Shown here in pieces: positions 1-37,896 of a stretch of 37,896 nt of DNA (positions within the stretch are counted from its first letter, which is position 1; each line of letters starts with the position of its first letter). The position numbers and the translations under genes are program-made. The stretch spans positions 1 to 37,896 of the forward strand of contig JANXUO010000485.1 of assembly GCA_025356245.1 (NCBI GenBank), written 5' to 3'. The stretch is from Hymenobacter sp. (GTDB taxonomy: Bacteria > Bacteroidota > Bacteroidia > Cytophagales > Hymenobacteraceae). The notes under the pieces were generated by a model. The model was not told where the DNA came from and did not search any database. It worked only from the letters and a program-made list of their open reading frames with translations.

Positions 1-471
1 CCGGGGCTATTCCGACGACCAGACGGATTGAAACCACATCGGTAAGCACTTCGCACGGGCTAACCCGAAACCTCCGGGGCTATTCCGACGACCAGACGGA
101 TTGAAACACCGCTCACGTCAACGGTCCCGCACGGGGCCTGCTCTCCTCCGGGGCTATTCCGACGACCAGACGGATTGAAACTCGGCTCCTACGAGGAAGT
201 AGACAAGTGGCTGCAATCCTCCGGGGCTATTCCGACGACCAGACGGATTGAAACATTCACTTGGCGCAGTGGGCCGTGACCGTGGGCCTGCCTCCGGGGC
301 TATTCCGACGACCAGACGGATTGAAACGCCAACCCAACGAAAGAGGCGGCCACCCGCTTAACGCCCTCCGGGGCTGTTCCGACGACCAGACGGATTGAAA
401 CGGAAGCTTAATCATCAAGCAAAGAATTCAACTACCTCCGGGGCTATTTCGACCACAAGACTTGAGCCAGA
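1..471 (+). CRISPR. CRISPR array, leader-distal end (7 repeats, 6 spacers)
   Basis: A 37-bp repeat beginning CCTCCGGGGCTATTCC and ending ACGGATTGAAAC starts at 71, 145, 218, 291, 365 and 435; the copy at 1-34 is cut by the window edge. Spacers are 33-37 nt and all differ. The copy at 365 has one change (A to G) and the copy at 435 is degenerate after about 15 bases, which marks the old, leader-distal end. The leader, and any cas genes, should therefore lie left of position 1. Repeats ending in GATTGAAAC are common in type I-B and type III systems, but subtype cannot be assigned without cas genes. Spacers 3, 4 and 5 read as open coding frames, as expected for pieces of foreign genes. By eye I saw no spacer match elsewhere in the window. 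Confidence 0.98.
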
Positions 472-580
472 TGCCGGGCGTGCCCCGAAACAGGCTGACG
501 AATAGGTGCAGGCCGATGCAGTTGCAGTTGCGGCCACCCCCGGTTTCAAAAGCGAGTTGCGCCTCGACCTCCTCGACACT

Positions 581-835
581 TCACCGCTGATGCTCGACCA
601 GTTCCTGCATGGCCTGGAGAAAAGGCAGCATTTCGACGCAGTTGCCGTAGCGGCTGAACCCGCGCCATTGGTGGCCCTGGCGTCGCCTGTGGTAGCGGCT
701 CATCGTTTCGACAAACACGTAGCTATCGGCAATGAAACTCGGGTGCCGAGGCTGGTATGCAATCAGGAAAACGGTCTGGGACCGGTGCTTGGGACGGGGG
801 GCAATAGGCGGTGCAGTGGCGGGCGCAGTGGTCAT
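581..835 (-). CDS. Hypothetical protein, 84 aa
   Basis: This minus-strand reading frame has an ATG start, a Pro/Ala-rich N-terminus of about 15 residues and then a compact segment rich in aromatic and basic residues (SYVFVETMSRYHRRRQGHQW) ending in an amphipathic helix. I do not recognise the family. It was preferred over the longer overlapping plus-strand frame because its composition is protein-like and it runs in the direction of the neighbouring rep gene. It lies between the CRISPR array and rep, downstream of rep in transcription. Confidence 0.45.
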   Translation of the reverse strand: MTTAPATAPPIAPRPKHRSQTVFLIAYQPRHPSFIADSYVFVETMSRYHRRRQGHQWRGFSRYGNCVEMLPFLQAMQELVEHQR

Positions 836-960
836 AATGGGGGGTTATTCTTACCCTGGTAAAGGCAAGAATCTGACCATAAAGCCCATTTTTCAGACTG
901 CTGGGCGGGATAATCTGGGTTCGTCAGTCCGCTTCTGGGTCCCCACTGCCCGGCCAATGC

Positions 961-2157
961 CTACCCTTGTTTTTTCACCAGCCACGCCTGGCCGGCCCGC
1001 TCCTCCAGCACGAAACCCTGGCAGAGGTAGATGGCTTCCAGATGGGCCTCAAAGGTGGGCAGCCGATTCTTTTTCGCGTAGGGCCCCGGATTGTCGTACA
1101 TAGCCTGCACCTCGGTCATGGAGTAGGCTATTTCGATTACTTCGGTTGCCCCCGCCGTTTTTTTTGCGGCAATTGCTTTCCTGGGCGGGTCGGCCACTCG
1201 TTTGCTCTCCAGGTAGTCTGAAAGTAGGTACTTTTCCACTAAGGCCTTGTAGATGGCCCCGGCGGGCTTCTTAATCTTGCCCAGCCGGTATTGGGAGCCC
1301 ACTCTATCGACCACGAAGCGCAGGTAGCCCTCATCGTATTCGTTGGCCTGCAACTGCTCTTCCACTTGTTTAATGCTGTCCGGCTTCAATCCTAACTCCA
1401 GCAGCGCAGCCGCCCAGGGGACTTCTGGTAAAACAGGTACTTTCTTAGTTGGGACCTTACGTGCAAACTGAAAGCTAACCCGCTGCACTACCTTGCCTTG
1501 CCGCTGCACTTCATAGGAAAAAGGAATGTCAGTAAGGGCAAGCTGGTCGCGGGCAGGTTCGAGTATTTTGGCTTTAAAACTCCTGAACTGCGGGTATTCG
1601 TGGTCCTGCACGTTGAGCACGAACCGCAGGTCCTGCACGCTCATGGTGCGCCGCCCAAACTCTGCGTACTCTTTCAGCAGCCAGTAGATGCGCATTGCGG
1701 CGGGGCTTTTGAGCTTCTGTACCTCCTGCAGGTCGGCCGTGGTGAAATTACCGGCCTCCTGGAGTTGCAGCAAGTACGGCAGGGCATCGACGTTGAAGCT
1801 CGCCACCACTCCCCCCAGCTCGGGCTCCCAACTGGCAGTTGAAATCAGGTTGATATAGGTGAAGGCCGGTTTTTTGGTGCGCCGGCGGGTTTGAGGCTCT
1901 AATTTTTCGATGTAGATTTTAAATTCCAGGATGTTACGGCACATGGCATCGACCCGTTCGTAGGCAGAGCCCGCCTGCGAATCAAGAATCAGTTCCTTGA
2001 TGGGAATGAGGTGACTGCGGAACTCGGTTTGCCCGAAGTCCTGCCGGGCCAGCATGGACACGAAGAGCCGCATTTGCAGCGGTATCATCGAAAACCGGGC
2101 GTTTATCAGCGCGTTGTGTTGGGCAAGATGCTGGTTGGGGTTGTTTTCCGGTTGCAT
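961..2157 (-). CDS. Plasmid replication initiator, Rep_3/RepB family
   Basis: The 398-residue product has the layout of iteron-binding initiators of the Rep_3 family: an N-terminal segment starting near HNALINARFSMIPLQMRLFV, a first winged-helix domain (about residues 15-130), then a second one containing LKSPAAMRIYWLLKEY (about 145-165) and VQDLRFVLNVQDHEYPQF (about 175-195). Such proteins bind iterons at the origin, open the duplex and recruit DnaB; the second winged helix makes the main iteron contacts. The start ATG lies 7 bp from the nearest iteron-like copy, and the gene is directly downstream of the iteron cluster, so self-repression by Rep is likely. The C-terminal tail beyond residue 230 is lysine-rich and less conserved in this family. 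Length and order fit a functional initiator. Confidence 0.93.
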   Translation of the reverse strand: MQPENNPNQHLAQHNALINARFSMIPLQMRLFVSMLARQDFGQTEFRSHLIPIKELILDSQAGSAYERVDAMCRNILEFKIYIEKLEPQTRRRTKKPAFTYINLISTASWEPELGGVVASFNVDALPYLLQLQEAGNFTTADLQEVQKLKSPAAMRIYWLLKEYAEFGRRTMSVQDLRFVLNVQDHEYPQFRSFKAKILEPARDQLALTDIPFSYEVQRQGKVVQRVSFQFARKVPTKKVPVLPEVPWAAALLELGLKPDSIKQVEEQLQANEYDEGYLRFVVDRVGSQYRLGKIKKPAGAIYKALVEKYLLSDYLESKRVADPPRKAIAAKKTAGATEVIEIAYSMTEVQAMYDNPGPYAKKNRLPTFEAHLEAIYLCQGFVLEERAGQAWLVKKQG

Positions 2158-2163
2158 GGAGTG

Positions 2164-2425
2164 CCGTCTTTTGGGTTACAGATAGTGCAGACTGGCTACG
2201 CTTCCCTGGCCTGGACACGGCCAAAAAAGCACCGTCTTTTTGGTTACACTTAGGACCACCACTGAACGTCTTTTTAGTTACAGATAGCGTCCGTCTTTTT
2301 AGTTACGGGCAACGTCTTTTTGGTTACAGGTAAAACAGGGCACCAACGTCTTTTTGGTTACACTTGCCGTCTTTTTAGTTACGGGTAACGTCTTTTTGGT
2401 TACGTTTACCGTCTTTTTAGTTACA
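2164..2425. repeat. Iteron cluster of the plasmid origin (9 copies)
   Basis: Nine direct repeats of CGTCTTTTTRGTTAC, all in the same orientation, start (first C of CGTC) near 2165, 2233, 2267, 2292, 2313, 2347, 2368, 2389 and 2410. The copy at 2165 is a variant (CGTCTTTTGGGTTAC) and touches the rep start. Start-to-start steps are 68, 34, 25, 21, 34, 21, 21 and 21 bp, so the distal copies sit two helical turns apart on one face. The variable purine is G or A in a mixed order. Position and form match Rep_3-type iteron origins; the rep promoter must lie within or beside the array. Confidence 0.93.
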
Positions 2426-2429
2426 CATA

Positions 2430-2540
2430 AGTGGTTCAAATTAATGACAATCAATGGGTTGCAGCGGGGGTAATACTATAATTTAGTTTAATTTTTTAAA
2501 GAGCTAGCTTTTTAGCGTATCATTCTAAAAAACAAAACGT
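2430..2540. other. AT-rich region beside iterons, probable DNA unwinding element
   Basis: The stretch after the last iteron is strongly AT-rich in a GC-rich replicon, with runs such as TAATACTATAATTTAG and TTTAATTTTTTAAAG. In iteron origins the initiator melts an adjacent AT-rich element, so this is the natural candidate. I saw no perfect DnaA box within it. From about 2541 to 2676 the sequence turns GC-rich again, with a short tandem GGCGGGGCGGC repeat at 2559-2581 and no gene. Confidence 0.6.
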
Positions 2541-2676
2541 CGGCACGTAGTCAGTTTTCGGCGGGGCGGCGGCGGGGCGGCGAATCTGCCTGGTTGGTGT
2601 GCCCGCTGACGCCGCTTCCTGACGCTAAGGTACTACTTCGACCCCCGGGTTAACCACCGCAACGCCAGTGACCCCT

Positions 2677-4071
2677 TCACACGGTTTTTTCAGTACCTGA
2701 GCCGCTTGACTGAGGGGGTATCCGACGCAAATAATTGTCGAGCACCTGCTCTATGCCCACGGCCCGCAGGCGCTTGCCCCGGCCACCGGGCAACAGCGCG
2801 GCCGTCTTGGCCACCAGCAAGCTCTGTTGAATCAGGTCGTAGTGGTCGGCGTTGCCGCCGCACACCTCGCGCAGCAAGTCGTCGGCCGCCTGCTGGGTCC
2901 GCTGGCGCTTGGCAAACCGCCGCCCGGTTTCGGCCGCTACGGGTAGGGGCACCGGGTAAATTGCGTTGTAAATTTCAGCCACGGTGGGCGAAAAGATGCC
3001 GTCCTGGTGCCACTGGGCCTGGATGGCCACGAGTTCCTGGTAGCCGATGAGGCGCAGGGTTTCGTCGTGGGCCGTCTGAATGCTGTGCTGGGCCTGGAGC
3101 AACTGCCGCAGCAGCGCGGCCCGGGTGCTGGGCAGGTACGGGCCCCAGGCCTCCTCGCGGATATAGCCCCGGCGCAGCTCCTTCTGGCGGTAGGTTTCGG
3201 GCTCGTCGCGGACGCGCATGAGCTGGTCGCGGAGTTCGGAGAGGGGCTCCATCCAGGCTTCGCCGTTCTCAATGAGCCCCTCCATGCTCTTGTCGCGGGT
3301 GACTACGGTACACACCCAGCAGCCGAAACGGCTTTTGCCGCAACTCGGCGTTTCGGTGTCAATCACCAGCGGGCAGTCGGCCTCGGTGCTCGCGTTGCGG
3401 TAGAGCGTAATCAGCGGCCTGTGCGTACCGCCCCACGGCGGGGGCACCTGGCTCAGGTACTGCCACAAATCGGCCGTCTGAACGTCCCGGATGGGGGCGT
3501 ACACGTGCGCGCCTGGCAAGACGTGCTTGCGCAGGCGCTGGCCGTGAACGGCGTGCTTTCTCATGCTGCGGGCCCGGTGGGCGCTCTCGTCCTCGCGGGT
3601 GCCCAGCAGCACGGTAACGCGGCCACACTCGCTTATTTTTTGCTGAATGAACCGGGTGGTGGGCTTGATTTTCAGCCGGTCGGTACACCAGCGAAACCGG
3701 CGGTCGGGCGCGGGGTAGCCCTTGCCCAGGGTCTGGAGCCAGAACGAGTCGGCCAGCGCCGGCAGCGTACGCTGCACCAGAATCGGCAGCTGCCGGGCCG
3801 GGGCCGCCTGCTCGATGCGCCGGAGCGTGTCCTCTATGAAGGCCACCAGGCGCGGGTTCTCGGCCCCGGTGTCGTTGCACACCACGTACACCGGGCGGCT
3901 GCGCCGGGCCTCGGGCAAGGCAGCCAGGGCCTTCCAGGTGAGTTGCAGCAACAGGGTCGAATCCTTGCCGCCGCTGAACCCCAGCACCCAGGGCTGGTTG
4001 TCGTCCTCGGCCAAATACTGGTCGGTAATCTCCGAGAGCATGAAAGGCAAAAGCAGGTGCATACCGGACAT
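2677..4071 (-). CDS. dndC: DndC-like DNA phosphorothioation sulfurtransferase
   Basis: The 464-residue protein carries the PP-loop SGGKDS (residues 33-38) of PAPS-reductase/ATP-pyrophosphatase enzymes, then the DndC hallmark LGKGYPAP...RWCTDRLKIKP (about 115-138), LGTREDES (156-163) and a cysteine set C129, C244, C251, C254 (SCGKSRFGCWVC) suited to an Fe-S cluster. In Dnd systems DndC, fed with sulfur by DndA or IscS, helps replace a non-bridging phosphate oxygen in the DNA backbone with sulfur. Here it stands alone: no dndB, dndD, dndE or restriction dndFGH is visible in the window. It sits just beyond the replication origin and is transcribed towards it. It may act with genes elsewhere, or it may be a DndC relative with a separate role. 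A second in-frame ATG at 4062 is a possible alternative start. Confidence 0.88.
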   Translation of the reverse strand: MSGMHLLLPFMLSEITDQYLAEDDNQPWVLGFSGGKDSTLLLQLTWKALAALPEARRSRPVYVVCNDTGAENPRLVAFIEDTLRRIEQAAPARQLPILVQRTLPALADSFWLQTLGKGYPAPDRRFRWCTDRLKIKPTTRFIQQKISECGRVTVLLGTREDESAHRARSMRKHAVHGQRLRKHVLPGAHVYAPIRDVQTADLWQYLSQVPPPWGGTHRPLITLYRNASTEADCPLVIDTETPSCGKSRFGCWVCTVVTRDKSMEGLIENGEAWMEPLSELRDQLMRVRDEPETYRQKELRRGYIREEAWGPYLPSTRAALLRQLLQAQHSIQTAHDETLRLIGYQELVAIQAQWHQDGIFSPTVAEIYNAIYPVPLPVAAETGRRFAKRQRTQQAADDLLREVCGGNADHYDLIQQSLLVAKTAALLPGGRGKRLRAVGIEQVLDNYLRRIPPQSSGSGTEKTV

Positions 4072-4174
4072 AAAAAGCGAGGTTGTTGTGCCGGAACAGA
4101 TACAACAACCCCGCCGGATATGCCTTTTTCAGACCGTCAGGTAATAGTATTTTGCGTGCCTCCCGTTCCCACGC

Positions 4175-4531
4175 CTAGCCGGCCAGCACCCCGCTGAGCC
4201 GCTCCTCATCAGCGGCTACTTGCACGACCACCGTGGCGTTGAGGGCGTGCAGGAGCTTGAACATGGTGCCCACCGAAATGCTGGCTGCATCCTTCTCGAA
4301 TTTTGAGATTTGGGCTTTCTGCACCCCAATGCGTTCACCCAACTGAGTCTGCGTCAGCTTGCCCCGCTTCCGCAGTTCCTTGATACGTTCGGCCAACAAG
4401 TCGGCGTTCAGGGACAACTCGCGCTGGTCGCGGCGGGGAGTGCCCACAGCACCAAAAGCCTCGTCCCGGACATCTTCGTAGTCGGTGTATCCCAAGGGAT
4501 AAGTTTGTACGGTCTTTGTGGAGTTTTTCAT
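4175..4531 (-). CDS. XRE-family antitoxin (HigA-like)
   Basis: The 118-residue product ends in a clear helix-turn-helix of the XRE type: LAERIKELRKRGKLTQTQLG, then the turn and KAQISKFEKDAASISVGTMF, about residues 45-105. It lies directly downstream of the toxin gene in the same direction, the gene order (toxin first) typical of HigBA-type modules. It should bind and neutralise the toxin and repress the shared promoter. I chose the ATG at 4531 because AAGGAAAAA lies just before it; the frame stays open upstream to a TTG at 4627 that would overlap the toxin gene by 17 nt, with another ATG at 4582. The N-terminal half is not recognised. Confidence 0.85.
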   Translation of the reverse strand: MKNSTKTVQTYPLGYTDYEDVRDEAFGAVGTPRRDQRELSLNADLLAERIKELRKRGKLTQTQLGERIGVQKAQISKFEKDAASISVGTMFKLLHALNATVVVQVAADEERLSGVLAG

Positions 4532-4610
4532 TTTTTCCTTTGCAAACGTCTTTGCTTTCCAGGTACTCTTTTTCCCCCGCATCCGGGGTGAGAACTTACG
4601 CTGATGGCCC

Positions 4611-4958
4611 TCAGACGGGAACAGCAAACCAAGCCTTTTTCATTCTTTCAGCCGTTTTTTTGGCTGCCTCAGGTGTCTTGTTCGTCTTTTTTTCTATGCC
4701 ATGCATGCAAACAACGAGGGTGTTATTCTTATCGCGTTTGTCCCAGAACGCGAACAGCCGGTAGAAGTGGTTGTCCACGTCAGCGGAGAATTCATACAAG
4801 TCGTCAGTACCCGGCAATTTCTTAAACCAATTGCCGGTGAAGCCCTCCAGGGTCTTTTTGATGTTGGTATCAAATTTATCCTTTGCCTTGTCGCTTAGCT
4901 TGTTATAAAAAGCTCTTGCCTCTGGTGAAAATAAGGCTTTTACACTATTATTTTTCAT
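4611..4958 (-). CDS. RelE/HigB-like toxin (phage Gp49-like family)
   Basis: The 115-residue basic protein has the core of the HigB/Gp49-like ribonuclease family: FSPEARAFYNKLSDKAKDKF near the start, then WFKKLPGTDDLYEFSADVDN and the YRLFAFWDKRD / LVVCMHGIEKKTNKTP strands, ending in a Lys-rich helix. Such toxins cleave mRNA on the ribosome. The start at 4958 (MKNNSVKALF) gives the normal length; the frame extends upstream to 5045 but without family similarity. It is the first gene of a two-gene unit with the XRE antitoxin downstream. Base composition is lower in GC than in the neighbours, which suggests separate acquisition. Confidence 0.88.
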   Translation of the reverse strand: MKNNSVKALFSPEARAFYNKLSDKAKDKFDTNIKKTLEGFTGNWFKKLPGTDDLYEFSADVDNHFYRLFAFWDKRDKNNTLVVCMHGIEKKTNKTPEAAKKTAERMKKAWFAVPV

Positions 4959-5098
4959 ATACGTTACATTTTGCCTGGTAATCTCTTTTATGTTAATACT
5001 CTCTGGTCGGCGCGGGACTGTTGACTTCTTTAAAAAACAAAGCAACGGCTTTTTTTATACACGACAAAGGCAGCGTAAAGTTTCCGTTTACAGAAACT

Positions 5099-5353
5099 TT
5101 ATAGGGGGGGGGGCCGAAGCGATGATTTCACTGCCTGCGCCACCGCCAGGCGACCAGCTAGGTTAGGCAAGGCGTAGTCTTTCGCATTGGCCACGGTGTA
5201 CACCTGGTAATCATCAGTCGCCGCAAGGCGCTCCACCTGACTTAGCCAGCTCTGACCCAGCAAGGTGCAGGCAATTTGCGTTAATTCCGTAGTGGGCACC
5301 CTCACGGACCCCGTTTGGGGCTCGTCGTAAGTGCGGATTAGCTGGTAGTACAT
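5099..5353 (-). CDS. Hypothetical protein, 84 aa, with a poly-G tract near its end
   Basis: The ATG at 5353 (MYYQLIRTYDEPQTGSVRV) is preceded within a few bases by the recurring motif TTTTTTTCCCCACTGCCTG. No family is recognised. The segment LTQIACTLLGQSWLSQVERL is helix-like. The last codons run through ten consecutive G on the plus strand (5104-5113), so the C-terminus (RPPPL) would change if that tract slipped. The frame is open upstream to 5473, but that part is low-complexity. Confidence 0.6.
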   Translation of the reverse strand: MYYQLIRTYDEPQTGSVRVPTTELTQIACTLLGQSWLSQVERLAATDDYQVYTVANAKDYALPNLAGRLAVAQAVKSSLRPPPL

Positions 5354-5436
5354 CAGGCAGTGGGGAAAAAAACGAGGAGTGAAAGGCCGGGGCACCCGCC
5401 CGGCCCGGAAGGAAAGGGGGCCGCCCGCCCCGGCCC

Positions 5437-5652
5437 TTACAGGTGCTGCGCGAGGACCGTAACCGAAGCGCAAAGCGCCTCAATTCGGGACAGCCGTTTC
5501 TGGTGGCGCTCCCGGGCCTCGGTTGGGCACCAAGGCGGCCCAAAACCCGGGGCCTTTGCTGTGCCGTTGAGCTGGGCTGTTAGCTCAGCCTGGGCCAGTT
5601 TGATTTTCAGGCGTTCGCGCTCCTGGTAATCTGCTGCGGATAAGTCGGTCAT
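5437..5652 (-). CDS. Hypothetical protein, 71 aa, helical
   Basis: A short charged protein starting MTDLSAADYQERERLKIKLA. It looks like two helices joined by a Gly/Pro turn (FGPPWCP), with heptad-like spacing in the first helix, so a small coiled-coil or binding role is possible. The start lies about 40 nt downstream of a TTGG-N15-TATATACG promoter module. No family is recognised. Confidence 0.65.
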   Translation of the reverse strand: MTDLSAADYQERERLKIKLAQAELTAQLNGTAKAPGFGPPWCPTEARERHQKRLSRIEALCASVTVLAQHL

Positions 5653-5695
5653 ACGATAAGTAGTTGTTTCACAAGCAATGACGTTACCGCTTGTG

Positions 5696-5722
5696 CGTAT
5701 ATAGTTACAACAACTTGACCAA
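5696..5722 (-). promoter_or_regulatory. Promoter module TTGG-N15-TATATACG
   Basis: Read on the minus strand: TTGG, 15 nt containing GTTGTTGTAAC, then TATATACG followed by CACAA. It lies about 40 nt before the 71-residue gene. It belongs to the family of twelve equally spaced sites described in the findings. Confidence 0.65.
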
Positions 5723-5806
5723 ACACCCCATCTTTTACCCTCGTGCCAACCTTTATTTACCTTTTTTCAGGGCTTTTTTTCCAGTCCGCCACCACCTTCT
5801 TTTTCT

Positions 5807-5835
5807 CCACTGCCTGCTCGTCTGGCAGGCAGTGG
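5807..5835. repeat. Perfect hairpin made of two opposed CCACTGCC motifs
   Basis: CCACTGCCTGC (5807-5817) and GCAGGCAGTGG (5825-5835) are exact inverted repeats around a 7-nt loop. Each arm is a copy of the dispersed CCCCACTGCC motif, so this is the one site where it occurs in both orientations. The hairpin lies between two minus-strand genes; it lacks a following T-run, so a simple terminator role is doubtful. Confidence 0.7.
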
Positions 5836-5972
5836 GCCAGTCTTTCTGCGCCTCTTTTTCCTCGTGCTGGCGCTGGTAGCTGGAATGCTTTTAGGGCCGG
5901 TTGGATGGCCCGCCCTGATTAACTGCCGGCGCACACCCTCGGCCAGTCCTATTCCGCATCGTCGGTACTGGC

Positions 5973-6146
5973 TCAGCCCCCTTGGCTGATGCGCTCCTGC
6001 ACGGCCAGAAAGCAGCCGGTACACTTGCCCTCCATCAGGCCGGTTTTGTCTTTTTTGTTGCACAGGCAGCACCGGCCCTGCTCGCGGGCGATGCTGCGGC
6101 GGGTTCGTTCGCGCCACCCTCGGCGGGCACTGACCAGGCTGCTCAC
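5973..6146 (-). CDS. Small zinc-ribbon-like protein, 57 aa, GTG start
   Basis: The frame begins with GTG at 6146, which overlaps the TGA stop of the upstream gene (GTGA overlap of 4 nt), a usual sign of coupled translation. The product has a basic N-terminus (SARRGWRERTRRSIAREQ) followed by two cysteine pairs, CCLC and CTGC, spaced as in small zinc ribbons (about residues 26-45). Nucleic-acid binding is possible. It has no ATG start and is easily missed; the longer overlapping frame at 5767-6117 is low-complexity and rejected. No specific family is recognised. Confidence 0.65.
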   Translation of the reverse strand: MSSLVSARRGWRERTRRSIAREQGRCCLCNKKDKTGLMEGKCTGCFLAVQERISQGG

Positions 6147-6445
6147 GCTGCGGGGGCCGCTGCGGCGGCTTTGTGGCGGGCCGTTCGTTCGTTAAGCATG
6201 GCCTCGGCTATGTCGTAGGCTTCCTTGGCGACGTACCCGGCGCTGGCGTGCTCCGTGATGGCGGGACCGTTTACGTAGCCCGTACGCTGGCCACTGGTGC
6301 GGGCCTGGGCCAGGGGCAGGGCGGCAATGGCCAGGTAGTCCAGCAGGACCAGGCCCTTCTGGGCAGTTATGCGCTGGTCCGTTTGTCCGCGCTCCAGCAT
6401 CGGCTGCGGATAAACGGAGTAATTAGAGCCTTTGGGCAGTGCCAT
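6143..6445 (-). CDS. Hypothetical protein, 100 aa
   Basis: Starts MALPKGSNYSVYPQPMLERG. The middle part (ITAQKGLVLLDYLAIAALPL) is helical and the end is an Ala-rich tail. It is followed without a gap by the small zinc-ribbon gene, so the two form an operon. A TTGG-N15 promoter module lies about 70 nt upstream. Function unknown. Confidence 0.65.
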   Translation of the reverse strand: MALPKGSNYSVYPQPMLERGQTDQRITAQKGLVLLDYLAIAALPLAQARTSGQRTGYVNGPAITEHASAGYVAKEAYDIAEAMLNERTARHKAAAAAPAA

Positions 6446-6515
6446 AATACAGCAAAAAAAAATGGTTGAATAAAAAAAACAGGACAGAAACCCGGTTTTG
6501 ACGTGTCAGCCCTCC

Positions 6516-6542
6516 TTTACTTAATTGCACAGACCAGACCAA
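6516..6542 (-). promoter_or_regulatory. Promoter module, TTGG-N15-TAAGTAAA variant
   Basis: Minus strand: TTTTTGG, 15 nt with TCTGTGCAAT, then TAAGTAAA. The spacing is the same as in the other members; the downstream box is degenerate. It lies upstream of the 100-residue gene. Confidence 0.5.
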
Positions 6543-6640
6543 AAACGCCCTTTTTTGGACACTCAGGGCACTTTATTTTCACTCTCAGCGCTTTCTCCTC
6601 CCACTGCCTGCTCGTGATTCGATGAAAAAAGATGGGTACA

Positions 6641-6672
6641 AAAAATCCCCGCTTTCTCAAGCGGGGATTTTT
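6641..6672. terminator. Bidirectional intrinsic terminator
   Basis: Perfect 14-bp stem AAAAATCCCCGCTT / AAGCGGGGATTTTT with a TCTC loop, so a T-run follows the GC stem on either strand. It ends just past the stop of the minus-strand 66-residue gene at 6683, and is most likely the terminator of that gene. Confidence 0.9.
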
Positions 6673-6682
6673 GTCCTTGCGG

Positions 6683-6883
6683 CTAGTTCCCGGCGGCTTG
6701 GGCCTGCTGCTGGTGCCAGGCGGCCCAGTCGCGGTGCCAGGCGTAGCGGGCCGTAACCAGGGCTCCGGGGTCTGTCTGCAACTGGATGCGGTGGCGGTCG
6801 GCGTGGTACTGGTGCCACTGGGAAAGCTTCGTCAGCGGGCAGGGCGCGGCCGCATCCGCCGGCAGGGTTTGCGGGCGGAGCAT
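6683..6883 (-). CDS. Hypothetical protein, 66 aa, Trp/His-rich
   Basis: Starts MLRPQTLPADAAAPCPLTKL and contains a dense WHQYHADRHRIQLQ...HRDWAAWHQQQ segment, a helical region rich in His, Trp and Gln. It is followed by a strong terminator and preceded by a leader with a GGCAAYG hairpin. The family is not recognised. Confidence 0.6.
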   Translation of the reverse strand: MLRPQTLPADAAAPCPLTKLSQWHQYHADRHRIQLQTDPGALVTARYAWHRDWAAWHQQQAQAAGN

Positions 6884-7077
6884 GGCGACTAGGGGCGACT
6901 GCCGGCAGCGGTAACATTGCCCCGAACCGCCAGACCCAGACCGGCTCCGGGAATCAGGGCGTATGAAAGCGATTCCATGCGGGCGAACGAAAAAAAGCGA
7001 AACGAAAAAACAAGGAATAAATACCTGAAAAACCCCTTGCCTGCCCCGGCCGAAACCAGGGCAGGCGGGCCACCTGC

Positions 7078-7497
7078 CTAGAAGGGGAGGTCGTCGTCGT
7101 CTTCCCGTTTCAGATGGATGCGGTCCTCAGCAGCGATTTCCTCCTGCGCAGCGGCCCCACTCTGGCCTTTGGGCGAACCCACCAGTTCCAAGCGCTCCAC
7201 CCGGACGCACTGCTCGGCCACGGCCTTGCCTTCCTTGTTGACGTAGGCATCCGCGTAGGCCCGGCCCGTGATGGCCACCGTCTGGCCCGGCTTGAGGTAT
7301 TCGGCCACCTTCGTGCTTTCGCCCAGTTTCTTCCAGAGCGTGACCTTGTACCAGGTCGTTTTTTCCTGCTTCTCGCCCGTGGCCTTGTCCTTGTAGGTTT
7401 CGTTCACGGCCACCGAGAAACCGATGGCCTGCCCGTTGGGGGCCTGCCGTACTTCGGCTTGCTTGCCGACATTGCCGACGATGATTAACTGCTGCAT
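7078..7497 (-). CDS. ssb: Single-stranded DNA-binding protein
   Basis: The 139-residue product is a complete bacterial SSB. The OB fold covers about residues 1-105 (QQLIIVGNVGKQAEVR..., GFSVAVNETYKD, TTWYKVTLWKKLGE, YLKPGQTVAITGRAYADAY), followed by a short linker and the acidic tail DDDDLPF (133-139) that docks partner proteins of replication and repair. It protects single-stranded DNA during plasmid replication or transfer. Plasmid copies of ssb often travel with ArdC and transfer genes; an ardC gene is present 5 kb away. A promoter module lies about 55 nt upstream. Confidence 0.96.
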   Translation of the reverse strand: MQQLIIVGNVGKQAEVRQAPNGQAIGFSVAVNETYKDKATGEKQEKTTWYKVTLWKKLGESTKVAEYLKPGQTVAITGRAYADAYVNKEGKAVAEQCVRVERLELVGSPKGQSGAAAQEEIAAEDRIHLKREDDDDLPF

Positions 7498-7550
7498 GTA
7501 TTAAAGAAAAAAAGGGTAATTAAAAACGGGCCGGAAGCCATTCCTGCCTG

Positions 7551-7577
7551 ACTACTAAAGTACACATACCGGACCAT
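7551..7577 (-). promoter_or_regulatory. Promoter module upstream of ssb (ATGG-N15-TTAGTAGT)
   Basis: Minus strand: ATGG, 15 nt containing TATGTGTACT, then TTAGTAGT. It keeps the 15-nt spacing and the TGTGTAC spacer of the family. The remaining gap up to 7814 has one CCCCCACTGCC motif (7648) and no credible gene. Confidence 0.5.
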
Positions 7578-7814
7578 ATTAGACCTTTCTGAGCCACTGG
7601 GCCAACTTTATTCAGGTTTGTTTAGCTACGCCCTGGCGGTATTTTGCCCCCACTGCCTTCTGAATAATGTGCCTTTATACGCACAAAACGATGATTTCCC
7701 CGTTCGTGGCCCCGTCCGGGTCTGCTCCCTGGGCTGCCTGAAAAAAAGCCTGGCGACACGCGCCGGATTTTCCCTTTTTCCTCTTTTTGGGTTTCTCCAC
7801 CCCCTTTCGGTGGT

Positions 7815-8420
7815 TCAGGCCGTGGCACGCCTGGCTAACCAGGTGCGCAGGTACCGCCAACGCCAAAGCAGCCCGGCTTCCGCCCACACGAGCGAGGCCA
7901 TCAGCGCGGGCCATCCCCACGCGGAGGCCTGCGTTGGCAGCGGGTGCCTCGAAGCGGTCGCTGCCACCAAACCGACCAGTCCGGCCACGGCGGCGGCCCG
8001 CACCCAGGGTAGTTCACGCCGGGCCTTGCGGTGCCTCGCTGCGTTGAGCACCGTAGCCAGCGCACCCGGCCGCGTGGTGCCCGCCTGGGCCTCCCCGGTT
8101 CGGTGTTCGACCCAGACCAGGAGCCCCGCCCCGGACAAGGGCTGCCTGGTCTCGTCCCGCACGTAGCCATCGGGCGAAAGCGTGAGCTGGCCCAGCAGGC
8201 CGGCGCGGGCGTGGCTGATGCTGAGCCCGTGCTCCAGGCGGCTTGTGCCGCCGGGCAGCACGGGAAACCGGGCGGGGCCGACCTGCCAGCGGTAGCCGTT
8301 GTCGTGCAGAACCCCGAGCGAGTGCGCGTAATAATCAGTGAAGCGAAGCTGCGCTGCGACCGGGCGCTCGGGCAGCAGCAGGGCGGGGCTTTTGCCCGTG
8401 CTCGTGGAACGGTTGCTCAT
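7815..8420 (-). CDS. Hypothetical membrane protein, 201 aa
   Basis: The first 130 residues form a soluble region with a beta-rich look (LRFTDYYAHSLGVLHDNGYR, LTLSPDGYVRDETRQPL). Two hydrophobic segments follow: VRAAAVAGLVGLVAATA (about 140-156) and ASAWGWPALMASLVWAEAGL (about 165-185), ending in a basic RWRYLRTWLARR tail. It starts 4 nt after the stop of the upstream secreted protein, so the two are co-translated. I do not recognise the family. Confidence 0.65.
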   Translation of the reverse strand: MSNRSTSTGKSPALLLPERPVAAQLRFTDYYAHSLGVLHDNGYRWQVGPARFPVLPGGTSRLEHGLSISHARAGLLGQLTLSPDGYVRDETRQPLSGAGLLVWVEHRTGEAQAGTTRPGALATVLNAARHRKARRELPWVRAAAVAGLVGLVAATASRHPLPTQASAWGWPALMASLVWAEAGLLWRWRYLRTWLARRATA

Positions 8421-8424
8421 GGGA

Positions 8425-8748
8425 CTATTTCCTTCGGGCTTTCGGCGCTTTGGGCAGTTCTTCCGTCCTGTCGGGAGCGCCGATGATGGCCGGGCTCCAC
8501 TGGCGCAGGAACATCGAGTCGGCGTGGTTCAGGGGCTGACCAGCCCCGATTTTGCCGTAGGTACCCGCCGCCTGCATCGCCGTTTTGTGGGAAATGCCCG
8601 GCGAGTTGCTCAGATTCATCCGGGTGGAATCATAAAGCGGCCGGGCCGACCGGGGCGGTTGGGGCGCGGGCGACGGGCGACTGCCCTGGGTGGGGCGGGC
8701 CTGGGCCGGCACTTGGAGGGCCAGCAGCAACAGCGTCGAGGATAGCAT
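8425..8748 (-). CDS. Small secreted protein, 107 aa, signal peptide
   Basis: The N-terminus MLSSTLLLLALQVPAQA is a signal peptide with a likely cleavage after AQA. The mature part is Pro/Ser-rich and then helical (ISHKTAMQAAGTYGKIGAGQ), ending in a basic tail (KAPKARRK). First gene of a two-gene operon with the membrane protein that starts 4 nt after its stop. Function unknown. Confidence 0.65.
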   Translation of the reverse strand: MLSSTLLLLALQVPAQARPTQGSRPSPAPQPPRSARPLYDSTRMNLSNSPGISHKTAMQAAGTYGKIGAGQPLNHADSMFLRQWSPAIIGAPDRTEELPKAPKARRK

Positions 8749-8820
8749 GGAGAAAAATGCAGACAGGTGAGCCGTAAAGGTACTCCGGTCCGTAACTAAA
8801 TACGCACAAGCCTTATTCTC

Positions 8821-9390
8821 CTAAAACACGTGCTCCAGGACGCGCAGCACACTGGCCACCTGGGCGGCCGTCATGCCGCACTCGTGTTCTTTGAGGTGGC
8901 GCACCCGCTCCATGAGGTTGCCCAGCAATTCCTTATTGGAGAACCTGTCGGTTCTGGTAAGCGCGGGGTCCCACGGTTCAAGCCCGGCCATAACCTGTAC
9001 CGGGCGCTCACGGGTGCGCAGCCCTTGCACCGAACCGGCCTTAGCCCGGGGCGGGGCTTTTCCCGGCGGCACCGGCGCGAACACGGGCACGGTCCCGCCG
9101 GGAAAAGCCTCGCCCTCGCCATCGAGCAGCCACGCCCGGCTCAGGCCAGGCACGCCCGCAAGCAACTGCTCGGCCCGGGCCGGCGTCAGGGGCTGCTTGC
9201 GGTTGACCAGCGGACTGATGCTGCTCTGGTGGATGCCGACACCTTGGGCGAAGCGGCGCTGTTGGCCCCCGGCCGTCAGGGTGAGCAAGTGCTGGAGGCG
9301 CAGGTGGAAGTTGGCCGGCTGGGCCAGGTCCTTGGCGGAAATGACCGCCAGCCCGAGGGAATCCGGGGCGCCCCGCGAAAAATAATTCAT
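8821..9390 (-). CDS. XRE-like transcriptional regulator, 189 aa
   Basis: Residues about 29-80 form a helix-turn-helix (RLQHLLTLTAGGQQRRFAQG, then HQSSISPLVNRKQPLTPARA) followed by LLAGVPGLSRAWLLDGEGE, the WLL-GEG pattern seen in Bacteroidota phage-type repressors. The rest is a Pro-rich linker and a C-terminal helical part (SNKELLGNLMERVRHLKEHE). The HTH plus WLL-GEG segment is related to residues 127-192 of the regulator at 29646-30590. A likely regulator of plasmid genes. It has its own promoter module about 70-80 nt upstream. Confidence 0.75.
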   Translation of the reverse strand: MNYFSRGAPDSLGLAVISAKDLAQPANFHLRLQHLLTLTAGGQQRRFAQGVGIHQSSISPLVNRKQPLTPARAEQLLAGVPGLSRAWLLDGEGEAFPGGTVPVFAPVPPGKAPPRAKAGSVQGLRTRERPVQVMAGLEPWDPALTRTDRFSNKELLGNLMERVRHLKEHECGMTAAQVASVLRVLEHVF

Positions 9391-9457
9391 TAAAATACTG
9401 TTAGGTAAGCTCGGTAAGATGATAGGTGATAATGCAAAGTTAAGCCCTCAGCTCGTG

Positions 9458-9484
9458 TCTATGTACGCATGACCTGCCTGCCAA
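9458..9484 (-). promoter_or_regulatory. Promoter module TTGG-N15-TACATAGA
   Basis: Minus strand: ATTGG, exactly 15 nt ending in CATGCG, then TACATAGA followed by CACG. Upstream of the XRE-like gene at 8821-9390. Confidence 0.5.
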
Positions 9485-9561
9485 TGTCAACCGGCAGTGG
9501 GGAAAGGAAAGTCAGTGCATCAGGGCCGCGAGGAGTTCAGGGGTCATTCCCCGGCCGCAGA

Positions 9562-9771
9562 CTAAAAAAGCAGGTAATGCCAATGCTTGGCGCCACAGTT
9601 CACGTCGCCGCAGAGTATGTCGCCAGGCTGCCAGTTGCGGTCGTCGCAGGTGCGCGCATCAGCCGCACTAATGCGCGGCAAGTGCCGCTTATTGGCCTGA
9701 GTGAAATCCCAGCCCCCGTTATCGTGGAGTACGTGATGCACTATCTGCGCTTGCAGCTCCGGCGTGGTCAT
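9562..9771 (-). CDS. Hypothetical protein, 69 aa
   Basis: Begins MTTPELQAQIVHHVLHDNGG and ends with a short Cys/His/Trp-rich part (ILCGDVNCGAKHWHYLLF) that could bind a metal. An ATG at 9813 would add 14 Pro-rich residues. No family recognised. Confidence 0.55.
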   Translation of the reverse strand: MTTPELQAQIVHHVLHDNGGWDFTQANKRHLPRISAADARTCDDRNWQPGDILCGDVNCGAKHWHYLLF

Positions 9772-9907
9772 GTCAGGGTGTGGTTCAAGCGGCGGATGAA
9801 TGGGGAGGGGCATTGGGGAAGTAAATTGGGAAGTGAAAGTATCGGCTTTTCCTGGTCAAACCCGAACAAGCTGAAAAACAGGGGTGTCCGGCCTATAAAG
9901 ACGCTTT

Positions 9908-10294
9908 TCAGGTATTCAGCAGCCCCAGCAGCCGCTCCCGGTGGCCATCCACCACGGTCAGGGCGCTGGCCCGGCTCAGGACGTGGAACTCGTGGCCGTC
10001 GAAGTGCAGGAAGTGCGTGTTTAACGCCCACGATACCTCGGCCCGCTTGCGGTCGAAGAAGGTTTCCATCTCCTCGCTCTGCTCGCGGCGGCTGCGCGCA
10101 TCGCCGCCAATCAGAAAATCCCGGGCCTCGCCCAATAGCAGCAGGTTCGTGCCGGTGGGGCGGTAGGACAGCAGGAACGGCCCCGTATAGGCACTCAGGG
10201 TATTGCGGTCCTGCACGGTGAGGTCGGACTGGTATTCGCGCAGTACGGGCAGCACCTGGGCTTCGAGCAGAGCGTAAATCAGGTAAGCATTCAT
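9908..10294 (-). CDS. Hypothetical protein, 128 aa
   Basis: Begins MNAYLIYALLEAQVLPVLRE; alternating helices and strands with a charged centre (RSRREQSEEMETFFDRKRAE) and a strand-rich end (HFLHFDGHEFHVLSRASALT). The mRNA leader carries a GGCAACATTACCGG hairpin (10310-10333). Family unknown; the smooth composition supports a real gene. Confidence 0.65.
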   Translation of the reverse strand: MNAYLIYALLEAQVLPVLREYQSDLTVQDRNTLSAYTGPFLLSYRPTGTNLLLLGEARDFLIGGDARSRREQSEEMETFFDRKRAEVSWALNTHFLHFDGHEFHVLSRASALTVVDGHRERLLGLLNT

Positions 10295-10478
10295 AATCAG
10301 CAAGTTGAGCACCGGTAATGTTGCCGGCTGTGCCTGAATGAATACAACAACCACCCCAAAAACCTGCTTCTTTGCCTCTTTAACCCGCTTTTTTTCGTGC
10401 CGGCGCTCTTTTTGCGCCCCCACTGCCTGCCTGGTTGGGGACTGCGGCCGCTTCGTGGCCGCCTGCCACATGGCCTGG

Positions 10479-10609
10479 GTCCCCGGCCTGGCCGGAGCGC
10501 AGCGGAGGTGGGGCCGGGGACTGGAAGGCAGCCGATTACCCGCCATTAGCCGCCCCCGACCAGTTGGGGCCGGTGGTGCGCCATCCGGCCTGGACTGGTC
10601 GGGGGCGGC
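10479..10609. repeat. Composite hairpin element, copy 1
   Basis: Two hairpins 27 nt apart. Hairpin A (10479-10521) has arms GTCCCCGGCC / GGCCGGGGAC and a 23-nt loop containing GGAGCGCAGCGGAGGTG. Hairpin B (10549-10609) has a perfect 16-bp stem (GCCGCCCCCGACCAGT and its complement) around a 29-nt core with an inner GGCCGG...CCGGCC stem. A second copy at 11246-11377 has nearly the same loops but different stems that still pair. It fills most of the gap between two minus-strand genes (10295-10635). An RNA or a palindromic mobile unit are both possible. Confidence 0.8.
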
Positions 10610-10635
10610 GGCGGCCGGCAGGACGGTTTTCGCGC

Positions 10636-10845
10636 TCAGTCCTCATTGTGGTAGTCCTCCGGCCTGGGGCGGTGGTGCAGGTCCATTTCAGGGCCAAGCG
10701 TGCCGCTGCCGTCCTCGGCCAGGTGAACGCGCACCCCATCCCGGGCCACGATTACGTCGTTGCCGCACAATCCGCAAAATGGCGTGTAAGGCCGCACCAG
10801 GGAGCTAAAAACGAGCTGGGGCTGACAACCGCGAGGGGAATGCAT
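10636..10845 (-). CDS. Hypothetical protein, 69 aa, CGLCG motif
   Basis: Starts MHSPRGCQPQLVFSSLVRPY and contains FCGLCGNDVIVARDG, half of a zinc-knuckle-like motif, then an acidic/His-rich tail (MDLHHRPRPEDYHNED). Its stop is 27 nt from composite hairpin copy 1. It follows the 82-residue gene by 54 nt and is probably in the same operon. Confidence 0.55.
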   Translation of the reverse strand: MHSPRGCQPQLVFSSLVRPYTPFCGLCGNDVIVARDGVRVHLAEDGSGTLGPEMDLHHRPRPEDYHNED

Positions 10846-10899
10846 TGGGGGAAAAAACGAGAAGTTAGGGGGTAAGTGAGGGGTTTGGCGCGCCGGGCT

Positions 10900-11148
10900 T
10901 CACGCCGGCACGCCGGACAAATCACCGGTTTCGATGGCGTACCGCAAAACGGCCTCCTCGTGATTTTCGGACGTGGGTTGGGGCACGCTGGCCCAGGCCC
11001 GCAGCTCCCGCACGTCGAAGGCCTGTACCTCTGCGAATGGGTCGGCAGAAAGCGAAAACCAGTAGCGCATCAGCCGCTCCCAGGGCTCATCGTCCTTGTA
11101 CGTGCGGTAAACAGCGGCTCCGAGGCAGGTAAAAGCAAGCGGATTCAT
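10900..11148 (-). CDS. Hypothetical protein, 82 aa
   Basis: Starts MNPLAFTCLGAAVYRTYKDD; predicted mixed alpha/beta with FAEVQAFDVRELRAWASVPQ in the middle. The frame stays open upstream to 11352, but that part runs through composite hairpin copy 2 and is not protein-like, so the ATG at 11148 was chosen. Function unknown. Confidence 0.6.
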   Translation of the reverse strand: MNPLAFTCLGAAVYRTYKDDEPWERLMRYWFSLSADPFAEVQAFDVRELRAWASVPQPTSENHEEAVLRYAIETGDLSGVPA

Positions 11149-11245
11149 ATCCTTGACGTAGCGGCGGTAAGGTTGCCGGCATTGCCCAACAAAGGCAAGA
11201 TGTGTGCCCTGATGCCCCTTTTTCGCCCCCAACACCACGCCGGGG

Positions 11246-11377
11246 CTCCCGACCTGGCCGAAGCGTAGCGGAGGTGAGGTCGGGAGTCCGAAGGCCACCG
11301 TCTTTATCCGCCCTTGGCAGCGCCGGACAAGCTGGGGCCGGTGGTGTGCCACCCGGCCTGGGCTTGTCCGGCGCTGC
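11246..11377. repeat. Composite hairpin element, copy 2
   Basis: Same plan as copy 1. Hairpin A (core 11246-11286; 12 bp with a G-T pair if extended to 11243-11289) has arms CTCCCGACC / GGTCGGGAG and a 23-nt loop differing from copy 1 by three transitions. Hairpin B (11317-11377) has a perfect 16-bp stem (GCAGCGCCGGACAAGC) and a 29-nt core differing by two bases. The B stems of the two copies differ at five positions, each compensated on the other arm. It lies in the 475-bp non-coding gap 11149-11623. Confidence 0.8.
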
Positions 11378-11623
11378 GGCGGTTGTCAGGGTCAAATTCC
11401 TTGATTCTTCAAGAATAAGAAAAAGGCAGTGGGGAAAAGAACAAGTGACCCCCCCGCTTCAACACCAGATGGGGCGGGTCGTGTCAGGCCGCCTGGGTCC
11501 GGCGGGTGGCGCGTTTCAGCACTTTTAACGCTCAGACGGGGGCAACGTCGGGGGCGTAAGCAGTCATTCAGGCAATTACTAATCAGGGGCAAAGGAGGGT
11601 AAAAGCGGGGGTCCCGGGTCCGG

Positions 11624-11947
11624 CTAGACGGGCACCTGCCGCAGCAGGTCCAGGGCCTCGGCCTCCCCCGTGACGCGCTTGCCAAAAGAGCAAATGCGTT
11701 CGTAGCAGCCCGCCCGGTTTAGCACCACGCGGCACCAGTCGCCCTCCGAGTCGCGGTAGGTCACGCGCACCCCCACCAGTGACTCCAGCCCTTCTTTGAG
11801 GGCAATGTCGCCCAGCACGTTTACCACGTCGTTGGTCACGCTGCGGCCGCCCAAATCCTGGTCGATGATTACGAGCAAACCGTCGTCGGTCAAATCGTAG
11901 ATGTAGTCAGCCGAAGCGCGGGGACGGGAATAAACTGCAAAAGCCAT
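11624..11947 (-). CDS. Hypothetical protein, 107 aa
   Basis: Starts MAFAVYSRPRASADYIYDLT; strands LLVIIDQDLGGRSVTNDVVN and VGVRVTYRDSEGDWCRVVLN suggest a small alpha/beta fold. The frame remains open upstream to 11992, but the extra residues (MYVYTHK...) come from the promoter palindrome and are not coding. The start is 27 nt from the promoter box. No family recognised. Confidence 0.65.
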   Translation of the reverse strand: MAFAVYSRPRASADYIYDLTDDGLLVIIDQDLGGRSVTNDVVNVLGDIALKEGLESLVGVRVTYRDSEGDWCRVVLNRAGCYERICSFGKRVTGEAEALDLLRQVPV

Positions 11948-11977
11948 GAAAAAGGGTTGAAAAAGAATGTGTTTGTG

Positions 11978-12004
11978 CGTATATACGTACAAAAATCACA
12001 CCAA
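11978..12004 (-). promoter_or_regulatory. Promoter module TTGG-N15-TATATACG
   Basis: Minus strand: TTTTTTGG, 15 nt with TTTTTGTACG, then TATATACG. With the flanks, the downstream part forms a dyad, TTTGTACG.TATA.CGCACAAA. It lies immediately upstream of the 107-residue gene. Confidence 0.7.
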
Positions 12005-12049
12005 AAAACCCCCTTTTAGGGTCCTCCGGCCGGTTTATTTTCAGGCTTC

Positions 12050-12286
12050 TTAGCGGGCAACCAGTTCCACGTAGTGGGCGCGGGTGGCCGCGGCCTTATT
12101 GGCAAATCCGGCCTTGTCGTAGCAGGCCGCGGCCCAGTCCAGTTCGCCCCACAACTCCTCGTGGCTGATGCGGCATTTGGTATAGTTCAGCACGGCCCGC
12201 GTTAGGTTCTGCCGCGTTTCGTGCAAGGGCTCCAGCGGCCCGGCGGCCGGTGCTGAAACAACGGGAGAAATACCGGCGGTCGTCAT
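12050..12286 (-). CDS. Hypothetical protein, 78 aa
   Basis: Starts MTTAGISPVVSAPAAGPLEP, then two helices (TRQNLTRAVLNYTKCRISHE and ELDWAAACYDKAGFANKAAA) that resemble a short helical hairpin. The leader shares a near-identical 25-nt stretch with the leader of ardC (12301-12325 against 13541-13565), so the two are probably regulated alike. Family unknown. Confidence 0.6.
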   Translation of the reverse strand: MTTAGISPVVSAPAAGPLEPLHETRQNLTRAVLNYTKCRISHEELWGELDWAAACYDKAGFANKAAATRAHYVELVAR

Positions 12287-12300
12287 AACGGGTAATCTTT

Positions 12301-12325
12301 GCAGCCTGGCACCGTTGCCGGCCGT
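12301..12325 (-). promoter_or_regulatory. 5' leader hairpin shared with ardC
   Basis: The sequence CCTGGCACCGTTGCCGGCCG recurs at 13541-13565 in front of ardC. Minus-strand RNA can fold CCGGCA-aCGg-TGCCAGG with one bulged A. It lies between the promoter module and the start codon. Related GGCAAYG leaders occur near 6901-6921, 10310-10333 and 21901-21923. Confidence 0.5.
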
Positions 12326-12326
12326 A

Positions 12327-12353
12327 CCGTAGGGGAGGCACAAACCCAGCCAG
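12327..12353 (-). promoter_or_regulatory. Promoter module, CTGG-N15-CCCTACGG variant
   Basis: Minus strand: TTTCTGG, 15 nt with GGTTTGTGCC, then CCCTACGG. The spacing is conserved but the downstream box has lost its TATA core. It precedes the 78-residue gene by 40 nt. Confidence 0.4.
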
Positions 12354-12430
12354 AAAGTGTGTTTCAGTAGCACAAGGGCACTTGGCTCGCATTCCCGGCC
12401 CTGTTCCCCCACTGCCTCGGCGCGGGAACG

Positions 12431-12459
12431 AAAAGCCCCGCCGTTTTCCGGACGGGGCC
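12431..12459 (-). terminator. Intrinsic terminator of ardC
   Basis: Minus strand: GCCCCG-T-CCG, loop GAAAA, CGG-CGGGGC, then TTTT. A nine-pair stem with one bulge, 26 nt beyond the ardC stop. A CCCCCACTGCC motif (12406-12416) lies just beyond it. Confidence 0.75.
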
Positions 12460-12484
12460 ATTTTCCGGGACTGCTGCGGGCCTC

Positions 12485-13525
12485 TCAGACGGCCTGGGCG
12501 TACCCGGTCGTTTGCTCGGGCCAGGCCGTTGCGGCGGTGGGTGTTGCGGCGGTGATTTCGTAGCTGGGGGGCGTTTCGCCCTTTATCAGGTAGCTGGCCT
12601 TCTGGGCCAGGCTGGCGGCTTTGAATACGAGCGTTTTGTCGTTTTTCAGGGCCGTGAGCCAGCCCTGAATGTAGCTGGCGTGCTGGTCGCCTTCGGTTTC
12701 GGGGGCGTAACCGATTTCGGCGTTCAGAAAAGCGGTGGTCATCTCGGCCGTCAATTCCTCGCGGGCGTAGCTGGCGCTGCCCTTGCCGCCGCTGTTTACC
12801 AGGTCGGGGCGGTTGAGCCGGTGGGCGGCTCCGGTGCTGTGGCCCAACTCGTGAAACAGGGTGCGGTAATAAGCCTGCTCGCTGCGAAAAGTCAGGCGGG
12901 GGGGCATCTGAATGTGGTCGGATTCGGCGGCGTAGTAGGCCCGGTGGCCACCGTGGGCCAGGGTCGGGGCTCCGCTCAAACCCAGGTAGCGGCCGGCAAT
13001 TTCCTCGGCTGCCTCGTTGGGGGTAAAGGTGCGCTCCACCTTCTCGGGCAAGGCGTACTCAATCCCGTCAATCTGGGAGATGTTGAACACGGTAAACGAC
13101 CTCATGAGGTAATAATCGTCGCCTTTCCCGCCCGTGGGCTTCTGCTTGCCTTCGACGGTGCTGTAAAATATCACCGTTTCGCCCTTCTCGCCCTTGCGAA
13201 CGCAGCCCCCCAAATCAAGCGCCTGCTTGAAGGTCAGATAAAGCGGGTATTCGCCCACCGGGGAAAAGCCCAGCAGAAAAGCGTTGATGCCCTGGTAAGC
13301 GCGGCCGGTGGCGTAGTTGCGGGGCATCCCGTAAGCGGTCCAGCCCTTTTTCCACGGAATAATACCGCCTTCCAGGGCCAGGATAATCCGGTCGGTAACT
13401 ACCTGCTGCACGTCGTAGCGGGGCTTTGCTTCGCCCGTGCCGGGGGCTTTGCTCTTGGTGCTTTTTTTGGCGGTCGTGGCCTTGCTGGTCTTGGCGGCGG
13501 CTTTGGGGGCGGTGGCGGTAGTCAT
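12485..13525 (-). CDS. ardC: ArdC-type antirestriction protein
   Basis: The 346-residue protein has the two-part ArdC layout: after a Lys/Ala-rich N-terminal tail, the ssDNA-binding domain spans about residues 36-155 (YDVQQVVTDRIILALEGGII, PWKKGW, NYATGRAYQGINAFLL, DYYLMRSFTVFNISQIDG), and the C-terminal zincin-like part carries HELGHSTGAAHR (225-236), the zinc-binding HExxH, with a Glu-rich helix downstream (REELTAEMTTAFL). ArdC proteins from plasmids protect incoming DNA from host restriction. The ATG at 13525 was chosen; a GTG 27 nt upstream is in frame. It has its own promoter module, a leader hairpin and a terminator, so it is a self-contained unit. Confidence 0.94.
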   Translation of the reverse strand: MTTATAPKAAAKTSKATTAKKSTKSKAPGTGEAKPRYDVQQVVTDRIILALEGGIIPWKKGWTAYGMPRNYATGRAYQGINAFLLGFSPVGEYPLYLTFKQALDLGGCVRKGEKGETVIFYSTVEGKQKPTGGKGDDYYLMRSFTVFNISQIDGIEYALPEKVERTFTPNEAAEEIAGRYLGLSGAPTLAHGGHRAYYAAESDHIQMPPRLTFRSEQAYYRTLFHELGHSTGAAHRLNRPDLVNSGGKGSASYAREELTAEMTTAFLNAEIGYAPETEGDQHASYIQGWLTALKNDKTLVFKAASLAQKASYLIKGETPPSYEITAATPTAATAWPEQTTGYAQAV

Positions 13526-13540
13526 GACGGGAGGAGCTTC

Positions 13541-13565
13541 GCGGCCTGGCACCGTTGCCGGCCGT
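13541..13565 (-). promoter_or_regulatory. 5' leader hairpin of ardC
   Basis: Nearly identical to 12301-12325 (CCTGGCACCGTTGCCGGCCG). It lies between the ardC promoter and the ATG, so it would be part of the transcript leader. Confidence 0.5.
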
Positions 13566-13566
13566 G

Positions 13567-13593
13567 CTAATATAAGTACACAAATTGGACCAA
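13567..13593 (-). promoter_or_regulatory. Promoter module of ardC (TTGG-N15-TATATTAG)
   Basis: Minus strand: TTTTTGG, 15 nt with TTTGTGTACT, then TATATTAG, 41 nt before the ardC ATG. Between here and 13796 there is a short direct repeat (CCTGTTAATTA twice, 13608-13630) and a CCCCGCTGCC motif, but no credible gene. Confidence 0.65.
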
Positions 13594-13796
13594 AAACACG
13601 CTTATCAACCTGTTAATTAGCCTGTTAATTATTTTTCGAGTTAGTTCGGCCCGCATTTTCATTCCCCGCTGCCTGCGCTCCTGGGCGGGTTGCCCCGGGT
13701 TCGACGGCAGACAGAAGCACTTTGACTGCTCTTTTTCATTGCCTGTTTCCGTGATTTTGCACAGCAATTCACAGACCCCGAAAATATTTCGCCAAA

Positions 13797-13852
13797 ATGC
13801 CTGAATTTTTGTGCGTACATGGACACAACTTCGGCTTATTCACCTAAATTTG
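13797..13852 (+). promoter_or_regulatory. Promoter region of the isoprenoid-synthase/peptide operon
   Basis: Two elements are visible on the plus strand. First, ATGC, 15 nt (ending TTTTTGTGCG) and TACATGGA (13816-13823) follow the plan of the minus-strand modules; the flanks give a dyad TTGTG-N10-CACAA. Second, TAAATTTG (13845-13852) matches the TAnnTTTG box of Bacteroidota promoters and lies 37 nt before the ATG. Either could be the real promoter, with the dyad as an operator. Confidence 0.45.
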
Positions 13853-13889
13853 AGTTCCGCGTAGTCTTTTTAAGCTGCCCTTTTCTGCC

Positions 13890-14837
13890 ATGTGTGCCAT
13901 CAGAGACTTTGTCCGCGCCACCTCCCTTCCCGAAACCCTGAAAGAGGAGCTGGCCGGCGACTTCGTCTTGCAGCAGCATGCCCTCTACGTGCAGCTACCG
14001 GCCTGGCTGGCTCCCGTTTTCGGCGTGGGGCCGGTGCAGGTTGAGCAGCTTTCTTTCAGCTCCTACTTCTACTTCCGCTTTTTACTCGTCGTGGACCACG
14101 TGCTCGACGCGGCTCCAGTCCTTCCCCCTGCCCCACCCCTGCCACCGACTGCGGCTGCTGTGGCCGGCAACCAGCTGGCCACCCAACGGCTGCTCGTTTA
14201 CTGCGACCTCTACGAGCGTGCGGTGCGGGGCCTGTCGGACCTGTTTCCGACCGGCGACCCGTTCTGGGCGCAGCTTGATGCCTGTAAAAAGCAGTACGTG
14301 GCCGGCACCTTGCTTGAAAAGGCCATGAACGTGGGCCCGCGCGACTTCTCACGCGAATCGTTCGAGGCGCTGGCGGCCGGCAAATCGGCCGTCTGCAACG
14401 CCGTCGTTCACGCCCTGGCCTGCCTGGGCGGCACCACGGAGCCGGTGGCTCCGCTGCTCGAATGCCTGCGGCACGTCCACGTGGCTTTGCAGTGCCTGGA
14501 CGATGTAGAGGACTTCCGCACCGACTGGGAACAAGGGCAGTACACCTACGCCCATGCCCAGGTTGAAGCGTACCTCGAAGCCCAGGGCCTCGCCCCCCGC
14601 GTCCTGACCGGTGCCCAGGTGCATCCCTACCTCTATACCAGCGGCACGGCCGATGCGCTCTTCGCCCTCGCGCAGGAACACTTTGGCCGGGCCCTCGCCC
14701 TGGCCGGTCCTTTCCAGCTCACCGGCTTGCGCAACCTGGTATCCCACCACATCGCCCGTTGCGGCTTTTACCGCACGGACATAGAAGCCAAACTCGCCGC
14801 GGCCCGCCACCGCGTGCAGCAGCCCGTCGTCGCCTAA
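13890..14837 (+). CDS. Class I isoprenoid-synthase-fold protein, possible peptide prenyltransferase
   Basis: The 315-residue protein is all-helical and has two Asp-rich motifs at the distances expected for class I isoprenoid enzymes: VVDHVLD (D69-D73) and LQCLDDVEDFRTDWEQGQ (D204, D205, D208, D212). Between them lies GKSAVCNAVVHALACLG (164-180), like the Lys-containing helix of polyprenyl synthases. In this fold the Asp motifs hold Mg2+ and the diphosphate of an allylic substrate. It is the first gene of a plus-strand operon, 10 nt before a membrane protease that is followed by two small peptides, each with one conserved Trp. ComQ of Bacillus has the same fold and prenylates a Trp of its peptide partner ComX, so peptide prenylation is a reasonable inference. 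A plain terpene or polyprenyl synthase is the alternative. Confidence 0.7.
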   Translation: MCAIRDFVRATSLPETLKEELAGDFVLQQHALYVQLPAWLAPVFGVGPVQVEQLSFSSYFYFRFLLVVDHVLDAAPVLPPAPPLPPTAAAVAGNQLATQRLLVYCDLYERAVRGLSDLFPTGDPFWAQLDACKKQYVAGTLLEKAMNVGPRDFSRESFEALAAGKSAVCNAVVHALACLGGTTEPVAPLLECLRHVHVALQCLDDVEDFRTDWEQGQYTYAHAQVEAYLEAQGLAPRVLTGAQVHPYLYTSGTADALFALAQEHFGRALALAGPFQLTGLRNLVSHHIARCGFYRTDIEAKLAAARHRVQQPVVA

Positions 14838-14847
14838 GAAAGATTCC

Positions 14848-16047
14848 ATGCTCACCGACGCGACCCTGCTCCGCCCCTTCGATGCTGCCCGCTGGGTGAT
14901 TGCCGCGCCCGGCGACCGCCACCTGCTGGTCAGCACGGCGGCGGCCGACCTGTTCCGGCTGCTGGCCGGGGCCGACTCGCTGGACGCGGCCCGGACGGCC
15001 TTCAACGCCCGATTCTCCCGCGACCTGAGTCCGTCTGCTTTCGCGGGGCTGGTCGAAGACCGGTTTGGTGGGTACGGGTTGCTCCGCAACGACTCGGTGG
15101 CCCTGCGCCCCCGGTTGCCCGTGCCCGCGCTGCGGCTGCGGGTGGAGTTTATTCCCGCCCCACTGGCCGGCTGGCTCTCGGCTTGGCTGCGGCCCTGCTA
15201 CGCCCCGGGCGTGTTCTGGTGGACTTCGGCCCTGCTTACGGCTCTGCTCGCGGCTGGCTATTTTCTGGCCCCGGCGGCCCAGCTGCCGACCAGTTCCCAG
15301 CTTTGGCTGACGTTGCCGCTGGTGTACGGCTCGGTGTTGCTGCACGAGCTGGGCCACGTGGCCGCCACCGCCCGGGCCGGCGTCCGGCACGGCGGCATCG
15401 GCTTTGGAATGTACGCCTACCTGTTTCCGGTGCTTTACGCCGACGTGACCGGCATCTGGCTGGCCGGCAAGCACGCGCGCGTCATCGCCAACCTGGCCGG
15501 CATCCACGCCCAGTTGCTGTACGCCGGGGTGCTGGCCGGGGGCTACCTGCTCAGCGGCTACGCCCCGTTGCGCTTTGTTGCCGGGGCCGTGGGCATCACT
15601 GCCCTGTGGCAGTTCAACCCCTTCGTGCGCCACGACGGCTACTGGCTCCTGGCCGACCTGACCAACACGCCCAACCTGCTGCCCCGGGCCGAAGTCGTGG
15701 TGCGGCAGGTATGCAGTGTAGCCGGCGTGCGCCAGCTCGTGGCCCGCCGGGGCCGGGCGTTGCGCCCGGGTCCGCAGGCCGCCCTTTTCACCTACGGCCT
15801 GCTCAACGGGGCGCTGCTGTTCTTTTTCATCGGCTACACCTGCTGGCACAACGCCGGCCTGGTGCTCGCCTTTCCTTCGGTTGTTCTGACTTTGCTCGGC
15901 AAGCTGCTCCACGGCACGTTCCAGGCGGCGGACGTGAACCGGTCCCAATTCGTGGTACTCGCGTTATACCTCGTTCTGGTCCGCTTCGTCCTCGACCTGG
16001 GCCTTCGGTGGCGGCGGCCCGGGGCTCCCCCGGTGGGGGCCTCCTAG
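14848..16047 (+). CDS. Membrane M50 metalloprotease with PqqD-like N-terminal domain
   Basis: 399 residues. The first 90 resemble a PqqD-type RiPP recognition element (LLVSTAAADLFRLLAGADSL...LVEDRFGGYGLL). The rest is a polytopic membrane region with VLLHELGHVAATARAG (HExxH zinc site, H166-H170), then NPFVRHDGYWLLADLTNTPN (257-276), the NPF/DGY signature of M50 peptidases found in peptide-modification clusters; the Asp of DGY is the usual third zinc ligand. Further membrane segments lie at about 122-141, 152-165, 222-252 and 312-345. Such enzymes are thought to cleave or help export ribosomal peptides, with the PqqD-like part holding the leader. Ten nt after the isoprenoid gene and 80 nt before the first peptide, it is the likely processing enzyme of this operon. 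Confidence 0.8.
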   Translation: MLTDATLLRPFDAARWVIAAPGDRHLLVSTAAADLFRLLAGADSLDAARTAFNARFSRDLSPSAFAGLVEDRFGGYGLLRNDSVALRPRLPVPALRLRVEFIPAPLAGWLSAWLRPCYAPGVFWWTSALLTALLAAGYFLAPAAQLPTSSQLWLTLPLVYGSVLLHELGHVAATARAGVRHGGIGFGMYAYLFPVLYADVTGIWLAGKHARVIANLAGIHAQLLYAGVLAGGYLLSGYAPLRFVAGAVGITALWQFNPFVRHDGYWLLADLTNTPNLLPRAEVVVRQVCSVAGVRQLVARRGRALRPGPQAALFTYGLLNGALLFFFIGYTCWHNAGLVLAFPSVVLTLLGKLLHGTFQAADVNRSQFVVLALYLVLVRFVLDLGLRWRRPGAPPVGAS

Positions 16048-16127
16048 CAAACGGCACGGGGTCCTTTACCGGGTGGGCCCCCGCCGCCGTCTCCTCCCCC
16101 ACCCGTCCACTTTTTTTACCCTTTTTC

Positions 16128-16280
16128 ATGAATACCCCCGCAACCCCTGCCCCCGCCAGTGCCGAAGCCCTGGCCAGCGACTTCCAGGTCGCCGAACTCG
16201 AACCCCGTTTCGAAAACGTCTGGCTCATGCCCGGCGGGCGCGACGTGGAAAACCCCGCGCCCAGCGTACCCGGCCGATAG
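16128..16280 (+). CDS. Candidate RiPP/pheromone precursor peptide 1, 50 aa
   Basis: A short frame with ATG at 16128, spaced 80 nt after the protease. It aligns with the second peptide over most of its length: AEALA, FQVAELEPR, EN-[VI]-W, then a Gly/Pro part and ENP-x-PSVP. The shared N-terminal half has the form of a leader, and the part from Trp32 onwards (WLMPGGRDVENPAPSVPGR) would be the core. There is no Cys, Ser or Thr cluster as in lanthipeptides. Trp is the natural site if the isoprenoid-synthase-like protein is a ComQ-type transferase. The 50-residue length resembles ComX precursors. Confidence 0.75.
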   Translation: MNTPATPAPASAEALASDFQVAELEPRFENVWLMPGGRDVENPAPSVPGR

Positions 16281-16341
16281 TGTGCCCTGACAGCCGCTGT
16301 CCTTTCATCACTTTCATCGTTTCATTTTTCAACGCATTCCA

Positions 16342-16485
16342 ATGGAATCCATCACCAACAACGCCGGTGCCGAGGCCCTGGCCAATACCTTTCAGGTAGC
16401 CGAACTCGAGCCCCGCCTCGAAAACATCTGGGGCATACCCTACGGCAACGAAAACCCGCATCCTTCGGTGCCGCCCAAAAACTAA
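16342..16485 (+). CDS. Candidate RiPP/pheromone precursor peptide 2, 47 aa
   Basis: ATG at 16342, 61 nt after peptide 1. The leader AEALA...FQVAELEPR is kept exactly, while the codons differ: over the nine codons of FQVAELEPR there are four synonymous and no amino-acid changes, so the frame is under purifying selection. The core starts at Trp30 (WGIPYGNENPHPSVPPKN) and differs from peptide 1 mainly just after the Trp. Two diverged cores behind one conserved leader is typical of a peptide family acted on by the same enzymes. A strong terminator follows at 16564. Confidence 0.75.
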   Translation: MESITNNAGAEALANTFQVAELEPRLENIWGIPYGNENPHPSVPPKN

Positions 16486-16563
16486 ACCGGACCCTTTGGG
16501 TGGCTGATGAGCGAGCATCAGCTGCCTGAAAGCCCACAAAAGAGGCCTTAAAAAGGCCAAAAA

Positions 16564-16594
16564 GAGGCCCCGGCAGCACTGCCGGGGCCTCTTT
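16564..16594. terminator. Intrinsic terminator between convergent transcripts
   Basis: Perfect 13-bp stem GAGGCCCCGGCAG / CTGCCGGGGCCTC with TTTC after it on the plus strand and an A-run before it, so it can serve both the peptide operon (plus) and the TPR gene (minus). A smaller GGCCTTAAAAAGGCC hairpin precedes it at 16544-16558. Confidence 0.9.
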
Positions 16595-16631
16595 CGGTAT
16601 TGGCGCTGTGGCCCGGCTTCGCCGGGACCGA

Positions 16632-17987
16632 TTAACGGGTGCCCAGGACCAGCTTTGATGGACTCACTGCACTGCGGCCACTGTTGACGGGCGCAGTGGC
16701 CGGGTGCTGGCGCAGGTAGGTGCGGGCATCCCGGTAGAGGGGCGACTTCCGGCTGGCCAGGGCCAGCACTTGCTCGAAGTAGCGACGGGCATCGACCACG
16801 TTGCGTTGCGTGCCGGCAATGCGCCCCAAATTGGCCAGCGCAAACAGGTAGTAACCGCCCTTGGCCTGGTTCACGGACTCGGAGAAGACCAGGCAGCGCC
16901 GGTAGTAATCCTGGGCCCGGCCCGGGTCGTGGTGGCGTTCCTCCATCAGGTAGCCCAGATAGTAGGTGGCTGCGCGGCCGCTGGTGCCCTCGTAGCCGGG
17001 CATCCCCTGGTTGAGCTTGGTGAGAATCTCGCGGCTGGTACGTTCGCACTCCGCCCACTCTCCCTCGGTAAAAGTGTGGTTGGCGTAGGAGCGCGCAAAG
17101 CAGGCATTATCGGGAAACTCCCGGGTCAGGGTCCGCGAAGTCTGCATGGCTTCAGCGACCCGTTTTTCCTGGTCACTGGCCAGAATCCGCATCTGAAAGA
17201 AGCGGGCCTCGGTGCCGGTGTAAAAGCCCTCGCGGGCCGCCGTGCCCAGCTGGGCCAGGCCCAGTGCCCGGTTGCCCTTGGGGAAGAAGAGCAGCACCGG
17301 GCGCAGCCACGGGTACTCGCCGGCAACCCAGTCGGCGTAATAATTGAACAGCGCTTCCCCAAAAGCAAATTCCGGGCTCAGGCCGTTGGCCTGCCGGCTC
17401 TTTTGCAGGTAAGTGAGGGCGCGTTTGCTGCTCACCGTGGCCTGGCGCCAGTCGCGGCGCTCGGCGTGCAGGCGGGCATCGAAGCCGTAGGCGGCCGAGA
17501 GGAAAAAGCTGGCTTCGTAGTTTTGATTATCGCCATCGTAGAGGCGCTGGGCCTTGACAATGGCCGTGTCGAAGTAAGCAAAAAACCGCTTGTCGTACTC
17601 GGTGGCGTACGTGTTGGAAGGCATGATTTTCCACCACGTGCTCAGGCCCAGCAGAAAGTAGGGCATGGGGTGGTCGGGGTAGCGGCGACGCAGCGAACGA
17701 AACTGCCGGTCGGCCTTGTCGAACTTGAAGTCGTAGAGGTTGTGGACTGCCCCGCCCAGCTCCAGTTGAATGTCCTTGTCCAGCAACAGCCACCCCTTGG
17801 TGTCCACCGTGCTCGGCAACACGTCCACCGTGGTCAGCTCGATGTTCGGCAGGGCCCGCACCGTATCGGGCTCCGTCTCAAATCCGGGCACCTGGGCCCG
17901 CACGGGGCCTCCGGCGAACAACAACGCGCAGCCAGCCAGGCGCAGGGTCGGGCACACGGCGCGACGCAGGCGAGTAAAAGCATTCAT
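16632..17987 (-). CDS. Secreted tetratricopeptide-repeat protein, 451 aa
   Basis: The start at 17987 gives an N-terminal signal peptide (MNAFTRLRRAVCPTLRLAGC, hydrophobic core ALLFAGG, cleavage near VRAQ). The mature protein is built of helix pairs of TPR type; examples are YDFKFDKADRQFRSLRRRYP (about 93-112), GYLMEERHHDPGRAQDYYRR and ARRYFEQVLALASRKSPLYR near the end. TPR proteins act as binding scaffolds; this one should sit in the periplasm. It converges on the peptide operon across a shared terminator. Composition is that of the core genome. No enzyme motif is seen, and a link to the peptide system is not shown. Confidence 0.75.
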   Translation of the reverse strand: MNAFTRLRRAVCPTLRLAGCALLFAGGPVRAQVPGFETEPDTVRALPNIELTTVDVLPSTVDTKGWLLLDKDIQLELGGAVHNLYDFKFDKADRQFRSLRRRYPDHPMPYFLLGLSTWWKIMPSNTYATEYDKRFFAYFDTAIVKAQRLYDGDNQNYEASFFLSAAYGFDARLHAERRDWRQATVSSKRALTYLQKSRQANGLSPEFAFGEALFNYYADWVAGEYPWLRPVLLFFPKGNRALGLAQLGTAAREGFYTGTEARFFQMRILASDQEKRVAEAMQTSRTLTREFPDNACFARSYANHTFTEGEWAECERTSREILTKLNQGMPGYEGTSGRAATYYLGYLMEERHHDPGRAQDYYRRCLVFSESVNQAKGGYYLFALANLGRIAGTQRNVVDARRYFEQVLALASRKSPLYRDARTYLRQHPATAPVNSGRSAVSPSKLVLGTR

Positions 17988-18167
17988 ATGAAACGGGCTG
18001 AAAAAAAGTGATGTGTTTTCTAGGGGCAAGCTGGAACAGAAAACCTCTTTTGTTCTAACAAGTTGAAAAAAGGTAATTTGGCCCCATGTACGGGCAGGCA
18101 GTGGGGTAAGGAAAAGGGTGCCGTGTTCGTATCGGCGCACGAAGGTACACCCAAACCGATTCCGGCC

Positions 18168-20066
18168 TCACGCTGCTTTAAGCAGGGCCGGTGGTTCGGA
18201 AAACAAGCCCATCTGCCGGCTTGTCTGGTGGCTTGTTGGGTAGCTCAATGGCCGGCGCAGGGTCCGGCAAGCTTCGTTGTTTTCAACCTGCGCTTCTTCT
18301 GCCCCGGCCCACTCGTTCACCCGGCTGGCGGGGTCCGGCTGCACCGCGACCGGCGTACTCACCACCTGGGCTACCTCGTTGGCCCCGCTGCCCAGCAGGT
18401 ACTGTAACACCTGCTCGCGCTCTGCGCCGCCGCCCACCAGTGCGGCCAGGTCCGTGCCCGGGGCCGGCTTGGCCTTGGGGAAGGGGCTGGCTTTGCGGGT
18501 CTGGTAGGCCTGCTGCTCCTCGGCTGGCAGCCACTGTTTGCCGGCACAGGCGCGGAGGTTAAATTCCTCGTGCAGCCTGGAATCTAAAAACTCCAGGTGG
18601 ATGGTGCCCTTCTTAAAGAAGCGAATCTTGAAAAACCTGCTCTCGCACACGTTGTCGAACGTGCCCGACCCCACCCGCCCCAATTCCCGGAATTTGACTT
18701 CCAACGCATCCGAAATCAGGCAGATGTTTTCGTACTTCTCGCCCGTCAGGTAAGCGCATACCTTGTCCACGTCGCTGTACCTGTCGCGGTTCCGGTAATC
18801 CACCTCAAAGCCGTTGGAATACTCGCCAAACGAAACCCAGTTGGGTAAAATCAGCTTGCGGTTCACCTTGTAGCGGGAATTGGTTTTCCAGCCCTCGACG
18901 TGGCAGCGGTTCTCGTGGTGGTACTGGGTGAACTTGTCGAAGAGCTGGCCAACGGCCACCTCCAGAATGTTGCCGGTATTGTCGAGCACCATGCTGATGA
19001 GCTGAAACACGTTCTCGCGGGTGAAATCCAGGTAGCCGGTCTGCTCGCTGAACTTGGTGAAGTTCTCGCGCACCGCGTGCGTCATGAATTTTTGAATGTT
19101 GACCTTCTCCAGCACCACGCCCCATATCTGCTGGCGCATTTCCTCGGTGAAGCCCAGGTACTGCCCCCGGTAGCTCTCGCCGCGCTTGCCCTCCGGCCGC
19201 TCGATGACGTCGCGGGCAATGCGCCAGGCGTCGCGCACGCCGCGCGAGTGGGTCAACCCCTGCCCGTAGTGCTTGATGCCGTCGATGGCGCGCAGCAGGT
19301 GCATAAACTGCTCCCGCAAACAGTCGTATTGGGTCAGCATATTGCCGATAACGTCGCACCCGGCCACTTCCCGGGTGTTGTGGCGGCTGGTGTCAAAGTC
19401 ACGCTCCTGGCTCTTGTTCTGCCAGTTGAAGCTAAAGCGGTCCTCGCCCTCAGGTTTTTGCAGCCGGATAATGCTCACTTCCACGTCCGTAGGCCGCTCC
19501 GAGTGCTTGAAGCAGGCCCCCAGCTCCTCCACCGTGCCGCCCACCTGCTCAATCAGGGTCAGCAACTGCTGGCGGGTGCGGGTGCAGGGGTTGCGCAGCG
19601 TTTCCGAGTTCACCAGGGCCACCACCTGGCCCTGGGGCTCCACGATGCTGTAAGCGTGCAAAACGTGCTGGTCACCGCAGGAAAAAGGCGGGTTCATCAC
19701 GATGCACGAAATGGGCATATCGCCGCTGTACTTTAAAAAGTCCTGTCCCAGCAGCCGGTAATTTTTGCCTTGCAGCGTGGCCTGCAAAGTCGGGTCGGTT
19801 TCAAAGCAATAGAGCTTTTTATCCCGCTGGTGCCCGTTCCGGGCCTGCGCGTCGAGCACCTTGCCCACGTAGTCGAGAATGGCCCCGCTGCCGGCGCTCG
19901 GGTCGAGTACCGTGGCGTGGGGGAAATCCCGCATCTCCACCGGTTGCCCCCCCGGCCGGGGACCGAAAAACGACGATTCCGGGTAGCCCAGGTACGTGCG
20001 GTACAACGGGGCCAGTATCTGCTCAATGACCGCATCCGGGGTCGGGTAAAAATCGGCGTTAAACAC
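18168..20066 (-). CDS. N6-adenine DNA methyltransferase with DUF4942-like C-terminus
   Basis: The 632-residue protein starts with GTG at 20066 (MFNADFYPTPDAVIEQIL). Motif I for AdoMet is DPSAGSGAI (55-63) and the catalytic motif IV is NPPF (125-128), the order of gamma-type N6-adenine methyltransferases. From about residue 225 it continues as a long helical domain (FTEEMRQQIWGVVLEKVNIQ, GYLDFTRENVFQLISMVLDN) as in DUF4942 proteins, which are common on Bacteroidota mobile elements. There is no restriction gene beside it, so it is probably an orphan methylase that protects or marks the replicon. The C-terminal 100 residues are Pro/Ala-rich and probably disordered. A strong promoter module lies 34 nt before the start. 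Confidence 0.88.
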   Translation of the reverse strand: MFNADFYPTPDAVIEQILAPLYRTYLGYPESSFFGPRPGGQPVEMRDFPHATVLDPSAGSGAILDYVGKVLDAQARNGHQRDKKLYCFETDPTLQATLQGKNYRLLGQDFLKYSGDMPISCIVMNPPFSCGDQHVLHAYSIVEPQGQVVALVNSETLRNPCTRTRQQLLTLIEQVGGTVEELGACFKHSERPTDVEVSIIRLQKPEGEDRFSFNWQNKSQERDFDTSRHNTREVAGCDVIGNMLTQYDCLREQFMHLLRAIDGIKHYGQGLTHSRGVRDAWRIARDVIERPEGKRGESYRGQYLGFTEEMRQQIWGVVLEKVNIQKFMTHAVRENFTKFSEQTGYLDFTRENVFQLISMVLDNTGNILEVAVGQLFDKFTQYHHENRCHVEGWKTNSRYKVNRKLILPNWVSFGEYSNGFEVDYRNRDRYSDVDKVCAYLTGEKYENICLISDALEVKFRELGRVGSGTFDNVCESRFFKIRFFKKGTIHLEFLDSRLHEEFNLRACAGKQWLPAEEQQAYQTRKASPFPKAKPAPGTDLAALVGGGAEREQVLQYLLGSGANEVAQVVSTPVAVQPDPASRVNEWAGAEEAQVENNEACRTLRRPLSYPTSHQTSRQMGLFSEPPALLKAA

Positions 20067-20099
20067 GGTCAGGGAGGGTTAAAATGGGGTTGTTTTGTG

Positions 20100-20126
20100 C
20101 GTATATACGTACACAAACTAAGCCAA
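20100..20126 (-). promoter_or_regulatory. Promoter module TTGG-N15-TATATACG
   Basis: Minus strand: TTTTTGG, 15 nt with TTTGTGTACG, then TATATACGCACAAA. One of the best-conserved members, 34 nt before the GTG of the methyltransferase. Confidence 0.7.
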
Positions 20127-20191
20127 AAACCCGCTTATTGGGGCTATCAGCGCTTTTTTTGTAAATCCAATCTCTGTAAATCCAGGCAACT

Positions 20192-20731
20192 CTAGCGGTG
20201 GTAATGGGGGTGCAAATCAGCCGCCGCCTGCTCGGCCAGCTTGCGGCTTTTCACTTCCCGGAAAATGTAATCCAGCAGCTCCGAGGCTTCTTCGATGGTG
20301 GCCTTTTCCCCCGCCGCCCGCAACGCGTCGCGGTCGTGGTCAAAAACGTGCGATTTGGTCACGGCGTGGAGCTTCGCCATCTGCCGCTCGGTCGTCATCT
20401 CCGGTTCCTGAGCGTCCGTGATGCCTGCCGGCTCTACTTTTGGCGGGGCGAGTCGGTGCCCCCGGGTGCCGAGCATATCGGTCAGCTCAAACCACGCCCC
20501 GGTTTCAAACAGGTAATTTACGTCCTGCCATCCCTGGGCCAGCAGCGCTTTGAGCAGCGAGCCGTGGCACTCGGGACGGGTAAGGGCCGCCACGGCCGCG
20601 CGGGTGCCCACCAGCACCGGCAGCACCACAGGCACAACAGCGGCAGCGGTGGAAAGGCACATCAGGCCAGCGCGGAAACCAGCGGCGGGCTGCGAGAAAT
20701 CAGCGTGAAACAAGCCTACGGTAGTGGTCAT
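20192..20731 (-). CDS. Hypothetical protein with one membrane segment, 179 aa
   Basis: Starts MTTTVGLFHADFSQPAAGFR. A hydrophobic stretch (AAAVVPVVLPVLVGTRAAVA, about residues 28-47) is followed by a charged soluble part with long helices (EEASELLDYIFREVKSRKLA) and a His-rich end (HPHYHR). It was cut back from an upstream frame that reads through the promoter palindrome. Function unknown. Confidence 0.6.
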   Translation of the reverse strand: MTTTVGLFHADFSQPAAGFRAGLMCLSTAAAVVPVVLPVLVGTRAAVAALTRPECHGSLLKALLAQGWQDVNYLFETGAWFELTDMLGTRGHRLAPPKVEPAGITDAQEPEMTTERQMAKLHAVTKSHVFDHDRDALRAAGEKATIEEASELLDYIFREVKSRKLAEQAAADLHPHYHR

Positions 20732-20768
20732 GGCAAAGAAAGGGAAGGTGGAACGGGGTCGTGTTGTG

Positions 20769-20795
20769 CGTATATACGTACACAAACCACGCCAT
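20769..20795 (-). promoter_or_regulatory. Promoter module ATGG-N15-TATATACG
   Basis: Minus strand: ATTATGG, 15 nt with TTTGTGTACG, then TATATACGCACAAC; 38 nt before the 179-residue gene. Confidence 0.7.
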
Positions 20796-20922
20796 AATGC
20801 CTGTTTTCAACGCTGCCCGCGCCCTTTGATTCGCCGTTTTCATTTTCCCACGGCCTCAAAAAAAAGACTTATCCGGGGCCACTCTTACACTTCTGCGGAG
20901 CGGTTGAACGGTCCGTAAACGT

Positions 20923-20955
20923 AAAAAAGTCCGCCGGTAAAACCGGCGGACTTTT
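20923..20955. terminator. Intrinsic terminator in a long non-coding gap
   Basis: AAAAGTCCGCCGG, loop TAAAA, CCGGCGGACTTTT: a perfect stem with T-runs on both strands. The nearest minus-strand gene upstream ends 550 bp away at 21506, so this site may end an unrecognised transcript from within 20960-21505. Confidence 0.88.
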
Positions 20956-21030
20956 CGCGTGGGGTGAGGTACACGTCGCTCTCCCTTCCATAAATTCTGC
21001 TCACATTAATCTTTAATAAGCTTATAAATG

Positions 21031-21143
21031 TAATTTTGCATCGTTCAAAACAGGCCACGCGGCCCACAGCAGCAGAAAACATTGGCAGAAACAGGTGAGG
21101 CGGTGAAGTAGTCCAGAAGCCTGTTTTGAACGATGCAAAATTA
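21031..21143. mobile_element. MITE-like element with 24-bp perfect terminal inverted repeats
   Basis: The ends TAATTTTGCATCGTTCAAAA (21031 on, 24 bp with CAGG) and its exact complement (21120-21143) bound 65 nt of unrelated sequence; the total is 113 bp. The outermost TA on each side could be the target duplication of an IS630/mariner-type transposase, leaving 22-bp repeats. No transposase is encoded. A cruciform binding site or RNA hairpin is the alternative. Confidence 0.6.
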
Positions 21144-21196
21144 GGTCCCTAAATCGACCCAAAAAAAGACAAAGTGCCCGTAAAACGGACATCAGG

Positions 21197-21205
21197 TTAT
21201 CCACA
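21197..21205 (+). promoter_or_regulatory. Perfect DnaA box
   Basis: TTATCCACA matches the E. coli-type consensus TTATNCACA. It sits at the edge of the AT-rich part (about 21230-21420) of the non-coding gap 20956-21505. One box alone may be chance. Another detail in the gap is the dyad GTGTTTTATTAAACAC (21287-21302). I see no gene in it. Confidence 0.4.
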
Positions 21206-21505
21206 ATTTAGGCCTCAAATGCGGTAAAAAAATCGGACTTTCGCCGATGCTTAAATGCCTTGTGTTTTGTTTATGCTTGATAGTTAGTGTTTTATTAAAC
21301 ACCACAAAAGCAAAATCGGGGAAATTTTTTTGCAAAAAAACGACTGTTTGTGACAAATATTGAATGCACTAATAAAATCTGATTGGCAATTAACCGCTTA
21401 GAGATTCTTAAGATGTGATTCAAGGCGCGGCAGGTGGCTTGCCACAAGCACTGATTGCCAAAGCAGTTCGGCCTGGACTAGCCCAAACCGAACTCAACAG
21501 CGGCT

Positions 21506-21883
21506 CTAGCAACTGCTGGCCCGGCGGATTATGGGCACCACGGTGTCCATTCCGGTTACCCCGGTGAAAATCTCCCGCAGGTTTTCCGCGTCCACGTTTT
21601 CGACGGTGTGCGTGATGGTGTCGGATGCATCAACTGCACTCAGGTGCTTAAAGAACTCCATTCGGTAGTAGTCATTGGGCAACAACGTGACCCGCAGCTT
21701 TTCCCAGCCGGCCTCGTGCCCGCCCAGCATCACCTGCACGAACGGGTTGGGGCTTGCCTGGCTGCGCCCGCTTACCAGGGGTTTAAACGAACCCGTCATA
21801 AACATGAAGGCATTACCGCCGAGTTGGTCGAGGATAATGGCACCTTCCAGCAGGTGCTCGGGGGCGTTGGCGGCAAAGCTCAT
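21506..21883 (-). CDS. Hypothetical protein, 125 aa
   Basis: Starts MSFAANAPEHLLEGAIILDQ. Mixed alpha/beta with strand-like FVQVMLGGHEAGWEKLRVTL and a C-terminal DTVVPIIRRASSC. The leader contains a GGCAACG hairpin (21901-21923) and a promoter-like AGGGCATATTTATTGCCTTT, also seen near 27484-27505 in front of another gene. A weak terminator-like hairpin (AGTTCGG / CCGAACT, 21465-21494) follows the stop. Family unknown. Confidence 0.65.
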   Translation of the reverse strand: MSFAANAPEHLLEGAIILDQLGGNAFMFMTGSFKPLVSGRSQASPNPFVQVMLGGHEAGWEKLRVTLLPNDYYRMEFFKHLSAVDASDTITHTVENVDAENLREIFTGVTGMDTVVPIIRRASSC

Positions 21884-22043
21884 TGTACAGGGAAAACCGG
21901 GCAGGCTACGTTGCCAGCCGTACCGATGTAAAGGCAATAAATATGCCCTAACGGCCCTTTTTTAGCAGTTTTTCTTCGTTTTTGAAGCTTTATCCTAACC
22001 GACTTTCCCTTCCCTGCCGCCTGCGCTGTCCCGACCATCAGCC

Positions 22044-22232
22044 CTAATTTACCGGCCGGGCCGAAATGGTAAATTCGGCCTCCTCTTCGTCCGCGTTCAC
22101 CACCTGTACGCTGTGGCTGCTGAACTTCCGCAATTGCTCACGGTAGGTGGCGAGTGCCGGCAGCGGCTGCCTGACCAATCGCTCGTGCGCTTTGCGTAGG
22201 CTGGTGTAAAGCTGGCTGTCCTCACAGCCCAT
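22044..22232 (-). CDS. Hypothetical protein, 62 aa
   Basis: ATG at 22232 (MGCEDSQLYTSLRKAHERLV); a TTG at 22262 would add ten residues. Helical N-terminal half, then a strand-rich acidic end (SVQVVNADEEEAEFTISARP). No family recognised. A CCCACTGCC motif lies about 60 nt upstream. Confidence 0.55.
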   Translation of the reverse strand: MGCEDSQLYTSLRKAHERLVRQPLPALATYREQLRKFSSHSVQVVNADEEEAEFTISARPVN

Positions 22233-22336
22233 TTGGTTAGAATGGGTCAAGGCGGGCTTCAAAAACTGGTTTCATCGCTTGGGAGCAACAGGCAGTGGGA
22301 AAAAGAAATGGCCGGCACCGGCCTCGGGCTACCTGG

Positions 22337-22624
22337 CTACCTGGCCTCGTTGGTGAGGCGCAGCAGGCCGTGGCTGATGCCGTGGGCCGCGCAGGCCCCG
22401 CACAGCAGCTCGTGCAGGTCGGCGGGGAACAAGTCGTTGAAGTCGCTGCCCTCCCCGTTGTCGAAGGTGATGAAGGTGTCGGCGTATTCGCCGGGGGGCG
22501 TGGTACCCGGCGTGTGCCAGGTGGCGCGCCGGCTGGTGGGGCAGTTGAGCCAGGCCCGAAAGTCAGGCCGGGCAAAGAACTCGGGCACGTTGATGGAAAG
22601 GGAGGCAATACGGGTTATTTGCAT
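22337..22624 (-). CDS. Hypothetical protein, 95 aa
   Basis: Starts MQITRIASLSINVPEFFARP and has DFNDLFPADLHELLCGACAA, with one CxxC and nearby His residues. An in-frame GTG four codons upstream is possible. Unknown family. Confidence 0.6.
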   Translation of the reverse strand: MQITRIASLSINVPEFFARPDFRAWLNCPTSRRATWHTPGTTPPGEYADTFITFDNGEGSDFNDLFPADLHELLCGACAAHGISHGLLRLTNEAR

Positions 22625-22701
22625 CGGACTAAGCACTGATTAAGAAAAATGATGAAGGGTAAACCGGAAGCTGTTGGCTCCCGGCCCCGAATAAATAGCG
22701 G

Positions 22702-23025
22702 CTAAGCGGCCATTTGCAGTGGCTGCCCCGGCTGGTCGTTGTGCCAGGTGTTCCAACCGGCACGGCGGGCTATCATGCGGGCCTGGTCGGTTGCTTTCTT
22801 TTCTCTGCGGGCGGCCCCCACCTGCCGCGCCAACGAGGCCAATACTTCCGCCACGCTCTCCCCCTGGCTGGCCAAATCGGCCCCGATGGCCATGCCAACT
22901 ACCTTCACCCGGTACATGGTCACGGGTACGCTCCGGCTGCGGCCCCGCTCGAACATCATCACCGACACAATCAGGTCGGGAAAAGCAGCGTTTGCTTGGT
23001 TACGAAAGGCGGCGAAATCACACAT
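22702..23025 (-). CDS. Hypothetical protein, 107 aa
   Basis: Starts MCDFAAFRNQANAAFPDLIV. The middle strands (VSVMMFERGRSRSVPVTMYR, VKVVGMAIGAD) are followed by a basic helix (ARQVGAARREKKATDQARMI) and WNTWHNDQPGQPLQ at the end. The open frame further upstream, to 23364, is not protein-like. Function unknown. Confidence 0.65.
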   Translation of the reverse strand: MCDFAAFRNQANAAFPDLIVSVMMFERGRSRSVPVTMYRVKVVGMAIGADLASQGESVAEVLASLARQVGAARREKKATDQARMIARRAGWNTWHNDQPGQPLQMAA

Positions 23026-23228
23026 GGTACGGGGGGAGTTAAAGGGTTGGGTACTTGTCTTGAATAAGGCAAAAAATGGGCCTGAACAGGGTTCTTGCGC
23101 CCTTTTGCCCCTTCTTTTTCCCTCTATTCCTGTGCCACCCCCCACCTCTTTCCCCGCTGCCTTGCCCTGTCCATCGTCTATGGGAGAAGGTTCGGACGCT
23201 GCCGTCAAACGGCTACGTCGTGTCCCCG

Positions 23229-23669
23229 TTAAGCTGTTGGTTTTTCCGTTCCCCGGACCTGTTCCACGGCATAGCCGTCCCTGTAGGTCGCCGTGTGCCA
23301 GGGCACGGGCTTGTCCTCCCAAGCGTGCTCCCAGGTGTCTACGCGCTGGCCGCACTCGCCGCACTCAAACGCCCACCGCCAGCACAGTGGGTATTCGGCC
23401 TCCAGGTGGCACCGGTGGTACATGGGCTCGCCGCAGCGCTTGCAGTCGAACAGGCGCAGACCGGCCTCGGTGTCTGGTTCGGTGTCTGTTGTTGGCCCCG
23501 GTGCGCCCGCTGGTGTCGGAGCCGCGTTCATTTCCAGGGCAACCCCTGCGGCGCAGACGCGGCCACCAATGCGAACCCGCAGCCCCGGCACCGCCACCCG
23601 CGCCTCCTCACCCGGTTGAATTCCGCCAGGACCGGGCTTGGAAACCATGAGGGGAGATATTTCACGCAT
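23229..23669 (-). CDS. Zinc-ribbon protein, 146 aa
   Basis: The N-terminal 65 residues are Gly/Pro-rich and low in complexity. The C-terminal part carries CKRCGEPMYHRCHLEAEYPL followed by CWRWAFECGECGQRV: two CxxC pairs with extra Cys and His between, a zinc ribbon of rubredoxin-like spacing. A role in nucleic-acid or protein binding is possible. An internal ATG at 23648 is an alternative start. It is transcribed 20 nt after the gene at 23689-24096. Confidence 0.65.
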   Translation of the reverse strand: MREISPLMVSKPGPGGIQPGEEARVAVPGLRVRIGGRVCAAGVALEMNAAPTPAGAPGPTTDTEPDTEAGLRLFDCKRCGEPMYHRCHLEAEYPLCWRWAFECGECGQRVDTWEHAWEDKPVPWHTATYRDGYAVEQVRGTEKPTA

Positions 23670-23688
23670 CGTCAGTGTTGCGGGTGGT

Positions 23689-24096
23689 TCAGGCCGCTTG
23701 CTGAGAAATGCGTTGCTCGAAAAACAGGGGCTCGAAGCTCCTGGCCCGGTCCTGGCGGGGGTCTACCAGGCCCCGCAGCTCGGGGCCCTGCTCGCCCCAG
23801 TAGTATTGCTGCCAGGGCTGGCCCACGCAGTCGTAGCCGTCGCGCCGGAGTCGCCCTTGCAGGCCCCCGGGCAGGACGATGCCTGTTTTCCCCAGCCACC
23901 ACAGCAACTCGTCCAGGCTCAGGCCTTCGAGCCGCAGGTCGGGCCGCGTGGTCCGGGCCGTGGGAGCCCCGGCAATCATGCCGTAGTACCAGCCCGGACC
24001 GGGGTGGTAGCCGCAAATGACCAGGGCTGTGGTGGCCGCCGGGGAAAGACCGGCAATGGCGTGGTGTTCGGGCAGGGCGGTAATGAAGGCGTGCAT
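23689..24096 (-). CDS. Hypothetical protein, 135 aa
   Basis: Starts MHAFITALPEHHAIAGLSPA. It has strands (TALVICGYHPGPGWYYGMIA), a helical LSLDELLWWLGKTGIVLPGG and an aromatic-rich DCVGQPWQQYYWGEQGPELR. A TATATACA box lies about 25 nt before the start, with a degenerate upstream element. First gene of a pair with the zinc-ribbon gene. Family unknown. Confidence 0.65.
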   Translation of the reverse strand: MHAFITALPEHHAIAGLSPAATTALVICGYHPGPGWYYGMIAGAPTARTTRPDLRLEGLSLDELLWWLGKTGIVLPGGLQGRLRRDGYDCVGQPWQQYYWGEQGPELRGLVDPRQDRARSFEPLFFEQRISQQAA

Positions 24097-24157
24097 AGGG
24101 CAAATATACGCGAACCGTGTGTGTATATAGGCACGGGCGCTGGGTAAACCCCTGCTC

Positions 24158-26014
24158 CTACAAGCCGTAGCGCTCGCGTAGTGCCAGCCCCTCGATGCGG
24201 CTGGTCACGTCGGCTTCGGTACGTTGGAGCTTGGCAGCCAGTACGCGCAGGGGCTCGTCCTGGCAGAAGCCGATGGTGAGGCGCCGCTCGTCGTCCACGC
24301 TCCAGGCCAGGCCCGAGCGCGGGGGCTGGCTGGCCGGTCGGGCCTGCGGCGTGGGGGCGGTTTTGCGGCGGCCCCGGCCCGTGGCGGGCGCTATCACGCC
24401 CGGACTGGTCAGGTACGTGGTGCCCTTGCCCGGGTAGGCCACCAGGGCGGCCCCCTGGCCCGCTGGGGGTACCGGCAGCCGGTGGTGCAGCGGCACGCTG
24501 GCGCTGGGCAGCCAGAGGCGGTGCTTGCTGCGCGTCAGGGCCACGTAGAGCAGGTTTACCTGCTCGTGGAAAAGCACGGTCTCGGCCGGGGTGGGCCGGT
24601 CGGGGCTGAACTCGCGCAGGTGCCAGTTTATCACGTCCTCGGTCGTGATGAAGTCCGGGGCCAGCTCCACCAGGTCGTACTCCAGGCCCTTGCAGCGGTG
24701 AACCGTGGAAAAGTAGACCTGTGCCGTGTGGCGCTGCGAGTCCTCGACCTGCCGGCGCTTTAGCTCGGCCATGACGCTGAGCAGGTTATCGCCGTAGGTT
24801 TCGACCAGCTCGATGAGCAGCAGCAGTTCCTGGTCGCCGGTCTGGGTGGCGTATTCCTCCACCTCGGCCAGGTCGGCCATCGTTACCAGCATCGGGTCGC
24901 GTACGCGGTCCCGCTGCCCGTTTTGCAGGTTGAGCACGTCGTAGAGGCTGGCCCCCTCGGCCCCGTAGATGTAAGCCCGCAGATTGCCCTCGAAATAAAT
25001 GCGCTCGACGGCGTGGGGACCGGTGACGTAGCTGATGGCCTTCACCAGCAGCCCCAGGTTGGAGCGCCCGATGACGGCGCGGGTGAGTTCGGCCGTGCTC
25101 TTGCCAGCCCCGGTCAGCGGCACACGCTGCAAGGGGCCGGCGCTGCCGCCGGGCGCTTTGAAGCCCAGCACGGCCGTGGCCAGTTGGGCCAGCGCCGCCC
25201 CGAAGCGAAACGAAGTGCTCAGCGGCAGGGTGGGAAAATCAACCTTTTCGAGCGAGTTGATGGCCCCCCGCCACGCGTAAATCTGCTGATGGGTGTCCCC
25301 CACCATGATTTTGGTCGCGCGGGTCTGCCTCATAAACCAGTCGAGCATCGAGCCGCTCGCGTCCTGGGCCTCGTCAAAGAGAATGTAGTCGAAGGGCAGC
25401 TGCGGGCACTCCAACTGAAACTTCTTGAGGTAAAAGTCGTGCGTGACCTCAATTTGTCCGGTATCGAGCAGTTGGAGCACGTGCCGGCTTTGCCGTTCAA
25501 TGAGCGCCTCGTGCTGCCGGGCGAAGGCATGAGCCTTGGGCTCCTGCACCGAGGCGGCATAACGCAAATCCCTGACGCGCGGCACGGCCGAGTTGCAGAA
25601 GGCGGCCAGCACCTTGACAATGTGGGCCGCCAGAATAAAGGAGAAGTTGCGGGCCCCGGGCCCGGACCCCAGCGCCTGCGCTTCCGGCAGTTGCTCCAGC
25701 TCCAGCAGCTGGGCCAGCTCGTAAGGCCGGTAGGCCGTGGCCCGCACCCGGTAGCGGCTGCCCCGCACAATGCAGCCGTAGGCCAGCGAGTGGGCTGTTT
25801 CCACCTGTACCTGAGACAGTCCGGCCTGGGTAAATTTTTCGCGGGCCTCGTTTTTTACCGTTTTGTTGAAGGCCAAATACAAGCCCCGGGCCTTGGCTGG
25901 CTGGGCCCTGGCGTAGGCCAGCAGGGTGCTGGTTTTTCCGGAGCCGGCCACGGCGTTTATTTTCAGGTTGCCCCGGGTGGCGACAATGGCTTTTTGTTCG
26001 GGGGTCAGCTTCAT
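24158..26014 (-). CDS. UvrD/Rep superfamily 1 DNA helicase
   Basis: The 618-residue protein has the superfamily 1A motifs in order: Walker A AGSGKT (23-28), DEAQD (214-218), GDTHQQIYAWRG (239-250), STVHRCKGLEYD (436-447) and YVALTRSKHRL (490-500). It is shorter than UvrD (about 720) and resembles the FBH1-like branch, with compact 1B/2B domains. The enzyme unwinds DNA 3' to 5' using ATP, in repair or plasmid replication. The last 90 residues add a Pro-rich linker and a small helical domain (DDERRLTIGFCQDEPLRVLA). The ATG at 26014 was taken because the Walker A follows at the usual distance. It starts 10 nt after the stop of the zinc-finger gene. Confidence 0.93.
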   Translation of the reverse strand: MKLTPEQKAIVATRGNLKINAVAGSGKTSTLLAYARAQPAKARGLYLAFNKTVKNEAREKFTQAGLSQVQVETAHSLAYGCIVRGSRYRVRATAYRPYELAQLLELEQLPEAQALGSGPGARNFSFILAAHIVKVLAAFCNSAVPRVRDLRYAASVQEPKAHAFARQHEALIERQSRHVLQLLDTGQIEVTHDFYLKKFQLECPQLPFDYILFDEAQDASGSMLDWFMRQTRATKIMVGDTHQQIYAWRGAINSLEKVDFPTLPLSTSFRFGAALAQLATAVLGFKAPGGSAGPLQRVPLTGAGKSTAELTRAVIGRSNLGLLVKAISYVTGPHAVERIYFEGNLRAYIYGAEGASLYDVLNLQNGQRDRVRDPMLVTMADLAEVEEYATQTGDQELLLLIELVETYGDNLLSVMAELKRRQVEDSQRHTAQVYFSTVHRCKGLEYDLVELAPDFITTEDVINWHLREFSPDRPTPAETVLFHEQVNLLYVALTRSKHRLWLPSASVPLHHRLPVPPAGQGAALVAYPGKGTTYLTSPGVIAPATGRGRRKTAPTPQARPASQPPRSGLAWSVDDERRLTIGFCQDEPLRVLAAKLQRTEADVTSRIEGLALRERYGL

Positions 26015-26024
26015 GGCCAGTAGG

Positions 26025-26762
26025 TTAGTAGCTTGTAAGCACCAATTTAGTGCGACTCCGCCGGTGCCAGCCCACTGCCAGGACACCCAGGCCCACGGTG
26101 AGTACGACCACCCACGGCAAAAAGCCCTTGGTGATGGGCGTGGCCGGGACCGGTTTGCCGGGCCGCCCAACTTCTGGTGTCGGAAGCGGCGGCAGGTGAT
26201 TCAGCTTCCCGTATTTCAGGCCCAGAAAGCATTGGTAGCAGCGATTTCCGCCCGCAAAGGGGTAGAACGACACCCAGCCCCCGCAGCCGCCGGCACAGAG
26301 CACGTCCCTGGAGCTGGTGGGCACCGGGCTGGGTATCTCCCCGCGTATGCCGCCCCCGGCGTTGCTGTTGAGCATACATTGCCGACCGCAGTATTTCTGC
26401 CACCCCACCGCCGGCACAAAAGGAGCCTGGCAATAGCGCCAGGCGCAGTTCTTTTCGGGCAGCGGCGCCAGTAGGTTCCGTTGCAGGCGGACCGCCCGGC
26501 GCCGCTGTCGGTCAGCGTCCAGCTTGTTTTGGCAGGCCTCACAGAGGCGATGCCCAACGCTTTTTTTGAATTTTCCGCCGCACGTTGGGCAGGCTTGAAA
26601 AAGCCACGCCAGCCGGCTGCCGATTTCCCGGCAAGCAGGTGAGCAAAAGACCGCCCCGGGTCGTACCTGGAGGTAAGGCGAAATGAAATTATGACAATCC
26701 TCCGTCCAGCACTTACAGGGAATCAGTCGATAAATACGGCAAAAAGCACTTTGGGAAACCAT
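26025..26762 (-). CDS. Multi-zinc-finger protein with C-terminal membrane anchor
   Basis: 245 residues with at least four Cys clusters: CKCWTEDCHNF (about 16-26), FCSPAC (about 39-44), CPTCGGKF...LCEAC (about 58-77) and CAWRYC...YCGRQC (about 105-130), then CAGGCGG and CYQC. A single hydrophobic segment (FLPWVVVLTVGLGVLAVGW) lies near the end, followed by basic residues. The ATG at 26762 follows directly on TTTTTCCCGCTGCCCA, a copy of the dispersed motif. It is cotranscribed with the helicase, 10 nt apart, so a membrane-tethered DNA or RNA partner is possible. Family unknown. Confidence 0.65.
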   Translation of the reverse strand: MVSQSAFCRIYRLIPCKCWTEDCHNFISPYLQVRPGAVFCSPACREIGSRLAWLFQACPTCGGKFKKSVGHRLCEACQNKLDADRQRRRAVRLQRNLLAPLPEKNCAWRYCQAPFVPAVGWQKYCGRQCMLNSNAGGGIRGEIPSPVPTSSRDVLCAGGCGGWVSFYPFAGGNRCYQCFLGLKYGKLNHLPPLPTPEVGRPGKPVPATPITKGFLPWVVVLTVGLGVLAVGWHRRSRTKLVLTSY

Positions 26763-26838
26763 TGGGCAGCGGGAAAAAGCTGGGTCGACCCGAAGATAAC
26801 TACTGTGTGTAAATACGCACAATTTTGTGTTCCTTTCT

Positions 26839-27051
26839 TCATCGGCTCACCACCTGCTGTAATTCCTCGTCCCCGACGTGTTCCAGGTCCAAAAACGGCG
26901 CGTAGTTGGCCTTAAACTCATCGTCGCCGGCGCAGCGCAGGTAAAACTCCGGGAGGCTGAGCCGGCCCTGGCCGCGTGCGCCGTTTTCGACGTAGCCGTA
27001 GTAGCACATTCGCAGGGTGGGGTAGTTGTGGCTTTCTTCGGACTTATTCAT
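26839..27051 (-). CDS. Hypothetical protein, 70 aa
   Basis: Starts MNKSEESHNYPTLRMCYYGY and has FYLRCAGDDEFKANYAPFLD and an acidic helical end. Preceded about 55 nt upstream by TATGTAGT in a promoter-like context. Function unknown. Confidence 0.6.
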   Translation of the reverse strand: MNKSEESHNYPTLRMCYYGYVENGARGQGRLSLPEFYLRCAGDDEFKANYAPFLDLEHVGDEELQQVVSR

Positions 27052-27125
27052 GGCAAGAGAAAATAACCGGCCGGGCAAAAACCCGGCGCGGTCCCCAAGA
27101 TAAGAACGTGACTACATACGCACGT

Positions 27126-27437
27126 TTATTGCCCGGTTGGCCTGCTGCTTACTTCCTGGGAAACAGCCGCAAAAAGCGGGGTGGCTCGCTGCTCCCGCAC
27201 GCGCCCGGCCGTGGCCAGCCACTTGCCCATGTCGATGTGGCGGCTGTTCATCACCACAGCCCTGGCCAGGGAGATGTCTTTTTGATAGAGCGTGACGAAC
27301 TCGGCCACGACTTCTTCGCCCCGGCCTATCTCGAAGCAATCATCTAACTCGCGGGAATCGCACTGGCCGGCTTTGCAAAGTTTAGCGGCGGGGGCAGCCA
27401 GTCGGGCCGGACTCAGGCGTTGGTAAGGGCGGGCCAT
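27126..27437 (-). CDS. Hypothetical protein, 103 aa
   Basis: Starts MARPYQRLSPARLAAPAAKL. Helical, with DDCFEIGRGEEVVAEFVTLY, and ARAVVMNSRHIDMGKWLATA near the end. The upstream region has the same AGGGCACATTTATTGCCTTT element as the gene at 21506. Family unknown. Confidence 0.6.
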   Translation of the reverse strand: MARPYQRLSPARLAAPAAKLCKAGQCDSRELDDCFEIGRGEEVVAEFVTLYQKDISLARAVVMNSRHIDMGKWLATAGRVREQRATPLFAAVSQEVSSRPTGQ

Positions 27438-27551
27438 GACGGGGAAGAATAAAGGGTCGGCTCCGGTGCCGGCACACTGAAGTAAAGGCAATAAATGTGC
27501 CCTGGTTGAGCGTTTTGCGGGTTTTTATTCCAACCAACATTGCTGAGGGCG

Positions 27552-27743
27552 CTACTGCCCATCGGCCCCCTCATCGGCCCCCTCGTCGGTACCGGACCCA
27601 AACTGTACCTGGGCGCTGCTGCGGTCGGCCACTTGCGACGCCCGCCGGCTCTCGGCATCTCGTTTTGGGCCTTCTGGGGTCCGGCAGACGGCCCAGACAA
27701 GTAACAGTAGCGCCCCCGCTCCGAGCAACACCAGGCACTGCAT
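27552..27743 (-). CDS. Small membrane protein, 63 aa
   Basis: One N-terminal transmembrane segment (CLVLLGAGALLLLVWAV) and a charged tail ending in a tandem repeat DEGADEGADG, encoded by a 15-bp direct repeat (CCCTCATCGGCCCCC, 27559-27590). The ATG shares its A with the TGA of the upstream gene (TGATG), so translation is coupled. Last gene of a three-gene operon. Confidence 0.6.
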   Translation of the reverse strand: MQCLVLLGAGALLLLVWAVCRTPEGPKRDAESRRASQVADRSSAQVQFGSGTDEGADEGADGQ

Positions 27744-28033
27744 CACTGTCTGGATGCCTTGAAGGCCCGCACGTTTGCTTGCCGGGTCGCGGCCCCCGCC
27801 CAGGACAACATAACCACTCCCCACAGCAACGCTACCGCACCCAGCAGCCACCGACGACCCGGCGGCGCTAACTCGCGTGCCCAGACACCGATGGCGGCGA
27901 AAAGTAGCAGCCTGGACACGTACACTTCGTGGAAGCTCTTTTCGAGCGTAAGGCCTGCGATGGCCAGGGCGGCAAACAGGGCATAGGTTACCAGGCGGTG
28001 TACTGAAACGGGCAAGGAGGGGCGCGCACTCAT
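27743..28033 (-). CDS. Small polytopic membrane protein, 96 aa
   Basis: Three hydrophobic segments can be seen: VTYALFAALAIAGLTL (about 15-30), VSRLLLFAAIGVWA (about 39-52) and WLLGAVALLWGVVMLSWAG (about 62-80). Its ATG overlaps the stop of the upstream gene by 4 nt (ATGA), and its own stop overlaps the next start. Middle gene of a tightly coupled operon. Function unknown. Confidence 0.65.
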   Translation of the reverse strand: MSARPSLPVSVHRLVTYALFAALAIAGLTLEKSFHEVYVSRLLLFAAIGVWARELAPPGRRWLLGAVALLWGVVMLSWAGAATRQANVRAFKASRQ

Positions 28034-28425
28034 ACGACGGACGCGGCGCTGATGAGGATATAAGCCCCGCACAGGCGGGTGTTGCCGGGGCCGTAGTGCT
28101 GTCCCAGCTTGCGCAGGACGGCTTCGGCCGTCTCGTTGGGCACACCGGCCGCCACGGCGCACCGGCACTCGCCCAGCAATCGGTAAAGAGCAAATTCCCC
28201 GTAGCCGAAGTTGACCAGCCGCACTTCGTCGCCGCCGGTGCCGCAGAGCCAGCCCACCGCCTGCTGGGATTCTTCGGCCCGGGGAGTTGTGACGGACAGC
28301 GCCCAGCTCCAACGGGAGTTGTCGTTCGCGTTCGGGTCGATGGCTTCCGGCTCGGATGCCGGGTGCAGCCAGGTGGCGTACAAGTCGGTAACCGGGGCTG
28401 CCTGGAGGCGGGTGAGCGTACTCAT
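28030..28425 (-). CDS. Hypothetical protein, 131 aa
   Basis: Soluble protein starting MSTLTRLQAAPVTDLYATWL; strand-rich centre (GDEVRLVNFGYGEFALYRLL) and a helix (ETAEAVLRKLGQHYG) near the end. First gene of the coupled three-gene unit whose other members are small membrane proteins, so it may act with them. Family unknown. Confidence 0.65.
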   Translation of the reverse strand: MSTLTRLQAAPVTDLYATWLHPASEPEAIDPNANDNSRWSWALSVTTPRAEESQQAVGWLCGTGGDEVRLVNFGYGEFALYRLLGECRCAVAAGVPNETAEAVLRKLGQHYGPGNTRLCGAYILISAASVV

Positions 28426-28478
28426 TGTCTTTTTCGGCGAGTGAGAGAGAAGCCTTCGCTGGAAGGCAAAGCATTTAG

Positions 28479-28898
28479 CTAATCGAATAATGGCGCTGGT
28501 CCGGGAACGGGCGGTGGCGTGTGCGGATTAGGTTGAGCCAGCCATGTTACGGCCTCCTCGAAATCCTCGTCCATGTCACTGAATCCCAGCCGTAGGCTGC
28601 CTGGGGGCAGCTTTCGCAGTTTTTTGCGTGTATAGTCCTCCTCTCCATTTTCACTACGCTCTTCCTCGTCCCGCCCGAGTTCACCCGGAAAAAGCATTTC
28701 TAAGTCCTCGCCTGATAGGCACAACGTAGCGGTGCCATCGCTTGCATGAACGCTTTCAGTCCAATAGTGAACCGGATAAGCTACCTGGCTACCGTAGCCA
28801 TCCTGAATAGTAAAAAGCGCCGGTTCGCTCAGGTGCTCATCGGTCATTTCGAGCTTTTCGCGCAGCTCAAATAATTCGCGCCAGGTCAAGTATTGCAT
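28479..28898 (-). CDS. Hypothetical acidic protein, 139 aa
   Basis: Starts MQYLTWRELFELREKLEMTD; a beta-rich centre (ALFTIQDGYGSQVAYPVHYW), an acidic linker (GRDEEERSENGEEDYTRKK) and a Pro-rich tail. GC content is lower than in the neighbours, which hints at a different origin. A short hairpin (GCCTTC / GAAGGC) lies just past the stop. Family unknown. Confidence 0.65.
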   Translation of the reverse strand: MQYLTWRELFELREKLEMTDEHLSEPALFTIQDGYGSQVAYPVHYWTESVHASDGTATLCLSGEDLEMLFPGELGRDEEERSENGEEDYTRKKLRKLPPGSLRLGFSDMDEDFEEAVTWLAQPNPHTPPPVPGPAPLFD

Positions 28899-28971
28899 AG
28901 TAATTTTAGGCTGTGGCGTACTTTACAGTGCATGAGCTAAGGCCAGCACTTTCAGTCGGCGGTTAGTCACT

Positions 28972-29604
28972 TCAGTTGGCCGTTATCCGTTCCGCAACGG
29001 GACTGTTTGATAAATCCATTCCTTCGCCGGGCACGTCGAGCCGAAACCCGGACTGCTCCAGCAGGAGGCGGGCCGGCACGCTGCCGGCTTGCTCCCGGCC
29101 GTTGTGCTGCACCTGGCCGGCCTCCTCGGGTGCGGTGTCCAGGCATTGCTGTTCCAGGCGCAGACGCAGCAGTACGTCGCCGGCCACCCATTCCGGGGTC
29201 CATATCCGGCGGCTCGCCTCGACCGTGGCCTGCCCCGGGCGCTCGGTGTCCAGGCGCAGCAGCACCAGGCGCAACTCGGGCGGCCTGGCACGGGCGTTGA
29301 GCCACTCGTACATGGCCAGCTCTGCGCCAATCTCGAAAATGCAGACGGGCGCAACCTGCACGGCGTGTTCTCCCAGCTGCACGCACAGCATCGGGGGCAC
29401 CTGCACGGTATCCGGGGTGCGCGTCGTGCCAAACAAGCCCAGTTGCAGGGGCTGGGTGTGCCAGTCCTTGGGCGTGAGGTCCGGGTCGGCGGTGGCGTAG
29501 AGCAGCACCAGGCCACCGCCCGCCGTGAAACGCACCACGGCACTGGGTTGGCCGGGCAACCACCTGACCGCCTCGTTGAGGCGGGGAATCTGATAAAAAG
29601 CCAT
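28972..29604 (-). CDS. Hypothetical protein, 210 aa
   Basis: Starts MAFYQIPRLNEAVRWLPGQP. Strand-rich first half (AVVRFTAGGGLVLLYATADP), a central helix (GAELAMYEWLNARA) and a strand (LRLVLLRLDTERPG), with no recognised motif. Overlapping frames on both strands exist because of the high GC; this one has the most protein-like composition and an ATG start. Confidence 0.65.
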   Translation of the reverse strand: MAFYQIPRLNEAVRWLPGQPSAVVRFTAGGGLVLLYATADPDLTPKDWHTQPLQLGLFGTTRTPDTVQVPPMLCVQLGEHAVQVAPVCIFEIGAELAMYEWLNARARPPELRLVLLRLDTERPGQATVEASRRIWTPEWVAGDVLLRLRLEQQCLDTAPEEAGQVQHNGREQAGSVPARLLLEQSGFRLDVPGEGMDLSNSPVAERITAN

Positions 29605-29645
29605 TCAAACGGGTTGGAGAAACAGGTTGAGAGAATAAAGCGCGG

Positions 29646-30590
29646 CTACAGGGCCTGGCTGCGGTGGTCGAGCACGCCGGCCAGGGCGTGAAACAGGCGC
29701 TCCACCTGTTCGGTGCTGGTCAGGGCGGGCGCAATCCCAGCCCCGGCCAGCAGGCGAAAGCCGCTCACCGCGCCGGCGCCGTTGAGCAAGACGGCATCCA
29801 CTTCGGCCACGAGACCCTGGCCGAGCTGCACGTACATCGGCGCTCCGGCCACAGAGGGCACAGCAAGGCTCAGGGCCTGCACACTGGGCGCAGCCAGGGG
29901 CGCAGGGGCAAACACATTTGAAAGGGTGCGCTCCGGTATCGTCGTCCCCGGCATCGTCGTCAGCGGTACTGGGGACTCTACGGGCGCAGCAGCGGGCGCA
30001 TTGGCAGCCAGGGGCTCACCTTCGCCGCTCATCAGCCAGGACCGGCGTACGCGGGGCAGGGCTGCGAGAAAAGGCTCCAGCTGTTCCTCGGTTAGCTGCG
30101 CCTCGGAGGCGGCGAGGGCGTACACGTCGGCCACCTCCAGGCCCACCATTTCGGCAAACGTGCTCACCCGCCCGTCCGCAGTGAGCAGCCCGACCAGGCG
30201 TTGCAGGCGGGGAGAGCGTCCGCCTTTCTTGCGGAGCAGTGTCTCGGTCGGTACCGGGGCTTCTCCCCCGCGCGTTGAGCCGGGGCCCAGCACGATGGGC
30301 ATAACGTCCAACGCCTGGGCCAGGCCCCAGAGCTTGGGCTGCTTGGGGCGGTAATCGCCCTTCTCGTACTCCTTGATGGAATCGGCCGTCACCCGCCCCT
30401 TTTCTCCCAGCAGCGTGGTTTGGGCTGCTAATTGGTAATGGTCCAGGTTGCGGGACTCGCGCACCCGGACCAGGTTGCGGCCAAAGTCCAGACTGGCGGC
30501 CGCGTCGCTGCCTTCGGCGGGCGCGGCGGGCACTTCCGGGCCTTCGTTGGGCGCAGTAGTAGTGGGTGGCGGGGAAAGTTCCGGTAGCAT
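29646..30590 (-). CDS. XRE-family transcriptional regulator, two HTH-like modules
   Basis: 314 residues. After a Pro/Ala-rich N-terminus comes a first XRE helix-turn-helix (about 37-100: FGRNLVRVRESRNLDHYQLA, then ADSIKEYEKGDYRPKQ and LWGLAQALDV). A second module at 127-192 (RLQRLVGLLTADGRVSTFAE ... LTEEQLEPFLAALPRVRRSW, then LMSGEGEPL) matches the HTH plus WLL-GEG segment of the regulator at 8821-9390. The C-terminal part (GQGLVAEVDAVLLNGAGAVS) may be an effector or oligomer domain. It could be one of the factors acting on the shared promoter modules. The ATG at 30590 is preceded by CTCCCCCACTGCCTTTTT, a copy of the dispersed motif. Confidence 0.78.
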   Translation of the reverse strand: MLPELSPPPTTTAPNEGPEVPAAPAEGSDAAASLDFGRNLVRVRESRNLDHYQLAAQTTLLGEKGRVTADSIKEYEKGDYRPKQPKLWGLAQALDVMPIVLGPGSTRGGEAPVPTETLLRKKGGRSPRLQRLVGLLTADGRVSTFAEMVGLEVADVYALAASEAQLTEEQLEPFLAALPRVRRSWLMSGEGEPLAANAPAAAPVESPVPLTTMPGTTIPERTLSNVFAPAPLAAPSVQALSLAVPSVAGAPMYVQLGQGLVAEVDAVLLNGAGAVSGFRLLAGAGIAPALTSTEQVERLFHALAGVLDHRSQAL

Positions 30591-30808
30591 AAAAAGGCAG
30601 TGGGGGAGAAAAACAGTGTGCGCCGAAAGATACAAAGGCGGCCCTGGACTGTGTGCGTAATCAGGCGCAACCACTTGTGCAGCTACTTGCGCCGGCCGGG
30701 CTGCTGGCAGTGTGCGGGCAAGCACAAAAAGCGGGGGTGGCTATGGACCAAACCAGCGGATAAAACAGGAATCGACTGAACCCGCCCGGAAAAGTAGTTC
30801 GTCGTGTG

Positions 30809-30835
30809 CGTAATCAAGTACACAAATCAAACCAA
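30809..30835 (-). promoter_or_regulatory. Promoter module TTGG-N15-TGATTACG
   Basis: Minus strand: TTTTTTGG, 15 nt with TTTGTGTACT, then TGATTACGCACAC. It lies about 220 nt before the XRE gene; a partial second copy of the downstream part (CTGATTACGCACAC) occurs at 30650-30663, closer to the start. Confidence 0.55.
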
Positions 30836-30905
30836 AAAAGGTGTTTTCAACCGCTTGTTGAGGTTGAAATGATGTGCTTTTCTCGCCCCGAATCTTGTTC
30901 GTATT

Positions 30906-30947
30906 AAGATACAAAATCGCTGTTCGTATGCCGTCCTTTTGTATCTT
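30906..30947. promoter_or_regulatory. 11-bp inverted repeat at the rseP promoter, possible operator
   Basis: AAGATACAAAA (30906-30916) and TTTTGTATCTT (30937-30947) are exact complements 20 nt apart. The right arm includes TATCTTTC, close to the Bacteroidota TAnnTTTG box, 36 nt before the rseP ATG, so a dimeric regulator or a loop could control rseP. Confidence 0.45.
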
Positions 30948-30982
30948 TCTGTGCCCAACCCCTCTCCTCCCCTTTCCCCTTC

Positions 30983-32326
30983 ATGGAAATTCTTATTATG
31001 ACCGGCCAGCTTGTGCTGGGCCTTTCGTTGCTCATTGGCCTGCACGAACTTGGTCACTTTGCTTTTGCACGGCTCTTTGGTATCCGCGTCGACAAGTTTT
31101 ACATTTTCTTCGATTTCCTGTTCCCCGTCAGCAAAGGGCGCACGTTTGCGCTGTTCAAAAAGAAGATTGGCGGCACCGAGTACGGCATTGGCTGGCTGCC
31201 GCTCGGCGGCTACGTCAAGATTCACGGCATGGTCGATGAAACCCAGAACGGAGAAAACCTGCACGGTCCGCCCGCACCCGACGAATTTCGTGGCAAGCCG
31301 GCGTGGCAGCGCCTGTTGGTGATGGCCGGCGGCATTGGGGTGAACGTAGTCACGGGCATCGTGATTTTTGCCGCCCTGGCCTACTCGTATGGCGTCGAGT
31401 ACCTGCCGGCCGATGCCGTGCCCGGTGGCGTGGTAACCAGCGCCCTGGGCCGCCAGGTAGGCCTGCGCGACGGCGACCACGTGGTTGGCTTCAACGGCCG
31501 CCCGCTCGTGGAATTTGACCAGCTCTACGACCCGGAAATGCTCGCGCTGCCGGGCACCTACCTCACCGTGGTTCGTCAGGGGCAGCGCGTGGACCTGCCG
31601 CCGTTTCCGGCCACGTTTTTCGGCCAGCTCGCCGCGGCCGGCGATTCGGCCTACGTGGGTCCGCGCAAGCCTTTTTTCATTGGCCAGGTCAACCCCGGCG
31701 ACTCGGCCGCTGCGGGAGGGCTCCAGGTCGGGGACCGTATCCGGGCCGTGGGTGCGGTGCCCATCGAATACTTTGACAAAATGGCCCGCGAGCTGCTCGT
31801 TCACCGGGGTCAGCGCGTGCGCCTGACCGTCGAGCGGGCCGGCCAGCCCGTGAGCTTGCTGGTGGGCGTGAAGCCGGACGGCAAAATCGGGTTGCGCGGC
31901 ATCTTTGAGCTGCCCACCAAGACCCATCGCTACTCGCTTAGCGAAGCGCTGCCCCAGGGCGCGGACCAGGCCGCGGCCGTGGTGCGCCTCCAGGTGCTGG
32001 GCATCACCAAGATGTTGCGGCGCGAAGTGTCAGCCTCGGCCAGCATGGCCGGCCCCGTCGAAATTGCCCAGCAGTTCGGCGGCGTCTGGGACTGGCACCA
32101 CTTCTGGGGCCTGGTGGCCCAACTCAGCATGGTGCTCGCTTTTATGAATCTGCTGCCCATCCCGGCACTCGACGGCGGGCACATCGTCTTTCTGCTCTAC
32201 GAGGTAGCCAGCGGCCGCAAGCCCGCCCTGCGGGTGCTCCAGGGGGCCCAGCGCGTCGGGGCGTTGCTGCTGCTGAGCCTGATGATGTACGTGCTCGTGG
32301 TGAAGCAGCTTGTCAAGCTCTTATAA
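30983..32326 (+). CDS. rseP: RseP-type site-2 protease (M50)
   Basis: 447 residues. HELGHFAFARLFGIRVDKFY has the HExxH zinc site (H21-H25) in the first membrane helix; LGGYVKIHGM and NLLPIPALDGGH (389-400) are the other M50B signatures, the latter bringing the Asp ligand. One or two PDZ-like regions lie between (about 140-330; GQVNPGDSAAAGGLQVGDRI is a typical PDZ edge). The enzyme cuts membrane-bound anti-sigma factors and leftover signal peptides. rseP is normally a single chromosomal gene; here it stands alone, opposite in direction to its neighbours, in a replicon with plasmid features. No anti-sigma or ECF sigma gene is next to it. Confidence 0.94.
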   Translation: MEILIMTGQLVLGLSLLIGLHELGHFAFARLFGIRVDKFYIFFDFLFPVSKGRTFALFKKKIGGTEYGIGWLPLGGYVKIHGMVDETQNGENLHGPPAPDEFRGKPAWQRLLVMAGGIGVNVVTGIVIFAALAYSYGVEYLPADAVPGGVVTSALGRQVGLRDGDHVVGFNGRPLVEFDQLYDPEMLALPGTYLTVVRQGQRVDLPPFPATFFGQLAAAGDSAYVGPRKPFFIGQVNPGDSAAAGGLQVGDRIRAVGAVPIEYFDKMARELLVHRGQRVRLTVERAGQPVSLLVGVKPDGKIGLRGIFELPTKTHRYSLSEALPQGADQAAAVVRLQVLGITKMLRREVSASASMAGPVEIAQQFGGVWDWHHFWGLVAQLSMVLAFMNLLPIPALDGGHIVFLLYEVASGRKPALRVLQGAQRVGALLLLSLMMYVLVVKQLVKLL

Positions 32327-32348
32327 TTCTGCCATCAGCCCGCTAAAT

Positions 32349-32696
32349 TCAAGCATGGCAGGCGCGGTGCTGGTTTAGCTGACGGTGGTCAGCCGTATCA
32401 GCGGGCAATAGGCGCACAGAGGCGGCGTAGGCAAATTTTTCTGCCAGGTCTAGCGCCGCGCTCCGCTCCTGAGCGGCCTCGAAGGTGGCGCGGCGCTCAT
32501 CGAGCGCATCGAGTGCCAGAGTCAGCGCGGCGGTGGTCCGCTCGCGTACCCCGGGGTTTTTGGAGCCGGCGCGGGCTTCCACCTGGACCAGGGCTTTGTC
32601 GTGGCGCTCCTGGGCCTTGGTCAAGGCCCGCCGGGCAACGCCCAGCGCAGTGCGGGCGTGGGAGGCATCGAGGATGGCAAACAGCAGAATACTCAT
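32349..32696 (-). CDS. Hypothetical coiled-coil protein, 115 aa
   Basis: Starts MSILLFAILDASHARTALGV. Most of the protein is one or two long helices with Ala/Arg/Glu heptads (VARRALTKAQERHDKALVQV, ALDALDERRATFEAAQERSA). It is convergent with rseP, with only 22 nt between the stops. A promoter module lies 23 nt upstream. Confidence 0.6.
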   Translation of the reverse strand: MSILLFAILDASHARTALGVARRALTKAQERHDKALVQVEARAGSKNPGVRERTTAALTLALDALDERRATFEAAQERSAALDLAEKFAYAASVRLLPADTADHRQLNQHRACHA

Positions 32697-32718
32697 GGCA
32701 CGGGGGGCTTGGTAGCTG

Positions 32719-32745
32719 CCCATCACCTTGCAACAACATCACCAA
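32719..32745 (-). promoter_or_regulatory. Promoter module TTGG-N15-GTGATGGG
   Basis: Minus strand: TTTTTGG, 15 nt with TGTTGTTGC, then GTGATGGG. Spacing is kept; the downstream box is divergent. The gap up to 32837 also holds two tandem copies of TCCCCACTGCCC (32811-32837). Confidence 0.4.
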
Positions 32746-32837
32746 AAACGACCTCTATGGCTCTGTGAGCCCCTTTTATTTTGCTGCCTTATTTTGCTGC
32801 CCGCCCCATCTCCCCACTGCCCCATCTCCCCACTGCC

Positions 32838-33572
32838 CTATCCGCCAGCCTTCACCCGCTGTTTGGCGGTGCGCTGCACGCGCAGGCTCAGGGCCCGGCG
32901 TACCCGCTCCGGGTGCTTGTGGCCCTGGGGCGCACGCGGCGCGGGCGGCGGAATGCGGTGCCCGCCCTCGTCGTCGTCGCCGGCTACCCAGCCCAGCAGC
33001 ACCAGGGCGTTGCCCACGGCCAGCCCCACCAGGGCGGCTCCTAAACTCAGCAGCGGCGTGAGGGTGTAGCCCGGAATCCAGTACGAGAGATAACCCATGA
33101 GCGCCTCGCCCCCGACGACGAGCGCCACCCCTACCCAAATCCTTGCACTCCAGGCCTGGGCCAGCCAGCCAATCAGCTCCTTTTTTTTGCGGGGCCACCG
33201 CCGCCGGGCCCGGGCGGCGGTCCGGCGGCGCTCGTGCCAGGCCTCCCGGGCGGCTTCGACCAGCGCGGCCCCCAGCCGGGCCGGGGTGCCGAAATGGTTC
33301 AGGGCCACGGCCCACGATGCCTCACGTCGGGCATCCTGCGGCCGGCCGTGACCTGCCTTCCACCGCCCGTAGGCGGCCAGCTCCTGGCCCAGAAACCACA
33401 GGCTGCCCGCCACGACACCCACCTGCGTGAGCAGCAGCAACCCGTAGCTCAGCTCCCGGCACTTCAGTAGCAGGTGCCAGGCCAGGGCAATGCCGTCCGG
33501 GTGCAGCCCGTACGTTGCGCTCACGCCCAGGCAGGCCGTGCTCACTAGAATTATTCGTGTTCCTCTTTTCAT
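32838..33572 (-). CDS. Hypothetical membrane protein, 244 aa
   Basis: Four hydrophobic segments: IILVSTACLGVSATYGL (about 6-22), YGLLLLTQVGVVAGSLWFLG (about 43-62), IWVGVALVVGGEALMGYL (about 144-161) and LLSLGAALVGLAVGNALVLL (about 173-193). The loop between the second and third is strongly basic (WHERRRTAARARRRWPRKKK). Its ATG overlaps the stop of the upstream small membrane protein (ATGA). Function unknown. Confidence 0.7.
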   Translation of the reverse strand: MKRGTRIILVSTACLGVSATYGLHPDGIALAWHLLLKCRELSYGLLLLTQVGVVAGSLWFLGQELAAYGRWKAGHGRPQDARREASWAVALNHFGTPARLGAALVEAAREAWHERRRTAARARRRWPRKKKELIGWLAQAWSARIWVGVALVVGGEALMGYLSYWIPGYTLTPLLSLGAALVGLAVGNALVLLGWVAGDDDEGGHRIPPPAPRAPQGHKHPERVRRALSLRVQRTAKQRVKAGG

Positions 33573-33778
33573 GCGTTTGGTCGGCCCGGGGCCTTTTTGA
33601 GGGTTTTGGGGAAGGGAATTGCCTTTGCCCGGCCGCCACCGGCCTCGCGGCTCTTTCGGTGCAGCACGAAGGCTGTGGTAACGGCCAGCGCCCCGGCACC
33701 CAGGGCCAGCATCAGGGAAAGGGGACTGACGATGGTCCAGATGGGCAACAAGGCCGGCCCCAGGTTAGGGAGGGTCAT
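33569..33778 (-). CDS. Small membrane protein, 69 aa
   Basis: Starts MTLPNLGPALLPIWTIVSPL with one membrane segment (LSLMLALGAGALAVTTAFVL) and a basic C-terminus (KTLKKAPGRPNA). Translationally coupled to the 244-residue membrane protein by a 4-nt overlap. The frame is open to 33865, but the upstream part runs through a palindrome. Confidence 0.6.
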   Translation of the reverse strand: MTLPNLGPALLPIWTIVSPLSLMLALGAGALAVTTAFVLHRKSREAGGGRAKAIPFPKTLKKAPGRPNA

Positions 33779-33837
33779 GAGAGAATTCAGAAAGGCGCAG
33801 GCCGGCACCTCAGTGGCAAACCACGGGGGCGAAGATA

Positions 33838-33873
33838 CGAAAAGCTTGTGCCTAAATAGACACAAGCTTTTCG
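33838..33873. promoter_or_regulatory. 13-bp palindrome, operator or terminator
   Basis: CGAAAAGCTTGTG / CACAAGCTTTTCG around a 10-nt centre CCTAAATAGA. Its core TTGTG-N10-CACAA resembles the dyad of the promoter modules; TATTTAGG on the minus strand would be the downstream box for the gene at 33569-33778. It also lies 78 nt past the dnaN stop and could end that transcript. Confidence 0.55.
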
Positions 33874-33950
33874 TCCACGCAGTGCCGAAGAAGGCGAGTC
33901 CGCAAGTAATTCGTTTTCGTCTGTCTGACCTCTCCTTGGGCCATCGGCTG

Positions 33951-35090
33951 TTAGGCGTAGGTGTTGAGCATCACCGGCATCACCAGCATAAGCACGTTCT
34001 CTGCCTCTTCATTTAGCTTAGGACTCAGCAGGCCCGCCCGGTTGGGGGTGCTCAGGGCCAGCGAAATTTCTTCGCAATCCAGATTACTTAGCATTTCAAG
34101 CAAAAACCGGGCGTTGTAACCGATTTCAAGGGCTTCTCCGTTGTATTGGCAGGGGAGCGTTTCGCTGGCCTCGTTGGCAAAATCGAGGTCTTCGGCCGAT
34201 ATTACGACCTGCTGTCCGTCGAGGCGCAGGCGCACCTGGTGGGTCGTTTTGTTGGCGTAAACGCTGATGCGACGCACCGAAGCCAGTAGTTCCTGGCGGT
34301 TCATGACCAGCACATTGGGGTTGGCCACCGGAATCACGTTCTCGTAGTCCGGGTAACGCTCGTCAATCAGGCGGCAGACCAGGCGCGTGTTGTTGAAAGC
34401 GAAAAAAGCGTGGCCCTGGCCCAACTCCACCGTTACCGGTACGGAATCCTTGTCGTTGGGCAGGCCCTTTTGCAGTTGCACGCAGGCCTTGCGGGGCAGG
34501 ATGAACTTGCGCTCCTCGCCGCCCGCCGGGCGCTGCACGTCCAGGCGGCCATAACGCAGCAGACGGTGGCCATCGGTGGCCACGAACGTAGTCCGGTCGG
34601 CTTTGAGTTCGACCAGAACGCCCGTCATGGCGGGCCGCAGCTCGTCGGTGCTGGCGGCAAATATGGTCTTGTTGATGGCCCGGAACAACGACGAACTGGG
34701 CAGCTCCAGCGGCTGGGTGTGCGGGGCCTGGGGTACGCGGGGGAAGCCAGCGCCGTTTTCGCCCGCGAGCTTGTAGCGGCCGTTTCCCGACTCGATGACC
34801 ACGGCGAAGCTCGCGGGCTCCACGGTAAAGGTCACGGGCTGGTCGGGCAGGTTTTTGAGCGTGTCGAGCAGAATGCGGGCGGGCACGGCAATCTCCCCCG
34901 TTTCGTTGCCCTCAATGGGCAGCGTGGCCACGATGCTGGTTTCAAAATCGGACGCGGTGACGGTGAGTTGGCCGGGGGCGAGCTGAAACAGAAAGTTCTC
35001 CAGAATCTGCACGACCGGGTGGGTGGGAATGATGCCGCCAAGGCCGGTGAGCAGTTTGAGCAGGGCGGAAGACGATACGACGAATTTCAT
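33951..35090 (-). CDS. dnaN: DNA polymerase III beta subunit (sliding clamp)
   Basis: The 379-residue product is a full-length beta clamp: MKFVVSSSALLKLLTGLGGI at the start, TVTASDFETSIVATLPIEGN (about 43-62), ATDGHRLLRYGRLDV in the middle domain, LVCRLIDERYPDYENVIPVA before the third domain, and the C-terminal strand LVMPVMLNTYA. The family end motif is usually MPVRL or MPMRL. As a ring of two subunits it holds polymerase III on DNA. dnaN is normally chromosomal; a copy on a Rep_3 replicon could support plasmid replication or replace the host clamp under stress. The stop-proximal region has the palindrome at 33838-33873. Confidence 0.95.
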   Translation of the reverse strand: MKFVVSSSALLKLLTGLGGIIPTHPVVQILENFLFQLAPGQLTVTASDFETSIVATLPIEGNETGEIAVPARILLDTLKNLPDQPVTFTVEPASFAVVIESGNGRYKLAGENGAGFPRVPQAPHTQPLELPSSSLFRAINKTIFAASTDELRPAMTGVLVELKADRTTFVATDGHRLLRYGRLDVQRPAGGEERKFILPRKACVQLQKGLPNDKDSVPVTVELGQGHAFFAFNNTRLVCRLIDERYPDYENVIPVANPNVLVMNRQELLASVRRISVYANKTTHQVRLRLDGQQVVISAEDLDFANEASETLPCQYNGEALEIGYNARFLLEMLSNLDCEEISLALSTPNRAGLLSPKLNEEAENVLMLVMPVMLNTYA

Positions 35091-35141
35091 GGGAAAAGGG
35101 AACGGGGGTTGAAAACAAATGAATAAGCGAATGAAGTCAGG

Positions 35142-35435
35142 CTATGTCCCGGCCCGTTGGGCGGGGGCGGCATCTTTTTCGAGGACCGGCACCGGGTCGG
35201 CCGGGTACGCTCGGTAGTGCGTCACGTTGGCAACCGTGCCGTGGTGGCCCGTCTGTAACCAGCGCTGGCTGCGGGTGAAGTAGTGTGGGTAAATGTTCGT
35301 GCGCCCGTCCGTAGCCACTTGAAGGGCCTCGGTCAGGCCGTCCTCGTCAAACGACTGGGGGAGGCCCACCGTGACGGGCTTCCAGCCCTCGGATTCGGTG
35401 GCATTGGTCAGGGGGAGGTTGAGCGGGTGCTGCAT
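35142..35435 (-). CDS. Hypothetical protein, 97 aa
   Basis: Starts MQHPLNLPLTNATESEGWKP. Beta-rich, with FDEDGLTEALQVATDGRTNI and HHGTVANVTHYRAYPADPVP. It precedes dnaN by about 50 nt in the same direction and may be cotranscribed. Short tandem AGAGGCA repeats (35453-35478) lie just upstream. Function unknown. Confidence 0.6.
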   Translation of the reverse strand: MQHPLNLPLTNATESEGWKPVTVGLPQSFDEDGLTEALQVATDGRTNIYPHYFTRSQRWLQTGHHGTVANVTHYRAYPADPVPVLEKDAAPAQRAGT

Positions 35436-35491
35436 GAGTTATAAGCATGAGTTAGAGGCAAGAGGCAAGAGGCGAGAAGTAACAAGAGAGT

Positions 35492-35824
35492 CTATGCAGT
35501 GGCGTTAAATTCGATGTTATTCAGTCGGTTAATGTGGCCCAGGTGCAGTACGCCGTGCAGTAACTCCCCGTGCTCGCTCACCACGGCGGCAGCAAAAGCC
35601 TGCTCTTCGCTCATGTGCAGCAGGCTGCCGAAGTGCGCCGGTATCCGGCCGGGCTTTCCCAGGTACAGCGCCAGCCACCACAAGGCCCGTGCCTCAGGCT
35701 GCGACCCTGTGCATTTGTTTAGCAATCGGGTAGTCAGACCTTCCGGGGAAGAAACCGTGTCCAGCGTGGCCGATACGGCAGCAAAAGAGGTGGCAATGAA
35801 ACGACGTTGGGATAAGGTCAGCAT
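35492..35824 (-). CDS. Hypothetical protein, 110 aa
   Basis: Starts MLTLSQRRFIATSFAAVSAT. Helical; RALWWLALYLGKPGRIPAHF in the middle and a His-rich ELLHGVLHLGHINRLNNI near the end. The ATG at 35824 is 31 nt from the promoter box; the extra upstream residues (MYVYTHK...) derive from the palindrome. Family unknown. Confidence 0.65.
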   Translation of the reverse strand: MLTLSQRRFIATSFAAVSATLDTVSSPEGLTTRLLNKCTGSQPEARALWWLALYLGKPGRIPAHFGSLLHMSEEQAFAAAVVSEHGELLHGVLHLGHINRLNNIEFNATA

Positions 35825-35854
35825 CGAAGAAAGGGTTAAGAAATTTGCCTTGTG

Positions 35855-35881
35855 CGTATATACGTACAAAAATTGAACCAG
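35855..35881 (-). promoter_or_regulatory. Promoter module CTGG-N15-TATATACG
   Basis: Minus strand: TTTCTGG, 15 nt with TTTTTGTACG, then TATATACGCACAAG. Upstream of the 110-residue gene. From here to 36113 I see no credible gene. Confidence 0.68.
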
Positions 35882-36113
35882 AAACCCGCTTTTTTCACCT
35901 CCTACGCCTTTGTTTTATGCCTTGGCGGCCTTGCTCTTTTTCACCCCGCCTCCCGCACCAGGTCCTCCCGCACTTCGACGGGCAGCGCGTCCTAATCCTC
36001 GCTAATCCTGGCGACCACCGGTGGTGAAAAGTGCTTCAAAGCAGAAGCTATCGACGCGCAATCCCGCGATAAAGATTTACCTTTCCGCCATCACCTCAGC
36101 CAGTCGTTTGAGG

Positions 36114-36548
36114 TCAATACACCCGTGTAAGCAGAAAGTCCCGCCCGTTGAACATATCCGGCAGGTAAACGCTACACTCCAGCGTGCCCTGCTGATACAG
36201 CGGCAAGCGGCTGATTTTAAGTTCGTCGTTCTCCTCGCCCATCTCCAGCAACTCCGCGAGCAGGCGCTCGGGCACCCGTACCGGGTCGTCACTGTCTCCC
36301 ACCTCCTCGAAGAAGTCCGTTAACTCGTCTGAGTCGCTGTCCTCGTCCTGGGGCCATACCTGACGGGCGAAAAAATCCCCCAACGTAGACGGCTCCAACT
36401 CAAACGCTTTGGCTCTGGGCGTACTGCGAAGCTGGGCAAGGCTGCGGTGGAGTTTGGCGGCGCTCTCGGGGCCGAAGCTGAGCAGAATGTAGGAGCCGAT
36501 GTGGCCGTTCCAGGAATCGTAGCTAATGTCGGCCAGAAAATGAAGCAT
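36114..36548 (-). CDS. Hypothetical acidic protein, 144 aa
   Basis: Starts MLHFLADISYDSWNGHIGSY. The N-terminal half is alpha/beta (ILLSFGPESAAKLHRSLAQL); the middle is strongly acidic (DEDSDSDELTDFFEEVGDSD), followed by strands (DELKISRLPLYQQGTLECSV). An acidic, DNA-mimic-like character is possible but unproven. The leader resembles that of dndC (TTGTTGTA followed by CTGTTCC). Family unknown. Confidence 0.6.
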   Translation of the reverse strand: MLHFLADISYDSWNGHIGSYILLSFGPESAAKLHRSLAQLRSTPRAKAFELEPSTLGDFFARQVWPQDEDSDSDELTDFFEEVGDSDDPVRVPERLLAELLEMGEENDELKISRLPLYQQGTLECSVYLPDMFNGRDFLLTRVY

Positions 36549-36819
36549 GGGCAGGAATAAAAAAGCAGGGGCATTGGTGCTTCCCGTACTGGAACAGCTA
36601 CAACAATAGCGCCCAATCGTCTTTTTTTCAGGGTTTTATGAAAAGAAAGTGACTTATAAAACCTTTCCTTTCGCGCCTCTTCTCCCCACCGCCTGTTACC
36701 CGGTGGGCTGATTGGTCATTTCCTTTGACTTGATTTGTAGCAAGCAGCCACTCAATGGCATACTTGACAACCCTACCAGCAGCTTTGATTATGCGAAGCG
36801 TAGGCCCCGGCCACACTTT

Positions 36820-37440
36820 ATGAAGAAAATACTATACGTTTTGCTGGGCTTGTTCTTGGCGTTGGTGGTGTTGGTCGTTAACAGCATGGAGCCGGCAACT
36901 TCAGCCGCCCAGCCGCCCGCCGCTGAAATTGCCCCGACTCTCATCCTTGATGCCGATACCCTTGCTATGGAATCGGTCAGCCCTTCCTCGGCCTACTCGC
37001 GCAAACTGCGCGGCGTGTTCATGCAATCCGTTACCTGTACCCCGGCCCGGCTACGCTTGGGTGATTCCATCGACGTGGAAATTACCGATGCCTGGCTGGA
37101 AAGGCAGTGGGAGCCGGAAAGCGGCGGGCTGTTCGGGAAGCCGGATTTCAGCCGGGGCTATGCTAAGGATTCAGTTACCGTTACGCCCCGTTCGCAACTC
37201 GTGCTGGCCTTCGCACCCACCTCACGCCTCGGGCACCTGGACACGGGGGGGTGGCGAATCAACCTCTCCACCGACACCTACAAAGAACACGGCTTCGACC
37301 GTGGCCGGGGCAATCAACTGGTTATGTATTTCAGTCGGTCCAATGCCGTTTTTCCGCTGAAATTCAACCTCTACACCAACCCAAAACCTTGCCCCGACTG
37401 TCAGCCTCCGGTGCGGGCTTCGTTCACCGTCAGCGAATAG
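36820..37440 (+). CDS. Exported or membrane-anchored protein, 206 aa
   Basis: Starts MKKILYVLLGLFLALVVLVV, an N-terminal signal anchor, followed by a Pro/Ala linker and a beta-rich domain (CTPARLRLGDSIDVEITDAW, SQLVLAFAPTSRLGHLDTGG, LKFNLYTNPKPCPDCQPPVR). The CPDC pair near the end could form a disulfide or bind metal. The frame is open upstream to 36712, but the ATG at 36820 gives a proper signal. Function unknown. Confidence 0.7.
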   Translation: MKKILYVLLGLFLALVVLVVNSMEPATSAAQPPAAEIAPTLILDADTLAMESVSPSSAYSRKLRGVFMQSVTCTPARLRLGDSIDVEITDAWLERQWEPESGGLFGKPDFSRGYAKDSVTVTPRSQLVLAFAPTSRLGHLDTGGWRINLSTDTYKEHGFDRGRGNQLVMYFSRSNAVFPLKFNLYTNPKPCPDCQPPVRASFTVSE

Positions 37441-37497
37441 GAAGCGGGCGGTGGCTACCGTAGTTTTACAATTGCAAAACGACCCTGTGCTGAACGC

Positions 37498-37896
37498 ATG
37501 AACTGTCCCGAATCCCTGGCCTCGGCGCTGCGCCACATTGCTGGTGGCTTGCCCGATGCGGCCAACCACTATTTTCTAAATGCCAACCACTACGACCACG
37601 TAGGCGGCGACGGTGCCCGCTGGTGGCTGGCAGCAATGTGGCTCAGCGAGGAAACCACCCGAAACTTTGAATTGGGAGCCAACGAGCTGCAACTTGATGT
37701 GCTGCTCGACGGGCGGCACCTCGACCACTGGACGCGGGTCAGCATTCCTTACGACCAAATTTGGGAGATACTGCACCAAAACACAAGTGGTAGCCCAACA
37801 CCGGACGGCTGGGCTACCACTTTATACTACAATTACGCCGCTATGCAGATGCCGCCCGTGGGTGAGCTCATGGCCAGCTTCTGCGGAGTGGTGAAA
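37498..37896 (+). CDS. Hypothetical protein, 5' part only, runs off the window
   Basis: An ATG at 37498 opens a frame of 133 codons with no stop before the edge (MNCPESLASALRHIAGGLPD...). It has Trp/Tyr-rich parts (GARWWLAAMWLSEE, TTLYYNYAAMQ). It lies 57 nt after the exported protein in the same direction, so both may be one operon. A 12-bp inverted repeat (AGTGGTAGCCCA / TGGGCTACCACT, 37786-37821) followed by TTTA looks like a terminator inside the frame. Family unknown. Confidence 0.6.
   Translation, partial: MNCPESLASALRHIAGGLPDAANHYFLNANHYDHVGGDGARWWLAAMWLSEETTRNFELGANELQLDVLLDGRHLDHWTRVSIPYDQIWEILHQNTSGSPTPDGWATTLYYNYAAMQMPPVGELMASFCGVVK

Follow-up and report, generated by a model that had tools for sequence, protein, structure and literature searches.

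A plasmid-borne Hymenobacter operon proposed to make prenylated peptides with a stand-alone isoprenoid-synthase-like enzyme and an M50 protease

Gene content of the operon and its replicon

Within the 37,896-nucleotide stretch of DNA analysed here (the window), four plus-strand genes lie between minus-strand neighbours, with open reading frames and translations as described in an earlier note on this DNA. They form an operon at 13890-16485 (+) that encodes a protein resembling trans-isoprenyl diphosphate synthases (IDSs), hereafter P, an M50 metalloprotease and two small peptides with a common leader and one Trp each. The operon and its flanking genes are arranged as follows:

12485-13552, minus strand: ArdC, flanking the operon
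13890-14837, plus strand: P, 315 aa, stand-alone trans-IDS-like protein; proposed peptide Trp prenyltransferase
14848-16047, plus strand: M50, 399 aa, site-2-type intramembrane metalloprotease with a PqqD/RRE-like N-terminus (residues ~1-83); proposed leader peptidase, possible exporter
16128-16280, plus strand: precursor peptide 1, 50 aa, leader FQVAELEPRFE, single Trp 3 residues past R-x-E
16342-16485, plus strand: precursor peptide 2, 47 aa, leader FQVAELEPRLE, single Trp 3 residues past R-x-E
16632-18140, minus strand: TPR protein with an apparent signal peptide (read by eye), flanking the operon; uncertain accessory

The replicon, earlier read as a Bacteroidota plasmid, is a Hymenobacter-type plasmid, given that a Rep_3 initiator is encoded on the contig and that two homologous operons sit on complete plasmids. 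On those two plasmids the annotation gives P, M50 and whichever peptide genes it includes as hypothetical proteins. The TPR neighbour has a copy in 8 of the 14 Hymenobacteraceae loci fetched, but its family is present in 202 of 204 genomes of the bacterial family, which weakens the case for it as a component of the system. No ABC-transporter motif was found on the contig by regular expression, and no radical SAM motif was found there.

Relatives, precursor peptides and the conserved Trp

Relatives were identified in 15 of 204 genomes of the family (including G003, where the match, L032, is weak and has no M50 nearby), in 4 of 395 genomes of the class and in 17 of 395 of the phylum, where 9 besides the window match at E <=1e-40 and the others are weaker; each count includes the genome of origin. 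The M50 gene follows that of P in all 26 named loci, with gaps from -55 to +27 nt in 25 and of 153 nt in one. At L110, L112 and L115 one gene lies between the two, while L108 has P and a peptide and no M50 was found there.

Small ORFs bearing the leader, typically F-x-V-x-E-L-x-x-R-x-E, adjoin P in 35 of 44 loci (with one place entered twice). Counting also a locus with a variant leader and another whose peptide pair is 30 kb distant, peptides accompany P in 37 of the 44, the co-occurrence that the earlier note had proposed to look for; the closest relative (G110) has its peptides at a distance of 30 kb from P-M50. Among the 44 loci, no leader peptide was found at L032, L042, L056, L110, L112, L115 and L116. 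No terpene or carotenoid genes were seen beside the peptide-less homologues when neighbours were checked by eye and by regular expression, and the pattern named beforehand as counter-evidence was therefore not encountered. Near matches to the leader number 57 in 359 kb of strand by P and 8 in 1239 kb elsewhere, an enrichment of ~25-fold that is, like the expected number of near matches, partly circular because the motif was taken from these same loci.

A Trp occurs past the leader in 39 of the 43 listed peptides and inside the leader in none, and its first occurrence lies between 2 and 38 residues from R-x-E. P is thus accompanied by a precursor with a conserved Trp, a feature of ChrPC-type peptide prenyltransferases. 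The four peptides that lack Trp come from L051 (two), L053 and L055, and a dropped near-copy from L054 is also without it; all of these conserve R-K-E-F-T-F-Y. The shared leader and Trp claimed for the two window peptides stand, but the Trp is not universal in their relatives, and the Trp-less branch may modify another residue. Extended to the whole family, this would mean that P modifies its peptide at another residue or by other chemistry (for example by prenylating Tyr, Cys or the backbone), while Trp would be retained for binding. The Trp-less peptides and the variable spacing from R-x-E are compatible with such a scheme, which we nevertheless judge unlikely: Trp is the only core residue common to nearly all precursors outside the Trp-less branch, and, according to a 2026 review (PMC13290415), every trans-IDS-like peptide prenyltransferase characterised targets Trp.

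Fold and conserved residues of P and its M50 partner

The predicted model of P (pLDDT 92.2) has the isoprenoid synthase fold; its structural matches include polyprenyl synthases at Z about 22 (22.6 for 4jyx) and, at Z 20.8, the Trp prenyltransferase Ord1. By sequence, its best matches in the PDB are polyprenyl synthetases (E 8e-6), and Pfam gives none at E 1. Both of the Asp motifs reported previously are present, DHVLD at 69-73 and DDVED at 204-208, the latter within an intact DDVEDFRTD. All 24 aligned P domains keep D69, D73, D204, D205, D208 and D212, and also K165, which aligns with the same Lys of the two ordinary PF00348 enzymes encoded by the host genome; in the window, the first motif has His in place of its second Asp.

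In canonical trans-isoprenyl diphosphate synthases, IPP is bound by a first motif of the form DDxxD...RR together with an N-terminal GKxxR. Both host synthases have an RR no more than 20 residues after the first Asp motif, whereas none of the 24 P domains does, and the N-terminal GKxxR-like string, likewise present in both host enzymes, occurs in just one P domain (L059), away from that site. Given the missing RR, the sequences make it unlikely that P elongates chains. Its fold, Asp motifs and PDB matches would also suit an ordinary synthase of prenyl diphosphates or terpenes that lies by chance beside a peptide cluster and supplies a precursor, but the loss of the IPP-binding signatures led us to reject a chain-elongating or terpene synthase, and the host's own two synthases and the RiPP-type M50 that follows P in every named locus make this account very improbable. 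Equally improbable is that P has lost catalysis and acts as a scaffold for leader binding while M50 alone matures an unmodified peptide, since the His in the first motif and the shortened solitary P copies on two replicons are outweighed by the invariance of the catalytic Asp residues and K165 and by a dN/dS of ~0.22 for P against the closest relative (M50, ~0.33), a value obtained with P synonymous sites near saturation. Both dN/dS ratios, together with the leader enrichment beside P, speak for more than a chance arrangement of these genes.

Three residues ahead of the second Asp motif, 20 of the 24 P domains have a Gln (Q201) that the literature connects with Trp recognition. We rejected it as proof of Trp prenylation; both host synthases carry it, so it is not diagnostic, and it is absent at that site in L050, L052, L056 and L057, the branch most ChrPC-like by architecture. 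Of 40 P proteins compared, 24 are fused to a class II terpene-cyclase-like domain, in which the D-x-D at the class II acid site is kept in 22 of 23 aligned sequences. The window protein is nested among fused Hymenobacter relatives and is itself free of this domain.

All 23 members of the M50 family share HExxH (H166, E167, H170) and D263, corresponding to the active-site and third-ligand Asp motifs of site-2 proteases, and the model matches the Methanocaldococcus S2P (3b4r) with Z 8.1. Residues 1-83 of the model align over 80 positions with TbiB1, which binds lasso-peptide leaders (Z 8.0), and the N-terminus matches PqqD (5sxy, Z 5.9); these scores, moderate and obtained on a predicted model, point to an RRE/PqqD-like winged fold of three strands and three helices, in line with the PqqD-like N-terminus read from the sequence earlier. 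The RRE and S2P matches came from a second aligner run on the same chains; Foldseek with the whole model gave no significant match (best E 0.72), and Pfam PqqD was matched by sequence in 1 of 23 members (E 0.0011). All 23 relatives match both NF041824 and NF058609 at E 1 or better, and the NCBIfam matches of the window protein lie far under the cut-offs (80.9 bits for the daptide model NF041824, curated at 300).

M50 genes were also found on their own. In four Hymenobacter genomes (L118-L121) such places adjoin ATP-grasp-like genes, as read by eye, and a fifth, weak one (L122) has another context; the M50 family may thus also work in other RiPP-like loci.

Proposed pathway and comparison with known systems

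The fold of P, its missing IPP-binding signatures, the fixed P-M50 pairing and the near-invariant precursor Trp together argue for a minimal RiPP operon in which P would prenylate the peptide Trp and M50 would bind and cut the leader and perhaps export the product, a reading to which we assign a probability of roughly 0.8. Both proposals had been made in the earlier note, and we infer the reaction, donor length, order of steps, cleavage and export from this same evidence. The two short precursors would be made by the ribosome, and P would hold a Mg-bound allylic diphosphate (host GPP, FPP or GGPP) between its two Asp motifs and move the isoprenyl chain onto the indole of the core Trp. The RRE-like domain of M50 would grip the common leader, and the protease would cleave off the modified core at the membrane and might also pass it to the outside. 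The products, which may serve in antagonism or as signals, are probably short peptides with a lipid-like isoprenyl group on one Trp. In the fused relatives the cyclase-like domain would cyclise the attached chain; as the window enzyme is without it, a linear prenyl group is predicted.

A more speculative proposal, which we put at somewhat below even odds, is that these operons form a mobile, cyclase-free prenylated-RiPP branch on Bacteroidota plasmids, in which the cyclase half of a ChrPC-like enzyme disappeared on more than one occasion and the near-constant partner, an RRE-fused site-2 protease, reads the leader and frees the lipidated peptide; a further branch in Leeuwenhoekiella and Chryseobacterium, with enzymes of 270-276 aa and F-T-F-Y cores, would then hold the first trans-IDS-like peptide prenyltransferases to modify an acceptor that is not Trp. 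Several dozen enzyme-precursor pairs come from the window and its relatives; their shared leader is compact, some of the enzymes have the cyclase domain and others do not, and an RRE-protease is the near-constant partner. These pairs render testable whether the P domain prenylates alone, how leader recognition is split between enzyme and protease, and whether the acceptor changes in the Trp-less branch.

The operon was initially likened to ComQ/ComX of Bacillus, in which ComX works with the ComP kinase, and it shares with that system an IDS-fold enzyme, a short peptide and an internal Trp. We rejected this family assignment, as ComQ by its published description is without the second Asp motif that is intact in P, and its protease is unknown (PMC10853753); moreover, regular expressions detected no histidine-kinase H-box on the window contig and one among the 44 loci (L057). 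PalQ of Paenibacillus likewise stands alone, has the IDS fold and modifies a Trp in a peptide, but PalX carries a leader of the NHLP type, PalQ requires the Trp to be terminal and the three-gene cluster has a histidine kinase (PMC10853753), whereas in the window the leader is short, the Trp is internal and the protease is an RRE-M50.

The M50s of daptide (NF041824) and epipeptide LiaK/YydH (NF058609) loci resemble the window protein as site-2-type proteases in RiPP loci, but differ in that it scores far under their curated cut-offs and is partnered by an IDS-fold protein. PMC10885120 gives the M50 protein EpeP the presumed role of cleaving and exporting an epipeptide, the production of which was not fully abolished by epeP deletion. 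Ord1, a farnesyltransferase of free tryptophan (PDB 9v4g-9v4j), shares with P its fold and, by the entry titles, the non-diagnostic Gln three residues before Asp (Q216/D219, against Q201/D204), but it acts on no peptide. No paper joining Hymenobacter, RiPP and prenyl was found within the literature library searched.

ChrPC-type prenyltransferase-cyclase RiPP maturases, reportedly the work of Hubrich et al. in 2024, are the nearest published kind when ChrPC is compared by its review description alone. In that review (PMC13290415), ChrPC is a fusion of a P domain and a terpene cyclase that acts on a peptide Trp, its P domain using C10-C20 donors (section 9), and only three trans-IDS-fold enzymes are named as peptide prenylators. 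Of the gene combination that the earlier note regarded as perhaps undescribed, the stand-alone, cyclase-less form survives as new, while peptide-Trp prenylation by a fused enzyme is already in print. Common to both are a trans-IDS-like P domain with the isoprenoid synthase fold, peptide substrates with Trp as the modified or proposed site, a class II terpene-cyclase-like domain in the fused homologues among the window's relatives, and both Asp motifs with the non-diagnostic Gln upstream of the second in the window. The window enzyme differs in having no cyclase domain, in being plasmid-borne on a contig free of radical SAM motifs, and in the position of the Trp, which in the fused Chryseobacterium-type relatives is near the C-terminus rather than 3 residues past the leader. 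Measured against the review's description of ChrPC, the operon appears to be a stripped-down, widespread relative of this enzyme type.

The operon and its plasmid contig

The window represents the entirety of contig C412, from a draft genome that is ~82% complete, and encodes a Rep_3 initiator, an SSB and a beta clamp. The candidate prenylated-peptide genes form an operon on this contig, which comprises the following features.

13890-16485, plus strand: four consecutive genes, from P to peptide 2, by ORF reading and translation
First gene of the operon, plus strand: P, 315 aa
Start 10 nt past P, plus strand: M50, 399 aa
3' of M50, plus strand: peptides 1 and 2, 50 and 47 aa
16632-18140, minus strand: TPR protein adjoining the operon
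4175-5045, minus strand: genes for a Gp49-like protein and, next, an HTH protein, an arrangement resembling that of a HigB/HigA toxin-antitoxin pair
30983-32326, plus strand: second M50 of the contig, RseP-like with PDZ domains, apart from the operon
33951-35090, minus strand: DNA polymerase III beta clamp gene, complete

Both peptides contain FQVAELEPR(F/L)EN(V/I)W and differ beyond it. The TPR family occurs in 202 of 204 Hymenobacteraceae genomes, with a copy, in varied orientation, in 8 of the 14 P-M50 loci fetched; the copy beside the operon is possibly an accessory or self-protection protein.

Fold, active site and fused relatives of P

Window P has no match in Pfam or NCBIfam at E 1. A profile of 24 members matched PDB polyprenyl synthetases at E 8e-6. 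Its AlphaFold model (pLDDT 92.2) aligned with polyprenyl synthase 4jyx (Z 22.6, 3.1 A, 271 residues) and with the tryptophan prenyltransferase Ord1 (9v4i; Z 20.8, 3.5 A, 261 residues), and the common fold alone does not distinguish between these functions. The residues D69, D73, K165, D204, D205, D208 and D212 do not vary across the 24 aligned P domains, and both PF00348 synthases of the host genome have a lysine at the position of K165. Chain-elongating enzymes carry two IPP-binding signatures, an RR soon past the first Asp motif and an N-terminal GKxxR string. Both host synthases have the two signatures, whereas RR is found in none of the 24 P domains and a GKxxR-like string in one, where it is out of place; this argues, from sequence, that the acceptor of P is not IPP.

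Among 40 proteins compared, 24 continue beyond P for a further 255-354 residues; in all four cases tested, this C-terminal extension matched SQHop_cyclase_C above the cut-off. Of 23 aligned C domains, 22 have D-x-D at the class II acid site, the next residue being S in 17 and D in 5. Only L039 departs from this, and no other fused sequence lies as near to the window pair along the tree. Radical SAM motifs, identified by regex, occur in 13 of 44 loci, every one with a fused P, and the same search found none in the window. Window P and that of its closest relative, Hymenobacter sp. YC55, group together (support 100/99) within a well-supported set of Hymenobacter enzymes (100/98), of which seven are stand-alone and three fused, while their grouping with L039 has support of just 94/78. 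Going by the starred branches, the enzyme must have switched between stand-alone and fused forms four times or more, in either direction; cyclase loss would be the simpler account of stand-alone P.

Conservation of the P-M50 pair and its precursors

In the family, 15 of 204 genomes have P, one as a weak match; in the class the count is 4 of 395 and in the phylum 17 of 395, several of these weak, and the window's own genome is included each time. When 84,980 species genomes were scanned, 26 loci came up, distributed over Hymenobacter, Spirosoma, Pedobacter, Mucilaginibacter, Belliella, Emticicia, Chryseobacterium, Leeuwenhoekiella, Parachryseolinea, several MAGs and Idiomarina; the scan relied on one pattern and may omit more distant members. 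M50 follows P in all 26, with a gap of at most 27 nt or an overlap in 25 and 153 nt in one. In the phylum set, one gene separates the pair in L110, L112 and L115, and no M50 was found with P at L108 or at the weak match L117; the M50 frame of L027 is broken. Solitary, shortened P-like copies lacking M50 (L033 7468-8187, L023 17399-17902, L034 9983-10270) lie on two Hymenobacter replicons that also bear the full system. The presence of one gammaproteobacterial member in the scan, Idiomarina xiamenensis (L046), suggests transfer between phyla; it sits on a long branch.

Precursors were sought by leader motif and simple length rules. As the motif was derived from these same loci, the evidence lies not in a hit itself but in the contrast between 57 small ORFs within 359,488 strand-bases around P and 8 within 1,239,220 strand-bases elsewhere. 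At least one such peptide occurs in 35 of 44 loci (L021 and L045 being one place). L020 has a variant leader, and YC55 carries two ELEPRLENVW peptides 30 kb away from P-M50. None was found at L032, L042, L056, L110, L112, L115 or L116, the sequence of L042 and L056 stopping soon past M50. Tryptophan lies downstream of the leader in 39 of 43 listed peptides and within it in none; about 12 Trp-bearing peptides would be expected at an assumed 1.3% Trp, a comparison that is no test of independence because the rows are related. The four Trp-less peptides, from L051, L053 and L055, have F-T-F-Y after the leader.

Two variant groups stand out. In the branch comprising L053-L055, L051 and L058-L060, P is 270-276 aa and the peptides share R-K-E-F-T-F-Y, with Trp absent in four loci and solely at the extreme C-terminus in three. 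Three further Hymenobacter loci on large contigs (L029-L031) have a fused P preceded by three to five near-identical tandem precursors; radical SAM and ABC-type motifs occur in the vicinity.

Proposed pathway and comparison with known systems

We propose that P would transfer an isoprenyl group to the core Trp (probability roughly 0.8). M50 would afterwards bind the leader and cleave it, a step we consider reasonably probable, and export could proceed via M50 or other proteins. Across 23 M50 relatives, HExxH and the third-ligand Asp never vary; all 23 matched the NCBIfam daptide and epipeptide (LiaK) protease models, the window protein scoring 80.9 bits (cut-off 300) and 43.8 bits (cut-off 225), respectively. 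Foldseek alone gave no significant match for the M50 model (pLDDT 86.9). Residues 1-83, predicted as three strands and three helices, aligned at Z 8.0 with TbiB1, which binds lasso-peptide leaders, and at Z 5.9 with PqqD, and thus the PqqD-like N-terminus proposed in the earlier note is borne out on the predicted model, at moderate Z; residues 96-332 matched a Methanocaldococcus site-2 protease, also moderately (Z 8.1). Distant M50 relatives (L118-L121) have neighbours that look, on inspection by eye, like ATP-grasp enzymes, which suggests that this protease family serves RiPPs of other classes too. PMC10885120 describes the M50 protease EpeP as sufficient for the production of an epipeptide and ascribes to it a presumed role in cleavage and export, though production is not abolished by its deletion.

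A ComX-type signalling role finds no support in gene context, since a regex for the kinase H-box found none on the window contig and one among the 44 loci. Antagonism is a possible role.

PMC12715784 shows that dependence on the leader can occur in a peptide prenyltransferase with a different fold. Three trans-IDS-like peptide Trp prenyltransferases are named in PMC13290415: ComQ, PalQ and ChrPC, the last through its P domain, with the ChrPC C domain cyclising the chain. ChrPC itself comes from Hubrich et al. 2024. The fused L050 (Chryseobacterium) and L109 are taken to be of ChrPC type by architecture and name only. ComQ is further from window P than ChrPC, as it lacks the second Asp motif according to PMC10853753. 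Compared with ChrPC, known here by description, the window system has a P without the C domain, a short leader with Trp directly behind it, an RRE-M50 partner and a plasmid location, and is therefore a variant of ChrPC-type peptide prenyltransferase systems.
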